NCBI GenBank assembly: GCA_017515285.1
Contig: JAFWGN010000008.1
Location: 62,001 to 126,000 of the forward strand
Direction: 5' to 3'
DNA length: 64,000 nt
Origin: Candidatus Saccharimonadota bacterium
Lineage (GTDB): Bacteria; Patescibacteriota; Saccharimonadia; Saccharimonadales; Saccharimonadaceae
Shown: positions 1 through 64,000 of the stretch, one piece after another
Layout: each line of letters begins with the position of its first letter
Position numbering within the stretch: position 1 is the stretch's first letter
Translations under genes and position numbers: made by a program
Notes under the pieces: model-generated
Seen by the model: only the letters and a program-made list of their open reading frames with translations
Told to the model about the DNA's origin: nothing
The model's database searches: none

Positions 1-1
1 C

Positions 2-1777
2 GCTATGGTCGCGCTTTATCGCCCGGGACCGATGCAGTTTATCGATTCGTTTATTAAGCGAAAACATGGCGAGGAGCCGATTACCTATCTTCATCCGGGG
101 CTTGAGAACTCGCTTAAAAGCACTTACGGAATTATGATTTACCAGGAGCAGTTCATGCAGATTTCTCGGGAATGGTGCGGGTTTACCGGCGGGCAGGCGG
201 ATACGCTCCGCAAGGCGGTTGGGAAGAAGAAAATTGACCTCATGAAGAAAGTGAAGCCGCAGTTTATTGAGGGGGCGGTCAAGATCGGTGGGGCAACGGA
301 GGAGATTGCGGAGACATTTTGGTCGCAGCTGCTTGACTTTGCGAACTATTGCTTTAACAAGTCGCACGCGGCGTGTTATGGGCTGGTTTCTTATTGGACG
401 GCATACCTTAAGGCGCACTACCCGGACGCGTACATGGCAGCGCTGATGACTGCGGATATGAGATGGACCGACAGGCTTGCGATTGAGATTGCGGAGTGTA
501 AAAGAATGGGGCTGAAAGTTCTCGGTCCCGATATTAACGAGTCGTTCGGGGATTTTGGTATCGTTAAGGGGGAGAAGACGATTCGGTTTGGGCTTTCGGG
601 TATTAAGGGGGTCGGGAAGGCGCTGGTCGAGGAAAAGGTGATTCCGGAGCGGAAGGCGAACGGACCGTTCAAAAGCGTGTGTGACTTTGCGAAGCGGGTG
701 GATTCGACGAAGTTCAACAAGAAGGCTTGGGAATCTTCGATTAAAACCGGGGCGTTTGATAGGTTTGGAACGCGGAGCGATATTCTCTATAATCTAGAGG
801 CGGTTCAAGCGTATGGGGCGAAAATGCAGAAGGATAAGGCGAGTGGACAGACCGACCTCTTTGGGATGCTTGGGGAGGCGGCGGCGATTCCAGAGGTGGA
901 GATTAAGCCGGCGCCGACGCAATTTTCCGAGAAAGAACAGCTTTTATGGGAGCGGGACCTTATGGGGCTTTATATTTCCGCGCATCCGCTGGATAAATAC
1001 GACAAGTTCTTTGAGGAGCAGACGCATCCGTTTGCGGCGGTTTCGCTCGAAAATGACGGGAAAACGGTGGTCGTCGGGGGGATTATCACGGGTGTTCGGA
1101 CGATTTTGACGAAAAATAATACGAAGATGGCGTTCGTAAAAATTGAAAATAAGACCTCGGAGCAGGAACTCGTGGTCTTCCCTTCAGTTTTTGAGGAATA
1201 TGGGGGGAAGTTGGTGCAAGATAACGTGATTAAGGCGGTTGGGAGGGTGAATGCGAGAGATAAAAACGGGAACGCCACTTCCGAGGTTAAGGTGTTGATG
1301 GACTCTTGTGAGGTGATTTCTGACGATATGCTCAAGAATTATCACGAGACGGGGACGCATCTTGAACCACCGAAGGAGATTCAGCGCGGTTTTAGGCGTT
1401 CAAGGGGGGCCGGGGAGGGCGTTTCCTCGGCGCGTGGCGGTTATAGGGCCGGAGGGGCAAGTTTTGGGGGGTCCGGGGCTTCTGGGGCTTCCTCGGGGGG
1501 TTCAGCGGCGTTTGAGACGGTTCGAGTTGTTAATCCGCCGAAAGATACGCGACATGACCGGGTTTATATTCTCGTTAAAGAGCCGGAGAATGTTAGATTG
1601 CTCTCTTCTATCAAGCGGGTTTGCGACCGCAATCCGGGGTTTAATGACGTGATTTTGGTTTTGCAAGAGAAAGAGACAAAAAAAGCCCTCAAGATGCCGT
1701 TTAGGGTGGAGCCGTGCGAGGAGTTTATGACCGATATGCAGAAGGTGGTGGGGGAGGAGTGCCTCAAAGTCAAATAA
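2..1777 (+). CDS. dnaE: DNA polymerase III alpha subunit, C-terminal part (cut by window edge)
   Basis: This is the 3' portion of the replicative DNA polymerase alpha subunit; the reading frame is open to the left edge, so the PHP and palm domains lie outside the window. The visible part starts at the LYRPGPM motif of the fingers region. It continues through a helix-hairpin-helix segment (about residues 195-260, IKGVG) and an OB-fold (about 345-440, VVVGGIITGVRTIL) into a small C-terminal domain. A glycine/serine/arginine-rich linker of roughly 40 residues (about 460-500) separates the OB-fold from that last domain, which is unusual for DnaE. A hairpin follows the stop but lacks a T-run on this strand. 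Confidence 0.95.
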   Translation, partial: AMVALYRPGPMQFIDSFIKRKHGEEPITYLHPGLENSLKSTYGIMIYQEQFMQISREWCGFTGGQADTLRKAVGKKKIDLMKKVKPQFIEGAVKIGGATEEIAETFWSQLLDFANYCFNKSHAACYGLVSYWTAYLKAHYPDAYMAALMTADMRWTDRLAIEIAECKRMGLKVLGPDINESFGDFGIVKGEKTIRFGLSGIKGVGKALVEEKVIPERKANGPFKSVCDFAKRVDSTKFNKKAWESSIKTGAFDRFGTRSDILYNLEAVQAYGAKMQKDKASGQTDLFGMLGEAAAIPEVEIKPAPTQFSEKEQLLWERDLMGLYISAHPLDKYDKFFEEQTHPFAAVSLENDGKTVVVGGIITGVRTILTKNNTKMAFVKIENKTSEQELVVFPSVFEEYGGKLVQDNVIKAVGRVNARDKNGNATSEVKVLMDSCEVISDDMLKNYHETGTHLEPPKEIQRGFRRSRGAGEGVSSARGGYRAGGASFGGSGASGASSGGSAAFETVRVVNPPKDTRHDRVYILVKEPENVRLLSSIKRVCDRNPGFNDVILVLQEKETKKALKMPFRVEPCEEFMTDMQKVVGEECLKVK

Positions 1778-1799
1778 AATCACCCCGGAGGCCGGGGTG
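1774..1799 (-). terminator. Rho-independent terminator of the LDT pair
   Basis: Arms CACCCCGG (1781-1788) and CCGGGGTG (1792-1799) form an 8-bp stem with a 3-nt loop. Read on the minus strand it is followed by ATTTTATTT, so it ends the transcript coming from the L,D-transpeptidase genes. It sits between the convergent dnaE and LDT genes. Confidence 0.8.
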
Positions 1800-1814
1800 A
1801 AGGGTATCTGTGAA

Positions 1815-2666
1815 CTAACGGAGGTAGCCTTCGGCGCGCATGAAGGCGGCGAGGTTTTCCTCGCTGTAAATCGGGTGGAAATTCCGGTCGTCGATGACGA
1901 CGGAAGTTCCGTCCGGAATTTTGTCGAAAATCCAATTCGCGACGTAACTCGGGACGCGGATTGAACCGTCGGAGACATGGGCGCCGAGGATTTGATTATC
2001 CTCTCGCGAGTCGTAGTATTCCAAGAGACCGTGGATTCCGAGATTGTTGCCAATTTCAGAAATCCAGCGCCACTTGGACTTACTTCCGCGGCCCTCATAT
2101 GACCGGTTTTTGATTCGGCGTCCGGCGCCGACAGGGGTAAAATACCTCGCTTCGGTGTCGCTTCCGGTAATCGCCGGAGTTCCGAAGAGAAAATGTCCGT
2201 TTCGGAACACCGATAGGTATGAGCCTGTCTCGTAAGGACGAGCGGGGTCGTAACCGTCGCCACCAAGGGCTATCCAAATGAGGTAGCCGGTCTGGCTTCG
2301 ACTGCTCGCCCGGTTTAGGTCGGCCATGTATAACAGGGTGTAACCCTGGTTGTATGGCCAGTTTTCGACCTGGAACGTCCAGGCCCAGGCGTCATCGACA
2401 ACACCAGTTGGGCGCATTCCGCGTCCCAGTTGCAGTTTTTTGACTGCGGCGGCGGTCTCTGGACCAAAGCGTCCGTCAACTTCGACGTCATAGCCGTAGA
2501 AGTTGAGGCGTTCCTGAACCCGATTGACGAGATGCTCGTCATGGAGCCAGTAAGTCGGATAGTCGTCGGCGCTAGCGTCGTTTCCTGCTACAATGCAGAG
2601 CAGAAGCAGAATCGCTGTCATGAGCACACAAAAGGCAACCCAAGAATTGTCATTTTTCAGATACAT
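1815..2666 (-). CDS. Degenerate L,D-transpeptidase-like protein (YkuD fold, Cys to Ser)
   Basis: This 283-residue protein has an N-terminal membrane anchor or signal segment (about 10-28), a peptidoglycan-binding type 1 domain (about 45-100) and a YkuD-like domain (about 125-270). Active L,D-transpeptidases carry a distant His and a [S/T]HGC-hydrophobic-R motif. Here His212 remains but the motif reads SDGSIR (232-237), so both the catalytic Cys and the adjacent His are replaced. It is probably not a transpeptidase; a structural or peptidoglycan-binding role is possible. The start is supported by GGGAGGGA upstream. It follows the intact paralogue at 2685-3620 in one operon. Confidence 0.85.
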   Translation of the reverse strand: MYLKNDNSWVAFCVLMTAILLLLCIVAGNDASADDYPTYWLHDEHLVNRVQERLNFYGYDVEVDGRFGPETAAAVKKLQLGRGMRPTGVVDDAWAWTFQVENWPYNQGYTLLYMADLNRASSRSQTGYLIWIALGGDGYDPARPYETGSYLSVFRNGHFLFGTPAITGSDTEARYFTPVGAGRRIKNRSYEGRGSKSKWRWISEIGNNLGIHGLLEYYDSREDNQILGAHVSDGSIRVPSYVANWIFDKIPDGTSVVIDDRNFHPIYSEENLAAFMRAEGYLR

Positions 2667-2684
2667 AATCTTCCCTCCCTAAAA

Positions 2685-3620
2685 TCAGTTCTTGCGGGCG
2701 TCGATAACAACTACCGTGCCCGCGGTTGCAAAATTCTTGTGCCACTCTGAATCATCTACTCCGAGACGAATACAGCCGTGGGAACAAGCGGTTCCGAGGA
2801 CGCTGTCTCCTTGCCATCTCCATTCCCCGCCCTTGTTGAGTTTGAGGATGGAGTGGAAGAAAAACTTTCCACGTCCGGGGACATGCTTAAAGTAGGTAGC
2901 GTTATAACCGCGCCAGGTATCTTTCGAGTCGTGAATGTACCCGTGATTACCTTCGCCAGTTAGAACGCCTGCGGCAAACGGAGTTGGGGTTCCATCTTCG
3001 AAATCGCCAACAGCAATCTTTAAGGTTTTGACCAGCTTCCATCCGTCAGTTGTCCGTTCGTAGTAATATGCCTCGTAGTCGCTCCCCTTTAAGAGGGGGA
3101 TATAGACGGCGTGGCCGTTGCTGCTTCGAGAAAAAACTTTCCGGCGGTCGGCGATGTAGCGGGGATGTTCTCCCGTGTCCATGATTCCCATGGCGCTGAG
3201 AGTGTTTTTTCCGCAGATACCGTCTACCTCCAGACCTTTTTTAGCCTGAAACATCATGACGTAGGTGCCGGTGTCGGCACCGAAGATGCCGTCAACCTTG
3301 ATGGGTTGGTAGCCTCCGACCGTTTTGGACAAGTAGTTGTTCAGGGCGGTCTGGATTCGCTTGACTAGTTCAGGACTCCAGGTCTGGTAGCCTTCATCAA
3401 GCCAGGCGTCGGTTGTTTCCGCTTTCGCGGAAAAGCCGAGGGCGACCATGAAGATCACTAGGATCAACAAGATAGAAATCTCGATGGCATGCAAGAGATT
3501 TTTGGCTCTTGCGCCTTTGACCACAAGGCGATCCGATTTGGACTCTTTGTAGGGGTTGATGGCTTCCGACGGGATGTAACCCGCCTTCGTGTAGCGATAG
3601 GGACGTTCGGTGTTCTTCAT
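2685..3620 (-). CDS. L,D-transpeptidase with peptidoglycan-binding domain
   Basis: This 311-residue protein is predicted to cross-link or modify peptidoglycan outside the cell. It has a short cytoplasmic N-terminus, one membrane segment (about 46-65), a peptidoglycan-binding type 1 domain (about 85-145, with the DGIFGADT core) and a C-terminal YkuD domain. His256 and SHGC (280-283) followed by IRLG form the intact catalytic signature. An upstream in-frame ATG at 3647 was rejected because GGGAGG lies just before the ATG at 3620. It is first in an operon driven by a consensus promoter at 3693-3721, followed by the degenerate paralogue. Confidence 0.92.
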   Translation of the reverse strand: MKNTERPYRYTKAGYIPSEAINPYKESKSDRLVVKGARAKNLLHAIEISILLILVIFMVALGFSAKAETTDAWLDEGYQTWSPELVKRIQTALNNYLSKTVGGYQPIKVDGIFGADTGTYVMMFQAKKGLEVDGICGKNTLSAMGIMDTGEHPRYIADRRKVFSRSSNGHAVYIPLLKGSDYEAYYYERTTDGWKLVKTLKIAVGDFEDGTPTPFAAGVLTGEGNHGYIHDSKDTWRGYNATYFKHVPGRGKFFFHSILKLNKGGEWRWQGDSVLGTACSHGCIRLGVDDSEWHKNFATAGTVVVIDARKN

Positions 3621-3692
3621 ATTTTTTCCCTCCCGAAAAATATGCACGCTTACGTTAGTTACAGATTGGTAAGGTGCAAAAATTATGTTTTA

Positions 3693-3721
3693 ATTATAGC
3701 ACAAGCTCGATAATTTGTCAA
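3693..3721 (-). promoter_or_regulatory. Consensus housekeeping promoter of the LDT operon
   Basis: On the minus strand TTGACA (3716-3721) and TATAAT (3693-3698) are separated by exactly 17 nt, a perfect sigma-70-type promoter. The expected transcript has a leader of about 65 nt before the ATG at 3620, with a strong ribosome binding site at its end. Confidence 0.9.
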
Positions 3722-3731
3722 GTGTGGGTGG

Positions 3732-4043
3732 CTATTTGCTGTCCTTAAACCTGTTCTCGACGGTGGAGACGATGGCTTCCTTGATAGCGCCGGTGGTGGC
3801 GGTGACGTCTTTTTTGACGGCCTTACCAGTGGAGGTGGCGGCGGATTTGACGCTTTCGACGGTCTCTTTCGCGTTCGAGGCGATTGAATCGCCTTTTTTC
3901 GCGATACGATTAAGCTGTTTTATGAGATGTTTCGCGTCGCGGGAAAGGTCGAGCAGTTTGGTTAATAATAAAATCCCCAAAATTAGGAACACAAAAAGTG
4001 TTAGAGAAAGGATTGCGACGATAATCCATTCAGCTGTGTCCAT
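3732..4043 (-). CDS. Small membrane protein with amphipathic tail
   Basis: This 103-residue protein has one N-terminal membrane helix (about 6-30) and then a long Lys/Ala/Ser/Thr-rich helical tail, a layout like DUF948/YtxH-type small membrane proteins, although I cannot assign a family with certainty. AAGGAGG before the ATG supports the start. It is the last gene of the minus-strand run xseA-xseB-membrane protein-hdeD-galU, 23 nt after galU. Function unknown; a membrane-organising or stress role is only a guess. Confidence 0.75.
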   Translation of the reverse strand: MDTAEWIIVAILSLTLFVFLILGILLLTKLLDLSRDAKHLIKQLNRIAKKGDSIASNAKETVESVKSAATSTGKAVKKDVTATTGAIKEAIVSTVENRFKDSK

Positions 4044-4066
4044 ATTTACCTCCTTTTTGGTTTGGT

Positions 4067-4936
4067 TTATTTGATTAGCGCGCGGAGTTCGCCGGCGTAA
4101 TCTTCGTTATCAATGATGTATTTGACGAGAGCGAGGGAGTAGTTTTTTGGGTCGCCGGTAGTCATCCAGAGGCCGCCGGTTTGCTTGGCATAGACTTTGC
4201 CGGTCGGGATGAGTTTGGCGATGGCGTCGGCGGTCCAGAGCTCGGCGTCCTTGCCGGTGTGCGAAGGGGTGAGGAACTCGAAGATTTCCGGGGTTAAGAG
4301 GTAGCGGCCGTAAGAGGCGAGGTCGGAGACGGCTTCTTCGGGCTTGGGCTTTTCGACGAGGCCGGCTAGGACTTCGGTCGAGGGGTCGTAGTCAACGGCG
4401 GCGTATTTTTGAATCTCGTCGTGCGGGACGAGTTGGCAACCGATGATGGCACGGGCGTCGGGGTGTTCGTCGAAGGCGTCGATGAGGTCTTTGACGGCGG
4501 ATTTACCGTAAACGACATCGTCGGAATAGATGGCGACGAAGGCTTCGTCGTTTTCGATGAACTTTTTAGCGCTGGCGATGGGGGAGCCGTTGCCGTAGGG
4601 GAGGGACGGGTCTTGGGTGATGATGGTGATTTTGGGGAAGTTCAGGACCTTTTTGACGGGTTCGAAGCGGTCGGACTTGCCTTGGGCGGCGAGTTGGGAT
4701 TCGACTTTATGGATAGGGTTGAAGAAATAGTCTTCGTAGATGTCTTTCCCTTCCGGGGTGACAACGAGGATGAGCTCTTGGATTCCCGCCTCGAGACATT
4801 CTTCGATGACAAGTTGAATGACGGGACGGTTGCCGATTGGAAGCATTCCCTTGGGGACAGTTTTAGTTATAGGTAGAAAGCGGCTAGCGAAACCGGCATC
4901 GGTAATGATAGCCTTGGTGGGTCTTTTGTAATTCAT
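4067..4936 (-). CDS. galU: UTP-glucose-1-phosphate uridylyltransferase
   Basis: This 289-residue enzyme makes UDP-glucose from UTP and glucose-1-phosphate, feeding UDP-hexose to the surface polysaccharide operon at 21.8-31.6 kb. The nucleotidyltransferase fold is shown by the N-terminal segment with PKGMLPIGNRPVIQ and the later YGNGSPI segment. The usual glycine loop AGxGTR reads AGFASR here, a notable deviation. An upstream ATG at 4984 was rejected because AGGAG lies 7 nt before the ATG at 4936, and the longer form would run into the preceding HdeD-like gene. Confidence 0.88.
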   Translation of the reverse strand: MNYKRPTKAIITDAGFASRFLPITKTVPKGMLPIGNRPVIQLVIEECLEAGIQELILVVTPEGKDIYEDYFFNPIHKVESQLAAQGKSDRFEPVKKVLNFPKITIITQDPSLPYGNGSPIASAKKFIENDEAFVAIYSDDVVYGKSAVKDLIDAFDEHPDARAIIGCQLVPHDEIQKYAAVDYDPSTEVLAGLVEKPKPEEAVSDLASYGRYLLTPEIFEFLTPSHTGKDAELWTADAIAKLIPTGKVYAKQTGGLWMTTGDPKNYSLALVKYIIDNEDYAGELRALIK

Positions 4937-4964
4937 TGATAACTCCTGAACCCCAAGTATATCA

Positions 4965-5588
4965 TTATTTTGCGCGTTTGGCAAGTTTTTTGCCTGACTT
5001 CTTGCGAGTCTTGGCGGCGAGAGTGGCGGCTTCTTTCCTTGCGACGCGGTCTTCGAGCTTTTGGGCGCGGTTATGGACGCCGTAGAAGAGGCTGCAAGTG
5101 CCGAGAATTAAGAGATAGACACCGAAGAAGCGGACGAAGAATTCGCCGGAGTTGAAGATGACGATGCCCATGACGGCGCCGAAGATTCCGCTAAAGACCC
5201 AGGTAAAGCGGTCGGTTGGATCGACGGTGGCGCGGAAGCCAGAGACGATTTCGAAGAAACCGCGGAGGAAGGTGTAGATGGCGATAATGTAGAGGTGCCA
5301 AGCGGTGTCTTGGCCCAAGGTGAAGAGGAGAGCGAGGGCGATGACAGCGTCAACGACGGCGAGGGCGACGGAGACGGCCCAACCGGACTTTTCGTGCGCA
5401 CGGAAGAGGGCGTTGATGAATTCGATGATAGAGAAGGAGAGGAGGAAGATACCGACGGTGGTAAGCATTGAGTCGAAAGAGCGACGCATATCGAAGAGGG
5501 CGAAGCCGCCGATTAAGACGGCGATAAGGCCCTTGACGACGAAGATGAGCCAGTGCGAGTCGATGTATTTACGGTTGATATGTGCCAT
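4965..5588 (-). CDS. HdeD/DUF308-family membrane protein
   Basis: This 207-residue protein has about six membrane segments spread over residues 12-170, with the paired-helix pattern of the HdeD/DUF308 family, followed by a strongly basic cytoplasmic tail (KTRKKSGKKLAKRAK). The family is linked to acid-stress protection in enterobacteria, but its biochemical role is unknown and the assignment here rests on topology and length. AAGGAGA precedes the ATG. It lies between a predicted anchored protein and galU on the same strand. Confidence 0.75.
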   Translation of the reverse strand: MAHINRKYIDSHWLIFVVKGLIAVLIGGFALFDMRRSFDSMLTTVGIFLLSFSIIEFINALFRAHEKSGWAVSVALAVVDAVIALALLFTLGQDTAWHLYIIAIYTFLRGFFEIVSGFRATVDPTDRFTWVFSGIFGAVMGIVIFNSGEFFVRFFGVYLLILGTCSLFYGVHNRAQKLEDRVARKEAATLAAKTRKKSGKKLAKRAK

Positions 5589-5605
5589 GTGTTTATTTCT
5601 CCTTT

Positions 5606-6325
5606 TTATAGATTATAGGTTACGGTTTCTAGAATTTGATTGAAATCATCGCGGTAGATTTCGGCGTCGGTTTGGAGGACGATGGTTTTGTCGCGGACTT
5701 TGAAGAGGACGGCGGAACCTTGGGCAGAGTTCGGGAGCTTGCCGTCGTAGCGGGTGGCGTTGACGGAGCCGACGGTGATGGCGGAGGAGGAGACGGTTTT
5801 TCCGACTTCGTAAGCGTAGCGGGAGTTGACGGATTCGAACGTGTCGGAGGTGATGGTCAGGCGGAGGGCGAAGATGGTTCCGGTTGCGACTTCGGGGACT
5901 TCGGAAGGGTGGAGATAGGCTTCATAGTTGCCACCGTTTGAGGCGTCGCGCGCAACATAGACGGACCAAGTTTTCGGGAATTTGAAGGAGACGGAACCGT
6001 AGTCCGAGGGGCCGGTGAGGGTTTTATAAGGGGTTTTCTCGCGAGCAGCGAATTCGGCTTCGAGCTTGTCGGTGATTTCCTTTTCGCGGTCGAGGACGGC
6101 GGCGGCGACTTGGCCATCGACGTCAGACGAGGCGAGTTTATATTCGTTGTAAAAATAGTAAGCGAGGAAAAGGGCTCCGATAAGAAAGAGGACGAGGAAG
6201 ATTATTATAACGGTTTTGAGGAGGCCGGAGTTGCCGGGGGCTTTAGGCTCGAGTTTCGAGGCGCCAGAAGGGGCAATTGTCGGGGCGGGGGAGATTGGAG
6301 GCATCGCGGGAGGTTGATTAAACAT
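5606..6325 (-). CDS. Anchored extracytoplasmic protein of unknown function
   Basis: This 239-residue protein begins with a Pro/Ala-rich cytoplasmic segment, then a single membrane helix (about 38-62), then an extracytoplasmic domain of about 175 residues of mixed beta character. No catalytic motif is visible. The promoter appears leaderless: TAAAAT ends 6 nt before the ATG. Similar Pro-rich, single-pass proteins are common in CPR genomes, but I recognise no family. Confidence 0.7.
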   Translation of the reverse strand: MFNQPPAMPPISPAPTIAPSGASKLEPKAPGNSGLLKTVIIIFLVLFLIGALFLAYYFYNEYKLASSDVDGQVAAAVLDREKEITDKLEAEFAAREKTPYKTLTGPSDYGSVSFKFPKTWSVYVARDASNGGNYEAYLHPSEVPEVATGTIFALRLTITSDTFESVNSRYAYEVGKTVSSSAITVGSVNATRYDGKLPNSAQGSAVLFKVRDKTIVLQTDAEIYRDDFNQILETVTYNL

Positions 6326-6348
6326 AAGGCTATTTTAGCATAAGCTGA

Positions 6349-6534
6349 TTATTTTGTAAAATCCTTGCTGATGACTTCGATTTTGTTTTTTAGCTCTTTC
6401 AAATCTTTTTCGATGTCTTTTGCGAGGGTGGAGGCTTCTTTGTATCTTTTTTCGGCTTCGTCGAGCGAGAAATCGTCGGAGTAAAACCATTGGATTTTTT
6501 CGTCGAGATTAGAGATTTTTTCTGTTATGGACAT
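6349..6534 (-). CDS. xseB: Exodeoxyribonuclease VII small subunit
   Basis: A 61-residue all-helical protein with the typical XseB pattern (SLDEAEKRYKEA). It binds the large subunit to form exonuclease VII, which degrades single-stranded DNA from either end. The coding region overlaps the end of xseA by 26 nt, indicating translational coupling, and the pair is the expected gene order. Confidence 0.85.
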   Translation of the reverse strand: MSITEKISNLDEKIQWFYSDDFSLDEAEKRYKEASTLAKDIEKDLKELKNKIEVISKDFTK

Positions 6535-7669
6535 TTTCTACCTTTGCTTCTATTAGTTTATCGTAAGTTGTAATTTTTACAACATTTCCGGGGGAAATCT
6601 TTCCGGTGAGGATACTATAACCTTGTTTTAAGACGCGGTCGGGGTTGAGGGATTCGAGGATTTTGAGTTGATTTTTGACGCCCAAAGTCGCATTTTCGAT
6701 ACGCGCTTCAATGAGGCGTTTAACAGGGGTCAGGTCGCCAAAACTTCTTGAAACAAAATCGAGTTTTTCGAGGATAATTTGGCGGGCGGAGAGGACGCTC
6801 GATTTAGTGGTTTCTTCGTAGGTTTCGAGATAGTGGAAGAGATAGCGGGCGAGGGAGTTTTGGCCGTCTTTTAGGCGGGCAAGTTCGGCGTTGCGGTCGC
6901 GGGTTAAGAGCTCGGCGGCGTTTGAAGGGGTGCTCGCGCGGACGTCGGCGGCGAGGTCGGCAAGGCTTAAATCGACTTCGTGGCCGATGCCGGTGATGAC
7001 GGGGGCTTTGCTTCCGGCGATTTTGCGGACGAGAAGTTCGTCGTTGAAAACGGCGAGGTCGTCTTTTGAACCGCCACCGCGGAGGATGGCGATGACGTCG
7101 GGGGAGACGGTTTCATTGAGGTAGTCGAGGGCGCGACAGATTTCGTCGCTTGCGCTTAAACCTTGGACGCCGCAGTTTGCGACCTTTAGGGTGAGTCCGC
7201 CCCAACGGGCGCTCAGGATTTTGCAGAAATCTATGTAGCCGGCGGCGGTGACGGAAGAAATGACGCCGATGACTTTGGGGTCTTCGGGGAGGGGGCGCTT
7301 TCTAAACGGGTCGAAGAGGCCTTCTTTTTCGAGTTTGGCTTTGAGAAGGTCGAACGCTTTTTTAAGGCTTCCCTCGCCCTTGGGTTGGTATCTTCGGACC
7401 GTGACGGAGAAGCGACCGAAGTTGGTGAGTTTTGGAGTACCGAGAATGACGAGTTTCATGCCGTCTTCGATTGGGGTGCGGAGATTATAGATGGTCATGA
7501 AACAACTCACCGTTCCGGTTTCGTCTTTCAAGTCGAAGAAGACCCATCTGTCCTTGCTTATCTTAAAACCGGAGACTTCGCCTTCAATTTCGACGGTTGG
7601 GAAAGCGTAGGAAACGGTTTCGTTGAAAACGTCGATAAATTCGGAGACGGTGAAGTGGGGAGTTTCCAT
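6509..7669 (-). CDS. xseA: Exodeoxyribonuclease VII large subunit
   Basis: This 386-residue catalytic subunit has an N-terminal OB-fold (about residues 1-95) and the conserved XseA core (GVISSVTAAGYIDF, RGGGSKDDL, IGHEVD). It is shorter than the roughly 450 residues usual in other bacteria; the coiled-coil region is trimmed. The gene appears leaderless, with TATAAT (7676-7681) ending 6 nt before the ATG. This promoter overlaps the T-run of the rpmA terminator, a very compact arrangement. Confidence 0.93.
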   Translation of the reverse strand: METPHFTVSEFIDVFNETVSYAFPTVEIEGEVSGFKISKDRWVFFDLKDETGTVSCFMTIYNLRTPIEDGMKLVILGTPKLTNFGRFSVTVRRYQPKGEGSLKKAFDLLKAKLEKEGLFDPFRKRPLPEDPKVIGVISSVTAAGYIDFCKILSARWGGLTLKVANCGVQGLSASDEICRALDYLNETVSPDVIAILRGGGSKDDLAVFNDELLVRKIAGSKAPVITGIGHEVDLSLADLAADVRASTPSNAAELLTRDRNAELARLKDGQNSLARYLFHYLETYEETTKSSVLSARQIILEKLDFVSRSFGDLTPVKRLIEARIENATLGVKNQLKILESLNPDRVLKQGYSILTGKISPGNVVKITTYDKLIEAKVENVHNRKNL

Positions 7670-7683
7670 AAGAATATTATAAC

Positions 7684-7707
7684 AAAAAAATCGCCCTTGC
7701 GGGCGAT
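7684..7707 (-). terminator. Terminator of rpmA
   Basis: A 7-bp stem (ATCGCCC / GGGCGAT, 7690-7707) with a TTGC-type tetraloop is followed on the minus strand by seven T residues. It ends the transcript VirD4-like gene-methyltransferase-rpmA and abuts the -10 box of xseA. Confidence 0.88.
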
Positions 7708-7711
7708 TAAA

Positions 7712-7984
7712 CTATCTTACTTCGACGCGAACTCTTGGAACGGACTTGCCGGAGAAGTGGGACTTCTTCGTCTTGACGAAGGTGACGATGCCGTCTTTTT
7801 TCGCGTGAATCGTGAAATTGCGGGACATATAGGTTCCTTCGCCAGAGAGTTTAGTGGAGCCGGTTTGGCGAACGAGGACTTCGCCGGCTTTAACTTTTTG
7901 TCCGCCAAAGCGCTTGACACCAAGGCGTTGGCCGGCATTGTTGTGGACGTTTTTTGCGGTTCCGCCCGCTTTGACGTGTGACAT
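7712..7984 (-). CDS. rpmA: 50S ribosomal protein L27
   Basis: This 90-residue bL27 has the usual GGTAKNVHNNAGQRLGVKRFGG N-terminal region and needs no prepeptide cleavage, since the start is MSHVKAGG. In most bacteria it sits beside rplU (L21). Here it is the last gene of an operon with a methyltransferase (1 nt apart) and a VirD4-like ATPase, and no L21 is in the window. Confidence 0.96.
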   Translation of the reverse strand: MSHVKAGGTAKNVHNNAGQRLGVKRFGGQKVKAGEVLVRQTGSTKLSGEGTYMSRNFTIHAKKDGIVTFVKTKKSHFSGKSVPRVRVEVR

Positions 7985-7985
7985 A

Positions 7986-9236
7986 TTATTTCTTCCTTAA
8001 TACGATTATGTCGCGGGCGACGATTTGGCCTTCTCGGTAATACAAGAGGTCTTCGGGACCCACGTTAATAAACTTTTTAACATTATACCCCAGTTTCTCG
8101 ACTTCGTCAAGGATATTTAATCTGGAATAGGTGCCGTTCGGGCGGAGCCAAGCAGGGACGGCGAGGACGACGGGCGTGCCTTCCCATCCGCGGCCTTCGG
8201 CTTCGAGTTCTGGCGACGGTTCGGGCATCCCGAGGCCTTCGCGGCCGATTTGGGGGGCGAGATTTTTGAGGAAACCAAGGATAATTTCTTTACAGCGGAG
8301 TTTTTCTTGTTTTAGCTTGATGTCGGCGGGGGGCTGGGACATGGGTTGGCCGAGGAAGACTTCGGAGGCGACGGCGTCAATGGCGAAACGTTGGAGCCAG
8401 TTGAAGGTCGTGGCGTCGCCTTCGTAGATTTCTCCGCTCCTAACGCGGTCGAGGAAATAGTCGGCTTCGAATTCGTCTTTGTGATGAGTGTTGTGGGCGA
8501 GCCAGTCGAGATTTTTCTCGGTGTATTCGACCATGCGGGAGTTAAGGTCGGAGCCGAAGGGGATGTAGCCGAGTAGCGCGGCTTCTTGAAGGACGACACC
8601 GGTACCGCAAAACGGGTCGAGCAAACGCGAACCTTCCGGAAGGTAGCCACAGAGGTTGATGAGGATTTGGGCGAGTTTCGGGGGGAGCATCCCGACCTTG
8701 GCGTCCCTGGCCGGGCGGGCTTGGTCGCGGTTTTTGTAGGCGGTGATGTTTTGGACGCCGATGAGGTTAAAAGTGCCGAAGTCGGTTAGGAGGATTTCGA
8801 GGTGATTCTTTTTTTCGCTGAGTTGGTTGTGGTGGGAAGTGGCGGTGGAGAGGACGGCGGTTTTATTCTCAAGGACGCGAATGGAGCGGCCGCGGCGGGC
8901 GAGGATTTTTTTGAGTTTTAGGGCTTCGGACTGGGCTGTTCTGGCGGTGGCATTATGGCGAAAGTCGGAGACGCCGAGGGTAATCTTCCCTTCCGGGAGG
9001 TTTGCGAGGGAGTCGATGAGGCAGTTGGAGCCTTCGGGGAGTTCTTCGGCGAACTTCAAGACGCCGCCGAAACGGTTAATGTCGGGTCTAAAATTGGAGT
9101 GAAAAGTCGCGAGTTTGGGGGAAGATTGTCGCAATTTCGCTCCGCGCTCTAATAACGGTTCGACCTCTGTAAATTGGCTTTCAAGCTCGGCTATGGAGAG
9201 TTTTTCAAGACGGCCTAAAACGGCTAGATATTTCAC
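7986..9236 (-). CDS. Trm11/UPF0020-like SAM-dependent methyltransferase
   Basis: This 416-residue protein has a poorly conserved N-terminal half and a C-terminal Rossmann methyltransferase domain with the SAM motif LLDPFCGTGVVLQEA (around residue 205) and a following acidic position (SDLNSRM). This arrangement resembles Trm11/TrmG10 guanine-N2 tRNA methyltransferases. The catalytic DPPY-type tetrapeptide is not seen; the equivalent stretch reads DAVASEVFLG, so chemistry or target may differ. The stop codon of the upstream VirD4-like gene overlaps its start and rpmA follows directly, suggesting co-translation with a ribosomal protein. Confidence 0.75.
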   Translation of the reverse strand: MKYLAVLGRLEKLSIAELESQFTEVEPLLERGAKLRQSSPKLATFHSNFRPDINRFGGVLKFAEELPEGSNCLIDSLANLPEGKITLGVSDFRHNATARTAQSEALKLKKILARRGRSIRVLENKTAVLSTATSHHNQLSEKKNHLEILLTDFGTFNLIGVQNITAYKNRDQARPARDAKVGMLPPKLAQILINLCGYLPEGSRLLDPFCGTGVVLQEAALLGYIPFGSDLNSRMVEYTEKNLDWLAHNTHHKDEFEADYFLDRVRSGEIYEGDATTFNWLQRFAIDAVASEVFLGQPMSQPPADIKLKQEKLRCKEIILGFLKNLAPQIGREGLGMPEPSPELEAEGRGWEGTPVVLAVPAWLRPNGTYSRLNILDEVEKLGYNVKKFINVGPEDLLYYREGQIVARDIIVLRKK

Positions 9237-11992
9237 TATTCCTCCTCCTTCTTCTTTTCTTCGAGCAGTTTACCTAAATCTTTTAGACCGGGGCGGCTTT
9301 TTTCTTCGGCGGCGTTGGGGGAGAGCTTCATGTCGCGGAAGGCTTGTTCGGGGGTTTTGGGGGACTTACCGCGCGGTTTTTTCTTCTTGTTGCGGGCGCG
9401 GTTGTTTTCGTAACTGGTTTTGTGGACGGTTTGAGCGGACTTTTCGGCGGCAGCGGCGGGGTTAAAGGATTTTGATTCGGTAATTTTGGAGCTTTGGAAC
9501 ATGAAACGGGCGCCGGAATAATCGTCTTTTAATCCCTGTTCGCCAGCGGCACGACCGGAGTCGGAAAGTTCTTTCTTATATTTTTCGGCCTGTTCGATAG
9601 TTTCGCGGATTTCGTCTTCGACGACTTGGCGCGGGCGGGAGTATTGTTTTCTAGAGGACTCGACAATGGCGTCGAAGTTGTCGTTTGGGGAGGTTGGGAT
9701 TGAGAGGGTGGTTGCGGAGAAGGCGGGGACCTTTTCACCGTTGATGATCATGCTGATAATGAAGTGGCGGTTGCTCATTTGGATTAGGTCACTAGCGTCG
9801 AAAGTCGGCTCGAATTGCTTGACGAGGACAGGCGCGTCGTCGGCGGAGACGCGGAAGCTGATGGTCGTTCCGACGTTGCCGAAGACGGCGTCGCGGACGG
9901 AATCGGTCATTTGGGCGGTGTATTGGTTGGCGACGGTGAGATTCAAACCGTATTTTCTCGCCTCGGAAAGAATGACGGCGAAGGAGTCGGTTGCGAAGTT
10001 TTGGAACTCGTCAACGTAGAGGTAGAACGGGCGACGGTCCTTGACGTCAGGAATATCGGAGCGGGACATGGCGGCGAGTTGGACCTTGGTAACGAGGAAG
10101 GCGCCGAGAATACCGGCGTTGTCTTCGCCAATTAGACCCTTTGAGAGGTTGACGACGAGGATTTTGCCTTCGTCCATGATTTTCCGGACGTCAAAGCTAG
10201 ACTTTGGCTGGCCGATGATGTTTCTAATGATGGGGTTAGCGGTGAAAGCGCCGACCTTGTTTAGGACCGGAGCGATGCTTTCCGTGACCTGTTTGTCGCC
10301 CCAAGTGCCGAATTCTTGCTTCCAGAATTGGAGGACGGTAACGTCTTTACAATAGTCGAGGGTTTCTTTGCGGAACTCTTTGTCGGTTAGCATTCTCGAG
10401 ATATCGAGTAGGGTCGTTTCTGGACGGTCGAGGAGGGCGAGGAGAGTGTAGCGTAAAATATGCTCGAGGCGGGGCCCCCAGGAGTCGCCAAACATACGTT
10501 TAAGGACGCCGATGACTTCGGAGGAGACGTTGGGTTTTCTGGCCGGGTCGGAAAGTTCAAGCGGATTGAAGGCGACGGGGTGTTCGACGTCGGCGGGGTT
10601 GAAATAGACGACGTCTTTAATGCGAGACTCGGGGACGAAGCGCAAGTTGTTGATGGCGAAGTCGCCGTGAGGGTCGATGATGCAGTAGCCTTGGTTGTAG
10701 TAAACGTCGGAGAGGGCAAAAAGTTCAAGGAGACCGGATTTGCCGGCGCCGGTTTGGCCGATAATGTAAACGTGGCGGGAGCGGTCGCGGCGCAGGAGGC
10801 CGAATTGGTGGTTGATGCCGCGGAAGTTAGTGAGGCCGAAGGCGGAGATTTGCTCGTCTTCGGCGGGGTTGCCGGTTAGGACCGGGAGCTTGGCGGGGGG
10901 TTCGGCGGTTTTTGATGAAGCCCAGACGATGTTAGGGGTTTCGACGGAAGTGTGGGGGAGGTGATAGACGGAGGCGAGTTCGCTGATGTTCAAAATAAAG
11001 CCATGGTCGGTGAATTGGCGGAGTTTGTAGGCGTCGAGAGCTTCCGGTTCGAAGGTGGCGCCCTCGACCTTGAAACCGTTGAGGTTGGTCGAGTTGAATT
11101 GCTTGAAGGTACCGACGAGGGCCTGCATGTTTAATTTGGCGTTGATTTCGTCGCTACCGAGGTAGGCGAGGCGGATTTTGACTTCGTAGCCAAGTTTGGT
11201 GGCCTTTTCTTCTGCCTTGGAGATGCGCGTCTTGTCGCGCTCGGAGATTTCGACGGTTTTTGTCGTGTCGCCGCCTTCGGGCGGTTTCCAGAGGGCGGAG
11301 AAAAGTTGGGCGAGGTATTTTGAATCGAAGCCGCTAAAGAGCGAGGTTTTGCCGCCGTTTTTGATGTTTGAGACCCATTTGTCGGTCGTGTCCTTATGCC
11401 AGTCGTCGGCGATGGGGCGGGCGAGGATTTGGATCCAGAGTTCTTCGTTTGAATCGGTGTCGAGTTTGGCCAAGGTTCCGGTGATGCCAGCGAGCGGGTC
11501 GACTTCGAACGAGTCGAAGGTTTTAATCGGGAGGGCGGAGTTTTCGGAAAGGGTGAGTTCGCTGGAGTAGACTATCGGGTATTTATGGCGATTGTCGACG
11601 TAGTCTTCGTCGATTTTGTGGATTTGGACGGTGGGGTATTGGGAGTAAATTTGGCCCTCGACGAAAGATTGGAGGTTTTTGGGGAGCCAGACGTAGAAGC
11701 GGATTTGGCCCTTAGTCGAGACGATTTCGAAGCTCAAGTGTTCCTGGACACCGCCGGAGATTTTTAGGTCGTTTTTGTCGCGCAGAATACCGTGCAGGCT
11801 TGCGAAAAGTTGCTCCGCGGCGAGCTCCTTTTTGTCGTTGGTGCGCGGGATTTCGAGCATTAAAAGAACTGAATCGACGTTTAAGATTTGGAGTTCGTTG
11901 GCTTTTTTAAGATTGCGGTAAGTTAAAAAAGAGAACAACCCAACTAGCGGAATCCAGACAAAAGGCGAAAGAATAATGCTTATAATTGACAT
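9236..11992 (-). CDS. VirD4/TraG-like P-loop ATPase, membrane anchored
   Basis: This 918-residue protein starts with a membrane helix (about 3-25). It continues with a roughly 380-residue domain and then a type IV coupling-protein-like ATPase with Walker A GQTGAGKSG (around residue 425) and a Walker B/DEFQNF segment (around 665). The C-terminal 100 residues are Lys-rich and low in complexity. Such proteins are conserved in CPR genomes and are thought to drive DNA or protein transfer across the envelope. No relaxase or mating-pore gene is in the window, so conjugation should not be assumed. It heads the operon with the methyltransferase and L27. A TAAAAT box lies about 7 nt before the ATG. Confidence 0.85.
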   Translation of the reverse strand: MSIISIILSPFVWIPLVGLFSFLTYRNLKKANELQILNVDSVLLMLEIPRTNDKKELAAEQLFASLHGILRDKNDLKISGGVQEHLSFEIVSTKGQIRFYVWLPKNLQSFVEGQIYSQYPTVQIHKIDEDYVDNRHKYPIVYSSELTLSENSALPIKTFDSFEVDPLAGITGTLAKLDTDSNEELWIQILARPIADDWHKDTTDKWVSNIKNGGKTSLFSGFDSKYLAQLFSALWKPPEGGDTTKTVEISERDKTRISKAEEKATKLGYEVKIRLAYLGSDEINAKLNMQALVGTFKQFNSTNLNGFKVEGATFEPEALDAYKLRQFTDHGFILNISELASVYHLPHTSVETPNIVWASSKTAEPPAKLPVLTGNPAEDEQISAFGLTNFRGINHQFGLLRRDRSRHVYIIGQTGAGKSGLLELFALSDVYYNQGYCIIDPHGDFAINNLRFVPESRIKDVVYFNPADVEHPVAFNPLELSDPARKPNVSSEVIGVLKRMFGDSWGPRLEHILRYTLLALLDRPETTLLDISRMLTDKEFRKETLDYCKDVTVLQFWKQEFGTWGDKQVTESIAPVLNKVGAFTANPIIRNIIGQPKSSFDVRKIMDEGKILVVNLSKGLIGEDNAGILGAFLVTKVQLAAMSRSDIPDVKDRRPFYLYVDEFQNFATDSFAVILSEARKYGLNLTVANQYTAQMTDSVRDAVFGNVGTTISFRVSADDAPVLVKQFEPTFDASDLIQMSNRHFIISMIINGEKVPAFSATTLSIPTSPNDNFDAIVESSRKQYSRPRQVVEDEIRETIEQAEKYKKELSDSGRAAGEQGLKDDYSGARFMFQSSKITESKSFNPAAAAEKSAQTVHKTSYENNRARNKKKKPRGKSPKTPEQAFRDMKLSPNAAEEKSRPGLKDLGKLLEEKKKEEE

Positions 11993-12025
11993 TTATTATA
12001 TTTTACCACAAAACTTTAGAAAAGT

Positions 12026-13054
12026 TTAGGCTAGGGTGAAGGCGTTTTTATCGACTTTTTCGAAAAGTTGGCGATTTTGGAGGTTTAAGAGAATCGTCGT
12101 TTCCTTGACCTTGCGGGTTTTCATGACTTCGGCGACGATTTCTTCGCGAGAAAGGGGTTTTCCGGCTTCTTTTAAGACGGCAGTGATGATTTCGGAGACA
12201 GTTCCCTTTTTGTAGCCCCAAGTGTTGAGGGCGTAAATTCCGCGACCGATAAGGACGAAGCGAGGGTCTTTGATTAGCTCGTTATGAATGGCTTGGGTGG
12301 TGACGTTTTTGCGCTTGAAGTTTGACTCGGCGATGGCGACAGCGATGTCGTTGAAGTGCATCGGTTCCTTTTTGGCGTCAAGAATGACGTAAATTTTGTC
12401 GCGGATGTTTTTCGGATTGACGGAAGGCCATTTGATGAGGCCCCAGAGACCGTTTAGGGTTGCAAGTTGTTTTGAAAGAGAGGCGATGGCGGCGATTTGG
12501 GACGGGTGTTCGTAGTTTAGTTTTGCGTCGAGCTCGTCGAGGGTCATCGGGGTTTTGTTGTCTTTGATGAGTTTAACGATGTCGTCGATCTTTTTTCGGA
12601 TTATCTTTTCGTTGCCGTTGTCTCCGATGGTGATGGCGTTATGGTAACGGTCGTTTTCGGTGACGACGGTGAGGGCGTCGGAGATTTCAGCAAGAAGGGT
12701 GATCGCGGCGCGGTTAGAATTGGTGGCTTTTTCGCCAAAAATCTTCTCGGCGAGAGTCGTCACGCGGGCGGCGCGGCCAAGTTCGGCGAGGTTTCTAATG
12801 ATGATTTTTTCGGCGGCGGGAAGGCCCGCGATTTCGCCGTTTTTGGCGGAGATGCGAAGGCGGACAAGGATGACTTTTTCGAGTTGACGGACACGCTCCC
12901 GAGTGACAGACAAAGCCTCTCCGATTTGCTCGAGAGTCTCTTTTTGACCGTCTAGCCCGAAACGTTTTTCAACGATTTTTCGCTCGCGGTCTTGGTCGAT
13001 AATGCTAAGACTGTCCTCAATCGCTCGCGCGATTAGGCCGGCGTTCTGTTCCAT
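12026..13054 (-). CDS. Sigma-70 region 4 plus HARE-HTH regulator
   Basis: This 342-residue protein begins with a sigma-70 region 4-like helix-turn-helix (about 15-65; ETLEQIGEALSVTRERVRQLE). Its C-terminal half holds two winged-helix HARE-HTH-like segments (about 215-280 and 285-342), the fold also found in the RNA polymerase delta subunit. No sigma region 2 is present, so it cannot be a complete sigma factor; it may be an RNA polymerase-associated regulator. I prefer the ATG at 13054, preceded by AAGGA, over an upstream GTG at 13075. It has its own strong promoter at 13106-13134. Confidence 0.75.
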   Translation of the reverse strand: MEQNAGLIARAIEDSLSIIDQDRERKIVEKRFGLDGQKETLEQIGEALSVTRERVRQLEKVILVRLRISAKNGEIAGLPAAEKIIIRNLAELGRAARVTTLAEKIFGEKATNSNRAAITLLAEISDALTVVTENDRYHNAITIGDNGNEKIIRKKIDDIVKLIKDNKTPMTLDELDAKLNYEHPSQIAAIASLSKQLATLNGLWGLIKWPSVNPKNIRDKIYVILDAKKEPMHFNDIAVAIAESNFKRKNVTTQAIHNELIKDPRFVLIGRGIYALNTWGYKKGTVSEIITAVLKEAGKPLSREEIVAEVMKTRKVKETTILLNLQNRQLFEKVDKNAFTLA

Positions 13055-13105
13055 CAATTTTTTCCTTATTTCCACCCCTGTTAATAATATTGATACTTAA
13101 ATTAT

Positions 13106-13134
13106 AGTATAGCATAAAATATAAATAATGTCAA
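13106..13134 (-). promoter_or_regulatory. Strong promoter of the sigma4/HARE-HTH gene
   Basis: On the minus strand TTGACA (13129-13134) and TATACT (13106-13111) are 17 nt apart, giving a leader of about 45 nt before the ATG at 13054. The rest of 13135-13250 is AT-rich and I see no clear terminator for topA in it. Confidence 0.85.
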
Positions 13135-13250
13135 ATTTTTTGGGTATTTTATGCTGGCTTATTTAAGGTACGTTTACTCTTCAAATTATTGTAGCACAAA
13201 TTTTACAAAATGTGCAAGAAAATTGTAGAAAAGTTTACTTTTTATGCTTA

Positions 13251-15590
13251 TTATGGCTTTTTGCTTGTGCTTTTAGTGGTTTTCTTGGCTGATTTTTTGG
13301 TGGCTTTTTTGAGGGCGGTGGCGCCGGGAAGGGCCTTGGTACCAAACTTTTTAAGGAGCATCTCTTCGGCTTGTTTTTTGGTGATTTTTTTGGCGTCCAT
13401 GTCTTTCGGGACCTTGAGGTTGTTGCGGCGGCCGCAACCCTTGATATAGGGGCCGTAGGCGCCGTTTAGAATCATGATGCCGTTTTCAAAATCTTTGATG
13501 ATGCTTTTTAGTTTTTCGTCGTAGAGGACGAGGGCTTCTTCCAAAGTGATTTTATAGGGGTCTTTGCCTTTTATGGTGATGTTGTATTTTCCGGCTTTGA
13601 GGTAGGGGCCGAAGGGGCCGGAAGCGGCGATGATTTCGGTGCCGTCTTTAGCCTTGCCGAGAGAGCGCGGAAGAACGGGGAGGGCGAGTTGTTTGAGGGC
13701 GTCCTCTAATGTGACGGTTTTGACGGTTTTGCCCTTCGGAAGCGGGGCAAAGCGAGGTTTTTCGCCACATTCTTTTTCGTTGAGGCCAAGTTGAATGAAA
13801 CCGCCATTCTTACCGATTTTGGCGAAAATGGGTTTTTTGGTCTTGGGGTCTTGGCCTAGTTCGGTGGCGGAATTGTAGCGGTCGAGGAAGGAGGAATGGT
13901 CGATGAGTTCGGAGAAGGGGGTGTAGAAGTCGCGGAGCATCTTGACGCGTTCGAGTTTTTTCTCGGCGATTAAATCGAGCTTTCCTTCGACGTCGGCGGT
14001 GAAGCCGTAATCGACGATTTGGTCGAAATTGTCGGTCAGAAAATCCGAAACGAGCTCGCCAACGGGGGTCGGGATTAACTTGCCCTTGGTGGCACCGGTT
14101 TTTTCTTGGACGGTGTTCGAGGAGACATGGCCGTTTTCTAGAGTGATTTCGATGACGTTGCGGTTTTTGCCTTCGGATTCGCCTTTTTTGACGTAGCCGC
14201 GGGATTGGATGGCGGTCATAATGCTGGCGTAGGTCGAAGGGCGACCGATACCAAGTTCCTCGAGTTTTTTAACGAGAGAACCTTCAGTGTAGCGAGCGGG
14301 GGGTTTGGCGAAAGTCTGGCGGGCGGTGATTTTTTGGGCATTGACTTGGTCGCCTTTTTGGAGGTCGGGAAGTTCGAGGTCCTTGGATTTTCCGTAAACT
14401 TTAAGGAATCCGTCGAAAATGACGACTTCGCCGGTGGCCTTGAAGAGTTTGGTCGGGGCTTTGTCGGGTTTTAAGAGAATGGTGGTTTTGGCGACCTTAG
14501 CGTTTGCCATTTGGGTCGCTAGGGTTCTCGCGCGGATGAGTCGGTAAAGTTTTCGTTCATAATCGTTGGCGCCGGCATCGGTGACTTCGATATGGGTGGG
14601 GCGGATGGCTTCGTGTGCCTCTTGGGCGCCGGCGGATTTGGTTTTGAAGTGACGGACATGGAGATATTCCTTGCCGAAAGTTTTTTCGATGTAAGCGGCC
14701 ATGGCGGCGAGGGCCTGCTTCGAGAGGTTTAGGGAATCGGTGCGGTGATAGGTGATGTGCCCGGCTTGGTAGAGGCCTTGGGCGGCGCGCATGGTGGTTG
14801 AAGAGGAAAAACCGAGGCGAGAGTTGGCCTCGATTTGGAGCGCGGCGGTGGCGAAGGGGACAGGGTTGGCTTTTACGCCTTCAGATTTTTCGACGGATTC
14901 GACTGCAAAAGCGGCGCCGGTTAAGGAATTAAGAAGGGCTTTCGCGTCCTCTTCGGTGGCGGGAGATTGTTTTTCGAGGGTGCCAAGAAAAGACTCTTTA
15001 GGATTATCTTTGAAAAAGTCGCCGGTAACCTTGAAGGAGAACTTTTCTTTGGTTTGTTCGATTTCGCGCTCTTTTTCGACAATGAGACGGAGCGCCGGAC
15101 TCTGGACTCGACCGGCGGAGACGGCGCCAGGGACTTTTCTTCGAACGACGCCAGAGAGGTCGAAACCGACGAGCATGTCGAGGGTTTGGCGGGCTTGTTG
15201 GCTTTGGACCATGGCCATATCGACGGTGCGGGGGTGTTTAATGGCTTCTTCTAGGGCGGGTTTGGTGATTTCGTGGAAAGTGATACGGTGGGTGGTGTCA
15301 GGGAGTTTGAGGACTTGAAGAAGATGCCAAGAGATACTTTCGCCTTCGCGGTCTTCATCGGTTGCGAGCCAGATAGTGTCGGCTTGTTTGACGGCTTGTT
15401 TTAGTTCCCTGACGACTTTGGCGTGTCCGGGGTCGATTTCATAGGTGACTTCGAAGTTGTTTTTGACGTCAACTTGGGTGTCTTTGCGAATATGCCCAAC
15501 AGAGGAGAGGACATGAAAGTCCCGGCCGAGATACTTTTCGATGGTTTTGGCTTTGGCGGGAGACTCGACGATGAGTAAGTTTTTTGACAT
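13251..15590 (-). CDS. topA: DNA topoisomerase I
   Basis: This roughly 779-residue type IA topoisomerase relaxes negative supercoils. The TOPRIM domain opens the protein (LLIVESPAKAKTIEKYLG) and the active-site tyrosine lies in ITYHRTDS. The C-terminus has Toprim-type repeats without zinc cysteines (FGPYLKAGKYNITI, YGPYIKGCGRRNN) and ends in a Lys/Ala/Thr-rich basic tail. An upstream start at 15629 was rejected: the ATG at 15590 begins MSKNLLIVESP and TATAAT lies 4 nt upstream. Its 5' end is close to the end of dprA, the usual dprA-topA pairing. Confidence 0.95.
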   Translation of the reverse strand: MSKNLLIVESPAKAKTIEKYLGRDFHVLSSVGHIRKDTQVDVKNNFEVTYEIDPGHAKVVRELKQAVKQADTIWLATDEDREGESISWHLLQVLKLPDTTHRITFHEITKPALEEAIKHPRTVDMAMVQSQQARQTLDMLVGFDLSGVVRRKVPGAVSAGRVQSPALRLIVEKEREIEQTKEKFSFKVTGDFFKDNPKESFLGTLEKQSPATEEDAKALLNSLTGAAFAVESVEKSEGVKANPVPFATAALQIEANSRLGFSSSTTMRAAQGLYQAGHITYHRTDSLNLSKQALAAMAAYIEKTFGKEYLHVRHFKTKSAGAQEAHEAIRPTHIEVTDAGANDYERKLYRLIRARTLATQMANAKVAKTTILLKPDKAPTKLFKATGEVVIFDGFLKVYGKSKDLELPDLQKGDQVNAQKITARQTFAKPPARYTEGSLVKKLEELGIGRPSTYASIMTAIQSRGYVKKGESEGKNRNVIEITLENGHVSSNTVQEKTGATKGKLIPTPVGELVSDFLTDNFDQIVDYGFTADVEGKLDLIAEKKLERVKMLRDFYTPFSELIDHSSFLDRYNSATELGQDPKTKKPIFAKIGKNGGFIQLGLNEKECGEKPRFAPLPKGKTVKTVTLEDALKQLALPVLPRSLGKAKDGTEIIAASGPFGPYLKAGKYNITIKGKDPYKITLEEALVLYDEKLKSIIKDFENGIMILNGAYGPYIKGCGRRNNLKVPKDMDAKKITKKQAEEMLLKKFGTKALPGATALKKATKKSAKKTTKSTSKKP

Positions 15591-15610
15591 ATTTATTATA
15601 ATAACACAAT

Positions 15611-16492
15611 TCAGTTCAACATCCAACAATTCATGCCCAAGGATTTTACGACGCCTTTGATTTCTAGCATGGTGATACTTTGATTAAAAACCGAGGCGTC
15701 CATGTTTAATTTTGCCATGATTTCTTCGCCGTCTCTTATTTCTTGTTCTAATAATTCTAGGATTTTTCTTTCTTCTTCGTTGCTTGCGAAAAGAGAGAGC
15801 TGGCTAGAGGCTGGTCCTTTTTTCTTTTGGGGGACTGGGAAGAGGTATTTTAGGAAATCTTCGACGCTGAGATAGGGAGTCGCGCCGGTTGAGATGAGGC
15901 GATTACAACCTTGGCTCGTGAGGCGGCTGATGTCGCCGGGGACGGCAAAAACATCTTTGCCTTGCGTGAGCGCGTGAGAGGCGGTGTTGAGGGAGCCGGA
16001 TTTTTCTCTTGCTTCGACAACGACTACGGCGTCGGCGAGAGCGGAGATGAGGCGGTTGCGGTGCAGAAAAGTGTATCTATAATCCATAGAATCACCAAGT
16101 TTGTATTCGCTGGCGACGATTCCTCCTTGTTCGACGATTTTTTCGGCGAGGGGAACGTGAGCGGAAGGGTGGATTTTTTCGATTTCGGTGCCGAGGATGG
16201 CGATGGTTTTGCCACCGCCGTCGAGCGCGCCTTTTGCGGCGATGGAGTCGATACCGTAGGCGAGGCCGGAGATGACAATGACACCTTTTTCGGCGAGGTT
16301 TTTGGCGAGTTTGTAGGCGATTTCTTCGCCGTAATGAGTGCATTTTCTGGCGCCGACGATGGCGACGGTTTTGAGGTCGTCGCGGCTTTGCGGCCATTTT
16401 CCGTAGTAATATAATATTTTAGGCGTAAGCGCAATAGTTTCTAACGGAGAGAGATAATTTTTGTATTGGGGTCGAATTTCGTTGATTTCCAT
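15611..16492 (-). CDS. dprA: DNA-processing protein DprA
   Basis: This 293-residue protein binds incoming single-stranded DNA and loads RecA during natural transformation. The Rossmann-like core is clear (VAIVGARKCTHYGEEIA, SGLAYGIDSIAAKGAL, TLHRNRLISALADAVVVVEA-like segment), followed by a C-terminal winged helix (about 225-293). The N-terminal SAM-like domain of longer DprA proteins is mostly missing. It lies directly upstream of topA. Confidence 0.94.
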   Translation of the reverse strand: MEINEIRPQYKNYLSPLETIALTPKILYYYGKWPQSRDDLKTVAIVGARKCTHYGEEIAYKLAKNLAEKGVIVISGLAYGIDSIAAKGALDGGGKTIAILGTEIEKIHPSAHVPLAEKIVEQGGIVASEYKLGDSMDYRYTFLHRNRLISALADAVVVVEAREKSGSLNTASHALTQGKDVFAVPGDISRLTSQGCNRLISTGATPYLSVEDFLKYLFPVPQKKKGPASSQLSLFASNEEERKILELLEQEIRDGEEIMAKLNMDASVFNQSITMLEIKGVVKSLGMNCWMLN

Positions 16493-16511
16493 AAAAAATG
16501 TGAAAAAAGTG

Positions 16512-16540
16512 TTGACTTTTTTGAATTAAAATGATATAAT
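16512..16540 (+). promoter_or_regulatory. Consensus promoter of orphan structured RNA 1
   Basis: TTGACT (16512-16517) and TATAAT (16535-16540) are separated by 17 nt. Transcription should start near 16547 and no open reading frame with a ribosome binding site follows, so the product is likely an RNA. Confidence 0.9.
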
Positions 16541-16546
16541 GGCTTC

Positions 16547-16880
16547 AAGTTAGGGTTGCATAGGCCCTAAACTGTACCTAAAAAACTATAACGTTTGGTA
16601 CGCTAATGATAGTGTATCAAAAGTTGCGTGCTTTTGAAACCCCTCGGACTTTTAATTTCTTCTTCAATGGTTTTAAGTCTTATAAGTATTACCTCCACTT
16701 TGAGAGGATTTTCGAAGGCATAGCAACCCCTATAACCGGCGGGCCCCAATTTTGTGTGAGGTGGGTCGCGCTTCCGGGGTCCTCCCGGTATCTAAAGGAA
16801 GTGTTGTAGGGTGTATAAAGTACCCTCGATGTAGAATAGGTGATGCCCACCCTTACCTATTCTACGTTGAGGGTATTTTT
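16547..16880 (+). ncRNA. Structured RNA of unknown family, about 334 nt
   Basis: A near-consensus promoter, dense local pairing and a strong terminator mark an independent RNA gene. Visible helices include TTAGGG/CCCTAA at the 5' end, GTACC/GGTAC, CAAAAG/CTTTTG and a GC-rich stem in which ACCGG, GG and CCCC at about 16736-16748 pair with GGGG, CC and CCGGT at about 16778-16792. I looked for the conserved cores of RNase P RNA, tmRNA, SRP RNA and 6S RNA and did not find them. The transcript points toward the convergent pth gene. Function unknown. Confidence 0.75.
16821..16880 (+). terminator. Long terminator hairpin of orphan RNA 1
   Basis: Arms 16821-16840 and 16856-16875 form a nearly perfect 20-bp stem around a 15-nt loop, followed by TTTTT (16876-16880). 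The length is well above that of ordinary terminators in this window. Confidence 0.9.
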
Positions 16881-16961
16881 GTTCTTCTCAAAAACTCCTT
16901 CGTTCTTCTGCGTCAAAACCTCCGTTACTCACTCGCCGTATCTATAATACGGCTCGTTCCG

Positions 16962-17483
16962 TTACTCGGTTTTTCCTTGAATAACTTTGGATATTTTGAG
17001 AAGAACATCTGGTAATTCTTTTCTTTCTGCTTCGGTGAATTTGGAGAGGACGAAATCGACATCGCCGATTTTTTGGCGGAGTTCGTCGTTCCCTGTTCCG
17101 AGGCGGATTCTCGGGAAGTTTTCGGTTTTTAAGTTTGCGATGATGGATTTGAGGCCGTTGTTGCCACCGGCAGAGCCTTTTTGTCTTTCGCGGATGGTGC
17201 CGAATTTTAGATTGAAATCGTCGCAGATGACGAGGATGTTTTCCGGGGGGATTTTGTAGAAATCAGCGAAGGCTTTGGCGGCTTGGCCGACTTCGTTGTA
17301 GAAAGTTTGGGGTTTAATGAAGATGGTATCGCCTTGTTTTTTCCAGATTGAGTTAAATTTTTCGTGCGGTTCCCATTCGAGGTGGTTGACCTTAAAATAA
17401 AAATCGAGCGCCAAAAACCCGAAGTTGTGGCGAGTGAAGTTGTATTGATTGCCGGGGTTGCCGAGGGCGACGATTAGGTTCAT
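16962..17483 (-). CDS. pth: Peptidyl-tRNA hydrolase
   Basis: This 173-residue enzyme releases peptides from prematurely dropped peptidyl-tRNA. The catalytic His is in GNQYNFTRHNFGF (His19), and the substrate-binding stretches CDDFNLKFG and GSAGGNNGLKS are intact. The usual KPxTyMNxSG reads KPQTFYNEVG, keeping the key Asn. The gene is leaderless: TATAAT (17490-17495) ends 6 nt before the ATG. Confidence 0.94.
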   Translation of the reverse strand: MNLIVALGNPGNQYNFTRHNFGFLALDFYFKVNHLEWEPHEKFNSIWKKQGDTIFIKPQTFYNEVGQAAKAFADFYKIPPENILVICDDFNLKFGTIRERQKGSAGGNNGLKSIIANLKTENFPRIRLGTGNDELRQKIGDVDFVLSKFTEAERKELPDVLLKISKVIQGKTE

Positions 17484-17511
17484 GGAAAAATTATAGCACG
17501 AAACTGGGGGG

Positions 17512-17823
17512 TTAGATGAATTTTACGGCCGTGCCATAGACCATGACTTCAGAAGCTTGTTGGGTGATGGAGGAGGAAGCGTAGCGGACGCCAACGATAG
17601 CATCGGCACCAACGTCTTCGGCGGATTTAATCATGCGATCGGTGGCGATTTTGCGAGCGTCGTCCATCATTTCGGTGTAGCGTTTGAGCTCTCCGCCGAC
17701 GAGGTTTTTGAGACCACTTCCGAAGTCGCGGAAGAGGTTAACGGTCTGGACCGTGCCGCCACTGACTACGCAAAGCTCCTCGATCTTTTTACCGTTGATT
17801 GTGTCTGTTGTGACTAAAAGCAT
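17512..17823 (-). CDS. YbjQ/UPF0145 family protein
   Basis: This 103-residue protein matches the YbjQ/UPF0145 (DUF74) family, with the pattern of a small pentameric beta-alpha protein (CVVSGGTVQTVN, ADAIVGVRYASS). The family is sometimes called heavy-metal binding, but no function is established. Unlike many neighbours it is leadered: TATAAT (17842-17847) followed by AAGGAG before the ATG. Confidence 0.85.
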   Translation of the reverse strand: MLLVTTDTINGKKIEELCVVSGGTVQTVNLFRDFGSGLKNLVGGELKRYTEMMDDARKIATDRMIKSAEDVGADAIVGVRYASSSITQQASEVMVYGTAVKFI

Positions 17824-17884
17824 ATTTATCTCCTTGGAGTAATTATAATATGGTTTATCTAAAAAAGAAAGAAAAGATGGAGAT

Positions 17885-18116
17885 AAAAAAAGAACCTTGA
17901 GGCTAATCGGGTAAGAGATAACTCTCGCCAGGGTCTTACATAACAGACTCCTAAGCTCGACGTCAAATATTACGAGTTACGCTAGTCTGCTTTTCGTCCT
18001 GTAGCATTTCTGCGTTCTGCCTTTGGCTCATCGCCTCCCGGCAACAGACCTCTCGGTCTACAGGTCGGCCTTAGCCGCTTAGGGGGACTTATTAGGCGAC
18101 CGATTTTGAAGGTTCT
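17885..18116 (-). ncRNA. Structured RNA of unknown family, about 232 nt
   Basis: The 5' and 3' ends pair: AGAACCTT (18109-18116) with AAGGTTCT (17891-17898), then AATCGG (18100-18105) with CCGATT (17905-17910). The 3' strand of the closing helix runs into a 7-nt T tract, so the closing helix is also the terminator. Internal hairpins include AGACC-GAGA-GGTCT and a GTAAGA/TCTTAC stem. End-to-end closure recalls 6S or RNase P architecture, but the conserved sequences of those RNAs, tmRNA and SRP RNA were not found. It lies between the YbjQ-family gene and the AT-rich defence island. Confidence 0.72.
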
Positions 18117-18122
18117 GTGTAT

Positions 18123-18151
18123 ATAATATACTATGTTTGGGGAATTGGCAA
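18123..18151 (-). promoter_or_regulatory. Promoter of orphan structured RNA 2
   Basis: On the minus strand TTGCCA (18146-18151) and TATTAT (18123-18128) are 17 nt apart and place the start near 18116, exactly at the 5' strand of the closing helix. Confidence 0.82.
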
Positions 18152-18266
18152 GATGATTTTAATATTTTTGTGGCTTCGCAAGTATGAGTGAGATGAGGGT
18201 GGGCCGCAGAGGAGAAGAAAAAAGAGAAAAAGACTATTTGGGTGGATTTATGGTATTATGGAAGGT

Positions 18267-18866
18267 ATGACGAAAGATGAATTAACCGTAGTTTTAGACG
18301 AAAGCATTGAACATTTGGATAAAAATTGCACGAGAGTGATTATTGCTGGCATCGAGATGAACCAGGATTATTTAAAAGAGGCAAGATGCATTACCGATAT
18401 GCTTAAAGCTAGTTTTTCTTCTGCGGGAAAGTTTCATTTTGTTGAGTTGCCACCAAATGCTAGGGGATTAATACTGCAGAAGATGGTGCGCATGTCGATA
18501 AGGGCGAAGATCTTCTGTTTTTATTATGTCGAAAGAGATGACGAAGCGTGCGAGCGCGAATCAATGAAAAACGTAATAGAGCGATACATCCATGATTACT
18601 ATAGGAAAAAGGTTTGTTACATGGTAGAACGGAATAGCATTTATGGATCATTTATAAAAAACGACATTCTTTTTGATGGAAGTACGGATTCCATATCAAT
18701 ACTGCCAGATGCGATTTGCTACACTTACAAGAGAGTTATTGGAGCTGCAGTAGCGGACGACGATAGTCGTTTTTACGTCGAATATGCGAGAGACGTTATT
18801 AGAACCGAGGTTCTTGTCGGAAGCAGAGAGAAGGATACTTACAAATCTCGCGAAAATAAGTTATAA
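18267..18866 (+). CDS. DUF3800-like protein
   Basis: This 199-residue protein resembles DUF3800 proteins in layout: an N-terminal VVLDES strand with acidic pair, a central helical part, and a C-terminal ILPDAICYTYKR segment like the family's LQxADxIA motif. The match is by eye and weak. DUF3800 proteins are among the reported partners of retron reverse transcriptases, which fits the next genes. An ATG at 18258 also exists, but a TATTAT box ending 7 nt before 18267 favours a leaderless start there. The gene is AT-rich compared with its surroundings and appears intact. Confidence 0.55.
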   Translation: MTKDELTVVLDESIEHLDKNCTRVIIAGIEMNQDYLKEARCITDMLKASFSSAGKFHFVELPPNARGLILQKMVRMSIRAKIFCFYYVERDDEACERESMKNVIERYIHDYYRKKVCYMVERNSIYGSFIKNDILFDGSTDSISILPDAICYTYKRVIGAAVADDDSRFYVEYARDVIRTEVLVGSREKDTYKSRENKL

Positions 18867-18867
18867 T
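18839..18867 (+). promoter_or_regulatory. Promoter inside the DUF3800-like gene for ncRNA and RT
   Basis: TTACAA (18839-18844) and TATAAT (18862-18867) are 17 nt apart; the -10 box overlaps the stop codon of the DUF3800-like gene. The start would fall at about 18874, right at the first arm of the retron-like inverted repeat. Confidence 0.7.
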
Positions 18868-18872
18868 TGTGT

Positions 18873-18947
18873 TGCGAGGATTTGGACTTGCGTCTCGTGT
18901 CCAAGAAGAATCGCTAATGCGTGCGTTTTTCTAGTGCGATCCTCGCA
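18873..18947 (+). ncRNA. Retron-like ncRNA (possible msr-msd)
   Basis: Inverted arms TGCGAGGAT (18873-18881) and ATCCTCGCA (18939-18947) enclose a perfect hairpin TTGGAC/GTCCAA (18882-18887 with 18899-18904) and a second GC-rich part. In retrons the ncRNA lies directly upstream of the RT, has terminal inverted repeats a1/a2 and contains one or more stems. All three hold here, but the element is short (75 nt) and I cannot place the branching G or the reverse-transcribed part with confidence. Confidence 0.55.
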
Positions 18948-18962
18948 CTAAGTTGGAGTGTT

Positions 18963-19921
18963 ATGTTGTTTTCAGAAGATTTTATTAAGGATGCTTCTAG
19001 CGGTTTTACTGGTTCGCTTTGTTTTAGAGGCGGGTTTTGGCGTTATGTCAATCCTGACGAACGATCATCAGATGCTGTGAAATTCGATAAATTCAATCAG
19101 GAAAAAATCAAAAACCTTTTGTTGTCTAGGAAGCCGAAGACAAGCATACTCAGCGGGCAATCAATTCGAGAACTGCTTGTTCCTCATTCGAAGAACAGGT
19201 ATATTTTGCATGTAGATATAGAGAAGTATTATGAGAATATAGATAAAGCACTGGTCATTCAGTATTTGAGAAGTTCTAATATTTTTGACGAAGAGCATTT
19301 AGAACTTTTTGAGTCGTTCTATTTTGATAAGGAAATGGGTTTGCGAAGGGGGTTGGGTGCTTCGCCGGTTATCTCGGAGATAGTGGGTTTAAAGATAGAC
19401 GCTCGGGCCAGAGAACTCCTTTTCGAGGAGGGTTTGAGACGAATGTAATTTATAGTAGATACTATGACGACGTTTTCTTTTCTTCTGATAGCATTGAAGA
19501 GCTTAGGACGGTAGAGAGAGCTTTTTCAGAAAAGATAAAGCCTTTGAAGCTAGTTTTTAATATTGCCAAGACTAAGCTTTTCTTGTCGTGCGGTGCGAAA
19601 ATGCTCGGACTAAGAATAATGAAAGGTAACGTTACGGTATCCAAGAAAGATAAGAAGTATCTTCGTCCGAAAATTCGTAGGCTCGAAATGCTTTATGACC
19701 GGTGTAAGGATGGGTCGTGGGAGAATAGGGGTGACTTGTGCGATGCTATAGACCAGGCGTCTTGCGTGGTCGGAACAGTGGCATATATTATAGCGAATTC
19801 TTCTAATGAAAATGGAAAATATGTTGTTTTGAAAGAAAAATATTCGCGAATGTTGAGTGAGCTTTTCTCGCATCTGCGAGAGCTGGACGAGTTAAAAGTG
19901 TTTGTGGCTTCGGAAAAGTGA
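18963..19921 (+). pseudogene. Retron-like reverse transcriptase, frameshifted
   Basis: Two overlapping frames encode one RT. The first (18963-19448) carries the motif A aspartate in ILHVDIEKYYENID (Asp85) and a motif B variant RRGLGASPVISE. The second frame, entered near 19430, carries the catalytic YYDD in VIYSRYYDDVFFSS, then KTKLFLS and a retron-like thumb segment MLGLRIMKGNVTVSKK. Joined, it would be about 318 residues, the usual retron RT size. The join needs a -1 (or +2) shift near GAGGAGGG, so the gene is broken unless recoded or missequenced. TTGGAG precedes the ATG at 18963. It lies just 3' of the retron-like ncRNA. Confidence 0.8.
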
Positions 19922-20014
19922 TAACATGAAATTGGGCTGGCATGAGGTTAAACGGCAGGGAATAGAGGGATTTGATGGAGCGGGCGAAGCGTTTGGATAT
20001 GATATACTTTAAGT

Positions 20015-20677
20015 ATGGGCAAAACGAGAGATGCTTTTTCGTCTGTTTGGCTCGTTACGATAGAGCTGCTGATTGCCACTTTTTTGGCAATTATAGTTTT
20101 ATTGGTTTTTATCGGAATACCGTTAAAAGCTATAGAACTAATTACTTCTTGCATCGCTGCGCTTGGTGCCATCGTAGCGCTGTTGACGCTATGGTACGAA
20201 AGAAAGAAAACGAGAGAAGCGAGAGAATACGAAACGTCTAGTAGGGCCTCCGCATGGATAGGTGTTCTTGAACTTGCACTAGCAAGAGAAAAAGGCAAAG
20301 TCGTCATATGTAATAGTTCCGCAGTTCCTATATAAGATGTAGTCGTATCAATAGATATATATGGATCTGACGAAACGGTTGGAAAAGAATCTAAAAAATG
20401 TGCTTATACTAGCGTTGTTCCTCCTGGCAAGTTTGAGATTGAAACTCCGTTTGGCGGGCGTCAGGCTGGTGCTAGATTTTCTGCCTCGATATCTTTCGGA
20501 GACGAAAACGGTAATTGCTGGACAAGGTATGCGAATGGAAAGTTAAAGAAGCACGGAAACTGTTATGATGATTGTTCGAATCCGATTTTTGGGTTTAGAA
20601 AACTGGTCTCGCCAATAGAAGATTCGTTTATTGAGGAAATATATAATATGGGGGCTATTTTCTTTTTAGAGTTTTGA
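20015..20677 (+). pseudogene. Two-transmembrane effector-like gene with internal TAA
   Basis: The frame encodes two membrane helices (about residues 10-34 and 42-60), a short coiled segment and a C-terminal beta-rich domain with a GNCWTRYANGKL segment. An in-frame TAA at 20333-20335 interrupts it, after which the same frame stays open to TGA at 20675. The protein would be 220 residues. Two-TM proteins are known effectors beside some retron RTs, and this gene directly follows the broken RT. The start is leaderless: TATACT (20003-20008) ends 6 nt before the ATG. Likely an inactivated membrane-acting toxin. Confidence 0.7.
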
Positions 20678-20802
20678 GTGGTAGGACGGAGGAGGGAGGA
20701 GATGTAGCGGAAGTTGAGGAGGAAGCAGATGGCGATGCCGGTGAGGATCTGGCGCGTATGCTTTCTGGGGTTAGTTAGATAAAATGCTAAAAAAGAGAGA
20801 GG
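20678..20802. other. Short intergenic region with possible gene remnant
   Basis: On the minus strand an uninterrupted stretch reads like a membrane-protein fragment (RQILTGIAICFLLNFRYISSLL, shown only in part by the hydrophobic run ILTGIAICFLL). No start or ribosome binding site is seen. This may be debris from an earlier gene at the edge of the island. Confidence 0.3.
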
Positions 20803-21585
20803 TTAGTTTTTGTAGATATAATTGTAACCTTTTTGCAATAAACTATAATTTGGGGCTGTGCCGTTTGGAGCGTAATAACATTCTAGATATTTTTTGTCAA
20901 CTAAGTCTGTGAATGCAGCTCGAATCTCTTGTGGATCGTTATGTCGGGATATTTTTTGTTGGATATTTTTATCTCGTTGTCCGGCCGCGAATCCTATTGC
21001 CCCGGCTTTAGATATTATTAAACGTTTCTCGCCTTTTATAGACTTGAATAGTTGTAGTATTTCTTTCTCCCATGCGCTCAGCTCTTCTTCGCTAGTTTCT
21101 TGTATTTTCTTATGCAAGATAGTGTTTTCTGCATACATTGGTAATACTTCAAGTAGTTTGGTTTTGAGGTTTGCTGAGTTCTTAGAATAAATCAATAATC
21201 TTCTTTGCGCTATGTCGAATGGCAAGTCTTTTGGTTCGCAGCTGTCCGAATTGTGTAAAAGTATGCAATAGTTGTCGCCTAGCTTTGCAATTGCGTATCC
21301 GGTTTCATACATTACATTTTGATTGATTTGCTTTTTGCCATTTACTTCGTGGATTACGGATAGGTCAGCTATGAAAATGTCGCATTTGTTGATTTTTTCT
21401 TCTATGGTTTTTGGAATATTTGGTGACCCTAGTTTTCCTTTGGTGTCTCTGTCGATTCTGGCTGTAATTTGTTGATTCGATCTTTCATTCATGTATTCGA
21501 TGGCGTCGTTTATGGACTTTTCCACGTATTCTCTAGAATCTTTATTCTCGCTTTGCCAAGAATAAAATATAGTGCATTGTTTCAT
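20803..21585 (-). CDS. TIR-like nucleotide-binding defence-type protein
   Basis: This 260-residue protein starts with the IFYSWQSE signature of a TIR-like family seen in bacterial antiphage operons, followed by ARIDRDTKGKLGSPNIP, FIADLS and NVMYETGYAIAKLG, the expected order of the fold. The C-terminal 70 residues look like a winged helix. Such domains often hydrolyse NAD or act on nucleotides during infection, but activity here is inferred. It is leaderless, with TACAAT (21592-21597) ending 6 nt before the ATG. It faces the retron-like module. Confidence 0.72.
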   Translation of the reverse strand: MKQCTIFYSWQSENKDSREYVEKSINDAIEYMNERSNQQITARIDRDTKGKLGSPNIPKTIEEKINKCDIFIADLSVIHEVNGKKQINQNVMYETGYAIAKLGDNYCILLHNSDSCEPKDLPFDIAQRRLLIYSKNSANLKTKLLEVLPMYAENTILHKKIQETSEEELSAWEKEILQLFKSIKGEKRLIISKAGAIGFAAGQRDKNIQQKISRHNDPQEIRAAFTDLVDKKYLECYYAPNGTAPNYSLLQKGYNYIYKN

Positions 21586-21835
21586 GATGAAATTGTAGCA
21601 CGTTATTACAGAGTTAAAAGCGTAAGCGTGATACGAATGGGGTGCGGGGGATGGGGCGGTTGAGGGATGCGGTGGTAGTGAGAGTGGTTTAAAATAGCGA
21701 TTTTAGGGAGAGGACGAGGTGATGGAAGAGAGGTGTTTAGCGGAGGTGAAGGATGTCGGAGAGCGGTTCTCACGGGCTGTAAGGGATTATAGACTCGTCA
21801 CAATAATATCCTGCGGAGATTAGGACGGCGATGCG
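21586..21835. other. Intergenic region at the island/polysaccharide boundary
   Basis: No credible gene, hairpin terminator or tRNA is seen. Read on the minus strand it is pyrimidine-rich with several short frames. It separates the end of the wzx-like gene from the TIR-like gene and may hold degraded coding DNA. Confidence 0.3.
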
Positions 21836-23284
21836 TCACGTATGTAATTTGACGAATTTGTGTTTGATTCTATCAACAACAAAGAGAATGCTGCGGTCGT
21901 GGAGGGCATATAGAGTTATTGCGTAAACAAGAATCGACGTTATGCCTTGTATGACTAGCGAGAAAATGTGATTTTCTATGCATAGGCTGATTGTGAAGCT
22001 AAAAATAAACATGGGGATTGCGGCGAGAAAATAGTGAATAGTGTTTTTGATAATTAAGGTGAAAGAAATTTGTTTTCGGACGAGCCAGAACTGAGTGGCC
22101 GTTACCGCTAACTCTGCAAAGACCGTTGCTATAGAGGCCCCAATTGATGCATAATTTGGGATTAGTAGCAGATTTAGGATAAAGTTGACAGCTGCACCGC
22201 ATAAGACGGAGAGCGTGTATTTCTTTTGCTGCTTGGTTGGTAGAAGGTACTGCGTCCCGATGACATTGCTCAGCCCGATTAGCACTATGATTGGGCTTAT
22301 AATACAAACAAGGGGGGCCACTTTCCCGAATCCGTCGCCGTAAAAGATCGGCACAAAATGCCATGCTATGCTTATCAAGCCGAATGTCATCGGGAATGCA
22401 ATCATTGCGATGAAACTGGCTGACTTTAGAATGTATTGCTTGATTTTTTCGGTTTCGCCTTTCGAATACGTTGCGGCTATTCTTGGCATCATTACTGTTC
22501 CGACTGATGTCGCTAGCGTCATGAGTAATTTTATAACTTTTTGCGTTTGTTCGTAATATCCAACTTCCGCTTTGTCGATTATTATACCTCCGAGCATTGT
22601 TTTGTCTAAAATTGTGTAAATTTGCGTTGCGATTTGCGGAATGAAAAGTATTAGCGTAGGTTTAAGGTGTTTCTTGATGTTTATTTTTTTAATTTGTCCA
22701 ATGTCGATATACCTTGTTAGCTTAAGCCAAAGCAACAGGTTCCCGAATAATACCGAGGCTACATGAATTATAAAATAAATCCATAAATCGTCCGGTGTTT
22801 TGACAAAAAGAAATACGCTAATCGTGCTTAATATTTTTATTACTGAACTTCGAAGCGCTGTTCGTTTAAAATTCTCCACGCCTTGATAGAACCAGCTGAT
22901 ATCGAATATGCTCCCCAAAATCTCGATTAGTAAAATTTTATAATAAAGCGAGTATTCGCCCTCGAGGCAGAAGGCTAAAAAGAATGCAAGCATTGACAAA
23001 CTGGTCGAGATTAGTCTTAGCAAAAATATTTCGATAAATATTTGACTTCGTTTTTTAAGATCTTCCTGAACGTAGGCGATTTCTCTTTTTCCGTATAAAG
23101 CCACTCCGAGAGACCCTACCAAGACAAAATATGTTACGACTGATAAAGTGTAGCTATAGACTCCAATTTTCTCTGCTTGTAAAACTCTTGAGAGGTATGG
23201 TGTTGTTATGAGAGGCATAATGATCGCCAGAATTTCGTAAGCGACATTATATAGATAATTTTTTGCTAAGTTTTTTTTACTCAC
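21836..23284 (-). CDS. Wzx-like polysaccharide flippase
   Basis: This 482-residue protein of the MOP/oligosaccharide flippase family has about 12-14 membrane helices and the usual N-terminus (NYLYNVAYEILAIIMPLITT, PYLSRVL). It should flip lipid-linked oligosaccharide made by the upstream glycosyltransferases across the membrane. Its start overlaps the end of the wzy-like gene by 8 nt. It is the last gene of the operon and is AT-rich. Confidence 0.88.
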   Translation of the reverse strand: MSKKNLAKNYLYNVAYEILAIIMPLITTPYLSRVLQAEKIGVYSYTLSVVTYFVLVGSLGVALYGKREIAYVQEDLKKRSQIFIEIFLLRLISTSLSMLAFFLAFCLEGEYSLYYKILLIEILGSIFDISWFYQGVENFKRTALRSSVIKILSTISVFLFVKTPDDLWIYFIIHVASVLFGNLLLWLKLTRYIDIGQIKKINIKKHLKPTLILFIPQIATQIYTILDKTMLGGIIIDKAEVGYYEQTQKVIKLLMTLATSVGTVMMPRIAATYSKGETEKIKQYILKSASFIAMIAFPMTFGLISIAWHFVPIFYGDGFGKVAPLVCIISPIIVLIGLSNVIGTQYLLPTKQQKKYTLSVLCGAAVNFILNLLLIPNYASIGASIATVFAELAVTATQFWLVRKQISFTLIIKNTIHYFLAAIPMFIFSFTISLCIENHIFSLVIQGITSILVYAITLYALHDRSILFVVDRIKHKFVKLHT

Positions 23285-24566
23285 GGTTAGCCTCCGCTAA
23301 AAGTGACGCGTCATTATTTTTCATGGAAAATAGCATAGCGACGAACAGTGCGAATGGTATATAGATTTGCATATCGTAAATAGAATTACCAATTGCACCT
23401 TCGAGCAAGAAGTATATTGTGAACATTAATATAATTAGCGCCTTTTGGGCTTTTTGAGGTTTAGATTTTTCGTTTCTGAGAAATATCTTCAGTGCCAAGT
23501 AGATTACATAGATGAATGCGCTGCAGATAATTATCGTCCCGACAAGACCGGTTTCGCAAAGGAGTTGTAAGTATATGCAGTGCGCCTGCATATAGTCGCG
23601 TTCTTTTAAGATTGATGGAACTGTGGCGTAATAAGTGTATTTATATCCGCCCCAACCAATTCCAAAAATCGAGTGGCTAAAGAATTCAGACTCGGCGACG
23701 TCGTATAGAATATTCCTCGTGTACATTGAGTCTTCATTTCCAATCGATTCATACGCCCGTATGAACGAATTGCTTATAGTAGGAATAAACGAGGTAAGGA
23801 CAACTATTGTCGCGATGGCGACGACTGTCCAAGCTATCGCTTTCTTGATAGCTTCGTGTATTCTTTGTCGATATTTTATTATCATTATCGCGAGCGTTGC
23901 AATTATAAGAAAAACAACTTGGGCACGTTTTCCGGTAAGCAATAAAGCGATGATATTGAGGACTAGTAAAACTTTATAAACATTTTTGTTCTTGTTTTTA
24001 TTAATGGAAAGTAAAAGCGTGAAAATCCCAGAGACTAAATAAAGGGCGTTTGTGCTATAATGCTGTGCAAAACCGGCGATTTGTATCTTGTTAAATTGCC
24101 GCGTGAGTTCAATTTGCGTATTTTGAAAAATAGGCATAATGTTTGCGGCGTAAAAATCTCTGAACGCAAAGCAAAATAAGGTTGCTAATACATTTTCAAA
24201 CGTGAAGAATAATAAAACTTTTCTTGCTGTTTCGCACCATTTATCCGTAAAACTCAGTATGAAAATCATATATAATGCAAAAACCGAAAAGAACGGCGGC
24301 ATCAAGCGCTCGTTAAACAGGTCCTTGTTCCTTAATAGCACTATAGCTGACAATAAGAAAAGAATTAACAGCCTCGCTCCGAGGGATTTTGAGGTTTTAA
24401 TGTATTTTATATTTGCGAATAGCATTAGAAGGCTGGCAAAAATAAAACTTATAACTATGGCCGCATTAGCATGGAATAAATTATCAATGATTGAGTGATT
24501 GAATAAATAGCCGAGACAGATTGTGAAGGCTACGCCCATCATCAAATCGTAGCGCTTAATTTTCAT
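23277..24566 (-). CDS. Wzy/O-antigen ligase-like membrane protein
   Basis: This 429-residue protein has about 11 membrane helices and a large external loop between about residues 260 and 330 containing FGIGWGGYKYTY and QAHCIYLQLLCETG, the pattern of Wzy polymerases and WaaL ligases. It probably polymerises or transfers repeat units. It overlaps both neighbours, as expected for an operon. Confidence 0.8.
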   Translation of the reverse strand: MKIKRYDLMMGVAFTICLGYLFNHSIIDNLFHANAAIVISFIFASLLMLFANIKYIKTSKSLGARLLILFLLSAIVLLRNKDLFNERLMPPFFSVFALYMIFILSFTDKWCETARKVLLFFTFENVLATLFCFAFRDFYAANIMPIFQNTQIELTRQFNKIQIAGFAQHYSTNALYLVSGIFTLLLSINKNKNKNVYKVLLVLNIIALLLTGKRAQVVFLIIATLAIMIIKYRQRIHEAIKKAIAWTVVAIATIVVLTSFIPTISNSFIRAYESIGNEDSMYTRNILYDVAESEFFSHSIFGIGWGGYKYTYYATVPSILKERDYMQAHCIYLQLLCETGLVGTIIICSAFIYVIYLALKIFLRNEKSKPQKAQKALIILMFTIYFLLEGAIGNSIYDMQIYIPFALFVAMLFSMKNNDASLLAEANRE

Positions 24567-25542
24567 GTAGTTTTTCCTTTAGCGACTCAAACCAAATGTA
24601 AGGAGCAATGATGCTGAGTTTAAGTGTTGCATACATGATGGTTTTGTCTTTCTTACTCGCGCATTGGGCGTTTTTGAGTGTGGAATAATGATCGCGAAGT
24701 GTTCTAGCGGTTTTTAGGATTTCCGCATAATAGTCGTCTTTGAATAGATTATCGGAGTTTTTTATGTAAACGCGAATAATGTATTTTAGCTCGAAGAATA
24801 GGCGGAATAATAATTCGGAATCTCGCAGATTGCATTGCTCGTAAATAGCATGCCAAACCTTAAGATGATCCCCAATCGTTTTCGGTTTGCGGTCTGTGGT
24901 AGTGTTGCCGGGTCGATCTACTAGGTAATTTGATAATGGCAATTTTGTGTACATTATCGACTTCGATTTTTGAACGGCATAAACATATAATAGTAAATCG
25001 GTAAAACTTGTCTTTTTAGGAAATATAATGTCTCTGACTAGGGATGTTCTGTATAATTTTGAGTGCGGAGAAACCGTCATAAAATAGAAGACACCGAGTT
25101 TATCTTTGCAACACTTTTCGTCTTGAACTTTAAAATAAGCGTTTTGTTGTTTTATACATTTTTTGTCAGTCCCAACAGTGGAGATATACTTTTCGCCAAT
25201 AACCATATCTAGCCCATTTTCGGAGGCTCTTTTATATAATTCTTCGATGCAGTTGTCTTCTAACCAATCATCAGGGTCGCATATTAAAAAATACTCAGAT
25301 TTAGCTTTTTTTATCCCGAGTTCAAGGACGGAGCCATAGCCGCCATTCTCTTTTTTGATATATTTTATGCGAGAATCACGTTCGGCCTCACGCGCAGAGA
25401 GCTTACCGCTCTCGTCCGTCGATCCGTCATCGATTGCGAGGACTTCTATGTCTTGGAATGTTTGCGACGTTAAACTTCGCAAACATTTGACCACGTATTT
25501 CTCTACATTGTAGATTGGGACGATAATTGAAACTTTGCTCAT
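24556..25542 (-). CDS. Family 2 glycosyltransferase
   Basis: A 328-residue GT-A transferase: SIIVPIYNVEKYVVKCLRSL opens the nucleotide-sugar binding fold, with IDDGSTDES and the metal-binding region DPDDWLED. The C-terminal third is helical without membrane anchors. It should add one sugar to the lipid-linked repeat; donor and acceptor cannot be read from sequence. It starts 2 nt after the other GT2 gene. Confidence 0.88.
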   Translation of the reverse strand: MSKVSIIVPIYNVEKYVVKCLRSLTSQTFQDIEVLAIDDGSTDESGKLSAREAERDSRIKYIKKENGGYGSVLELGIKKAKSEYFLICDPDDWLEDNCIEELYKRASENGLDMVIGEKYISTVGTDKKCIKQQNAYFKVQDEKCCKDKLGVFYFMTVSPHSKLYRTSLVRDIIFPKKTSFTDLLLYVYAVQKSKSIMYTKLPLSNYLVDRPGNTTTDRKPKTIGDHLKVWHAIYEQCNLRDSELLFRLFFELKYIIRVYIKNSDNLFKDDYYAEILKTARTLRDHYSTLKNAQCASKKDKTIMYATLKLSIIAPYIWFESLKEKLHEN

Positions 25543-25544
25543 TT

Positions 25545-26534
25545 CTATTTTCTCTCCTTTATTGCTGTATTTATTTTTTGCAAGAGGTACAGAGTAGATA
25601 TTTTTCTGTCGTTTAGCAAGATAATTTTAGCCTTTTCTTTTTTTGATAACCAAACTTCATTGAGGATTTTCTGAGACGGAATATCGTCTATGTGCGCTTT
25701 GAGCATAAAATCATTAGCAATGGTATTCGCTCGCTTCACTCCGAGTTTAAGGATTGACATTTTTCTAATAGCACGCGATAGTTTAAGCAGCTTGAAAATG
25801 TCCAAAGTCGTTTTGTCGGCTGGCAGTATTTCTCTGAAAGCCTCGCACAGGAGGGTCGTCTCGTTTAGGTATTTTTTTATACTTTTTTCGCTCAGCTCGT
25901 GCGTGATGCTGTTTTCATTGCATACATAATGATACCCTCCTCGGCCGTCGAAATAGCTTTTAGAACCGTGCATTGCTTTAACCATGTATTCGGTATCTTC
26001 GCCAGTGGTAGTAGTGGTAGCGGTGAAGCGAGTCGACCTAGCTTTGACTCCCCTAATTAACGCGCCTTGACTAGTAAAAGCATGCGCTTTTATCACGATG
26101 CAATTTGAGTCGCTTTTTAGATTAATGATTCTGTTTTTAAATGGAGAATCATTTTCTTCGGTGTCTGTTTTGACTTTTCCAGAGAAAACAATATCGGCGT
26201 TTTTCTTTTTGGCGACGTCCATGAGTCTTTCAGTGTAATTGGAATCTATGTAGTCGTCCGAATCGAGAAACAAAACGTAATCTCCGGTTGATTGTTTCAG
26301 TCCTTGGTTACGTGCGACTGAAACACCGCTATTTTTTTGTTTGAGTAAAATGATTTTGTTGGTTCGTTCGTATTTTTCAAGCAGAGAAATCGTGGTGCGT
26401 GAATTGCTCCCGTCATCAATAACGATTATCTCAATATGGGAGTAAGATTGGTTGATTGCAGATTCAAGGCTTTTCTTGAGTAAGTTGGGTTCGGTATTGT
26501 AAACGGGAATTATAATTGAAACTAGTCGGTTCAT
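25545..26534 (-). CDS. Family 2 glycosyltransferase
   Basis: A 329-residue GT-A transferase with SIIIPVYNTEPNLLKKSLES, IDDGSNS and FLDSDDYIDS. It is only distantly similar to its neighbour, so it likely makes a different linkage. Its start overlaps the end of the GT4 gene by 4 nt. Confidence 0.88.
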   Translation of the reverse strand: MNRLVSIIIPVYNTEPNLLKKSLESAINQSYSHIEIIVIDDGSNSRTTISLLEKYERTNKIILLKQKNSGVSVARNQGLKQSTGDYVLFLDSDDYIDSNYTERLMDVAKKKNADIVFSGKVKTDTEENDSPFKNRIINLKSDSNCIVIKAHAFTSQGALIRGVKARSTRFTATTTTTGEDTEYMVKAMHGSKSYFDGRGGYHYVCNENSITHELSEKSIKKYLNETTLLCEAFREILPADKTTLDIFKLLKLSRAIRKMSILKLGVKRANTIANDFMLKAHIDDIPSQKILNEVWLSKKEKAKIILLNDRKISTLYLLQKINTAIKERK

Positions 26535-27637
26535 GTCAAGAGCTCCGAATAAATATTTTCTAAACGTTTTGCCGTATCAACAATATCAAATCCGGCGGCT
26601 CTAACGATTCTTGTATATCCAGTGCGATTGTTGGCACTGGTTTTTTTCATTGCGTCGCTCCACTTTTTGGGCGGTAAAGTATTGCTAATGTATTTGCATA
26701 AATCCGTAATATTACATTCTTTTGTAATGATGGAGGAAAGATAAACTGGTAGCCCGTTAGCTTGCGCTTCGATAGCCGATACTGGTAGCCCTTCGTATAA
26801 TGACGGAAGGACGAAGATATCAGTGGCGGAATAAATTTTTGGCATATCGTTTCTATTTTTTAGGATTATCAAGTCTTCTTTCAGCCCTAAAAGTTGCGCC
26901 TTTTTTAGAATTGTTTCTTCCAATTCCCCGCTTCCGACAATTATCAGTTTTGACTTTTGATTTTTTCTAAAGGCGCTGAAAATTTCAAGAAGATATAATT
27001 GGTTCTTTTGTTCAGTTAATCGCCCTACGTTGCATACGACAAGCTCATCATGTCCTATGCTGAATTCTTTTCTAATATCAACCCTACTCTTTTTGTCAAA
27101 GCTGAATTTTTCGATTTCGATGCCGTTTTTTATAATTTCGACGTTGTCCATATCTTGGAACATTGCTTTTGTTGCTATTTTGGAACAACTTAACTTTTTA
27201 TCGCAATTGCGAGCGATGATGTTCTTGATAATTTTATCAAAATGCTTTTTCTCAAGATTGCCGTTATGCGAGTGGACTATGATTTTAGATTTTGTGTTAT
27301 TTCGACAACAGTATGCGACGAGTGCATTAAAAACTTTACTTCCCGAATTAATATGGATTATATCAAATTGGTTTTTGGACAGGAAAACTTTTAGCGCTCG
27401 GTATAGTTTTATATGCTTTGTAATTTTGCTACCGGTATGGACACCTAATCCAAGTGCCTTGCCGCCCATCTGATTGATTTCGCTCTTCTTGATTTTGAAA
27501 GATGTTCTGTTCGGCGATAGAAAAACAAAAGAGAACCGATCTCGGTCGATGTTCTTATAAATATTAAAAAGCATTGACGAGACGCCGCCGTATTCTTCGC
27601 TAGCATTGATTTGCAGAACTTTTATCTTTTTCCCCAT
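26531..27637 (-). CDS. Family 4 glycosyltransferase
   Basis: A 368-residue GT-B transferase. The N-terminal domain begins IKVLQINASEEYGGVSSML, the C-terminal Rossmann domain has VCNVGRLTEQKN and the donor-binding PSLYEGLPVSAIEAQANGLP with the retaining-enzyme E-x7-E pattern. Its start overlaps the end of the TagD-like gene by 16 nt, so translation is coupled. Confidence 0.9.
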   Translation of the reverse strand: MGKKIKVLQINASEEYGGVSSMLFNIYKNIDRDRFSFVFLSPNRTSFKIKKSEINQMGGKALGLGVHTGSKITKHIKLYRALKVFLSKNQFDIIHINSGSKVFNALVAYCCRNNTKSKIIVHSHNGNLEKKHFDKIIKNIIARNCDKKLSCSKIATKAMFQDMDNVEIIKNGIEIEKFSFDKKSRVDIRKEFSIGHDELVVCNVGRLTEQKNQLYLLEIFSAFRKNQKSKLIIVGSGELEETILKKAQLLGLKEDLIILKNRNDMPKIYSATDIFVLPSLYEGLPVSAIEAQANGLPVYLSSIITKECNITDLCKYISNTLPPKKWSDAMKKTSANNRTGYTRIVRAAGFDIVDTAKRLENIYSELLT

Positions 27638-28104
27638 ATCGGTGTTCTCTTGAAGATTTTTCCGAATATTCTTGTCTGCGGTCTGACGTAAACTGGGTTC
27701 GCCTTAACTTGAGCGGTGATGTCGGTAGTGGAAACTCCGTCTGTGTGTGGCAAAAAAACCAACTTCTTCCCTTTCGCTTCGAGGTCTTTTTTTGTTTGTT
27801 CCCAACGCGGGTTCCCTTTCCAGTCGCTACCGATGAATATGGTGTCAAAATTATATTTTTTTAAAGCCTCAAGCTTGTCGAGCGTATCGACGACATGAAC
27901 CTCATCGACGCATTTGAGGGCGCCAACTATCCTTGCTCGGTCTTCGTCGTGAATATTAACGATTTTGCCTTTGTAATTTTTTACCAAGTCGTCACTGTTG
28001 ATGCCGACGATGAGATAGTCGCATTGTTTTTTTGCGTTTTCGAGGAGATTAAGATGACCGACGTGAAAAAGGTCGTAAGTACCTTGAGTGTATCCAATTA
28101 TCAT
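27622..28104 (-). CDS. tagD: Glycerol-3-phosphate cytidylyltransferase-like protein
   Basis: This 160-residue nucleotidyltransferase has GTYDLFHVGHLNLLENAK with the HxGH catalytic motif and the closing STTDI motif, as in TagD and related cytidylyltransferases. It would make CDP-glycerol or a similar CDP-alcohol. Together with the LicD protein just upstream it suggests phospho-alcohol decoration of the surface glycan. The substrate is inferred; CDP-choline or CDP-ribitol is possible. Confidence 0.82.
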   Translation of the reverse strand: MIIGYTQGTYDLFHVGHLNLLENAKKQCDYLIVGINSDDLVKNYKGKIVNIHDEDRARIVGALKCVDEVHVVDTLDKLEALKKYNFDTIFIGSDWKGNPRWEQTKKDLEAKGKKLVFLPHTDGVSTTDITAQVKANPVYVRPQTRIFGKIFKRTPIWGKR

Positions 28105-28940
28105 GAAATGACCTCCGTATGATGTTTGTTTTGATGCTGCTTTTTAGGCGGCTTCATGTAATCGCCGTAAATCTGCGTTAAGTACGCATCATAATTTGCG
28201 GGTGCGTTGAATTCCGAATCTTCGAATTTGTACTTTGCGCCGTCGCCGTAAATCGCCCGCTTATTCATTACGCTACGGAATTTATAGATGCCTAGGAAAT
28301 TCATAATATATTCCGAATTTTCATCGTACTTTTTGAGCTCTTTATCGATTTTATACATGATTTTGCGAGTATTAAGAATTTTCTCGAACGGCACGATTTT
28401 TCCGATTTGGATTAAAAACTTTTCGTGGAGAGGGCGGTTGGGTAGGTTTTGATTTACGATTTTGGAAAATTGAGAATATTGCAATAGCATGCGGAGATAG
28501 AGCAGTCGGTACTTTCTGAGCGTGAACTTAACTTTGTTTTTCGGCATGCCATCGAGCGGAAAAATATCGACCCAGGCATTACGAACGTCGGCTTCGAGCG
28601 CTGAAGTGTCTTTAACTTTTACTTCGGAATTTTCGACTCTTGCGAAACATATCTTGGCTGTTTTGTCGTTTTTGAAATTGATATATTTATATTTTTTTGG
28701 CAATTTTTCGTCGGCAAGGTCGGCGAATTTTTCGTAGGACGTTCTTGGCATTGCAATGTCGATGTCATCATCCCACGGAATGAAGCCTTTATGCCTGACG
28801 GCGCCGAGGAATGTGCCGCCACTGATGTAATACGTTAGACTGTTTTCGTCGCATATTTTAACGATTTGCTTCAAAATATCAAGTTCGGTTAGTTGAAGCT
28901 TTCGTAAGTTGCCGCGGTCTTCGTTAGAAACTTTTTTCAT
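28101..28940 (-). CDS. LicD family phosphotransferase
   Basis: This 279-residue protein has the LicD core: SGGTFLGAVRHKGFIPWDDD with the Asp cluster DDDIDIAMPR. LicD enzymes transfer phosphocholine or related phospho-alcohols from CDP carriers to surface glycans. I chose the ATG at 28940, preceded by GGGAGGAAG, over 28955. Its 3' end overlaps the TagD-like gene by 4 nt, supporting a CDP-alcohol supply and transfer pair. Confidence 0.88.
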   Translation of the reverse strand: MKKVSNEDRGNLRKLQLTELDILKQIVKICDENSLTYYISGGTFLGAVRHKGFIPWDDDIDIAMPRTSYEKFADLADEKLPKKYKYINFKNDKTAKICFARVENSEVKVKDTSALEADVRNAWVDIFPLDGMPKNKVKFTLRKYRLLYLRMLLQYSQFSKIVNQNLPNRPLHEKFLIQIGKIVPFEKILNTRKIMYKIDKELKKYDENSEYIMNFLGIYKFRSVMNKRAIYGDGAKYKFEDSEFNAPANYDAYLTQIYGDYMKPPKKQHQNKHHTEVIS

Positions 28941-29712
28941 ACTTCCTCCCAACAAACTTTGCGAAAAGGAACGCCGCGCCTTTTTTGGCCCAGTTTACGC
29001 CTTCGATGTCGATGACGGCGGCTTCGACGTATTTCAGTCCCTTCGTGTTTATGTATATGTCTAGCATCAATTCGGAAATCCTTCCGTAGAATCTAGAATG
29101 GAACGCATCGTATTTTTTCTTACCGATATGCTTTTCGAGCTCGAAGAGAATATCGAAGAGCCAGTCGCAATAATCTTTCAAAATGTCTTTTCGTGCGATA
29201 ATCATGTTGAACATATGTGCGGATTTTCTAGTATGGAGTTTTTCGAACTCGGGATAAAATTCGGGATATTTTTCTTTGATGATTTCGCCAGCCATATCTA
29301 GTGGTTCAACGAACATAGTGTGTTTATAATGATCGTAGAGGTTTTCAATATAATAATTGCGCTTCTTCGGGAGAATGATGTTGACTTCTTTTAACAACCT
29401 TTCAACTTCTTTTTTCGAGAGGACGTTTTTTAGCTTTTCCTCGGGAGTTTTGCCGGATTTTTTTAACGAAAAATGGCGGCGGTAGTGGACAAGGCCGATA
29501 TAATCCGCGTCGAGATTTTTGACCGCCCAATAGAGTCCGGTCAGTTCGCAGAAAAACGGATTTTTTGCGGAGATATTTTTTCCGCTGTCGTCGCGTTCGA
29601 AACCGAGAGAGTCCTTTCCCTTCGCGCCAACTTGGAGCGGGAGATAGATGTCGCTAGACGGCATATTATATTTTTTATGAGTGGCGACGACGATTTTGGT
29701 GTCTTTTGTCAT
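28924..29712 (-). CDS. DUF4422 glycosyltransferase-like protein
   Basis: This 262-residue protein matches the DUF4422 family found in capsule clusters: VVATHKKYNMPSSDIYLPLQVG at the start, ELTGLYWAVKN and YIGLVHYRRHF in the middle. The family is regarded as a glycosyltransferase group, usually using GT-A-like folds. Overlaps with licD and glf place it inside the operon. Some DUF4422 proteins follow glf and may use UDP-galactofuranose, which is suggestive here. Confidence 0.85.
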   Translation of the reverse strand: MTKDTKIVVATHKKYNMPSSDIYLPLQVGAKGKDSLGFERDDSGKNISAKNPFFCELTGLYWAVKNLDADYIGLVHYRRHFSLKKSGKTPEEKLKNVLSKKEVERLLKEVNIILPKKRNYYIENLYDHYKHTMFVEPLDMAGEIIKEKYPEFYPEFEKLHTRKSAHMFNMIIARKDILKDYCDWLFDILFELEKHIGKKKYDAFHSRFYGRISELMLDIYINTKGLKYVEAAVIDIEGVNWAKKGAAFLFAKFVGRKYEKSF

Positions 29713-30818
29713 TTTGATTCCCTCTTGTATGCTTCGAAAGCAGATTTGATTACGTCATCCATGTCGTAATACTTGTATTCTGCGAGGCGGCCGCCAAAGA
29801 TGACATTTTTCTCTTTTTGGGCGAGGAGCTTATACTCTTTAGCGAGGCGTTCGTTCTTCTTGTCGTTTATTGTGTAGTATTTTTCCATGCCTTCTTCGTA
29901 GTCGGCGGGATATTCATAGGTGATGATGGTTTTGTCGGATTTGGCGTCTTCAAAATGTTTATGTTCAATCGAACGAGTGTAAGGAACTTCGTGAGAGGTG
30001 TAGTTGACGACGGCGACACCTTGATGGTTTTCTTCTTCAAAAACTTTGTCTTCAAATTTTAGTGAGCGCCACTCGAGTTTGCCGAGTTTATAGTTAAAAT
30101 ATTCGTCGAGTGCACCAGTGTAAACGATTTTGTTGGCAAGAGATTTGTAATGTTCGATGTTGCTGAAGAAATCGGTGCTAAGGCGGACTTCGACGCCGGT
30201 CAGCATATTTTCGACCATCTTTGTGTAACCGCCGATTGGAATGCCTTGGTAGCGGTCGTTGAAATAGTTGTTGTCATAAGTTAAGCGGACAGGGAGGCGC
30301 GTGATAATACTGGATGGGAGCTCCTTGCAACTGCGGTGCCATTGTTTTTCCGTATAGTCTTTGATTAGAAGTTCGTAAATTGTGCGGCCGACGAGAGAAA
30401 TGGCTTGCTCTTCAAGGTTTTTTGGAGTGCCTTTGATTTCCTGGCGTTCTGCATTTATGTGATTTTCTGCGTCTTTGGGAGTGATGACATCGGGCCAGAT
30501 TTTTGCGAAAGTATTCATATTGAACGGCATATTATAAACTTTGCCGTGGTTTAGAGCGATAGGTGAATTGGTGTAGCGATTGAAATCGGCGAAGCGGTTG
30601 ACAAAATCCCAGACATCTTTATAGTCGGTGTGGAAGATATGAGCGCCGTATTTGTGGACATTAATTCCTTCTTGGTTTTCTGTATAGATGTTGCCGGCGA
30701 TATGGTCGCGCTTTTCCACGACGAGGACTTTTTTGCCGTCATTTTTTGCGAGATTTGCAAAGGTGGCGCCGAATAAGCCGGCACCAACAATGAGATAGTC
30801 GTATTTTTGGGGGAGCAT
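29709..30818 (-). CDS. glf: UDP-galactopyranose mutase
   Basis: This 369-residue flavoenzyme converts UDP-galactopyranose to UDP-galactofuranose. The FAD-binding motif GAGLFGATFANLAK, the VVEKRDHIAGN segment and the GAHIFHTD motif are all present. The surface glycan therefore likely contains galactofuranose. GC content is close to the genome core, unlike the AT-rich transferases downstream. Confidence 0.95.
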   Translation of the reverse strand: MLPQKYDYLIVGAGLFGATFANLAKNDGKKVLVVEKRDHIAGNIYTENQEGINVHKYGAHIFHTDYKDVWDFVNRFADFNRYTNSPIALNHGKVYNMPFNMNTFAKIWPDVITPKDAENHINAERQEIKGTPKNLEEQAISLVGRTIYELLIKDYTEKQWHRSCKELPSSIITRLPVRLTYDNNYFNDRYQGIPIGGYTKMVENMLTGVEVRLSTDFFSNIEHYKSLANKIVYTGALDEYFNYKLGKLEWRSLKFEDKVFEEENHQGVAVVNYTSHEVPYTRSIEHKHFEDAKSDKTIITYEYPADYEEGMEKYYTINDKKNERLAKEYKLLAQKEKNVIFGGRLAEYKYYDMDDVIKSAFEAYKRESK

Positions 30819-31583
30819 TTAGTTTGCTCCTTTGCGAAGGAGGACGCTTTTAGCGGTTTTGGCGATGCAGATGAGGTCAAGCCGGAGCGATTGGTTTTCG
30901 ACATAGTAATACTCTTGCTCGAGGCGGGTTTCGTAGTCGGTTTCGGAACGGCCGTTTGCAGCCCACCAAGATGATAGACCCGGACGAACGGCTTCGTAGA
31001 GTTCATGGTCTCCGCCATGAAGGTCTAGTTCGCCTTTAACAAGGGGGCGTGGGCCGATGAGCGACATATCGCCCTTTAGGATGTTGATAAACTGCGGAAA
31101 CTCATCGAGGCTGGTTTTTCGGAGAAGTTTGCCAATTTTAGAAATGCGCGGATCGTTCTTTAGCTTTTGATACTTTCGCCATTCGGATTTGTAGGGTTCT
31201 TGTTTTAGGAGTTCGACGAGTTTTTGGTCGGCGTCTTTAACCATGGTGCGGAATTTGTAGAAGTTGAATTCGCGGCCGTTTTTGCCGATGCGTTTTTGTG
31301 AGAAGAAGATGGAGCCGAAATCGCCGGTTAGGACGTAGGCGAGTTTAATGAAGATGGCGAGAGGGATAATGAAGAGGGAGCCGATGAGGCCGAAGACGAG
31401 GTCGAAGGCGCGTTTGGTGAATCTGTAAACGATTTTAGTGAGTTTCGTGGTGGTGCGTTTGGTGTCGCGACTCATTTTGAGGGTGGTTGATTTGACATCG
31501 ACATCAGAAAGTGTTCCGACCAAAGCGGGTTTGGTGGCTTGCAAAACAGTTTGCTCATCGGCAATCAGTGCACCTTGACTCAT
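30819..31583 (-). CDS. Undecaprenyl-phosphate sugar phosphotransferase (WbaP/PglC type)
   Basis: This 254-residue initiating transferase attaches the first sugar phosphate to the lipid carrier. A basic N-terminal region precedes one membrane helix (about 62-88), then the catalytic domain with FYKFRTMVKDAD, LLRKTSLDEFPQF and GDMSLIGPRPL. The size is that of the minimal monotopic PglC-like form. It is the first gene of the ten-gene operon; a GATAAAAT box lies upstream of the ATG, divergent from rarA. Confidence 0.92.
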   Translation of the reverse strand: MSQGALIADEQTVLQATKPALVGTLSDVDVKSTTLKMSRDTKRTTTKLTKIVYRFTKRAFDLVFGLIGSLFIIPLAIFIKLAYVLTGDFGSIFFSQKRIGKNGREFNFYKFRTMVKDADQKLVELLKQEPYKSEWRKYQKLKNDPRISKIGKLLRKTSLDEFPQFINILKGDMSLIGPRPLVKGELDLHGGDHELYEAVRPGLSSWWAANGRSETDYETRLEQEYYYVENQSLRLDLICIAKTAKSVLLRKGAN

Positions 31584-31729
31584 AATGATTGGATTTTATC
31601 ATAAACTTGATTTCTGGGCAAGCATATGCTTTTATATGTTCTAGCTCTATGACTGCTTCTGTCGGGCGTGATTTGACAAAAACACGGCGGACAGGGCGAG
31701 TTAGCGATGCGGAAAGAGAAAAAATGTTG

Positions 31730-31735
31730 TATAAT
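31730..31735 (+). promoter_or_regulatory. -10 box of leaderless rarA
   Basis: TATAAT ends 6 nt before the ATG at 31742, so transcription should begin at or next to the start codon. No ribosome binding site exists. A clear -35 box is not seen at the proper distance. Confidence 0.75.
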
Positions 31736-31741
31736 ATAAGT

Positions 31742-32923
31742 ATGAATAGAGTGCCGCTCGCGGAGAGGATGCGTCCGCAAAGTTTAGACGAGGTCGTCGG
31801 GCAAGACGAGATTATTGGGGAGGGGAAAATTTTGACGGAAATCCTGAAGAAGGGGGAGCCGGTGAATCTGATTTTTTGGGGGCCGCCGGGGACGGGCAAG
31901 ACGACGATGGCGAAGATTTTGGCGAAGGAGTATAAGGCGGACTTCGTGGAGATTTCTGCGGTTACATCGGGAAAGAAAGATATCGAGCAGGTTGTTGAGC
32001 GGGCGAAGGTAAACTGGAACTTGAAGACGCGGACGGTGCTGTTTGTGGATGAAATCCACCGGTTTAATAAGGCGCAACAGGACGCGTTTTTGCCGCACGT
32101 CGAGTCGGGGCTTATTATTCTCATCGGGGCGACGACGGAAAATCCGTCGTTTGAGGTTATATCTCCGCTTTTATCGCGGAGTCGGGTAGTTGTTGTTTCC
32201 CCGCTCTCGAAAGAAGCCGTCAAAAAAGTCATTTGGCGGGCCGGAGAGAAGGAGGGGTTCTCGGAGCGGCTTACGGATGAGGCGGTGGACTACCTTGCGG
32301 AGCTTTCGGGCGGGGATGCACGGTCGGCGCTTGGGGATTTGGAGCTTGCATTGTCGCTTTCGAACGGGAAACTTGATATTAAGACGATTAAGACGGCGGC
32401 GGGCAAAAAAGTGCCGGGATATGATAAAAAAGGCGACGCACACTATGACAATATTTCCGCATTTATCAAGTCGATGCGGGGGAGCGACGTTGACGCGGCG
32501 CTTTATTATCTCGCGAGGATGGTGGAGGCTGGGGAGGATCCGAAGTTTATCGCGAGGCGCATGGTGATTTTTGCGTCGGAAGACATTGGGCTCGCCGGGA
32601 ACGGAGCGCTTTCGCTCGCTACGGCGTGCTTCCAGGCGGTGGAGCGGGTCGGGATGCCGGAGAGCGGGCTAATTTTAGCCCATACTTGCATCGCCTTGTC
32701 TTTATCAAAGAAAAATCGAGATTCGGCGAATGCGTGGTATGCGGCGCAGGATTTAGCGAGAAAATCCATGGGGCTGCCGGTGCCGACGTGGCTTCGAAAC
32801 GCGCCGACGAAGCTCATGCGCGAGCTGGGCTATGGAGAAGGGCAAAAGTGGGAAGCGGGGTTTCATTTGGACAAAAATTACCTGCCCGACGAAATTGCCG
32901 ACCAGGTAATTTTTAGGAAATAG
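31742..32923 (+). CDS. rarA: Replication-associated recombination protein RarA/MgsA
   Basis: This 393-residue AAA+ ATPase acts at stalled replication forks. Walker A is GPPGTGKTTMAK, Walker B/box FVDEIHRFNKAQQDAFLPH, sensor region IGATTENPSFEV, and the C-terminal tetramerisation domain ends with LPDEIADQVIF. The longer frame from 31589 was rejected because the conserved start MNRVPLAERMRPQSLDEVVGQ falls at 31742 behind a leaderless promoter. It is one of few plus-strand genes here. Confidence 0.95.
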   Translation: MNRVPLAERMRPQSLDEVVGQDEIIGEGKILTEILKKGEPVNLIFWGPPGTGKTTMAKILAKEYKADFVEISAVTSGKKDIEQVVERAKVNWNLKTRTVLFVDEIHRFNKAQQDAFLPHVESGLIILIGATTENPSFEVISPLLSRSRVVVVSPLSKEAVKKVIWRAGEKEGFSERLTDEAVDYLAELSGGDARSALGDLELALSLSNGKLDIKTIKTAAGKKVPGYDKKGDAHYDNISAFIKSMRGSDVDAALYYLARMVEAGEDPKFIARRMVIFASEDIGLAGNGALSLATACFQAVERVGMPESGLILAHTCIALSLSKKNRDSANAWYAAQDLARKSMGLPVPTWLRNAPTKLMRELGYGEGQKWEAGFHLDKNYLPDEIADQVIFRK

Positions 32924-32927
32924 ATTA

Positions 32928-33569
32928 TTATTTCGTGGCGTTGTCCCAGGCTTTTTTGGCGGACTCGGCGAGGTTTTTCGCGGCGGTCTTGGCGTCTTCG
33001 GCAAAGTCTTTTAGTTCTTCCTTAGCCTTGAGCTCGGGATGGGCATCGATGTAGCGGGCAATGGAGTCTTCGATAACTTTTTTGGCAGCCTTTGCGTCGG
33101 CGAATTCCTTAACTTCGGTGGTTCCGGGTTTCTTCAAATCTTTATAGTGGTTGAAGTGGAAGCGGATTTGCTCGATGAGTTGCTTTGGTAAATCTTCGAG
33201 GGTCTGGTATTTGTCGCCATTATTGCGGTCGTCTTCCGGGACGACGATAATTTTGTCGTCGACTTCGCCACCGTCAACAAATTTCATGACGCCAAGAATC
33301 CGGGTTTTGAGCCAGATGCCGGTCGTTAGAGGTTGGTCGGTGATGACGAGAGCGTCAAGCTCGTCGCCGTCTTCGTCGATAGTTTGAGGGATGAAACCGT
33401 AGTTGCAGGGCTTGGCGAAGGCGATTGGCTCGACGCGGTCGAGCATGAAGCAAGCGCGTTCGCGGTCCCATTCGATTTTGTGATTGCTGCCGGTTGGGAT
33501 TTCGATGACGACGTTGAGTTCGCCTTTTTTATAATCCCCTGGGGTTAAGACTTTGTTGAAATCAGCCAT
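32928..33569 (-). CDS. ppa: Inorganic pyrophosphatase with C-terminal extension
   Basis: This 213-residue family I pyrophosphatase hydrolyses PPi made in nucleic-acid and sugar-nucleotide synthesis. The metal-binding signature DEDGDELDALVI is intact, as is the ERACFMLDR region. The last 40 residues form an Ala/Lys-rich helical tail not found in typical members of about 175 residues. AAGGAG precedes the ATG. Confidence 0.94.
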   Translation of the reverse strand: MADFNKVLTPGDYKKGELNVVIEIPTGSNHKIEWDRERACFMLDRVEPIAFAKPCNYGFIPQTIDEDGDELDALVITDQPLTTGIWLKTRILGVMKFVDGGEVDDKIIVVPEDDRNNGDKYQTLEDLPKQLIEQIRFHFNHYKDLKKPGTTEVKEFADAKAAKKVIEDSIARYIDAHPELKAKEELKDFAEDAKTAAKNLAESAKKAWDNATK

Positions 33570-33610
33570 AGTATTACTCCTTATTTTACGGGTTTATTAT
33601 ATCACAGGTT

Positions 33611-34906
33611 TTAGAGTTCGGAAATATTGACACGGACTTGTTCGGAAGTGTCGCGGTTGCGGACGGTGACGGTGCCGTCCTTTAACGTGTCGAAATCGAT
33701 GACGACGCACTTTGGGGTACCGATTTCGTCTTGTTTCTTGTAGCGTTTGCCGATGTTGCCGGAGTCATCCCAAGTGACGAAGGTGTATTTTTCTTTTAAT
33801 AAATTGTAAACTTCGCGGGCCTTTTCGACAAGGTCGGGCTTGTTCTTTAAGAGTGGAGAAACACAGAATTTGTAGGGGGCGAGAGATTCGGGGAGATGTA
33901 AGATGCCTTTTTCCTCGTCCCAGAAGTTGGTGAGGACGGCGAGGAAAAGACGTTCGACCCCGATGGACGGTTCGATGACGTGGGGCGTAAAAACTTCGTT
34001 GGTTATTTTGTCGCGGTAATCCATGGACTTGCCGGAGACTCGTTCGATGTTTTTCAAGTCAAAATCGGTGCGGTAGGCGAGGCCCATGAGTTCTTCTTCG
34101 CCGTTCGGGTATTGGAACATGAAGTCGATTGTTCGTTTTGAGTAGTGGGCGCGGTCTTTCTCGGCGACTTCCTCGAGGCGGAGTTTTTGGGGGTCGAGGC
34201 CGATGACTTTGATCAAGAATTCGTTGATTTCTTTGAGCAATTTTTCAAATTCGGTTTCCCAGGTTTCGGGTTTAACGAAATATTCGATTTCCATTTGGGA
34301 ACATTCGCGGTCGCGAAGAATGAAGTCGCGCGGAGAGATTTCGTTCCTGAAGGCTTTTCCCTGTTGAGCGAGACCGAAGGGGAGGCTTGGATAAAGAGTG
34401 TCGATAACGTTTTTATAATTTACGAAAATCCCTTGGGCGGTTTCGGGGCGAAGATAAGCGACGGAACTGGCGTCTTCGACGGGGCCGACGTGGGTCTTGA
34501 ACATCATGTTGAACTTTCGAATGTCAGACCAGTCGGACTTGCCGCAGGTGGGGCATTTGGGATTCTTGCTTTTGAATTCTTCGGTCGTAATCGACTCGTT
34601 TCCGCCTTCAACTAACTTGTCGGCGCGGAAGCGACCGTGACAGTTTTTGCACTCAACGAGGGGGTCGGCGAAGGTTGCCGTGTGCCCCGAGGCTTCCCAG
34701 GTCGTCGGGTTCATTAAAATGGCGGCGTCGATGCCGAAAATGTCGTCGCGCTTGTCAACCCAGTAGGACCACCAAGCGTCCATGAGGTTCTTTTTGAGCA
34801 TGACGCCCAAGGGGCCGAAGTCCCAAGTGCCGGCGAAGCCGCCGTAGATGTCGGAGCCGGGGAAAATAAATCCGCGGCGTTTGCATAAACTAACGATATT
34901 ATCCAT
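33611..34906 (-). CDS. glyS: Glycyl-tRNA synthetase, homodimeric type
   Basis: This 431-residue class II synthetase is the alpha2 type also found in archaea and eukaryotes, not the alpha2beta2 GlyQ/GlyS type. Motif 2 and 3 regions are clear (FRNEISPRDFILRDRE, EPSIGVERLFLAVL) and a small zinc module is inserted (CKNC and CPTC). The C-terminal anticodon-binding domain is present. The -10 box TAAAAT (34913-34918) ends 6 nt before the ATG, so it is leaderless. Confidence 0.95.
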   Translation of the reverse strand: MDNIVSLCKRRGFIFPGSDIYGGFAGTWDFGPLGVMLKKNLMDAWWSYWVDKRDDIFGIDAAILMNPTTWEASGHTATFADPLVECKNCHGRFRADKLVEGGNESITTEEFKSKNPKCPTCGKSDWSDIRKFNMMFKTHVGPVEDASSVAYLRPETAQGIFVNYKNVIDTLYPSLPFGLAQQGKAFRNEISPRDFILRDRECSQMEIEYFVKPETWETEFEKLLKEINEFLIKVIGLDPQKLRLEEVAEKDRAHYSKRTIDFMFQYPNGEEELMGLAYRTDFDLKNIERVSGKSMDYRDKITNEVFTPHVIEPSIGVERLFLAVLTNFWDEEKGILHLPESLAPYKFCVSPLLKNKPDLVEKAREVYNLLKEKYTFVTWDDSGNIGKRYKKQDEIGTPKCVVIDFDTLKDGTVTVRNRDTSEQVRVNISEL

Positions 34907-34915
34907 AGATATATT

Positions 34916-35593
34916 TTACTGTTTATTGATGGTTTTAGCAATATAGAGAATGGTGGGGAGTTTTGGTGCGATGTCTTTAATTCTACTGGTTGTTTTAAGA
35001 CTACTACTTAACATTAGACGCATGATTTTGATTTCTTCCGCTCGGACGTTGCCGCCGAGTTGTTCTCTTAAAGCGGATTCGGTGGAGTCCCAGACGTAGG
35101 TTTTGAAGGGGTCGAGTTTTTTGCCTTCGGTGTCGGTGAGGAGGTTGACTTGCTCGCCGTTAGTTCTTACGAGGTTGAACCAGAACCAGGTTTCGACGAG
35201 TTCGGGGTTGACGCCGGCGTTTAAGGCGGAGAGGACTTGTTTTAAGAGGTCGAAGTATTCGGGGCCGGAGGAGGTTTCGGCGAATCTTGCGATTTGTTTC
35301 ATGACGATTCCGGCGAGTTCGAGTTCGGAGAGTTTATAAGGAATTTTGTCGTAGTGTTCGAGCATTTTGGCGCTGGTTAAAACGCAGAGCTTGTTGTTTA
35401 GGCCTTTATGGAGGGTGATTTCGGAGAGGGTGAAGAGCTCGACGGAGCCGGCGAGTTTGGACTTTTCTTTGCGGACGCCCTTTGCGATGGCGGAAATTAG
35501 GCCTTGCTCGGTGAGGAGGTTCAAAATTCGGTCGGCTTCGCCGTAATTGGTGCGACGGAGGACGAGGGCTTTAGTTCGTATATCGTTTTGCAT
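34916..35593 (-). CDS. recO: DNA repair protein RecO
   Basis: This 225-residue protein has the N-terminal OB-fold (ALVLRRTNYGEADRILNLLT, AKGVRKEKSKLAG) and a helical C-terminal half lacking zinc cysteines. RecO helps load RecA on SSB-coated DNA. Its first 23 nt overlap the end of the response regulator gene. Confidence 0.9.
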   Translation of the reverse strand: MQNDIRTKALVLRRTNYGEADRILNLLTEQGLISAIAKGVRKEKSKLAGSVELFTLSEITLHKGLNNKLCVLTSAKMLEHYDKIPYKLSELELAGIVMKQIARFAETSSGPEYFDLLKQVLSALNAGVNPELVETWFWFNLVRTNGEQVNLLTDTEGKKLDPFKTYVWDSTESALREQLGGNVRAEEIKIMRLMLSSSLKTTSRIKDIAPKLPTILYIAKTINKQ

Positions 35594-36002
35594 AGGCTAT
35601 GACTTCTTCCGGCTTCATGGTTGCTTTGTCTAGTATACCTTTTATTCCGTAAATTGACAAATCGGCCTCTGGGAGCTCCAGACTCGTCACGAGGACGACG
35701 GGGATTTTGGCGGTATCGGGATATGAGGAGAGTTCGTTAAGGAAAGTGAAGCCGTCGGCGCCGGGGAGAAGGACGTCGAGGAAAATGAGGCTCGGGAGCG
35801 GAGTTTCGAGGGCATTCATGGCGTCGAGGGCGTTTTTGAAGGTTTTTACGACGAGGTTTTGGTTATGTTTTTTGACGGCTGATTTGATACAAGAGGCGAA
35901 TAATTCGTCGTCGTCGATGACAAAAATTGTTTGAATTGTCGCATTTTTCACACGCGCCCTAATGGCGGATTTTACAGGGGTCGAGGAGGATTTTTCGGTC
36001 AA
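35571..36002 (-). CDS. Receiver-only response regulator
   Basis: This 143-residue protein has a basic N-terminal stretch of about 22 residues and one receiver domain with Asp30/Asp31, phosphoacceptor Asp76 in IFLDVLLP, a conserved Thr in VTSLE and Lys in ILDK. No output domain follows, so it must act by protein contact. Its start overlaps the end of the histidine kinase gene, so the pair is cotranslated. Confidence 0.9.
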   Translation of the reverse strand: MTEKSSSTPVKSAIRARVKNATIQTIFVIDDDELFASCIKSAVKKHNQNLVVKTFKNALDAMNALETPLPSLIFLDVLLPGADGFTFLNELSSYPDTAKIPVVLVTSLELPEADLSIYGIKGILDKATMKPEEVIAYAKRYTN

Positions 36003-36688
36003 AATAGGACTCCTTGATTCGAGACGGGAAGGTCGATGAAAAAGGTGGTCCCGTCGCGGTGGCGGATGGCGCCGACGTCGGCGCGCATGAAGCGGGCGAA
36101 TTTGGTTGCGATGTAGAGGCCGAGACCGGAGGAATCGGGGCGGAAGGAGAAGTTGACGGGGGCGTCGAGAGAGTTCTCGGCGAGTTTTTTGTAGATGTCG
36201 CTCGGGAGGGCGGGGCCGAAGTCGCGAATGGTGACGCGGACTTTGCCCTTGCGGTCGCGGACAGCGAGGCTTGAGGCGGAGTTTGAGTCGGAGTATTTGA
36301 TGGCGTTGGTGCAGAAATTGTAGATGATGGAGTGGAGAAGGTCGCGGTTGGCGATGACGAGTTTTTGGTTGTTGGAGTATTTTAGGTTGAGGGATTTTTC
36401 TTCGGAGCGGAAAAGGTATTTTAGTTCCCCCGCGATTTCGTCGCAGACGCCGCGGACGGCGACGGGTTCCATCTCGAAAAGACCGTCTTCTAGACGAGCG
36501 ATTTTGGCGAGGTCGCTGACTTGTCTTATGGCGCGGTCGGAGACGGTGACGAGTTTTTCGCGGTTTTCGGCCGTGGAGAGGGGGTCGGCGGGGTCGAGAG
36601 TGAGGGCGAGTTGGCGCATTAAAGCAAGCGGAGCCTTCAGTTCGTGCGCCGCGACAAAAATGCCATTTAAGTTTACCTCCGAGTGCAT
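35999..36688 (-). CDS. Cytosolic sensor histidine kinase
   Basis: This 229-residue kinase has the H box AAHELKAPLALMRQ with His15, the N box NFCTNAIKYSD, the G1 box RDFGPALP and the G2 box SGLGLYIATKF. There is no membrane helix and no sensory domain before the H box, so any input must come from partner proteins. The start at 36688 is chosen over 36730 because TATAAT (36695-36700) ends 6 nt upstream, a leaderless arrangement. Confidence 0.9.
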   Translation of the reverse strand: MHSEVNLNGIFVAAHELKAPLALMRQLALTLDPADPLSTAENREKLVTVSDRAIRQVSDLAKIARLEDGLFEMEPVAVRGVCDEIAGELKYLFRSEEKSLNLKYSNNQKLVIANRDLLHSIIYNFCTNAIKYSDSNSASSLAVRDRKGKVRVTIRDFGPALPSDIYKKLAENSLDAPVNFSFRPDSSGLGLYIATKFARFMRADVGAIRHRDGTTFFIDLPVSNQGVLF

Positions 36689-36745
36689 AGGACTATTATA
36701 ACACAGATTTGCGGAGAGTAAAAAGCACAATAGCCTTTTTATAAA

Positions 36746-37336
36746 TTATTTTATGATTTTGTCGATGATACCGTAGGCGAGGGCTTCGTCGGCAGACATC
36801 CAGTGGTCGCGGTCCATGTCTTTTTCGACTTGATCGAGTTTTTTGCCGGTGTTTTTAGCGAAGATTTCGGCGAGACGCTTCTTTAGGAAGACGCCTTCTT
36901 TTAACATGATTTCTTGGTCGGTGATTTTACCTTCGGTGCCGGAGGAAGGTTGGTGAATCATGATGCGGGAGTTTTCGAGACAGTAGCGGTGACCCTTGGC
37001 GCCGGACGATAAGAGCATCGCGCCCATGGAGGCTTGGAGGCCGATACCGATGGTTTCGACGACGGGTTCGACGTAGTTCATGGTGTCGATGATGGCGAGG
37101 CCGTCATAGACGGAGCCGCCGGGGGAGTTGATGTAGAGTTTGATGGGTTTTTTCGGGTCTTCGTGCGCAAGGAAGAGGAGTTGGGCGACGACGAGGTTGG
37201 CGGTGTGTGAGTTGACGTCTTCGCCGAGGAAGATGATGCGGTCGTTAAGCAAACGCGAGTAAATGTCGTAGGCGCGTTCGCCGCGAGAGGTTTCTTCGAC
37301 GACGGTGGGGACGAGGTAGTTTTTGGGTTGTTGCAT
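36746..37336 (-). CDS. clpP: ATP-dependent Clp protease proteolytic subunit
   Basis: This 196-residue serine peptidase has the full triad: Ser103 in [10 protein letters not shown], His128 in MIHQPSSG and Asp in the [11 protein letters not shown] region. It forms the proteolytic core used by ClpC, encoded two genes upstream. AAAGGAAA precedes the ATG. Confidence 0.96.
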
Positions 37337-37347
37337 ATTTTTCCTTT

Positions 37348-38328
37348 CTATTCTTCGATTTTCGATTCAGTGGAATTAGAGTTGATTAAACTTTGGAGTT
37401 CGGAGGAACGGACGACGGAGGAATTGTAGGTTTCGACCTTTTTATTGTAGGCGTCAATGAGAGAGTTGAGGGAGGAATTGTCGCTATTGATGGCTTGTTG
37501 CTCAGCGACGAGTTCGGCGCGACGGGAGGCGAAGGCGGCGTTAGAGGTGAAGCAGCCGGCGGTGTTTGCGCAGTTGTTAAATTCGGAAACGGCGGCGTCG
37601 AAAGCCGCGGCGCGAGCGTCGAGAGCGGCGGATTTCTCGTTGATTTCTTTTTCGAGGGCGTCGAGTTCGGATTTTAAGGATTCGATTTCAGTTTTGAGTT
37701 CGTTGAAGGGGGTGATATAGGCGGTGTAGAAGGAGACGATTTTGTCTTGGTCCTTGAAATAACGGGAATAGTGGGATTCGAGCTCGGTTGATAAATCGGC
37801 GATTTGGGTTCCGACGCGAACGTAGAGTTCATCGAGGCGTTCGGATTCGGCGTAGGCGTCGATGGTTTCTTTCAAATCGGGGTTTTTTGAATAGAATGAT
37901 TCGAGGAGCGGGATGAGCGCGGATTTTTCGACGCCGGGGAGACGATTCCAGACGGCGTGGAGAAGTTCGTGCGCCGAAGTGGACTCGCGGATGCCGGAGA
38001 GTTTGGTGTCGCTGACATTATAAACGTAAATGCGGTCGCCGGTGTAGCAACCGAGGACGGAAACTTCTTCGTCGTGCGACTCGCAGGAGTAGTTGAAATC
38101 TTCGCTCGAGGCGAGAAGCGGGCGCGTGGCGTTAAAAATGCGTTCGCCGTCCGCGGTTAGCTCGAGGCTTTGTTTGACGGTCGCCATTTCGGGGGTCGGG
38201 TTGTAGCCGAAGCCCTTAAAAGTGTCCACGACGGCAGTTTTGTTGATTAAAAGAAAGACAAGGAAGATAACGAGCGCTGAGATGGCGAAAATGAGGGGGA
38301 GTGAGGTTTTTTGCTTGCCGTTATTCAT
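37348..38328 (-). CDS. Anchored HELLH protein with coiled coil (possible metalloprotease)
   Basis: This 326-residue protein has one membrane helix (about 11-28), an extracytoplasmic domain with HELLH at 120-124 inside a helix (an HExxH zinc-binding signature), two Cys (82 and 94) and a long coiled coil (about 200-255), ending in a Ser/Asn-rich tail. A third zinc ligand is not obvious. It is encoded between clpC (8-nt overlap) and clpP, so it may share a role in protein quality control. No known family is recognised. Confidence 0.7.
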
Positions 38329-40801
38329 GTTCTACTTTTAATTTTAACACGTTTTTTACGACCGTGATGGCGGCGACGTCGCCTTTTTTGAGGTCGCCTT
38401 TAATAATTGCTTCGGAAAGAAGGGATTCGAGATTGTCTTCAATTGCTCTGCGCAAGGGTCTCGCGCCGTTTTTGGGGTCGAAACCTTTTTTGATAAGCAG
38501 GCTCTTGACCTTTTCGTCGATTTTGAGGCCGATGCTTTGAGTGGCAAGGCGTTTTTTCAAGTCGGCGATTAAGTTGTCGAAGATTTTTTCGACGTCTTTT
38601 TCGGAAAGAGGCTTGAAAACGAGAATGGAGTCGAGGCGGTTGATGAGTTCGGGGCGCATGGACTTTTCGAGGGCGCGGCGAGCGTAGGTTTTTGACTCTT
38701 CGTATTCGCGCTCGAGGTCGGCTTTGGACTTTTTCTTGCCTTTTTCGGTGAAGCCGAAGGCGTCTTCGCGGTAGGCTTCGTTGGCGCCGAGGTTGGAAGT
38801 TAAAATGACGATGGTGTTGTTGAATTTTACCTTGGTTCCCTGGCCGTCGGTGAGGACGCCGTCTTCTAAGATTTGGAGAAGCATATTGAAAACGTCGGGG
38901 TGGGCCTTTTCGATTTCGTCGAAGAGGACGACGGAGTAAGGGTGGCGACGGACGGATTCGGTTAGTTTGCCGCCGTCGTCATAGCCGACGTAGCCAGCGG
39001 GAGCGCCGACGAGGCGCGAGACGTTATGCTTTTCACCAAATTCGGACATATCAATTTTGATGAGGGCGTTTTCGCCACCGAAGACTTCGCGGGCGATGAC
39101 GCGGGCGAGTTCGGTTTTGCCGACGCCGGTCGGGCCCATGAATAGGAAGGAGCCAATGGGGCGATTGGCGTTGCCGATGCCACTGCGGCCGCGGCGGATG
39201 GCTTTAGAGACGGATTTTATCGCTTCGTCTTGGCCGATGATGGATTTTTTCAAGTGGGTTTCGAGGTTTGCGAGGAGTTCGCGTTCGTCGCCGTGGACCT
39301 TGGAGACGGGGATGCCGGTTTTGAGAGAAATGGCGGCGGCGAGGTTATCTTCGGTTAGGACGGGAACCTCTTCTTCCTTGACCCCTTCTTTTTCGAGGGC
39401 TTCGATTTTTTGCTTGGTCTGTTCGGCTTTGGTCTTGTATTTGGCGGCGTTCTCGTAATCGTCTTTATCAGCGGAGACTTCCATCTTGTTTTCGAAAGTC
39501 TCGAGTTCGATTTTGAGTTTCTTTAATTCCCCGCCACCTTTTTTGTCGGCTTCGACTTTGGCGATGGCCGAGGCCTCGTCGATGACGTCGATAACTTTGT
39601 CGGGCATATAGCGGTCGTTGATGTAGCGGGCGGACATGGTGACGGCGGTTTCGAGGATTGAATCCGGGATGGAGACGTGGTGGTGTTTTTCGTAGTGGGA
39701 CTTAATTCCCTTCAAAATCCTCAAGGTAACGCCAGGGGTCGGTTCTTCGACGAGGACGGTTTGGAATCTTCGAGATAGGGCCTTGTCCTTTTCGATACTT
39801 TTTCGATATTCGTCGAGGGTAGTGGCGCCAATGAGGCGGATTTTGCCACGGGCGAGGGCGGGTTTTAAGATGTTGGCGGCGTCCATGGTGCCTTCGCTGG
39901 AGCCGGCGCCACTTAAAAGATGAAGCTCGTCGATGAAGAGGATGATTGAATCATCAGAAGAGGCTTCGTCGATGATGCCTTTGATGCGTTCTTCGAAGTC
40001 GCCACGATAACGAGTGCCGGCGAGAAGCGAGGAGAGATCGACTTGGTAGAGGCGCTTGCCGATGAGGAGGGACGGAACGTCGTTTTTGACGATGCGTTCG
40101 GCCAAACCTTCGACGATGGCGGTTTTGCCGACGCCAGCTTCACCGATGAGGACGGGGTTGGACTTGGTTCTTCGCGAAAGAACGGTTATCGTCCGTTCGA
40201 TTTCGCGGTCGCGGCCGATAACGGTGTCTAGTTTGCCGTTTTTGGCGAGGTTGGTTAAATCCGTTCCGAAGCGGGGGAGCCATCTTAAGGAGGATTTTTT
40301 GGTGTATTTTTCCTTTTCTTTGCCGAGTTCTAGGTTCGAGGCTTCTTTGTCGGCGAGTTCTTCAATTTCTCTGCCTAGGTTTTTAAGGTCAACGCCGAGG
40401 CTCTTTAAGAGTTCGGCGGCGTTGGAGTTGGTTTGGTGAATTAGAGCGTAGAGAAGGTGCTCCGTACCGATGACCTCGAGACCGGAGTCGATAGCGAAGT
40501 TGCTCGCCATTTGGAGAGTTAATATTAGAGATTCGGAGAGGGACATCATTGCCATTTGGCCCTCGTCCATGATGTCGATGGGGGTCTTTCCGAGGCTGTT
40601 TTCGACGTCGCTTAAAGTTATGTTCCAACCGGAAAGTAGGCGCGCGCCTTCGCTGGCGTCTTGCGCCAAGATACCGAGGAGGAGGTATTCGGTTCCCATG
40701 TAGCCTTTATTGTACTTTTTTGAGTAAAGGTCGGCTTTTTGGAGGGCTAAACGAGCGTTTTCCGAGAGGTTATGCATTATGTCAGCAAAATCATCATTCA
40801 T
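38321..40801 (-). CDS. clpC: ATP-dependent Clp protease ATP-binding subunit ClpC
   Basis: This 826-residue unfoldase has an N-terminal Clp repeat domain (about 10-150), first AAA+ module with [15 protein letters not shown], a middle UVR-like coiled segment and second AAA+ module with [15 protein letters not shown], then the C-terminal D2-small domain. It unfolds substrates for ClpP. The ATG at 40801 ([11 protein letters not shown]) is preferred over 40840 because the consensus promoter starts transcription about 4 nt upstream. Regulation by HrcA is indicated by a CIRCE operator. Confidence 0.95.
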
Positions 40802-40811
40802 AGTAACATCT

Positions 40812-40840
40812 ATTATAGTGGGTTTAATTAGCACTGTCAA
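40812..40840 (-). promoter_or_regulatory. Consensus promoter of clpC
   Basis: On the minus strand TTGACA (40835-40840) and TATAAT (40812-40817) are 17 nt apart. The predicted start lies near 40805, giving almost no leader. The -35 box lies inside the CIRCE operator, so repressor binding would block RNA polymerase. Confidence 0.9.
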
Positions 40841-40854
40841 GCGTTGAGTGCTAA
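40828..40854 (-). promoter_or_regulatory. CIRCE operator (HrcA site)
   Basis: The 27-bp site TTAGCACTG-N9-GAGTGCTAA matches the CIRCE consensus (TTAGCACTC-N9-GAGTGCTAA) with a single mismatch at the inner end of one arm. It overlaps the clpC -35 box, implying heat-shock repression by HrcA, which is not encoded in this window. Confidence 0.92.
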
Positions 40855-40885
40855 AAAATGCCCCGTTCTCGGGTGAGAGCGGGGC
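40853..40885 (-). terminator. Terminator of the small basic protein gene
   Basis: Stem GCCCCG plus TCTC/GAGA extension (40860-40885) with a 4-nt loop, followed on the minus strand by ATTTTTT. It directly abuts the CIRCE site of clpC. Confidence 0.88.
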
Positions 40886-40899
40886 GAGGGGGAGGGAGA

Positions 40900-41307
40900 T
40901 TAGCAGACCTGCTTGATGATGGGGATGATGAAGTTGTTGGCTCCGTGGGAGCCGCCGTTTTTCAGGTAGTTTACGAAGTTTTTATACGCTTCGTAAACGT
41001 TGCCGCGGCGCCAGCGGCCGCGAGACTCGATTTCAAGCCGGATGCAGAAGTCCTTGATTTCCGAATCCGTGACGTCGCCAGATTCGGCGAAAGTGCCGAG
41101 ACGTTTTGTCAGCGCATCGACCTGGCGGTCGAGAGGCTCCGAAAGTACGCTGCGGAGTGCAAATTCCACATAGTGGCTTCGTTGCCGCTTGTCCCATTCG
41201 GGCGACGATGTTGCCTTCGGGGCTTTCTCCCTACGCTTGTAGGGTTTTCTTGTGGCACGACCGATGGCGGCCGCGCTGGTGGGGTCAGAATTGTAATATT
41301 TCGCCAT
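40900..41307 (-). CDS. Small basic protein of unknown function, highly expressed
   Basis: This 135-residue protein is Lys/Arg-rich in its first third (KPYKRREKAPK) and helical afterwards, with no membrane segment. I recognise no family. It is a single-gene unit with a perfect consensus promoter, strong AGGAGGG ribosome binding site and good terminator, so high expression is expected. A role in nucleic-acid binding is a guess from charge only. Confidence 0.78.
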   Translation of the reverse strand: MAKYYNSDPTSAAAIGRATRKPYKRREKAPKATSSPEWDKRQRSHYVEFALRSVLSEPLDRQVDALTKRLGTFAESGDVTDSEIKDFCIRLEIESRGRWRRGNVYEAYKNFVNYLKNGGSHGANNFIIPIIKQVC

Positions 41308-41335
41308 AATGAATCCCTCCTAAAGTAAAGATGAA

Positions 41336-41411
41336 ATGTACTCAGTTCCGATTCCCCTCCCCGGAATCGTATAACTGAGTACATTATAGCATAAATGGTT
41401 TAATTTGTCAA
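41336..41411 (-). promoter_or_regulatory. Consensus promoter with long dyad over the start site
   Basis: On the minus strand TTGACA (41406-41411) and TATAAT (41383-41388) are 17 nt apart. Downstream, arms 41336-41347 and 41373-41384 form a perfect 12-bp inverted repeat, with a further inner CGATTCC/GGAATCG pairing. The dyad overlaps the end of the -10 box and the transcription start, so it may be an operator or a protective 5' stem in the mRNA. Confidence 0.82.
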
Positions 41412-41421
41412 CAACTAACCG

Positions 41422-43521
41422 TTATTTAGAGTTTCTTTTCTCTATAATTTCCTGCGCGACGTTGGGTGGGACTTCCTCGTAAGCGAAGAGTTCCATCGTG
41501 GAAGCGGCGCGGCCTTGGCTCATGCTACGCAAATCAGAAGTGTAGCCGAAGAGGTTTGCGAGCGGGCAGAAGGCGCGGATGACCTTGGTGCCGCCAGGCA
41601 AATCTTCCATTTCGTCGATGCGACCACGGCGGGAGTTGATGTCGCCGATGACGTCACCCATGAAGTCCTCAGGGGTGGTGATTTCCATTTTCATGACTGG
41701 CTCAAGGAGAACTGGGTTAGCCTTTTTGATACCTTCGCGGGTAGCAAGGGCGCCAGCGAGGGTGAAGGCGAGCTCCGACGAGTCGACATCGTGGTAAGAA
41801 CCGTCGTAAAGAGTGGCTTTGACGTCGACGACTGGGTAGCCGGCGATGACGCCACCGTTAAGAGTGTCTTCGATACCTTTTTGGACAGGTTTTCTATATT
41901 CTTGCGGGACGACGCCGCCTTTGATTTGGTCGATGAACTCGAAGCCTTTGCCTGGTTCGTTCGGTTCGAACTTAACCCAGACGTCACCGTATTGACCGCG
42001 GCCACCGGACTGTTTGATGTGCTTACCTTGGGCTTCGGCGGTGCCGCGGATGGTTTCGCGGTAGGCGACTTGTGGAGCGCCAGTGTTGGCCTCGACGCCG
42101 TGTTCGCGTTTCAAGCGGTCGATGATGATTTCGAGGTGAAGCTCACCCATGCCGGAGATGATAGTTTGGCCGGTTTCTTCGTCGGTGTGGACGCGGAAGG
42201 TTGGGTCTTCCTCGGCAAGTTTAGAGAGACCGATGCCCATTTTTTCCTGGTCAGCTTTAGTCTTTGGCTCAACGGCGATAGAAACAGGAGGATCTGGGAA
42301 CTCGATGGACTCGAGGCGGATGGGGTGGGCTGGATCGCAGATGGTGGTGCCGGTTGTGCAGTCTTTAAGACCGACGACGGCGGCGATGTCGCCAGCGCCG
42401 ACGCTAGTGATTTCTTCGCGTTTGTCGGCGAACATACGGACGATACGGCCGACGCGTTCCTTGTTGCCAGTCGAGGCGTTAAGAATGAAGGAGCCGGTTT
42501 CTAGTTTACCGGAGTAGACACGGATGAAGATGAGCTTACCGACGAAGGGGTCAGTAGCAATTTTGAAGGCGAGAGCGCAGAGAGGCTCTTTGTCGTCGGC
42601 CTTACGGACTTCTTCGTCGCCAGATTTTGGATTATGGCCGACGGTTTGGCCTTGGTCGCGGTCAAGCGGAGACGGGAGATAATCGGTGACGAGGTCGAGA
42701 ACTTTTTCGACGATGACACCGCGGCCGTCACCACCGGTGACAAGGTAGAAATCGCCTTCGAGGACGCGCTTTCTTAACGCAGCCTTTAATTCGTCGGTCG
42801 TGATAGCTTCTTCGCCGCCTTCGAAGAATTTTTCCATGAGTTTTTCGTCGGCAGAGACGGCTTCCTCGACGAGGACGGCGCGGGCGTTTTTAGCTTTTTC
42901 GAGCATGTCGGCCGGGATTTCACCAACGGTGAGTTCGTGGTCGGCATAGTCTTTGTAGGTGTAAGCCTTCATGTCGACGAGGTCGACGACGCCGCAGATG
43001 TCTTTTTCGAAGCCGATGGGGAGATGAATCGCGACGGCGTTTTTAGAGAGGCGCTTGTGGATAGAGTCGAGGGACTTGTAGAAGTCGCCACCGATTTGGT
43101 TGATTTTGTTGACGAAACAGATGCGAGGGACGCCGTATTTGGTAGCCTGGCGCCAGACGGTTTCGGACTGGGCTTCGACACCCATTTTACCGTCGAAGAC
43201 GACGACGGCACCGTCGAGGACACGGAGGGAGCGTTCGACCTCAGCGGTGAAGTCGATGTGGCCTGGGGTGTCGATGATGTTGATTTTATGGCCTTTCCAG
43301 TAAGCAGTGACAGCGGCGGAAGTAATCGTGATGCCGCGTTCCTTTTCCTGTTCCATCCAGTCGGTCGTGGCGCCACCGGTGTCGCCTTTAACGAGGTCGA
43401 TTTTGTGTTTTAAGCCGGTGCGGTAAAGAATCGCCTCACTGGTCGTGGTTTTTCCGGCATCGATGTGGGCGATGATACCGATGTTGCGGAATTTTGATAG
43501 GTCTTTGACTGTTTCAGCCAT
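41422..43521 (-). CDS. fusA: Elongation factor G
   Basis: This 699-residue translocase has the GTPase motifs [20 protein letters not shown] and NKINQIGGD, and domains II-V at normal length. AAAGGAAA precedes the ATG. Unlike most bacteria it is not next to rpsL, rpsG and tuf. A structured element (43628-43728) lies about 100 nt upstream. Confidence 0.96.
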
Positions 43522-43627
43522 AAATTTCCTTTGTTATGTTTTTAGACAATAAAATAAAAGTTCAAAGAATATAATAACATAGAATTGTAAAATAATAAAG
43601 AGGTAATAAAAGGGCTCGCTTGCGGTC

Positions 43628-43728
43628 GACAGTCCGTTCGCAGGCCGCCCTCCTCGCGCCCGTCGTTACGGGGCTCGGGGGCTAATACTCGGTCGTAACC
43701 TCCGTGTTGCCTGCGAGACGGACCTGTC
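43628..43728. repeat. Structured intergenic element, family 1 copy A
   Basis: Arms 43628-43645 and 43709-43728 pair over about 16 positions and enclose an inner GC-rich hairpin, the heptamer CTAATAC (43682-43688) and GGTCGTAACCTCCGTGTTG (43691-43709). Both inner sequences recur in copy B at 48853-48991, while the closing arms differ in sequence but still pair. GGCTCGCTTG precedes both copies. It fills the gap between the ABC transporter stop and fusA. Strand and function are unknown. Confidence 0.75.
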
Positions 43729-43746
43729 TCCCCGCTCGCGTCTTTT

Positions 43747-45987
43747 TTATTCAGATCGTAAAGCCTCGACGGGGTCTTTTTTGCTGGCGCGGCGGGCGGG
43801 GACGGAGCCGGCGAAGACGGTCAAGAGGACGCTGATGGCGATGAGAATGAGAGCGTGGACGGGTGTGAACTGGACGGTGAGGCCGTCGGCGAGTTTGAAG
43901 ACGGAGATGATGGCGTTTGCGAGGAGGCAGAGAAGTTCGGCGAAGAGCATGCCGAGAATGCCGGCGACGAGGCCTTCGATGATGGTTTCGGCGCGGAAGA
44001 CACGGACAACGTCGCGTTTACTGGCGCCGATGGCGCGGAGGATGCCGATTTCTTTAGTGCGCTCGAGGACGGAGATGTAGGTGATGATGCCGATCATGAT
44101 GCTTGAGACGACGAGGGAGATGGCGACGAAGGCGATAAGGACGTAGCTTAGGATGTTGATGACGTTTTTGATGAGGTCGATGCTGAGCTGGGCGGAGTCG
44201 GTATATTTAATACTTGTGTTATGTTCTTTATTGTAGGCGTCGAGGAGGGCTGTGACCTTTTCTTTGTCGGCGTTGGTTTTGGCGTAGATGGCGATGGACT
44301 CGGGAGTGTCAAGGCTATACTTTCCAGCGGAGTTTTTGATTCCCTCTTCGATGAGAGCGTGAGTGTAGCCGAGGAATCCGCTGTCGTCGTTTTTGTCTTT
44401 GGCTTTGGCGACGCCAACGATGGAGAGGCTTTGGCTCGTACCGTCTAGGAAGTCGACTTCGTAGGACTTGCCGATGATGTCTTTAAGGTTTAGTTTTTCA
44501 TCTTTGAAGTTGACGGACTCGCCGGCGTTGAGCTTACTCAAGGTGTCGCTGAGTTTGTCGCGACTTACGAGGTCGAGTGTATAGAGGGTGCTTAGTGAGA
44601 TTTTTGAGTCTTTGTCAAGAACAAGGAGAAGGTCGCTAGAAGATTCGGGAAGTTTTCCCTCGAGAAGGTCGAAGGGGCGAGTGTTGATGATTTCTTTGAA
44701 GCTCGACTTTAAGATGTCGGATTCGGAAACGTCGGTCGTGGTGCGACTTGAGGAGGCGAAGAGAGCGGAGAGGCTGTCGAGTTCATTCTCTATCGGGTGG
44801 ACTTTGACTTTTTTGCCGGAGTTTGTAGTTGTGAATATATCGGGAACGTAGTTGTATTTGTAGCTGATGGTGTCGACGTAGCTAGAAGTGTCGGCAGAAT
44901 CGAGGTAGGCTTTTAGCGGCTTCATGTCGTAATAGCGGATGGTCTTTTGGCGAGTGATGAGAAAGTTTGTAGAAATGTCGTCTGTGCCGAGCAGGGTGCC
45001 GGATTTAACCTCGGTTTTGTCGTCAGTTGCGAGCGAGAAGGATGAAGCGGAATCGTCGGTGTAGGAGCGGTCGATAGTGATGGCGGAAGGAGTGGAGCCA
45101 CTCGACAGCATTTTGTCGGCGTAATTGTTGACGCCGTTTGCGAGGGCAAGAATGAGGGCGATGCCGATGATACCGATAGAGCCGGCAAGGGCGGTGAGGA
45201 AAGTGCGGCCGCGCTTCGTCATGAGGTTGTTTTTGGAGAGATTGAGGGCCGTGAGGAGGCTCAGCGAAGTGTATTTTTGGGCGTTTTCGGACTTGTTTTC
45301 GGACTTGCCGTCGAAAGGTTTGGTGTCGGAGACGATTTTGCCGTCTTTAACGTTGACGATGCGGGTCGAGTAAGCCTTGGCGAGGTCGGGGTTGTGCGTG
45401 ACCATGATGACGAGTTTGTCTTTCGCGACTTCTTTCAAGAGGTCCATGATTTGGACGCTAGTTTTGGAGTCGAGAGCGCCGGTCGGCTCGTCGGCGAGAA
45501 TGATGTCGGGATTGTTGACGAGGGCGCGGGCGATGGCGACGCGTTGCATTTGGCCACCGGAGAGTTGGGAAGGTCGCTTAGCAAGATGTTTTTCTAGGCC
45601 GACTTTTTTAAGGGCGTCAGTTGCGAGCTGTTTGCGCTTTGAAGCCGAGACGCCGGAAAGAGTGAGCGCCAGTTCGACGTTGCTCAAAATGGTTTGGTGG
45701 CCGATGAGGTTGTAGCTTTGGAAGACAAAGCCGATGCGGTGGTTTCTATACGCGTCCCAGTCGCGGTCTTCGTATTTTTTTGTTGAGATACCGTCGATGA
45801 CGATGTCGCCGTGGGTGTAGTGGTCGAGGCCGCCGATGATGTTGAGAAGCGTCGTTTTTCCCGAACCGGAGGGGCCGAGGATAGAGACGAATTCGCTTCT
45901 TCGGAAGTTTATCGAGACTCCGTCGAGGGCTTTGGTTTCGACTTCGTCGGTTTGGTAAACGCGAGAGATGTTTTTGAGCTGTAACAT
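43747..45987 (-). CDS. MacB-like ABC transporter, fused ATPase and FtsX-type permease
   Basis: This 746-residue protein fuses an ABC ATPase (about 1-225: [40 protein letters not shown]) to a MacB/FtsX permease with one membrane helix at about 265, a large extracytoplasmic domain and three C-terminal helices, ending [18 protein letters not shown]. Such proteins export peptides or lipoproteins or act on the cell wall by mechanotransmission. The N-terminal ATPase fusion is like MacB. No MacA-like partner is beside it. Confidence 0.92.
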
Positions 45988-46028
45988 ATATTATACATAA
46001 TATAAGGTTTGAGCGGGATTGGCAAGTG

Positions 46029-46092
46029 GGCTTCCCTCGGCCCTAGGTCTCGCATAGAGGACTTGCATGGAGGCCTAGGGCGGAAGGAAGCC
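46029..46092. repeat. Structured intergenic element, family 2 copy 1
   Basis: CTTCCCTCGGCCCTAGGTCT (46031-46050) and the loop CATAGAGGACT (46053-46063) recur exactly at 58070-58089 and 58104-58114. In this copy the arms GGCTTCC and CCCTAGG pair with CCTAGGG and GGAAGCC to form an interrupted hairpin. It lies upstream of the ABC transporter and downstream of the FISUMP gene. Confidence 0.75.
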
Positions 46093-46106
46093 AGATTGTT
46101 TGCGGG

Positions 46107-46290
46107 GCGAGCTTCAGTTCTGTTTTTGTCCAGGTGCTCCGCGAACCCTATAATTTTGACACATATTCCGCTCAATCCTCGCAAATGCGCTTCGGGTAGC
46201 ACCGGCCATCGATTTGCTCGGATGAGGAAAATGTTGTCAAAATTATCGGGTCTTGTGCGCAATTGGACAAGAAACAGAACAGAAGTTCGC
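46107..46290. repeat. Long nested inverted repeat
   Basis: Outer arms 46107-46132 and 46264-46290 pair almost fully, as do inner arms 46146-46161 and 46235-46250 (CCC, TATAATTTTGACA-type sequence with its complement), with further CCTCGCAAAT pairing inside. The result is a roughly 180-nt extended hairpin. It accounts, with the family 2 element, for the 371-nt gap 45988-46358. No reading frame is supported. A TTCAAG/CTTGAA hairpin near 46328-46344 may terminate the FISUMP transcript. Confidence 0.7.
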
Positions 46291-46358
46291 CATCGAAATT
46301 ATCCTTATTGTCTCGAAAAGGCTTATTCAAGATTTTCTTGAAACGAATTGTTAAATTG

Positions 46359-48794
46359 CTAGTCGCGGGCAACGCAACGAACAGTAAACCCGCCCGTCTT
46401 ATTGTCGCCGTTCCGGGGGTAAAGAGTACCACTCCAGAACCTCAAGCTGCGGGTGGCGGTGACAGCATACGGAGTAGATGACCAGAAGCTGCCGTACGAA
46501 CCCCTATGGTTGAGGTTACCATAGGCCCAATCGTAGTTGCCGGAGCGAACTAGGGAGAGGGGGAACTTTTTGATGTTAACTTCGGAGTCGGAAATAGTTA
46601 CAGAACCGCTAGAGCCGTCGCCATTATTGGTGTTTTGTTTATAGGCGCCGACAATAAGTCCGTACCAAGACTTACTGCCACTAGCATCGCCGTCATTTTG
46701 GGGTAATTGCCAACCTTTAGGACAAATGGAATCTTCGGCGTCGCCACTAGATTGGGCAAAGGTTCCGGATTCCGCCGTGGCGGCATACCAGTTATAATAG
46801 TCGCCGACGTATTGGTTGGCGTAGGCACTAACCCAACCGGAGGTTTTGTAATTATTCAGACCATCGGAATCGGAACGTGCGGTCAGGTTTCCGATAGTAT
46901 TGGTTTGGGAGCCGTCGGTTTGGTTGGTTGGGACGTAGCCATAAGTAACGTTATCGTAGCTTCGGGCGTAGGCAGCATCGGCGGAGTTATAGACGGTGGT
47001 GCCGAGAGTAGTAGTGGCACTGTTTCCGCTGCCGGTGTTGCTGGTCGAGCTCCAAGAATATTGTGGCTCGACATCAGTATTTCTTTGGTCGCCGGATTGG
47101 AATTGGACGGTTTGAGCAAAGCCATATTTCTCTAGGAGGGCTTCGGCGACCGTAGCTTTTCCAGAATCGGCAAGAAGCTTTTCTTGCGGGTCATAGTAAC
47201 CGCGGGAAAGGGCAGTGGAGGAGTTAAGGTCGGTGTTCCCGACAGTGAGATTCTTTGTTCCGGCGAAATCGGCAAGGTTAAGGTCAAGGTTCTGGACCAT
47301 CCAACAGTTTCCGTCGGCAAGGCGGCGGACGAGGTAGAGTTTATTGTCACGGTTATCGGTTAGAGCGAAGGAACCGAGACCAAGGTCACCACCGGTGGTT
47401 TGGTTGACGGTTGCGGAGTAGGTTGGGACACCGGAGAAAAGGGTCGTACCGGAGCCAGTGTAATTGTAAAGCCTAGCATTAGTGCCAAGACCTGTTCCCC
47501 ATTTATTGGTATTCTTGCAGACACTCGGTGTCATCTCCTGTATCTCGGTAATAACTGGGTCGGTACCATTACGCTTCTTGGTTTGGAGGCCGGCGTAGGT
47601 GATGGCTCCGACTTCAACATTATTATCGTCAACATAACGACTGACGTAATTGTAGTTATAAGTTGGAAGGTTAATCCAGAAGTCCCATTCGCCGGCTCTT
47701 GTTGCTCCACCTTCAGTAGCACCGGTTGGGTTAGTGGGGATAGTGCAATCGAGTTTAGCTTGACCATTACTTATAGAAAAGTTGGTAATGCTGCTACACT
47801 GATACGTCGTGGTGAGTCCACTGGTCGTATAGCCGTTAGCGTTAGTGGTGGCGTGCGGAACGAGATAAACTTTGACATCACTAGCGGTGAGGCTGGGAAT
47901 ACTCATAGCAAGGTCGAAGGTAAGGGTTTCTATATCGCCGCCGGTAACATAGGCCTTGTTTCTGCCAATGTTGTTAGAAACGTTGTCTAGATTTCCGCTT
48001 GAAGCGATGGCAGTATAGACGATAGTATTCTTATACTCTCCAGCAATAAGGTCATTGTCGGCCATGGCGGCGTAGTAGATGTCAAATTTATTGTTCGCCG
48101 TATCACCAGTAATTGTGTCTCCGCCCGATTCGTATTCGCCGAAGCCGAGAGGGTTTGTCGTGGTGGCTTTCCAGATTTGTTGAGCGACAGTAGTGTTTGT
48201 GGGGACGGCTGCCCATTTGCCGGTATTGTAATGAGAATCGGAGGCGTAAGTCATGTCCGTGTCGAGTGGCAGACCTGTGTAGGTTGCAAGGGTCGTACCG
48301 TCAGAAGTAAAGCCATTTGTGATGGGAGAACCGGGAACGGCATAGCCCCAACCTCTACCCGTAAAGGCGACAGGATTTGTCCAGGTGCCACTAACGGAGT
48401 TGATGGCAAGAGTGGTTGAAGCGCTAGAATGAGAGAGTTGATTGTTAGAGGAGCCAGTTTGGAGATAGACGGCGTAGTATTGCCCTGATGTAGAAACGGC
48501 AATAGTCTTCTTAGTGACACGCATGGTACCTTTATTGTTTCCCGTAACGGAAGTTGGGGCGACGAAGTTAAGGTTAATGTCACCATGACCGGCGCTTCCG
48601 GGTGTACCGTTGCCGTAGTCCGGGTCGAGAGTGAGGGAGACGGGAGACCAGTTGATGGAAGTGCGGGCGTTAGTGGCAGAGGCCTCGGAGATTAAAGTTG
48701 GAGCGAATATGAACCCTAAAACTAGAACCGCAAGTCCGGTAAGAGAAATCCCGAGACAGCGGTTGATTGCGTTAATTTGTTTGATGGGTTGCAT
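46359..48794 (-). CDS. Large exported FISUMP-domain surface protein
   Basis: This 811-residue protein has a signal or anchor helix (about 13-35), a long Thr/Ser/Asn/Gly-rich extracellular region and a C-terminal FISUMP (C-type-lectin-like) domain of about 260 residues: LADGNCWMVQNLDL, CPKGWQLPQ, GSFWSSTPY and GGFTVRCVA. The fold is used for ligand binding and is a common target of diversity-generating retroelements. An upstream ATG at 48941 was rejected: AAAGGAGG precedes the ATG at 48794. Probably a surface adhesin for host contact. Confidence 0.85.
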   Translation of the reverse strand: MQPIKQINAINRCLGISLTGLAVLVLGFIFAPTLISEASATNARTSINWSPVSLTLDPDYGNGTPGSAGHGDINLNFVAPTSVTGNNKGTMRVTKKTIAVSTSGQYYAVYLQTGSSNNQLSHSSASTTLAINSVSGTWTNPVAFTGRGWGYAVPGSPITNGFTSDGTTLATYTGLPLDTDMTYASDSHYNTGKWAAVPTNTTVAQQIWKATTTNPLGFGEYESGGDTITGDTANNKFDIYYAAMADNDLIAGEYKNTIVYTAIASSGNLDNVSNNIGRNKAYVTGGDIETLTFDLAMSIPSLTASDVKVYLVPHATTNANGYTTSGLTTTYQCSSITNFSISNGQAKLDCTIPTNPTGATEGGATRAGEWDFWINLPTYNYNYVSRYVDDNNVEVGAITYAGLQTKKRNGTDPVITEIQEMTPSVCKNTNKWGTGLGTNARLYNYTGSGTTLFSGVPTYSATVNQTTGGDLGLGSFALTDNRDNKLYLVRRLADGNCWMVQNLDLNLADFAGTKNLTVGNTDLNSSTALSRGYYDPQEKLLADSGKATVAEALLEKYGFAQTVQFQSGDQRNTDVEPQYSWSSTSNTGSGNSATTTLGTTVYNSADAAYARSYDNVTYGYVPTNQTDGSQTNTIGNLTARSDSDGLNNYKTSGWVSAYANQYVGDYYNWYAATAESGTFAQSSGDAEDSICPKGWQLPQNDGDASGSKSWYGLIVGAYKQNTNNGDGSSGSVTISDSEVNIKKFPLSLVRSGNYDWAYGNLNHRGSYGSFWSSTPYAVTATRSLRFWSGTLYPRNGDNKTGGFTVRCVARD

Positions 48795-48828
48795 AGTCCT
48801 CCTTTGGGTTATGTTGTTTGCGGCTTTA

Positions 48829-48852
48829 GGCTCGCTTGTAGGCTCGCTTGTA
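48829..48852. repeat. Tandem 12-bp direct repeat next to family 1 copy B
   Basis: GGCTCGCTTGTA occurs twice in tandem (48829-48840, 48841-48852), directly before the family 1 copy B arm. Copy A is preceded by a single related GGCTCGCTTGCGG. Confidence 0.8.
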
Positions 48853-48991
48853 GGCAATAGCCCGTTTACCGACACGGGTCGCGCCCGCCCGCCGTCGCGG
48901 GGGTCGCGCCCTAATACGTCGCTTCGCTCGCCGCGTCCCAAGGGGCGGAAGCGGTCGTAACCTCCGTGTTGTCGGCAAACGGGCTATTGCC
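48853..48991. repeat. Structured intergenic element, family 1 copy B
   Basis: Arms 48853-48874 and 48970-48991 pair over 22 positions with one non-Watson-Crick pair. Inside are a GC-rich part, CTAATAC (48911-48917), an extra hairpin not in copy A (about 48918-48952) and GGTCGTAACCTCCGTGTTG (48953-48971). It lies 60 nt upstream of the FISUMP start codon, within the likely 5' region of that gene. Confidence 0.78.
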
Positions 48992-49036
48992 TCGCTCGCC
49001 CCCCATGCCCCCATACCACTCTTCGCTATACAAAAA

Positions 49037-49197
49037 TGGCACCACGAGGTGCAATTACCAGCATAAGTGTCAACCGCTTGCGCAATCGAACGCTTTTCTG
49101 GAACCTCACGGTGCCAATTCCATGTTCGATGACGCACTGGATTGTTGTGTTAACAATAACGGTTTTATTAAAATAACACTTATACTAGTAATTGCAC
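49037..49197. repeat. Interleaved inverted repeats (pseudoknot-like)
   Basis: Arms 49037-49050 and 49103-49116 pair (12 of 14), and arms 49049-49071 pair with 49175-49197 (about 20 of 23). The two pairings are interleaved, which gives pseudoknot topology. Together with family 1 copy B this explains most of the 504-nt gap 48795-49298. No reading frame is supported. Confidence 0.65.
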
Positions 49198-49298
49198 TTA
49201 TTATTTTAGCGCAAAAGGAATGCTTATGCAAGCGCTTTTGGGCGAAAATTGTGTTGCCAAGGTTTTAGGTGACTAGGGTTCTAAAGTTTGAGTTTTTT

Positions 49299-50372
49299 CT
49301 ATTTGTTCTCGATAGCTTCGAGGCCGGGGAGGTTATTTCCAGAGAGGAATTCGAGTGCGGCGCCGCCGCCGGTGGAGAGGAGGCTAAAATGGAGCGCGTC
49401 GTCTTCTCTCATGAGCTCTTCGGCGAAGGCGGTGGTGTCGCCGCCGAGAATGATGGAGTTGATATTTGGGTTTTCGCCGAGGGTTTTGAGGAAGATGGTT
49501 GAGGCGGTCGCGAAGGCGACGTCTTCGGCCTTGCCTAGCAATCCGTTCCAGATGACGGTTTTGCTGTTTTTGGCGGTTTCGACAAATTTGGCGGTTGAGA
49601 GCGGGCCGCAATCGAGTTTATTTCCCTCTCCGTCTTCGTCGAAATCTTCGGCGATGTAGATGTTGTCGGCAGGTTTTACGGCGCCGTCGGCGGCAATTTT
49701 ACCACCGACGCAGATTTTGTCGGCCTTGTTCTTGAACGCTTCGATTAAGGGAGCCTTGTCGTCAACTTTGGCGCCGCCGAGCATGAGCATGAGCGGATGT
49801 TTCGGGCTTTTTAGGACTTTTTCGAGGCTTTCGATTTCTTTTTTGAGGAGAAGACCGGCGTAAACGGGAAGGTTTTTGACAACGGCGGAAGTGGAGGCGT
49901 GGGCGCGGTGGATGACGGCGAAACCGTCTTGGACGAAGACGTTAGCACCGGTGGTATCTATGACTTCGTTGATGAAACATTCGTCGTTCTTTTCTTCGCC
50001 GGGGTAGAAACGGAGGTTTTCGAGAAGAAGGACGCCGCCTTTTTTGAGATGTTTGACGGCGTCTTCGACGTCGGGGCCGGAGACGTCGTCAACGAAATCG
50101 ACTTGGACGCCCGGGAGAAGTTCGGCGAGTCTTTCAGCGACGGGTTTTAGACTGAGTTCTTTAACCTTTTTCCCTTCGGGGCGGCCGAGGTGGGAGATGA
50201 GAATGATTTTTTTGGCGCCATGTTCGCGGAGGTAGTTGATAGTCGGGAGCGAAGCGCGGATGCGGAAGTCGGACTCGATGACGCCGTCTTTTAGGGGGAC
50301 GTTATAATCGGTGCGGACGAGGACGATTTGGTCGCGGATTTTGGCATTTTCCACGGTCAATTTATTTTCCAT
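49299..50372 (-). CDS. pgk: Phosphoglycerate kinase
   Basis: This 357-residue glycolytic enzyme transfers phosphate from 1,3-bisphosphoglycerate to ADP. N-terminal RTDYNVPL and SHLGRP, the hinge GGAKVDDK and the C-terminal nucleotide site STGGGAALEFLSG are present. It is about 35 residues shorter than usual. It is followed upstream on the same strand by pyk, so the two ATP-forming steps of lower glycolysis are adjacent. Confidence 0.95.
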   Translation of the reverse strand: MENKLTVENAKIRDQIVLVRTDYNVPLKDGVIESDFRIRASLPTINYLREHGAKKIILISHLGRPEGKKVKELSLKPVAERLAELLPGVQVDFVDDVSGPDVEDAVKHLKKGGVLLLENLRFYPGEEKNDECFINEVIDTTGANVFVQDGFAVIHRAHASTSAVVKNLPVYAGLLLKKEIESLEKVLKSPKHPLMLMLGGAKVDDKAPLIEAFKNKADKICVGGKIAADGAVKPADNIYIAEDFDEDGEGNKLDCGPLSTAKFVETAKNSKTVIWNGLLGKAEDVAFATASTIFLKTLGENPNINSIILGGDTTAFAEELMREDDALHFSLLSTGGGAALEFLSGNNLPGLEAIENK

Positions 50373-50418
50373 AAGAATTTAAACCTTTCTAAAATGTATT
50401 TTGATAAGTTTGGCACGC

Positions 50419-51852
50419 TCAAATGTAGCGGATTTTTATTGTGTCGGTGCCATGACTGACGCCGTGCGCGCCGGAGATAATGACGGCGAGAAGTTCGGTC
50501 TTTCCCTCTTCGGGCTTGAGGTAGCCGGAGTTTTTGAGTTCGCGGGCGAGGTCAATACCGTAATCGTCGGAGTAGGGGCGGACGAAGGAGGCGTTGGCGT
50601 AGGTTAGGGCGAGTTGGGAGGCGACGCGGGAGTTGCTCGTCACGGAGACGATGGGGACGTTCGGACGCTCAGCGGCGAGAGATTCGGCGGTGGCGCCGGA
50701 CGCGGTTTGGCAAATAATGACGTCGGCTTCGATTTTTTCGGCGAGGCGGGCGACGGCGCTGGAGATGGCGTCGTATATCTTGAGGTCGGTCCGCGTTTCT
50801 TCGGCGGCGGGGACGATTTTTGTGTGATTTTGGGTGTAGAGGATGACTTTTTTCATGGCCTTGACGGCTTCGAGCGGGTATTTTCCGTTGGCGGTTTCGT
50901 CGGAGAGCATGACGGCGTCGGCGCCTTGGATGACGGCGTTCGCGACGTCGGAGACTTCGGCGCGGGTTGGTTCGGGGTTGTCAACCATGCTGCCCATCAT
51001 TTGAGTCGCGACGATGCAAAGCTTGCTGTGTTTGCGGCAGAGGGCGATGAGCTTTCTTTGGACGATAGGGACGACTTCGGCGCCGGCTTCGACGGCCATG
51101 TCGCCGCGGGCGACCATGATGCCGTCAGAGGCCTCAACAATAGCTTCGAGACCTTCGTCGGTTTCTATGGCCTTTTTGGTTTCGATTTTAGCGATGATTT
51201 GGGCGGAGGAACCGTGGCTTAATAGAATCTGGCGGAGCTTTTCGATGTCTTCGGCTTTTTGAACGAAGGAGAGAGCGACGTAGTCAAAATCACGGCTGGC
51301 GCCAAATTCGATGTCGGCCATGTCCTTTTCGGTGATGATGTCGCCGCCAAAATCCGTGTCGGGGAGATTTAAGCCCTTTTTGCTCATGATATAGCCGTCG
51401 TTTAGGACGCGGACTTTGATTGCGGTTGGGCTAACGATTTCGGTAATTTCGGTTTTGATTTTGCCGTCGAAGATAAAGAGGGGCTCGCCGGGGTTAACTT
51501 TTTCGGCGAGGTTGTATTGGACGGGGATGGTTTTGCCGCCGTCGTGGACTTTCAAAGCGTAGTCGAGAATGAGCTCGTCGCCGGATTTAACGTCGAGATG
51601 GTTGTTTTTCAGTTCGCCGAGACGGATTTTGGGACCTTGGAGGTCTTGGACGATGGAGACAGAGCGACCCTTTTTGGCGGAGGCGTTGCGAATCCAGGCG
51701 ATTTGCTCGTCGCGCTCGAGGTAGTTGCCATGGGAGAAGTTGAGGCGGCAACCGTTGACGCCGGCCATGATGAGTTCGGTAACGGCTTCTTCGGACATCA
51801 CGGCGGGTCCGATAGTAGCCAGGATTTTGGTACGTTTGAAAAGTTTGCTCAT
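50419..51852 (-). CDS. pyk: Pyruvate kinase
   Basis: This 477-residue enzyme makes pyruvate and ATP from phosphoenolpyruvate. ILATIGPA, CRLNFSHG, the substrate/metal region MVARGDMAVEAG, IVATQMMGSM and the C-terminal allosteric domain are all visible. A TACACT box ends 6 nt before the ATG, consistent with a leaderless start. Confidence 0.95.
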   Translation of the reverse strand: MSKLFKRTKILATIGPAVMSEEAVTELIMAGVNGCRLNFSHGNYLERDEQIAWIRNASAKKGRSVSIVQDLQGPKIRLGELKNNHLDVKSGDELILDYALKVHDGGKTIPVQYNLAEKVNPGEPLFIFDGKIKTEITEIVSPTAIKVRVLNDGYIMSKKGLNLPDTDFGGDIITEKDMADIEFGASRDFDYVALSFVQKAEDIEKLRQILLSHGSSAQIIAKIETKKAIETDEGLEAIVEASDGIMVARGDMAVEAGAEVVPIVQRKLIALCRKHSKLCIVATQMMGSMVDNPEPTRAEVSDVANAVIQGADAVMLSDETANGKYPLEAVKAMKKVILYTQNHTKIVPAAEETRTDLKIYDAISSAVARLAEKIEADVIICQTASGATAESLAAERPNVPIVSVTSNSRVASQLALTYANASFVRPYSDDYGIDLARELKNSGYLKPEEGKTELLAVIISGAHGVSHGTDTIKIRYI

Positions 51853-51909
51853 GACTCTAGTGTATCATAAAAGTTTGTGTTTTTATAGCGCTTGTGTTAA
51901 AATTACACT

Positions 51910-52440
51910 ATGAAAACCGCTCAAAAACGTCGCAATTTTCATACGCGCTCCAATAAGGCCTCTAACAGGGGTCGCTCGTCGGAAATTACGACAAAAATGA
52001 ATGTAAAGATTAAGCGGAGAAATGACCCGGCCGTCGCGAGAAGATTTATTGCGATTTCTGTGATAGCGTCGAGCATTTTGGTTGCGGTGGCGATTTTTGT
52101 GGCGATTTATTTTGACGCAAATAAGGTCGCGCAGAGGAAACTTGAGGAACTTGCGACGACGTATTATGAGGATTATTATTACGAAAAACTGATGAGTGAG
52201 ATTGCTCCGGAGCTAAAAGAGGAGAGGCTTCAACTTTACGCGCAGACGGGGCTGCAACCGGTGTTACTTCGGCAACTACTTTTATACCAAAACGGGAAGT
52301 TTTCTTCCTATAAAAAGTATTTTGAGAAGGACGGGTTTTCTTGCGATAAGAACAAGACGAGCGTGAAGTTTTACCCCTATGCGCCGTATGGGGTGAAAGA
52401 TTATATGGTAAAATACGAACTCTCTTGCAGTTCTGAATAA
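51910..52440 (+). CDS. Single-pass membrane protein of unknown function
   Basis: This 176-residue protein has a very basic N-terminal 40 residues, one membrane helix (about 48-70) and an extracytoplasmic domain with two Cys that may form a disulfide (CDKNKTSVKF ... LSCSSE). No family is recognised. It is leaderless, with TAAAAT (51898-51903) ending 6 nt before the ATG, and is followed directly by two tRNA-Glu genes. Confidence 0.7.
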   Translation: MKTAQKRRNFHTRSNKASNRGRSSEITTKMNVKIKRRNDPAVARRFIAISVIASSILVAVAIFVAIYFDANKVAQRKLEELATTYYEDYYYEKLMSEIAPELKEERLQLYAQTGLQPVLLRQLLLYQNGKFSSYKKYFEKDGFSCDKNKTSVKFYPYAPYGVKDYMVKYELSCSSE

Positions 52441-52453
52441 AATTTGGTATAAT
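52425..52453 (+). promoter_or_regulatory. Promoter of the tRNA-Glu pair
   Basis: TTGCAG (52425-52430) and TATAAT (52448-52453) are 17 nt apart; the -35 box lies inside the end of the preceding gene. Transcription should begin about 3-4 nt before the first tRNA. Confidence 0.82.
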
Positions 52454-52462
52454 GTAGTAGTT

Positions 52463-52537
52463 GGTCTCGTAGTATAACGGTTAGTACAACGGGTTTTCAT
52501 CCCGTCAATAGGAGTTCGACTCTCCTCGAGATCACCA
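52463..52537 (+). tRNA. tRNA-Glu (UUC), CCA encoded
   Basis: Acceptor GGTCTCG pairs with CGAGATC, the anticodon stem ACGGG/CCCGT holds loop TTTTCAT with anticodon TTC, and the T arm has AGTTCGACT. Discriminator A and CCA are encoded in the DNA. Confidence 0.95.
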
Positions 52538-52548
52538 CGAACGACCAC

Positions 52549-52625
52549 GGTTCCGTCGTCTAGTGGTCTAGGACGTCTGGTTCTCATCCAGAAAATCGCG
52601 GGTTCGACTCCCGCCGGAATCACCA
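52549..52625 (+). tRNA. tRNA-Glu (CUC), CCA encoded
   Basis: Acceptor GGTTCCG pairs with CGGAATC, the anticodon stem TCTGG/CCAGA holds loop TTCTCAT with anticodon CTC, and the T arm has GGTTCGACT. CCA is encoded. A short CCC-GAGA-GGG hairpin with a T-run at about 52638-52658 may end the transcript. Both glutamate codons thus have dedicated tRNAs here, one gene away from gltX. Confidence 0.94.
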
Positions 52626-52665
52626 GTCAAGTTGCCTTTGCCCGAGAGGGTGTTTTTTGTGCGTT

Positions 52666-53970
52666 TTATTCGTAGATGACGCTGGCGCCGTAGGAGGCGG
52701 GGAGGGCGGTAATCCAGGTTTGACCGGGGGCGAGCTTAACTTCGTTCCCTTCTTTGTCGCGGAAGATGATTTGGGACTCTCTTGAGGACTTTTCCCAAGT
52801 GCCGACAATGACGCCGCCGTTTTGGAAAATGTAGGCGTCGCCGGCGCCAACGGTGGAAATGTCTTCGTGATAATTATCGTAGGCGGCTTTGCGTTCTTGG
52901 ACCATGATACCGATGACGACGGAGGGGGCGAGCCCGACTTCTTCGCAGACGAGTTCGGGGGTGAGTTCGCCGGACTCGTCGGAACAATCGAAGGAAGTGT
53001 GCGCGGCGCCGGTTTCGTAGGCGCGGGTATAGACGTTTTTCTCGGAATCGTAGGTATAAACAGGGTTGAAGTTAGGCATGGCGCCGATTTTCATGGTGAT
53101 TTTGGTGACGCGGGGGGAGGTTCCGTCGGTGTTGCCGGTTGAGGGTTGGTCGATTTTAAGTTTTTCGGTGGCTTGGACGTCGATTTTGTTGCGTGCGGAT
53201 TCTACGGGGGTGAAGCGGGGGAAGGCGCGAATGTCGGAGGAGAGGTAGCCGTTGTTGCCGTTGAAACCGTTTAGATATTCGCTTGAAGTGAAAAGGTTGT
53301 TCCAGAGGCGTTGGACGGTGTAGTTGGTCGAGGAGCGCCACATATAATTATAGTTTTCGGAGAGGTCGCGGACGCCGAGAGCCTTGACGGCCTCTAGGGC
53401 ATCGGGCGCGCCGCCGGCGTGAACAACGGTGCAGTCGAAGGGGAGGTCCCATTCGAGGTAATAGATGCGAAGCGAGCGAATCGGACCAACGACCGCGGGG
53501 GGATTTTGGAAAATGGCGGCGAAGCGGGTGATACCGGATTCGGCGATTGCCTCGAAGACGATTTTGGCGGAGTTGAGGCCGGCTTGGGGGCGGGCGCCAT
53601 CGACGCCGTTAGGGATTTGGACGCAGAAGGTGGGGTTTGAGTTCTCGTTTTCGTTTGCGATTTGTTCGCCGGTGAGACGGGAGTAGTATTTCGGGGTTTC
53701 GGGTTCTTGGTCTTTAGTTTCGGTTGGGATTGGATTCGCGATTTCTTCCTCTTTAGCAGAGGTTTCGGTTCTTCCGAGAAGTTTGTTGAAGCTGCCGTCA
53801 AAAACAGTGAAAAAGACAACGACGAGGCCGATCAGAGCGGCGCCGAGGCTTGCGAAGATGATGATTAAAAGATTTTTGGACTTGGTTTCTTTTTCAGGAG
53901 GTTTCGGGAGTTCGAGTTTTTCAACTCGGGATTTGGCGAGTTTTTGCGCTAGTGCTTCGGGATTATCCAT
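52666..53970 (-). CDS. DUF3048 family exported protein
   Basis: This 434-residue protein has a cytoplasmic N-terminus, one membrane helix (about 33-57) and a DUF3048 region with YSRLTGEQ, CVQIPNGVDGARPQAGL, ESGITRFAAIF and VGPIRSLR, as in the Bacillus lipoprotein YerB. The function of the family is unknown; an envelope role is likely. It is leaderless: TATAAT (53977-53982) ends 6 nt before the ATG. Confidence 0.88.
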   Translation of the reverse strand: MDNPEALAQKLAKSRVEKLELPKPPEKETKSKNLLIIIFASLGAALIGLVVVFFTVFDGSFNKLLGRTETSAKEEEIANPIPTETKDQEPETPKYYSRLTGEQIANENENSNPTFCVQIPNGVDGARPQAGLNSAKIVFEAIAESGITRFAAIFQNPPAVVGPIRSLRIYYLEWDLPFDCTVVHAGGAPDALEAVKALGVRDLSENYNYMWRSSTNYTVQRLWNNLFTSSEYLNGFNGNNGYLSSDIRAFPRFTPVESARNKIDVQATEKLKIDQPSTGNTDGTSPRVTKITMKIGAMPNFNPVYTYDSEKNVYTRAYETGAAHTSFDCSDESGELTPELVCEEVGLAPSVVIGIMVQERKAAYDNYHEDISTVGAGDAYIFQNGGVIVGTWEKSSRESQIIFRDKEGNEVKLAPGQTWITALPASYGASVIYE

Positions 53971-53984
53971 AAGCCTATTATAGC

Positions 53985-55472
53985 TTATTGTTGGTCCAAA
54001 AGCAAAGCCTCTTTGACTTTGTTTAATCTAGCCATCGCGACGTTTTTTCCGAGGACATTCAAGGTTAAATCGAGTGCTGGGGAGAAGGGGGCGAAGCTGA
54101 CGGAGATGCGAATGAGGGAGAAGAGTTCGGCGGGTTTTCTTCCGGTTTGTTCGAGAAGTTCGTTCAAGGTGGCTTTGAGAGTTTCTTCGTTCCAGGAATC
54201 GAGAGAGCCGAGTTTTTCGGTGACGGTTTCGAGGAGTGAGGCGAGCTCCTTTTCGGAAAGGCCGGTTTTTTTGATGAATTTGTTGCCCAAAATTTGCTCG
54301 ATGTCGAAGATTGGGTCTTCGAAGAAATAGCCGGTCATTGCGCGGAGATCGGAAAGGGTTTTTAGGCGGTCGTAGATGATGCTTAAAACTTGTTTTTTGT
54401 AGGCGTCGTCGAAGGGCTCAGCGCTTTTGGGCCAGAAGTCGAGGGTGCGGACATAGAACTTGTCGGCTCCCTCTTCCTCCATTAAGCGGCGAATCCATTG
54501 GCCGTTCATCCAGAGGAGTTTAACTTCGTCGTAGCGGGCGCCGGAGTTTTGAATGTGGTCGAGAGAAAAGTGTTTGATGAGTTCCTCTTTAGTGTAGATT
54601 TCTTGCTCGGTGCCGTCGTTCCAACCGAGGCAGGCGAGGTAGTTTAACATGGCTTCGGGAAGGACGCCGTCTTTTCTATATTCGGTGGCGGATTTGGCGC
54701 CGTCGCGCTTGCCGAGTTTTTTGTTGCCTTGAGGCGCTAGGATGTGCGGAAGCGAGACGAGAAGCGGGCGGTCGATGCCGAAAGCCTCGTAAAGGGCGAG
54801 ATAGTTCGGGGTGCTTGAAAGATATTCGACGCCGCGGGCGACCATGTTGATGTTCATGAGAAAATCATCAACGATGTGAGCGAAATTGTAGGTAGGGAGG
54901 CCGTCTTTTTTGATTAGAATAATGTCGTCTTGGACTTCGGGGCCGGCATGGAGGTCGCCCATAACTTCGTCGTGCCATTTTCTAGGCTTTGGGTCGGCTT
55001 TGAAGCGGATTGGAGTGCCTTCTTGCCAGGTCTTGAGGATTTCTTCGGGGGATTTTTCGGCTTCTTTTGGACGGTGGTTGCGGTAGAGGTAAGGGATTTT
55101 CTTGGCGCTGTCCTCGTCGCGGTATCTTTGGATGGTTTCGGAATCGGTCGGGTCGGCGTAGGCGCGGCCTTTTTCGATTAACTTTTTAGCCCATTCTTGG
55201 TAAATGGCTTTTCGCTCGCTTTGGAAGTAGGGGCCGTTTTTGCCACCGACTTCGGGACCTTCGTCCCATTCAAGGCCGAGCCACTTTAACGTATCTTCGA
55301 TGAGTTCGGTAGCGCCTTCGACGAAGCGGGCTTGGTCCGTGTCTTCGATGCGTAAGATGTAGCGGCCGCCGGATTGGCGCGCGGCAAGATAGGGGTAGAT
55401 GGCGCTTCTGACGTTGCCAATGTGAATGTAGCCCGTGGGGGAGGGGGCAAAACGAGTGATGATTTTTTTCAT
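53985..55472 (-). CDS. gltX: Glutamyl-tRNA synthetase
   Basis: This 495-residue class I synthetase has the HIGH motif as PSPTGYIHIGNVRSAI and the KMSKS equivalent as KKLGKRDGAKS, followed by a helical anticodon-binding domain. No GatCAB genes are in the window, so whether it also mischarges tRNA-Gln cannot be judged. It is leaderless: TATAAT (55479-55484) ends 6 nt before the ATG. Confidence 0.96.
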   Translation of the reverse strand: MKKIITRFAPSPTGYIHIGNVRSAIYPYLAARQSGGRYILRIEDTDQARFVEGATELIEDTLKWLGLEWDEGPEVGGKNGPYFQSERKAIYQEWAKKLIEKGRAYADPTDSETIQRYRDEDSAKKIPYLYRNHRPKEAEKSPEEILKTWQEGTPIRFKADPKPRKWHDEVMGDLHAGPEVQDDIILIKKDGLPTYNFAHIVDDFLMNINMVARGVEYLSSTPNYLALYEAFGIDRPLLVSLPHILAPQGNKKLGKRDGAKSATEYRKDGVLPEAMLNYLACLGWNDGTEQEIYTKEELIKHFSLDHIQNSGARYDEVKLLWMNGQWIRRLMEEEGADKFYVRTLDFWPKSAEPFDDAYKKQVLSIIYDRLKTLSDLRAMTGYFFEDPIFDIEQILGNKFIKKTGLSEKELASLLETVTEKLGSLDSWNEETLKATLNELLEQTGRKPAELFSLIRISVSFAPFSPALDLTLNVLGKNVAMARLNKVKEALLLDQQ

Positions 55473-55490
55473 GTCTAAATTATATAATAA

Positions 55491-56360
55491 TTATAGACTT
55501 GTGACAATGGACTTTATCTGTTTCTTGGTCAGATTGTTGCCGGAGGCGGTGATTTTGTAGAGGATGTTGCCGTTGATCCAGGTGGCGCTACTGCCGGAGA
55601 TGAAGATTGTGATTCCCTGTTCGCGGACAGAGGTGTAGTTGTTGCCCCAGGTGGCTTTGACGAAGCTGGACTCTAAGGTTTCGTTGTCCCAGGCGGTTTT
55701 TTCTTCGCTCAAGGTAAACGAATCTTTGTCGGAGCCGGAGAAGGACATGGAGATTTTTTTGTCTTCGGAAACGATGTCGGAGAGGGAGTAGCCGCGGGGG
55801 ACGTAGGTTGGGTAGGCGGCGTCAATTCCGGTTTGCATCGCGGCGACGCGGACGGAGATGTCCGGGGTATTCATTGAAACGAAGTAACCGACGACGCCGA
55901 CGGCGAGCGCGGCGCAGCCGAAGGCGAGGAGGAGTTTTTTGGCGCCGAGAGTGCGTTTCGGGGCGATGGACGAGGAGGAGTTTGATTCGAGATTGGCGAC
56001 GGATTGGAGGGCGGATTTTACGGCGCTGTCCTTGACTTTCGTAGCGCGTTCGGATTTCGCAGGGGAGACGAGGCTTCTTTCTATGGTAGCGGAGAGAGGT
56101 TTCGGGGCGGCGGGAGGAACGGAGGCTTCGCGAAGGGTCTTTCCGGCTTTTAAGGCGGCGAGACGCTCGCGGTTAATCTTGTCCGCGAGGGCTTGGCGGC
56201 GCTTCAAATCTTCGGCGCGACGTTTTGCGACCGAGTCAACTGCGGCGACCTTGGCCGGTTTCTTGACGTATTTTCTATTCAGGGTCGTCGACCTCTGGAC
56301 GCGACGGTGGGACGCGGAGCTTGAGACGCTATTTCGGTCGGCGGAAGAATCGTTTTCCAT
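55491..56360 (-). CDS. Basic single-pass membrane protein
   Basis: This 289-residue protein starts with about 145 residues that are rich in Ala, Lys, Arg and Ser and likely helical (MENDSSADRNSVSSSASHRR...). One membrane helix follows (about 148-167), then an extracytoplasmic domain of about 120 residues. No motif is recognised. A TAAATT box ends 6 nt before the ATG. It is divergent from the PEGA gene. Confidence 0.72.
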   Translation of the reverse strand: MENDSSADRNSVSSSASHRRVQRSTTLNRKYVKKPAKVAAVDSVAKRRAEDLKRRQALADKINRERLAALKAGKTLREASVPPAAPKPLSATIERSLVSPAKSERATKVKDSAVKSALQSVANLESNSSSSIAPKRTLGAKKLLLAFGCAALAVGVVGYFVSMNTPDISVRVAAMQTGIDAAYPTYVPRGYSLSDIVSEDKKISMSFSGSDKDSFTLSEEKTAWDNETLESSFVKATWGNNYTSVREQGITIFISGSSATWINGNILYKITASGNNLTKKQIKSIVTSL

Positions 56361-56481
56361 GGTTAAAATTTATACCTCGCTTGTTTTCATAATACTTATA
56401 TCTATAATAATTTAAGCGGAATGGAAAAGCAAGAGCTATTTTTTATAAATTTTTTATGTTATAATAATGGTCGTATATTTT

Positions 56482-58026
56482 ATGAATGTGCTTATAGACG
56501 AACAAGAAAGGATTGAGCGCCGGCGGCATATACGGTTGATTATAACCGAAGTTTTAATGTCGCTGTCAGTGTTGTTTTTGATTGGGTTTTTGACGTTGGT
56601 GGTGATGGGCTATACGTTCAACTTGCGCGAGATTGGCGGGTCGGGTGAGGTGGTCGAGCGGTCGGGGTTGGTCCAGGTTTCCAGTTTGCCGACGGGGGCG
56701 ACGATTTATATTGACGGCGAGACCTCGCTTCTTTTTGCTACGAATGCGAGCCGAACCGTCCTCGCGGGGGAGCACGAGATTTCTCTCGCAAAGGGCGGGT
56801 TCGACGGGTGGAAAAAGACGATTAACGTGACGGAAGGGATGATGTATCGGCTTAACTATCCGCGGCTGTTTAAGGAAGAGCGGGAGGTGGAGACAGCGCT
56901 CGAGTTTCTCGAGACGGACAAGGTGGAGCTTGCGACGGTTTCGCCGAACAATGAGAAGATGGCGATTCTTTTAAACGGACAGTTATATATAGTGAATCTG
57001 AACGATAATGCGCCGGAGATGAAGAAGCTCGAGATTTTGGATGATAGCTCAAATGTTGTAAAAATTACAACATTATCTCCTGTGGCTTGGAGCGGGAATA
57101 GCGAAAAAATGCTCGCCGAGACGGAGGAGGGGTGGGTGATAATTAATACGCGGAACGCGAAGGAGACGGTTTGGCTTTCGAAGCTGCTCGAGGCGGAGAA
57201 GGCGACGGTGCGCGACATTAAGTTTGAGAGTGAGGCGGGGGACCGGCTTTTGATCCTGACGGGGGAGAAGGAACTTCGCGAGTTTAACGTTCGTGACAAG
57301 AAGTTGAGCGAGGCGCTCGTTTCGGGGGTGGAGAAGTTTGATAATGACGGGGAGAGGGTGGCGTATTTGACTCGTGAAATTTCTGAAGAGGTTAGAGAAA
57401 CGAGCGGGGCGGAGGCGACGCTCACCGGGGTTCGGCTCGACACGGTGGTTGGCGAGGCGCGAGCGTATCGAGTTGGGGAGGAGAATAGTTTTCTAATTTC
57501 TAGGATTTACGGCGATGTGGATTATAAGATTACGGAGTTTAGGATTGCGACGATGAGATATTTTCAGGAAAGCTATGTTGCGATTGCGAGTAAGCGAGGT
57601 AGTTCGCTTCTGATTTATAAAAAGAACGGTTGGGTGAACGCCGACGGGGACATGGAGGAGTTTTATTTTGGCGGGCGGACGATTGCGAGCAAGGCGCTCG
57701 AGAAGCGGGGGAAAGGGATGGTTTTCGAGAGCGTAGGGACGGACGGGATGCGGTCGGTGTTCGACATCGAGGCGGTCGGGGAGACCGTGATCGAAAAACG
57801 AGAGGGGGAGGAGGGGTGGATTGACGAGTATCTTCGCTATAACATTTCCGAGGCGGGGGCGCTGTCGGTGCGAGATTATGACGGGCTGAACGGGCGGGAG
57901 CTGGTCCCCTCCGGAGTTCTTTCCGGGAGGACGGTGGCGATTTCCGGGAATAATCGGTATTTATATTATTTCGTGAAAGATAGCGAGACAGGGGCGGAGA
58001 AGCTAGTTAGGGAGAGAATTGTTTAG
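56482..58026 (+). CDS. PEGA-domain membrane protein
   Basis: This 514-residue protein has one membrane helix (about 20-45), a PEGA domain (about 70-125; SSLPTGATIYIDGE, LAGEHEISLAKGGF) and a long beta-rich region that could be a propeller-like fold. PEGA domains are found in surface proteins. The ATG at 56482 is preferred over 56467 because TATAAT at 56460-56465 leaves no room for transcription of the earlier start. Confidence 0.8.
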   Translation: MNVLIDEQERIERRRHIRLIITEVLMSLSVLFLIGFLTLVVMGYTFNLREIGGSGEVVERSGLVQVSSLPTGATIYIDGETSLLFATNASRTVLAGEHEISLAKGGFDGWKKTINVTEGMMYRLNYPRLFKEEREVETALEFLETDKVELATVSPNNEKMAILLNGQLYIVNLNDNAPEMKKLEILDDSSNVVKITTLSPVAWSGNSEKMLAETEEGWVIINTRNAKETVWLSKLLEAEKATVRDIKFESEAGDRLLILTGEKELREFNVRDKKLSEALVSGVEKFDNDGERVAYLTREISEEVRETSGAEATLTGVRLDTVVGEARAYRVGEENSFLISRIYGDVDYKITEFRIATMRYFQESYVAIASKRGSSLLIYKKNGWVNADGDMEEFYFGGRTIASKALEKRGKGMVFESVGTDGMRSVFDIEAVGETVIEKREGEEGWIDEYLRYNISEAGALSVRDYDGLNGRELVPSGVLSGRTVAISGNNRYLYYFVKDSETGAEKLVRERIV

Positions 58027-58035
58027 GGGCATGAT

Positions 58036-58062
58036 AATACCTCTATTGCTAGAGGTATTTTC
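58036..58062 (+). terminator. Terminator of the PEGA gene
   Basis: Arms AATACCTCT (58036-58044) and AGAGGTATT (58051-58059) form a 9-bp stem followed by TTCTTT on the plus strand. Confidence 0.8.
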
Positions 58063-58068
58063 TTTCTT

Positions 58069-58163
58069 GCTTCCCTCGGCCCTAGGTCTTCTTATTTTTT
58101 GAACATAGAGGACTAAAGAACTAGATTTATATCTTCGCAATAGATTATTGAAGACCTAGAGCC
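58069..58163. repeat. Structured intergenic element, family 2 copy 2
   Basis: CTTCCCTCGGCCCTAGGTCT (58070-58089) and CATAGAGGACT (58104-58114) match copy 1 at 46029-46092 exactly. Here the stem is longer: GGCCCTAGGTCTTC pairs with GAAGACCTAGAGCC (58150-58163). A further CGCTGA/TCAGCG pairing follows at about 58167-58222. This explains most of the gap 58027-58313. Confidence 0.75.
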
Positions 58164-58264
58164 TTTCGCTGACAAAACGCAGACTGTTCCCTACATGGTG
58201 CCAGGTTTACATTTCCTCAGCGATAAAGCTGAATACAATGTCTTAATAATATTATACGTTAGAT

Positions 58265-58296
58265 AAAAAATAAACCCTCGGAGGGGTTTATTTTTT
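58265..58296. terminator. Bidirectional terminator after S8
   Basis: A symmetric stem AAATAAACCC/GGGTTTATTT is flanked by A-runs and T-runs on both sides (58265-58270, 58291-58296), so it can stop transcription from either direction. It closes the ribosomal operon, whose last gene here is rpsH. Confidence 0.9.
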
Positions 58297-58313
58297 GGCA
58301 TATATAATATATA

Positions 58314-58715
58314 TTACCAGACCTTGACGAGGAGTTCTCCGCCGAGGCGGTTTTTTGCGGCTTCGCGGCCGGTCATGATTCCCTTCGAGGTCGAGATGAG
58401 GACGAGGCCTCGTCCGGATTTAACCTTTGGAACTTCGCTCGAAGCGACGTAGATGCGGCGACCAGGTTTTGAGACCTTTTCGATTTCATGAATCGCAGGG
58501 ACTTTGCCTTCTTCTGTAATGGTGATGTGAAGGACGTTTCGCGGCGCGTGGTCGATGAGCTCGAAGTTGGCGAGATAGCCCGCTTTCTTCAAGGCTTCGA
58601 CGACGGAGACCTTGAGCTTCGAGGTCGGGAGATAGACTTCGTTCTTCCCTACCATCAAAGCATTTCTGATTCTCGTTAAGAGGTCGGCGATTTGATCGGT
58701 TGATTGAATAGACAT
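58314..58715 (-). CDS. rpsH: 30S ribosomal protein S8
   Basis: This 133-residue uS8 binds 16S rRNA helix 21 and, in other bacteria, represses the spc operon. SIQSTDQIADLLTRIRNA opens it and STSKGIMTGREA closes it. It is the last gene of the operon; L6, L18, S5, L15 and secY do not follow as they usually do. Confidence 0.96.
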   Translation of the reverse strand: MSIQSTDQIADLLTRIRNALMVGKNEVYLPTSKLKVSVVEALKKAGYLANFELIDHAPRNVLHITITEEGKVPAIHEIEKVSKPGRRIYVASSEVPKVKSGRGLVLISTSKGIMTGREAAKNRLGGELLVKVW

Positions 58716-58730
58716 ATCTTCTCCTTTCTC

Positions 58731-59000
58731 CTACCAGCTACTCTTGGTTACGCCAGGGATTTCTCCCTTGCTGGCTTTTTCACGGAAGGTAATACGGCTC
58801 ATGCCGAAGCGGCGCATATAGCCACGCGGACGGCCGTCGAGCATATCGCGATTTTTGAGGCGAGTAACGCTGGCGTTTCTTGGGAGCTTTTGAAGACCCT
58901 CGAGGTCGCCGGCGGCTTTGAGCTCGTCGTGTTTCGCTTTATATTTTTTGTACATTTCGGCGCGTTTTTGATCACGGAGAACAGCGGACTTTTTAGCCAT
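58731..59000 (-). CDS. rpsN: 30S ribosomal protein S14 (zinc-free type)
   Basis: This 89-residue uS14 has [22 protein letters not shown]-type C-terminal region ([18 protein letters not shown]) and no CxxC motifs, so it is the long zinc-independent form. Its start overlaps the stop of rplE by one nucleotide. Confidence 0.96.
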
Positions 59001-59581
59001 TACTTGTCTCCTTTCTCAAACGGCATACCAAACATTTCTAGCAACTTTTTGCTTCCTTCTTTAGAGCCATTTTTGATAATAAAGGTAATTTCGAGGCCGT
59101 GGAGCACAGCGGAGTCTTCGAAGGTGATTTCCGGGAAAACGGTCTGCTCGCGGAGGCCGAGGGAGTAGTTACCTTGTTTGTCGAACGAAGTGGTCGGGAC
59201 GCCATGGAAGTCGCGGACATGCGGGAGCGCGACGTTGATGAGGCGATCGACGAATTCGTACATCTTGTCGTTTCTTAAAGTAACGAGGTAGCCAACCGGG
59301 GCGCCCATGCCTTTACGAATCTTGAAGGTCGCGATGGACTTTTTAGCAAGACGAGAAGTCGGGGCTTGGCCGGTGATTTTCTCGAGGGTGAGTTCGACGG
59401 TTTCGGTAAAACGCTTATCTTCACGTTTCTTGCCGACGCCGGCGGAGATGACGACTTTTTCGAGTTTCGGAACTTGGTTGATGTTCTTTAACTGTAACTC
59501 TTTCATGAGTTTTTTCTCAAGCTCATTGTTGTAAAGAGTTTTGAGACGAGGGATATATTTATCAGTTTTCTTGGTAGCCAT
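59000..59581 (-). CDS. rplE: 50S ribosomal protein L5
   Basis: This 193-residue uL5 contacts 5S rRNA and the P-site t[19 protein letters not shown] and LRVRDFHG-like segments ([11 protein letters not shown]) identify it. In most bacteria rplX (L24) precedes it; here it follows rplN after 1 nt. Confidence 0.96.
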
Positions 59582-59582
59582 A

Positions 59583-59951
59583 TTAGAGTACCTCCGGAGC
59601 TAAGCTGATAATTTTGGAAAAGCCGAGGTCGCGAAGTTCGCGCGGGACCGGTCCGAAGACGCGGGTACCACGCGGGGTCTTGTCGTCGTTGACGAGAACC
59701 GCGGCGTTGTCATCGAAGCGGATGGTTGAGCCATCGGGGCGACGAATCTGTTGACGGGTGCGGACGATAACGGCGCGGACGACCGCCTTTTTCTTGACGG
59801 CGCCGGTCGGAGAAGCATCTTTGACCGAGCAGGTGACGATGTCGCCAACGCGAGCATAGCGAGCGCGAGTCCCGCCGAGAACGCGGATGACTCCGAGCTC
59901 CTTGGCGCCGCTGTTGTCGGCAACCTTTAATCTAGTTTCTTGTTGAATCAT
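59583..59951 (-). CDS. rplN: 50S ribosomal protein L14
   Basis: This 122-residue uL14 starts [19 protein letters not shown] and has the signature [13 protein letters not shown] and [13 protein letters not shown]. The ATG at 59951 is chosen over 59999 because the family begins with MIQ and the longer form would overlap rpsQ by 47 nt. Confidence 0.96.
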
Positions 59952-59952
59952 A

Positions 59953-60267
59953 TTATTCTTTCTCTCCTTCTTCAGTCTCTTTCTCGCCGAGGACGTCATT
60001 GACTTCTTCTTTGAGTTCGACAGAACCGTGGGAGCGTTCGAGAACCTTTACGAGCTTGAAGCTCTTGGTTTTCGAGAGTGGGCGGCAGGGGGCGATTTCG
60101 ACCTTGTCGCCGAGTTTGGCCTCATTCTTCTCATCGTGAGCGGTGTACTTGCGAGTCTTCGTGTACTGCTTACGATAGAGGGGGTGCGTTTCGCGATTCT
60201 CGATAGAGACGGTGATGGACTTATCACGCTTGTCGGAGGAAACAATCCCGATTAGAGTCTTCGCCAT
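59953..60267 (-). CDS. rpsQ: 30S ribosomal protein S17 with acidic tail
   Basis: This 104-residue uS17 has the usual OB-fold ([29 protein letters not shown]) and an extra acidic tail of about 20 residues rich in Glu. It follows rplP after 2 nt; rpmC (L29), which normally lies between them, is absent. Confidence 0.94.
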
Positions 60268-60269
60268 AA

Positions 60270-60689
60270 TTAGAACTCCTCTTTCTTAATAATTTTTGTA
60301 CGAACCGGAAGTTTGTGGCCGGCGAGGCGGAGGGCTTCTTTAGCCTGTTCCTCGGTGACGTCGGCGATCTCAAACATGACGGTACCAGCTTTGACCTTGG
60401 CAACGAAGAATTGAGGTTCGCCTTTACCACTACCCATTTTCACATCGAGCGGTTTTTTGGTAACCGGGGTGTGTGGGAAAATACGAATCCAGATTTTGCC
60501 ACCGCGCTTGATGTAGCGAGTGATGGCTTGACGCGCGGCTTCGATTTGGCGGGAAGTAACGCGTTCGTTTTGGAGAGACATAAGGCCGTAGTCGCCGAAT
60601 GCAACAGTGTTGCAGCGAGTGGCGACGCCTTCGTTCTTGCCCTTACGGACTTTGCGGTGTGCGGTTTTCTTTGGAAGTTGAAGTGCCAT
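60270..60689 (-). CDS. rplP: 50S ribosomal protein L16
   Basis: This 139-residue uL16 is identified by the [26 protein letters not shown] region and the N-terminal [10 protein letters not shown] segment. It contacts the A-site tRNA elbow. Start and stop are within 3 nt of both neighbours. Confidence 0.96.
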
Positions 60690-60691
60690 AA

Positions 60692-61318
60692 TTATTTCTC
60701 CCCTTTATAAATCCAAACTTTGACACCAACGATGCCGGCGATGGTTTGGGCGTGATGACAGTAGAAATCGATGTCGGCGCGGAGAGTATGGAGAGGGACA
60801 GAGCCTTCAATAAACTTTTCGCGGCGAGACATTTCGGCGCCATTCAAACGACCGGAAACTTCGATGCGAACACCTTGAGCACCGGCGGACATGGTGGATT
60901 GGCAAGCCATCTTGACGGCGCGGCGGAAGTTCATGCGCTTTCCGAGTTGGAAGCCGATGTTTTCGGCGACGAGCTTGGCGTTTAATTCGGGTTTTTTAAC
61001 TTCTTCGACGTTGATGCGAATTGGACCACTAACAATCTTTTCGAGTTCTTTTTTCATCTCGTTGATACCAGCACCTTGCTTGCCGATAACGGCACCGGCT
61101 TTGGCGGTTAAGATGGTGATGGTGGTTAAATTGCTCGAGCGTTCGATGTTGACTTTGGCGATGGTCGGGCGAGCCTTAAAGCGGTTCTCGACACATTCGC
61201 GGATTTTGATGTCTTCAATCAGCCAGTTTTTGAAGTCGGTCTTGCGGCGATACCATTTTGACGACCAATCTTTGCTGACTTGGAGACGATAGGAAATTGG
61301 GTTAACTTTCTGTCCCAT
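60692..61318 (-). CDS. rpsC: 30S ribosomal protein S3
   Basis: This 208-residue uS3 has an N-terminal KH domain (TAKAGAVIGKQGAGINEMK, the GxxG loop) and the C-terminal domain with GVRIEVSGRLNGAEMSR. It lines the mRNA entry channel. It overlaps rplV by one nucleotide. Confidence 0.96.
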   Translation of the reverse strand: MGQKVNPISYRLQVSKDWSSKWYRRKTDFKNWLIEDIKIRECVENRFKARPTIAKVNIERSSNLTTITILTAKAGAVIGKQGAGINEMKKELEKIVSGPIRINVEEVKKPELNAKLVAENIGFQLGKRMNFRRAVKMACQSTMSAGAQGVRIEVSGRLNGAEMSRREKFIEGSVPLHTLRADIDFYCHHAQTIAGIVGVKVWIYKGEK

Positions 61319-61734
61319 TACTTGTTCTCCTTAGCTTCTTTTTTTGAGTCAGCTTTTTCGACCTTTTTTTCGGCTGATTTCTTTGCTTTTTCTTCTCCGG
61401 CAACTTCGACGAAGATGTTGGAAGAAACTTTCTCGAACGGGAGGGCGCGACCGCGGGAAGCCGGAACATAGCGGCGAATGCGGGTGCCGGCGGTAACGGA
61501 GATGCGGGAAATGCGAACTGTTTTGCTATCCATGGAAGGATATTTGTTTAAGAGGTTCGCGTTGGCGGATTCGACAGCCTTCAAAACGGCGCGAGCGGCG
61601 CGGCGCGGAGTGTGCTCCAAGATAACGACGGCATCGCTGACGTAACGATCGCGAACTAGCGACGCAACGACACTGGTTTTTCTCGGCATGGAATCCGTAC
61701 CTTTAATGTAAGCGTGAGCGAAACGAGTTTCCAT
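61318..61734 (-). CDS. rplV: 50S ribosomal protein L22 with basic/acidic tail
   Basis: This 138-residue uL22 has PRKTSVVASLVRDRYVSDA and the exit-tunnel loop region RYVPASRGRALPFEK. The last 30 residues form a Lys/Glu/Ala-rich tail absent from the roughly 110-residue E. coli protein. Confidence 0.94.
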   Translation of the reverse strand: METRFAHAYIKGTDSMPRKTSVVASLVRDRYVSDAVVILEHTPRRAARAVLKAVESANANLLNKYPSMDSKTVRISRISVTAGTRIRRYVPASRGRALPFEKVSSNIFVEVAGEEKAKKSAEKKVEKADSKKEAKENK

Positions 61735-61737
61735 AAA

Positions 61738-62037
61738 CTAGGCTCCTTCCTTCCCGGCGGCAGCGGCGGCTTCCGCGGCCTTCTTGCCACCATGGCGCTT
61801 AAACTTACGGGTAGGCGCAAACTCTCCGAGCTTATGACCGACCATGTTCTCGGAAATGAGAACGGGGACATGGGTCTTGCCGTTGTGGACGGCGATGGTA
61901 CGACCGACCATTTCCGGAGAAATCGTCGATTGGCGAACCCAAGTCTTAATCACGGTCCGGTCTTCGAGGGAGAGGGCCTTAATCTTTTTCTCTAGCTTGT
62001 AGTCCACGAAAGGACCTTTTTTCATGCTACGGGACAT
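61738..62037 (-). CDS. rpsS: 30S ribosomal protein S19
   Basis: This 99-residue uS19 begins [18 protein letters not shown] and has [27 protein letters not shown]-type signature ([14 protein letters not shown]). It overlaps the rplB stop by one nucleotide. Confidence 0.96.
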
Positions 62038-62873
62038 TATTTCCTCTTTCCTTCGTGACGACTACGCACGATCATTTTATTAGTTTTCTTATTATGACGA
62101 GTACGGTAACCCAAGGTGAGCTGACCCCACGGAGTGCGAGGGGCTTTACCGGAGCCGTGACGGCCGCCGTCGCCACCACCGTGAGGGTGGTCGGTTGCGT
62201 TCATGACGACACCGCGAACGGTCGGGCGGATGCCCTTACGACGATTGCGGCCAGCAGCACCTTTCTTAACGTTTTGATGCTGAAGGTTACCGACGGTGCC
62301 GATTGAGGCTTCGCAGGTTTCAAGGACTTTGCGGACTTCGCCGGAAGGCATACGAAGGGTGGCGTAGCCATCTTCGCGGGCCATGAGTTGAGCGGAAGAT
62401 CCGGCGGCACGAACCATTTGGGCGCCGCGGCCCGGAGTGAGTTCGATACCGTAAACGAAAGTACCGACAGGGATTTTAGCGAGCGGGAGGCGGTTTGAAG
62501 TTTCAACCGCGGCTTCTTCGCCGGTTTCAAAGGTCGAGCCCTTGGTCATTTCGGTATTAGCGATGACGTAATAATAGTTTCCGTCTTGGTCTTTAACGCG
62601 GGCGATACGAGCCGAGCGGTTCGGATCGTATTCGATTTCCTCGACGGTAAGTTTGAGGCCGTCGGGAAGATTGTGCGTCAAGAGACGGTAGTGGCGTTTG
62701 ACACCGCCGCCACGATGGCGAACAGTGATGCGGCCTTGGTTGTTTTTGCCGGCCTGTTGCTTCTTGGCGAGCGTAAGAGACTTTAAGGGCTTCTTCGTCG
62801 TAATTTGGTCGAAGTCCTGAGTCGTCTTTTGGCGCTGCGCCGGAGTGGTCGGGCGATAGGCTTTAATTGACAT
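62037..62873 (-). CDS. rplB: 50S ribosomal protein L2
   Basis: This 278-residue uL2 is essential for subunit joining and the peptidyl transferase centre. [12 protein letters not shown] and the active-site region [15 protein letters not shown] are intact, with the conserved His in DHPHGGG. It shares one nucleotide with rplW. Confidence 0.97.
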
Positions 62874-63325
62874 TATTTATTCTCCTTGCCTGCTTTCTTT
62901 GCCTCTTTGGTTTCGGCTTTTGCTTCCGCCTTGGTGGCCTTTGCGCTGGCTTTTTTATCATCTTCAGGTTCGTTGAAGACCTTGATTGAGTTCCCCTCGG
63001 CGAGAGTGACGTAAGCGAGTTTTCTGTCGCGTTTGAAAGCGGTTCCAGGATAAGCGTGCTTGCCACGAGCGAAGCGGCATTTGTGGCCCTTGCGGGTTAA
63101 AATGCGAACGTCGGTGACTTTGACGTTGTAATCTTTTTCGACGCGAGCCTTGACGGCTTGTTTCGAAGTTTCGTCTTCGATGAAGAACATATAAGTTCGC
63201 TTTGTTTGCTCGACGTAGGCTTTTTCTGTAGTGCGAGGCTGAAGAAGGTTAAGAACGATTTTCTCGGTCCCTTCGGTCTTTTTGGCCTTGGTGGTTTTAA
63301 CGGTGGTTTTCGTGTCTTTTGCCAT
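62873..63325 (-). CDS. rplW: 50S ribosomal protein L23 with extended tails
   Basis: This 150-residue uL23 has the core QPRTTEKAY ... KRDRKLAYVTLAEG but carries a Lys/Thr-rich N-terminal extension and a Lys/Ala-rich C-terminal tail of about 40 residues; E. coli L23 has 100. The start at 63325 is supported by AAGGAGAAATAATC upstream; an earlier ATG at 63373 lies inside rplD. L23 forms the docking site at the tunnel exit. Confidence 0.95.
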   Translation of the reverse strand: MAKDTKTTVKTTKAKKTEGTEKIVLNLLQPRTTEKAYVEQTKRTYMFFIEDETSKQAVKARVEKDYNVKVTDVRILTRKGHKCRFARGKHAYPGTAFKRDRKLAYVTLAEGNSIKVFNEPEDDKKASAKATKAEAKAETKEAKKAGKENK

Positions 63326-63327
63326 GA

Positions 63328-63951
63328 TTATTTCTCCTTCCCTTCGGCTTTGGCTTCGGTTCCAAGGAGCCAAGTCGCGGTTGCTTCGAGCGCTTTTTGG
63401 TCGAAGAGAACAGCGTCAGCGTTCATAATGTCGAAGACGTTGAGATAAGTGGCGCGGACGAGTTTGACATTCGCGAGGTTATCGGTCGAGCGAAGGAGCT
63501 CTTCGGTTTTCTCGGTAGTAACAGCGAGAATGGTCTTATCTTCGAGTTTTTGGTCGCTCAAGATTTTGACAAAATCTTTGGTTTTGCCGCTGACTTTGAA
63601 GTCGGCGACGAAGACGGCCTTATCGGCGTTCTTTAAGCTCAAGGCTTGGCGAACGGCGAGTTTCTTGCTTCCCTTCGCGAGCTTTTTAGTGAAGTTTTCT
63701 TCGCCGGTGCGACCGAAGGCGACGCCGCCGTGACGCCAGATTGGGTTGCGGGTGGAGCCGAAGCGAGCGCGACCGGTGCCCTTTTGCTTCCAGGGTTTCT
63801 TGCCACCGCCAGAAACTTCGCCACGCTTCAAGGTTTTCGCGTGAGAAGAGCGGGAGTTTGCAAGATAGGAATCGTAGGCGATTTTAAGAAGTTCGTGGTT
63901 TTCGACCTCGAGGCTGAAAATATCTTTGTTCAATGTAACTTTGTCGGCCAT
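63328..63951 (-). CDS. rplD: 50S ribosomal protein L4
   Basis: This 207-residue uL4 has the conserved tunnel loop GEVSGGGKKPWKQKGTGRAR and GGVAFGR. The ATG at 63951, with AAGGAATAAT just upstream, is preferred over 63969. It lies one nucleotide after the L3 stop. Confidence 0.96.
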   Translation of the reverse strand: MADKVTLNKDIFSLEVENHELLKIAYDSYLANSRSSHAKTLKRGEVSGGGKKPWKQKGTGRARFGSTRNPIWRHGGVAFGRTGEENFTKKLAKGSKKLAVRQALSLKNADKAVFVADFKVSGKTKDFVKILSDQKLEDKTILAVTTEKTEELLRSTDNLANVKLVRATYLNVFDIMNADAVLFDQKALEATATWLLGTEAKAEGKEK

Positions 63952-63952
63952 A

Positions 63953-64000
63953 TTATTCCTTTCCCTCAATCGTGAGATTGCCCTTCTTTGGACCAGGGAC
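63953..64000 (-). CDS. rplC: 50S ribosomal protein L3, C-terminal end (cut by window edge)
   Basis: The last 15 codons on the minus strand read VPGPKKGNLTIEGKE, matching the VPGPKG end of uL3. The rest of the gene lies outside the window. Its position before rplD is the standard S10-operon order. Confidence 0.85.
   Translation of the reverse strand, partial: VPGPKKGNLTIEGKE

Follow-up and report, generated by a model that had tools for sequence, protein, structure and literature searches.

To our knowledge, protein-coding palindromic elements have been found mainly in Rickettsia and Wolbachia, and their mobility has gone unexplained. The Rickettsia palindromic elements (RPE) are palindromes of ~105-150 bp that lie in frame inside conserved genes, and one interrupted product, guanylate kinase, is translated and active (PMC2229807). 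Both the RPE and the Wolbachia palindromic repeats occur between genes as well as in frame within genes, in host-dependent bacteria with reduced genomes (PMC2229807, PMC10969869), and the RPE encode a conserved peptide (PMC10969869). Palindromes within coding sequence are also a feature of nematomorph mitochondria, where template switching has been proposed to form and to keep them (PMC6649704). Repetitive hairpin-forming elements (RHE) of sponge mitochondria, described for intergenic regions, are said to have invaded repeatedly (PMC2800124).

The palindromic mobile elements that lie within protein-coding sequence of Saccharibacteria form a new family, the first description that we find for Saccharibacteria or Patescibacteria in a search of the open-access literature, and one that extends such elements to bacteria of the candidate phyla. 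Two copies, A and B, lie in the stretch of 64,000 nucleotides analysed here (the window), which corresponds to positions 62001-126000 of contig 14 in an 850-kb Saccharibacteria genome of 20 contigs, hereafter G000. An earlier note on this sequence had reported that the motif CTAATAC and a 19-mer, GGTCGTAACCTCCGTGTTG, are common to the two copies in the same order, and their exact positions bear this out. In a scan of the window the 19-mer occurs exactly at 43691-43709 and 48953-48971 only, against 0.01 occurrences expected from shuffles, and CTAATAC lies 5' of it at 43682-43688 in copy A and 48911-48917 in copy B. The two-copy observation is confirmed as real, and the family is far larger than two copies. 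Allowing up to three mismatches, G000 holds 12 occurrences of the 19-mer, and beyond G000 exact matches are found in MAGs of further Saccharibacteria from the gut of sheep and of yak, and in one Acidobacteriota MAG. The Acidobacteriota match (L013) falls in alaS-like coding sequence without the fold and was set aside as a chance match, as was L012; viral contigs scanned for the 19-mer gave no matches.

Each copy of the element spans ~120 bases and, on the strand on which it was found, forms a three-way junction of a closing stem of 15-25 bp (P1), a hairpin of ~15 bp with single-base bulges and a near-invariant tip, CCCGYCKYYRCGGG (P2), and a short hairpin with a conserved internal loop, TC on one strand and TCC on the other (P3). 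P2 and P3 make up a core of ~70-80 nt that is common to the copies. Copy A (43608..43748, plus strand) is intergenic, lying between the stop of an ABC/FtsX permease gene and the start of fusA, both on the minus strand, and is matched by covariance models R1 (43618-43736, equivalent to G000:C14:105618-105736; 107.7 bits) and R2 (43627-43728). Its predicted fold, at -68.2 kcal/mol compared to -51.4 for shuffles (z -4.7), pairs a left P1 arm at 43614..43645 (outer GCTCGCTTGCGG, inner GACAGTCCGTTCGCAGGC) with a right arm at 43709..43743 (GCCTGCGAGACGGACCTGTC, outer CCGCTCGC). Between the arms, all on the plus strand, lie P2 (43646..43682), with its tip CCCGT(CGTT)ACGGG at 43659-43672 and a bulged base 5' of the tip, and P3 (43684..43708), which reads AATAC-TC-GGT(CGTA)ACC-TCC-GTGTT; here AATAC (43684-43688) pairs with GTGTT (43704-43708), and GGT/ACC closes over CGTA. 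P3 includes most of the 19-mer, and the earlier view of the 19-mer and CTAATAC as unpaired segments fails on this point, as they are largely the two strands of this hairpin. Copy B (48846..48996, plus strand; R1, G000:C14:110846-110996, 74.8 bits; R2, 48854-48990, 69.1 bits) is likewise intergenic, with the pgk stop on one side and, on the other, the start of a gene for a large hypothetical protein; these two genes are also on the minus strand. As the earlier note had stated, the closing arms of A and B differ in sequence, and both pair.

Comparison of copies supports this structure. Among 11 copies, 25 of 46 pairs have changed on both sides, a result seen in none of 500 shuffles, and among 50 copies from across the genus the figure is 30 of 35 (12 of 15 for P2), with 80.3% of alignment cells paired as compared to 63.4% after shuffling. 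The core has a covariation score of 0.453, against 0.175 for shuffled alignments (0/500) and a maximum of 0.167 when pairing partners were slid. The description of a conserved core in a variable but paired frame is thus upheld by very strong covariation. Rfam covariance models run across the whole window recovered two tRNAs only and gave no match to the element, in line with the earlier statement that it resembles no known riboswitch or ribozyme.

The strong covariation of P1-P3, the conserved internal loop of P3 and the position of copy A 5' of fusA would all be expected of a functional structured RNA, acting either as a cis-regulator of fusA and other genes or as a dispersed small RNA. A sister species, G031, provides evidence to the contrary. 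The flanks of the copy-A site are 91-93% identical in the two species, and the alignment reaches the far edge of the region upstream of fusA, breaks off there and picks up again at the permease stop, leaving 22 bp in G031 where G000 has 163 bp; because the site in the sister species is empty, copy A is no conserved component of the fusA leader. Moreover, most copies are found within coding genes that are unrelated to one another, in either orientation and in each of the six frames, and the arms show no bias between G.U and A.C (59 versus 76 of 3124), which argues against selection of the arms as RNA of one strand. An early hint of an RNA strand, based on 11 aligned copies, was not borne out. 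A functional RNA is therefore very improbable, being largely refuted by the empty fusA site and the genic copies, and of the two possibilities offered by the earlier note, a functional RNA or a hairpin-recognised DNA element, it is the DNA element that fits best, the RNA no longer serving as the primary reading. Covarying stems in dispersed repeats can reflect inverted copying, not RNA selection.

Of 107 distinct copies, 77 are flanked on both sides by coding sequence on one strand, and the genic copies fall into 29 host-gene clusters. The frame is open through the element in 65 of these 77, compared to ~13% expected with random frame and length, although the 65 are not independent events because different species often have the element at orthologous sites. 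Hosts in G000 include obgE, dnaX, leuS, pepN, xthA, priA and lysS, the first six of which were confirmed with NCBIfam, as were tsaD and recG in other classes; hosts assigned elsewhere by sequence include alaS, lepA, mnmA, der, polA, tsaD, ileS and trmD. Copies occur in sense and antisense orientation, and their use of all six frames speaks for an absence of selection on any peptide; consistent with this, insert peptides compared to Pfam gave no match, and no conserved peptide or domain was seen. The genomes are MAGs. The maintained frames suggest that the inserts are translated, adding ~30-45 residues, and that they behave as tolerated extra residues. A compact, conserved, folded core within essential genes, including alaS and leuS, could alternatively represent a small self-splicing intron or a translational bypassing element, in which case the insert would be spliced out of the RNA or bypassed. 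Neither would need an open frame, yet the frame is open in the great majority of coding-flanked copies, and Rfam gave no match to a known intron family in the window, making removal or skipping of the insert a most doubtful explanation. Many Saccharibacteria enzymes carry such insertions, which could mislead annotation and structural work.

In these respects the element resembles the RPE and the Wolbachia palindromic repeats, with which it shares a dispersed palindrome of ~100-150 bp, residence in both coding and non-coding DNA, and reading frames that are kept open. It differs from the RPE in that each RPE family has one conserved peptide, whereas the Saccharibacteria element, read in six frames, has none, and also in its locus-specific arms around a conserved core, its far larger numbers of copies and of species, and its occurrence in Patescibacteria. 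By these features the RPE are the nearest known kind. The sponge mitochondrial RHE, described for intergenic regions, differ from a bacterial element that forms a three-way junction and is mostly genic.

The genome-wide search that the earlier note had called for, allowing that only two copies might exist, was made with a covariance model and found 14 copies in G000. In a first sample of the genus 35 of 36 genomes have the element, with 1-26 copies each and often 10-26, whereas 24 genomes from other families of the same order gave no copies. A broader model, applied to 380 genomes of the phylum, matched the sampled genus members and, within the same family, three of four sampled genomes from a second genus; two distant families gave isolated copies, to which an earlier search adds one more, in G355. 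Among the distant copies, L332 lies inside tsaD and L319 inside recG. The element is thus thinly spread over Patescibacteria and concentrated in a single genus of gut Saccharibacteria, which has several hundred copies. A sister genus has copies in intergenic, divergent pairs 55-180 bp apart, with arms that differ in each copy (L336, at G568:C2:62481-62743, and L344, L338 and L351, in G568 and G543).

The two arms pair well within each copy, and in most copies the outer stems are peculiar to their own site. In G006, pairs of copies whose cores match at 90% or more of positions (up to 100%) show a mean arm identity of only 0.35, and the corresponding value in G007 is 0.31, compared to 0.32 for shuffled arms; near-identical cores in these two genomes are 93-100% identical. 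G018 is intermediate, with an arm identity of 0.46 against a 95th percentile of 0.44, whereas arms are common to the copies in G000 (mean 0.71), G022 (1.0) and also G017. In G006 and G007, then, the core does not take its arms along, whereas in G000, the window's own species, and in G022 it does. Since several genomes have almost the same core surrounded by arms with nothing in common, the arms would seem to originate locally, site by site. The earlier claim of covarying arms is correct in that the arms pair within each copy; for the most part, though, this pairing does not reflect the classical covariation of homologous stems. Integron attC sites show the reverse of the conserved core and variable outer arms seen here. 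Locus-specific arms may reveal the mode by which such elements insert.

Arms shared among copies of G000 and of G022 are what would be expected of a MITE-like palindrome that moves with its arms by means of a transposase, the arms subsequently drifting while hairpin-templated correction keeps them paired and gene conversion homogenises the cores. Many insertions are indeed old, as judged from sites filled in many species and a decayed remnant in G169, and identical cores at old sites could result from gene conversion among copies. Hairpin-templated correction is an established process that has been discussed for nematomorph coding palindromes (PMC6649704). Conversion would, however, have to stop exactly at the edge of the core in G006, G007 and G018, where cores up to 100% identical are accompanied by arms at or near chance identity, and the Y1 transposase (PF01797) is absent from 35 of 36 genomes of the genus; we regard such a MITE-like origin as unlikely. 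The element also departs from a classical MITE in that terminal repeats are not common to all copies, the arms of G006 and G007 being unrelated, and in having no resident Y1 transposase.

Mobilisation of the IS200/RAYT type was likewise rejected, given the missing Y1 transposase. REP/REPIN sequences and IS200/IS605-derived MITEs are mainly extragenic, and their arms are conserved. The Saccharibacteria element resembles them as a short palindromic repeat that is presumably non-autonomous, and differs in that the mobilising Y1 enzyme is missing from those 35 genomes. Copies A, B, L030, L033 and L065, all between genes, and the terminator-like hairpin that G031 has at the position of L030 would fit a bidirectional terminator, or an intergenic repeat of the REP type, with some copies landing in genes. 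A scan of the minus strand of copy A nevertheless found no terminator, most distinct copies are genic, and with no RAYT/Y1 enzyme in nearly all genomes this origin is scarcely credible. Reverse transcriptase was considered as a mobiliser and rejected: RT genes are present in 24 of 36 genus genomes, but RVT_1 searches gave no match in G003, G004, G018, G025 and G026, which have 15-18 copies each. The window itself contains an RT remnant at 19131-19618, seen as two weak RVT_1 matches in separate stretches, and RT genes of ~380-400 aa occur commonly in this genus.

Orthologous sites with and without the element offer a view of how it may insert. Many species have the element at the same sites, their arms falling at homologous positions. 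The median inverted-repeat score is 12-16 at empty sites compared to 22-37 at filled sites (alaS, mnmA, lepA and pepN); empty sites are not palindromic. The xthA and obgE sites are shorter in G031 than in G000, leuS of G031 holds a different copy (L102), and no direct repeat (target site duplication) is evident when copy A and xthA are compared to G031, although flanks have diverged. The argS loop of G031 holds the element, whereas the same loop in G000 holds another, larger in-frame insert of ~150 nt with multiple hairpins (L377, 2959-3183). The difference at argS points to several coding-palindrome families that share hot loops, and the same gene loops are hit repeatedly. The lepA and mnmA genes of several species have other inserts that do not match the element. 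With many filled and empty orthologous sites and a separable core, both movement and protein tolerance are directly testable.

In alaS, empty orthologs read KMA, four residues and xLSG at constant length. Where the site is filled, KMA followed by FSSH, CTFI, SSSH or RISN, or RVA followed by HVSI, is encoded by the upstream arm, and native sequence resumes right after the downstream arm. By eye, deletion of the core and right arm gives back the invariant KMA-4aa-xLSG spacing, and from this spacing the arm on the upstream side would seem to be native and the one downstream an inverted copy of it. When 42 filled sites in four genes were scored, an upstream-native arm was better in 21 and a downstream-native arm in 14, with seven ties, and large margins came mainly from lepA, so that a native upstream arm over all loci is only suggestive. 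In alaS of G169, a decayed copy (L292) has lost its core and retains recognisable arms and the frame.

We consider it probable that these sequences represent a non-autonomous, protein-coding palindromic mobile element whose arms are made at each site by template switching and whose inserts are translated. Its targets would be intergenic DNA and, in housekeeping genes, positions in variable loops, where only in-frame insertions that leave the reading frame open would be kept. In most species the P1 arms would be made at the insertion site and not carried by the element, one arm being the host's own sequence (in alaS, that on the gene-upstream side) and the other an inverted copy of it. During replication, a nascent strand would switch template to copy the core from another copy of the element, fold on P2/P3, snap back to copy its own upstream flank, and then return to the original template; later rounds of snap-back would keep the arms complementary. 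Template switching is preferred because it is the simplest route to host flank, core and inverted host flank without a dedicated enzyme. The nematomorph palindromes are similar in being perfect, locus-specific inverted repeats within translated genes, but they lack a conserved mobile core, and conserved residues are found in the coding of both their arms, whereas here a defined core is inserted and one arm is apparently extra. A host-derived arm is not described for the RPE in PMC2229807 or PMC10969869. More tentatively, and with slightly less than even confidence, we suggest that only the hairpin core of ~70 nt is transmitted, the outer stem being rebuilt at each site as an inverted copy of the adjacent host gene by the replication machinery with no dedicated transposase, and that this process has added in-frame peptide loops to essential enzymes across Patescibacteria.

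Some copies have particular neighbours. L014 and L017 adjoin paralogous segments with the sequence SRALRSLPLSVMMSGN..., which may represent variable surface proteins. Copy B and L011/L027 (G000:C17) are two copies just 5' of paralogous genes whose products start MQPIK(Q/E)IN, and because these downstream genes are paralogous, at least one of the copies may have been duplicated with its gene. Sequence comparison also reveals an extra segment in P3 of copy B (48918..48951, plus strand), where 34 bases that include CGCGTCCCAAGGGGCGG take the place of TC. A small hairpin segment sharing CGCGTCCCAAGGGGCGG similarly interrupts P2 of L099 (387-540), from another species, as if such segments were nested elements targeting hairpin tips.
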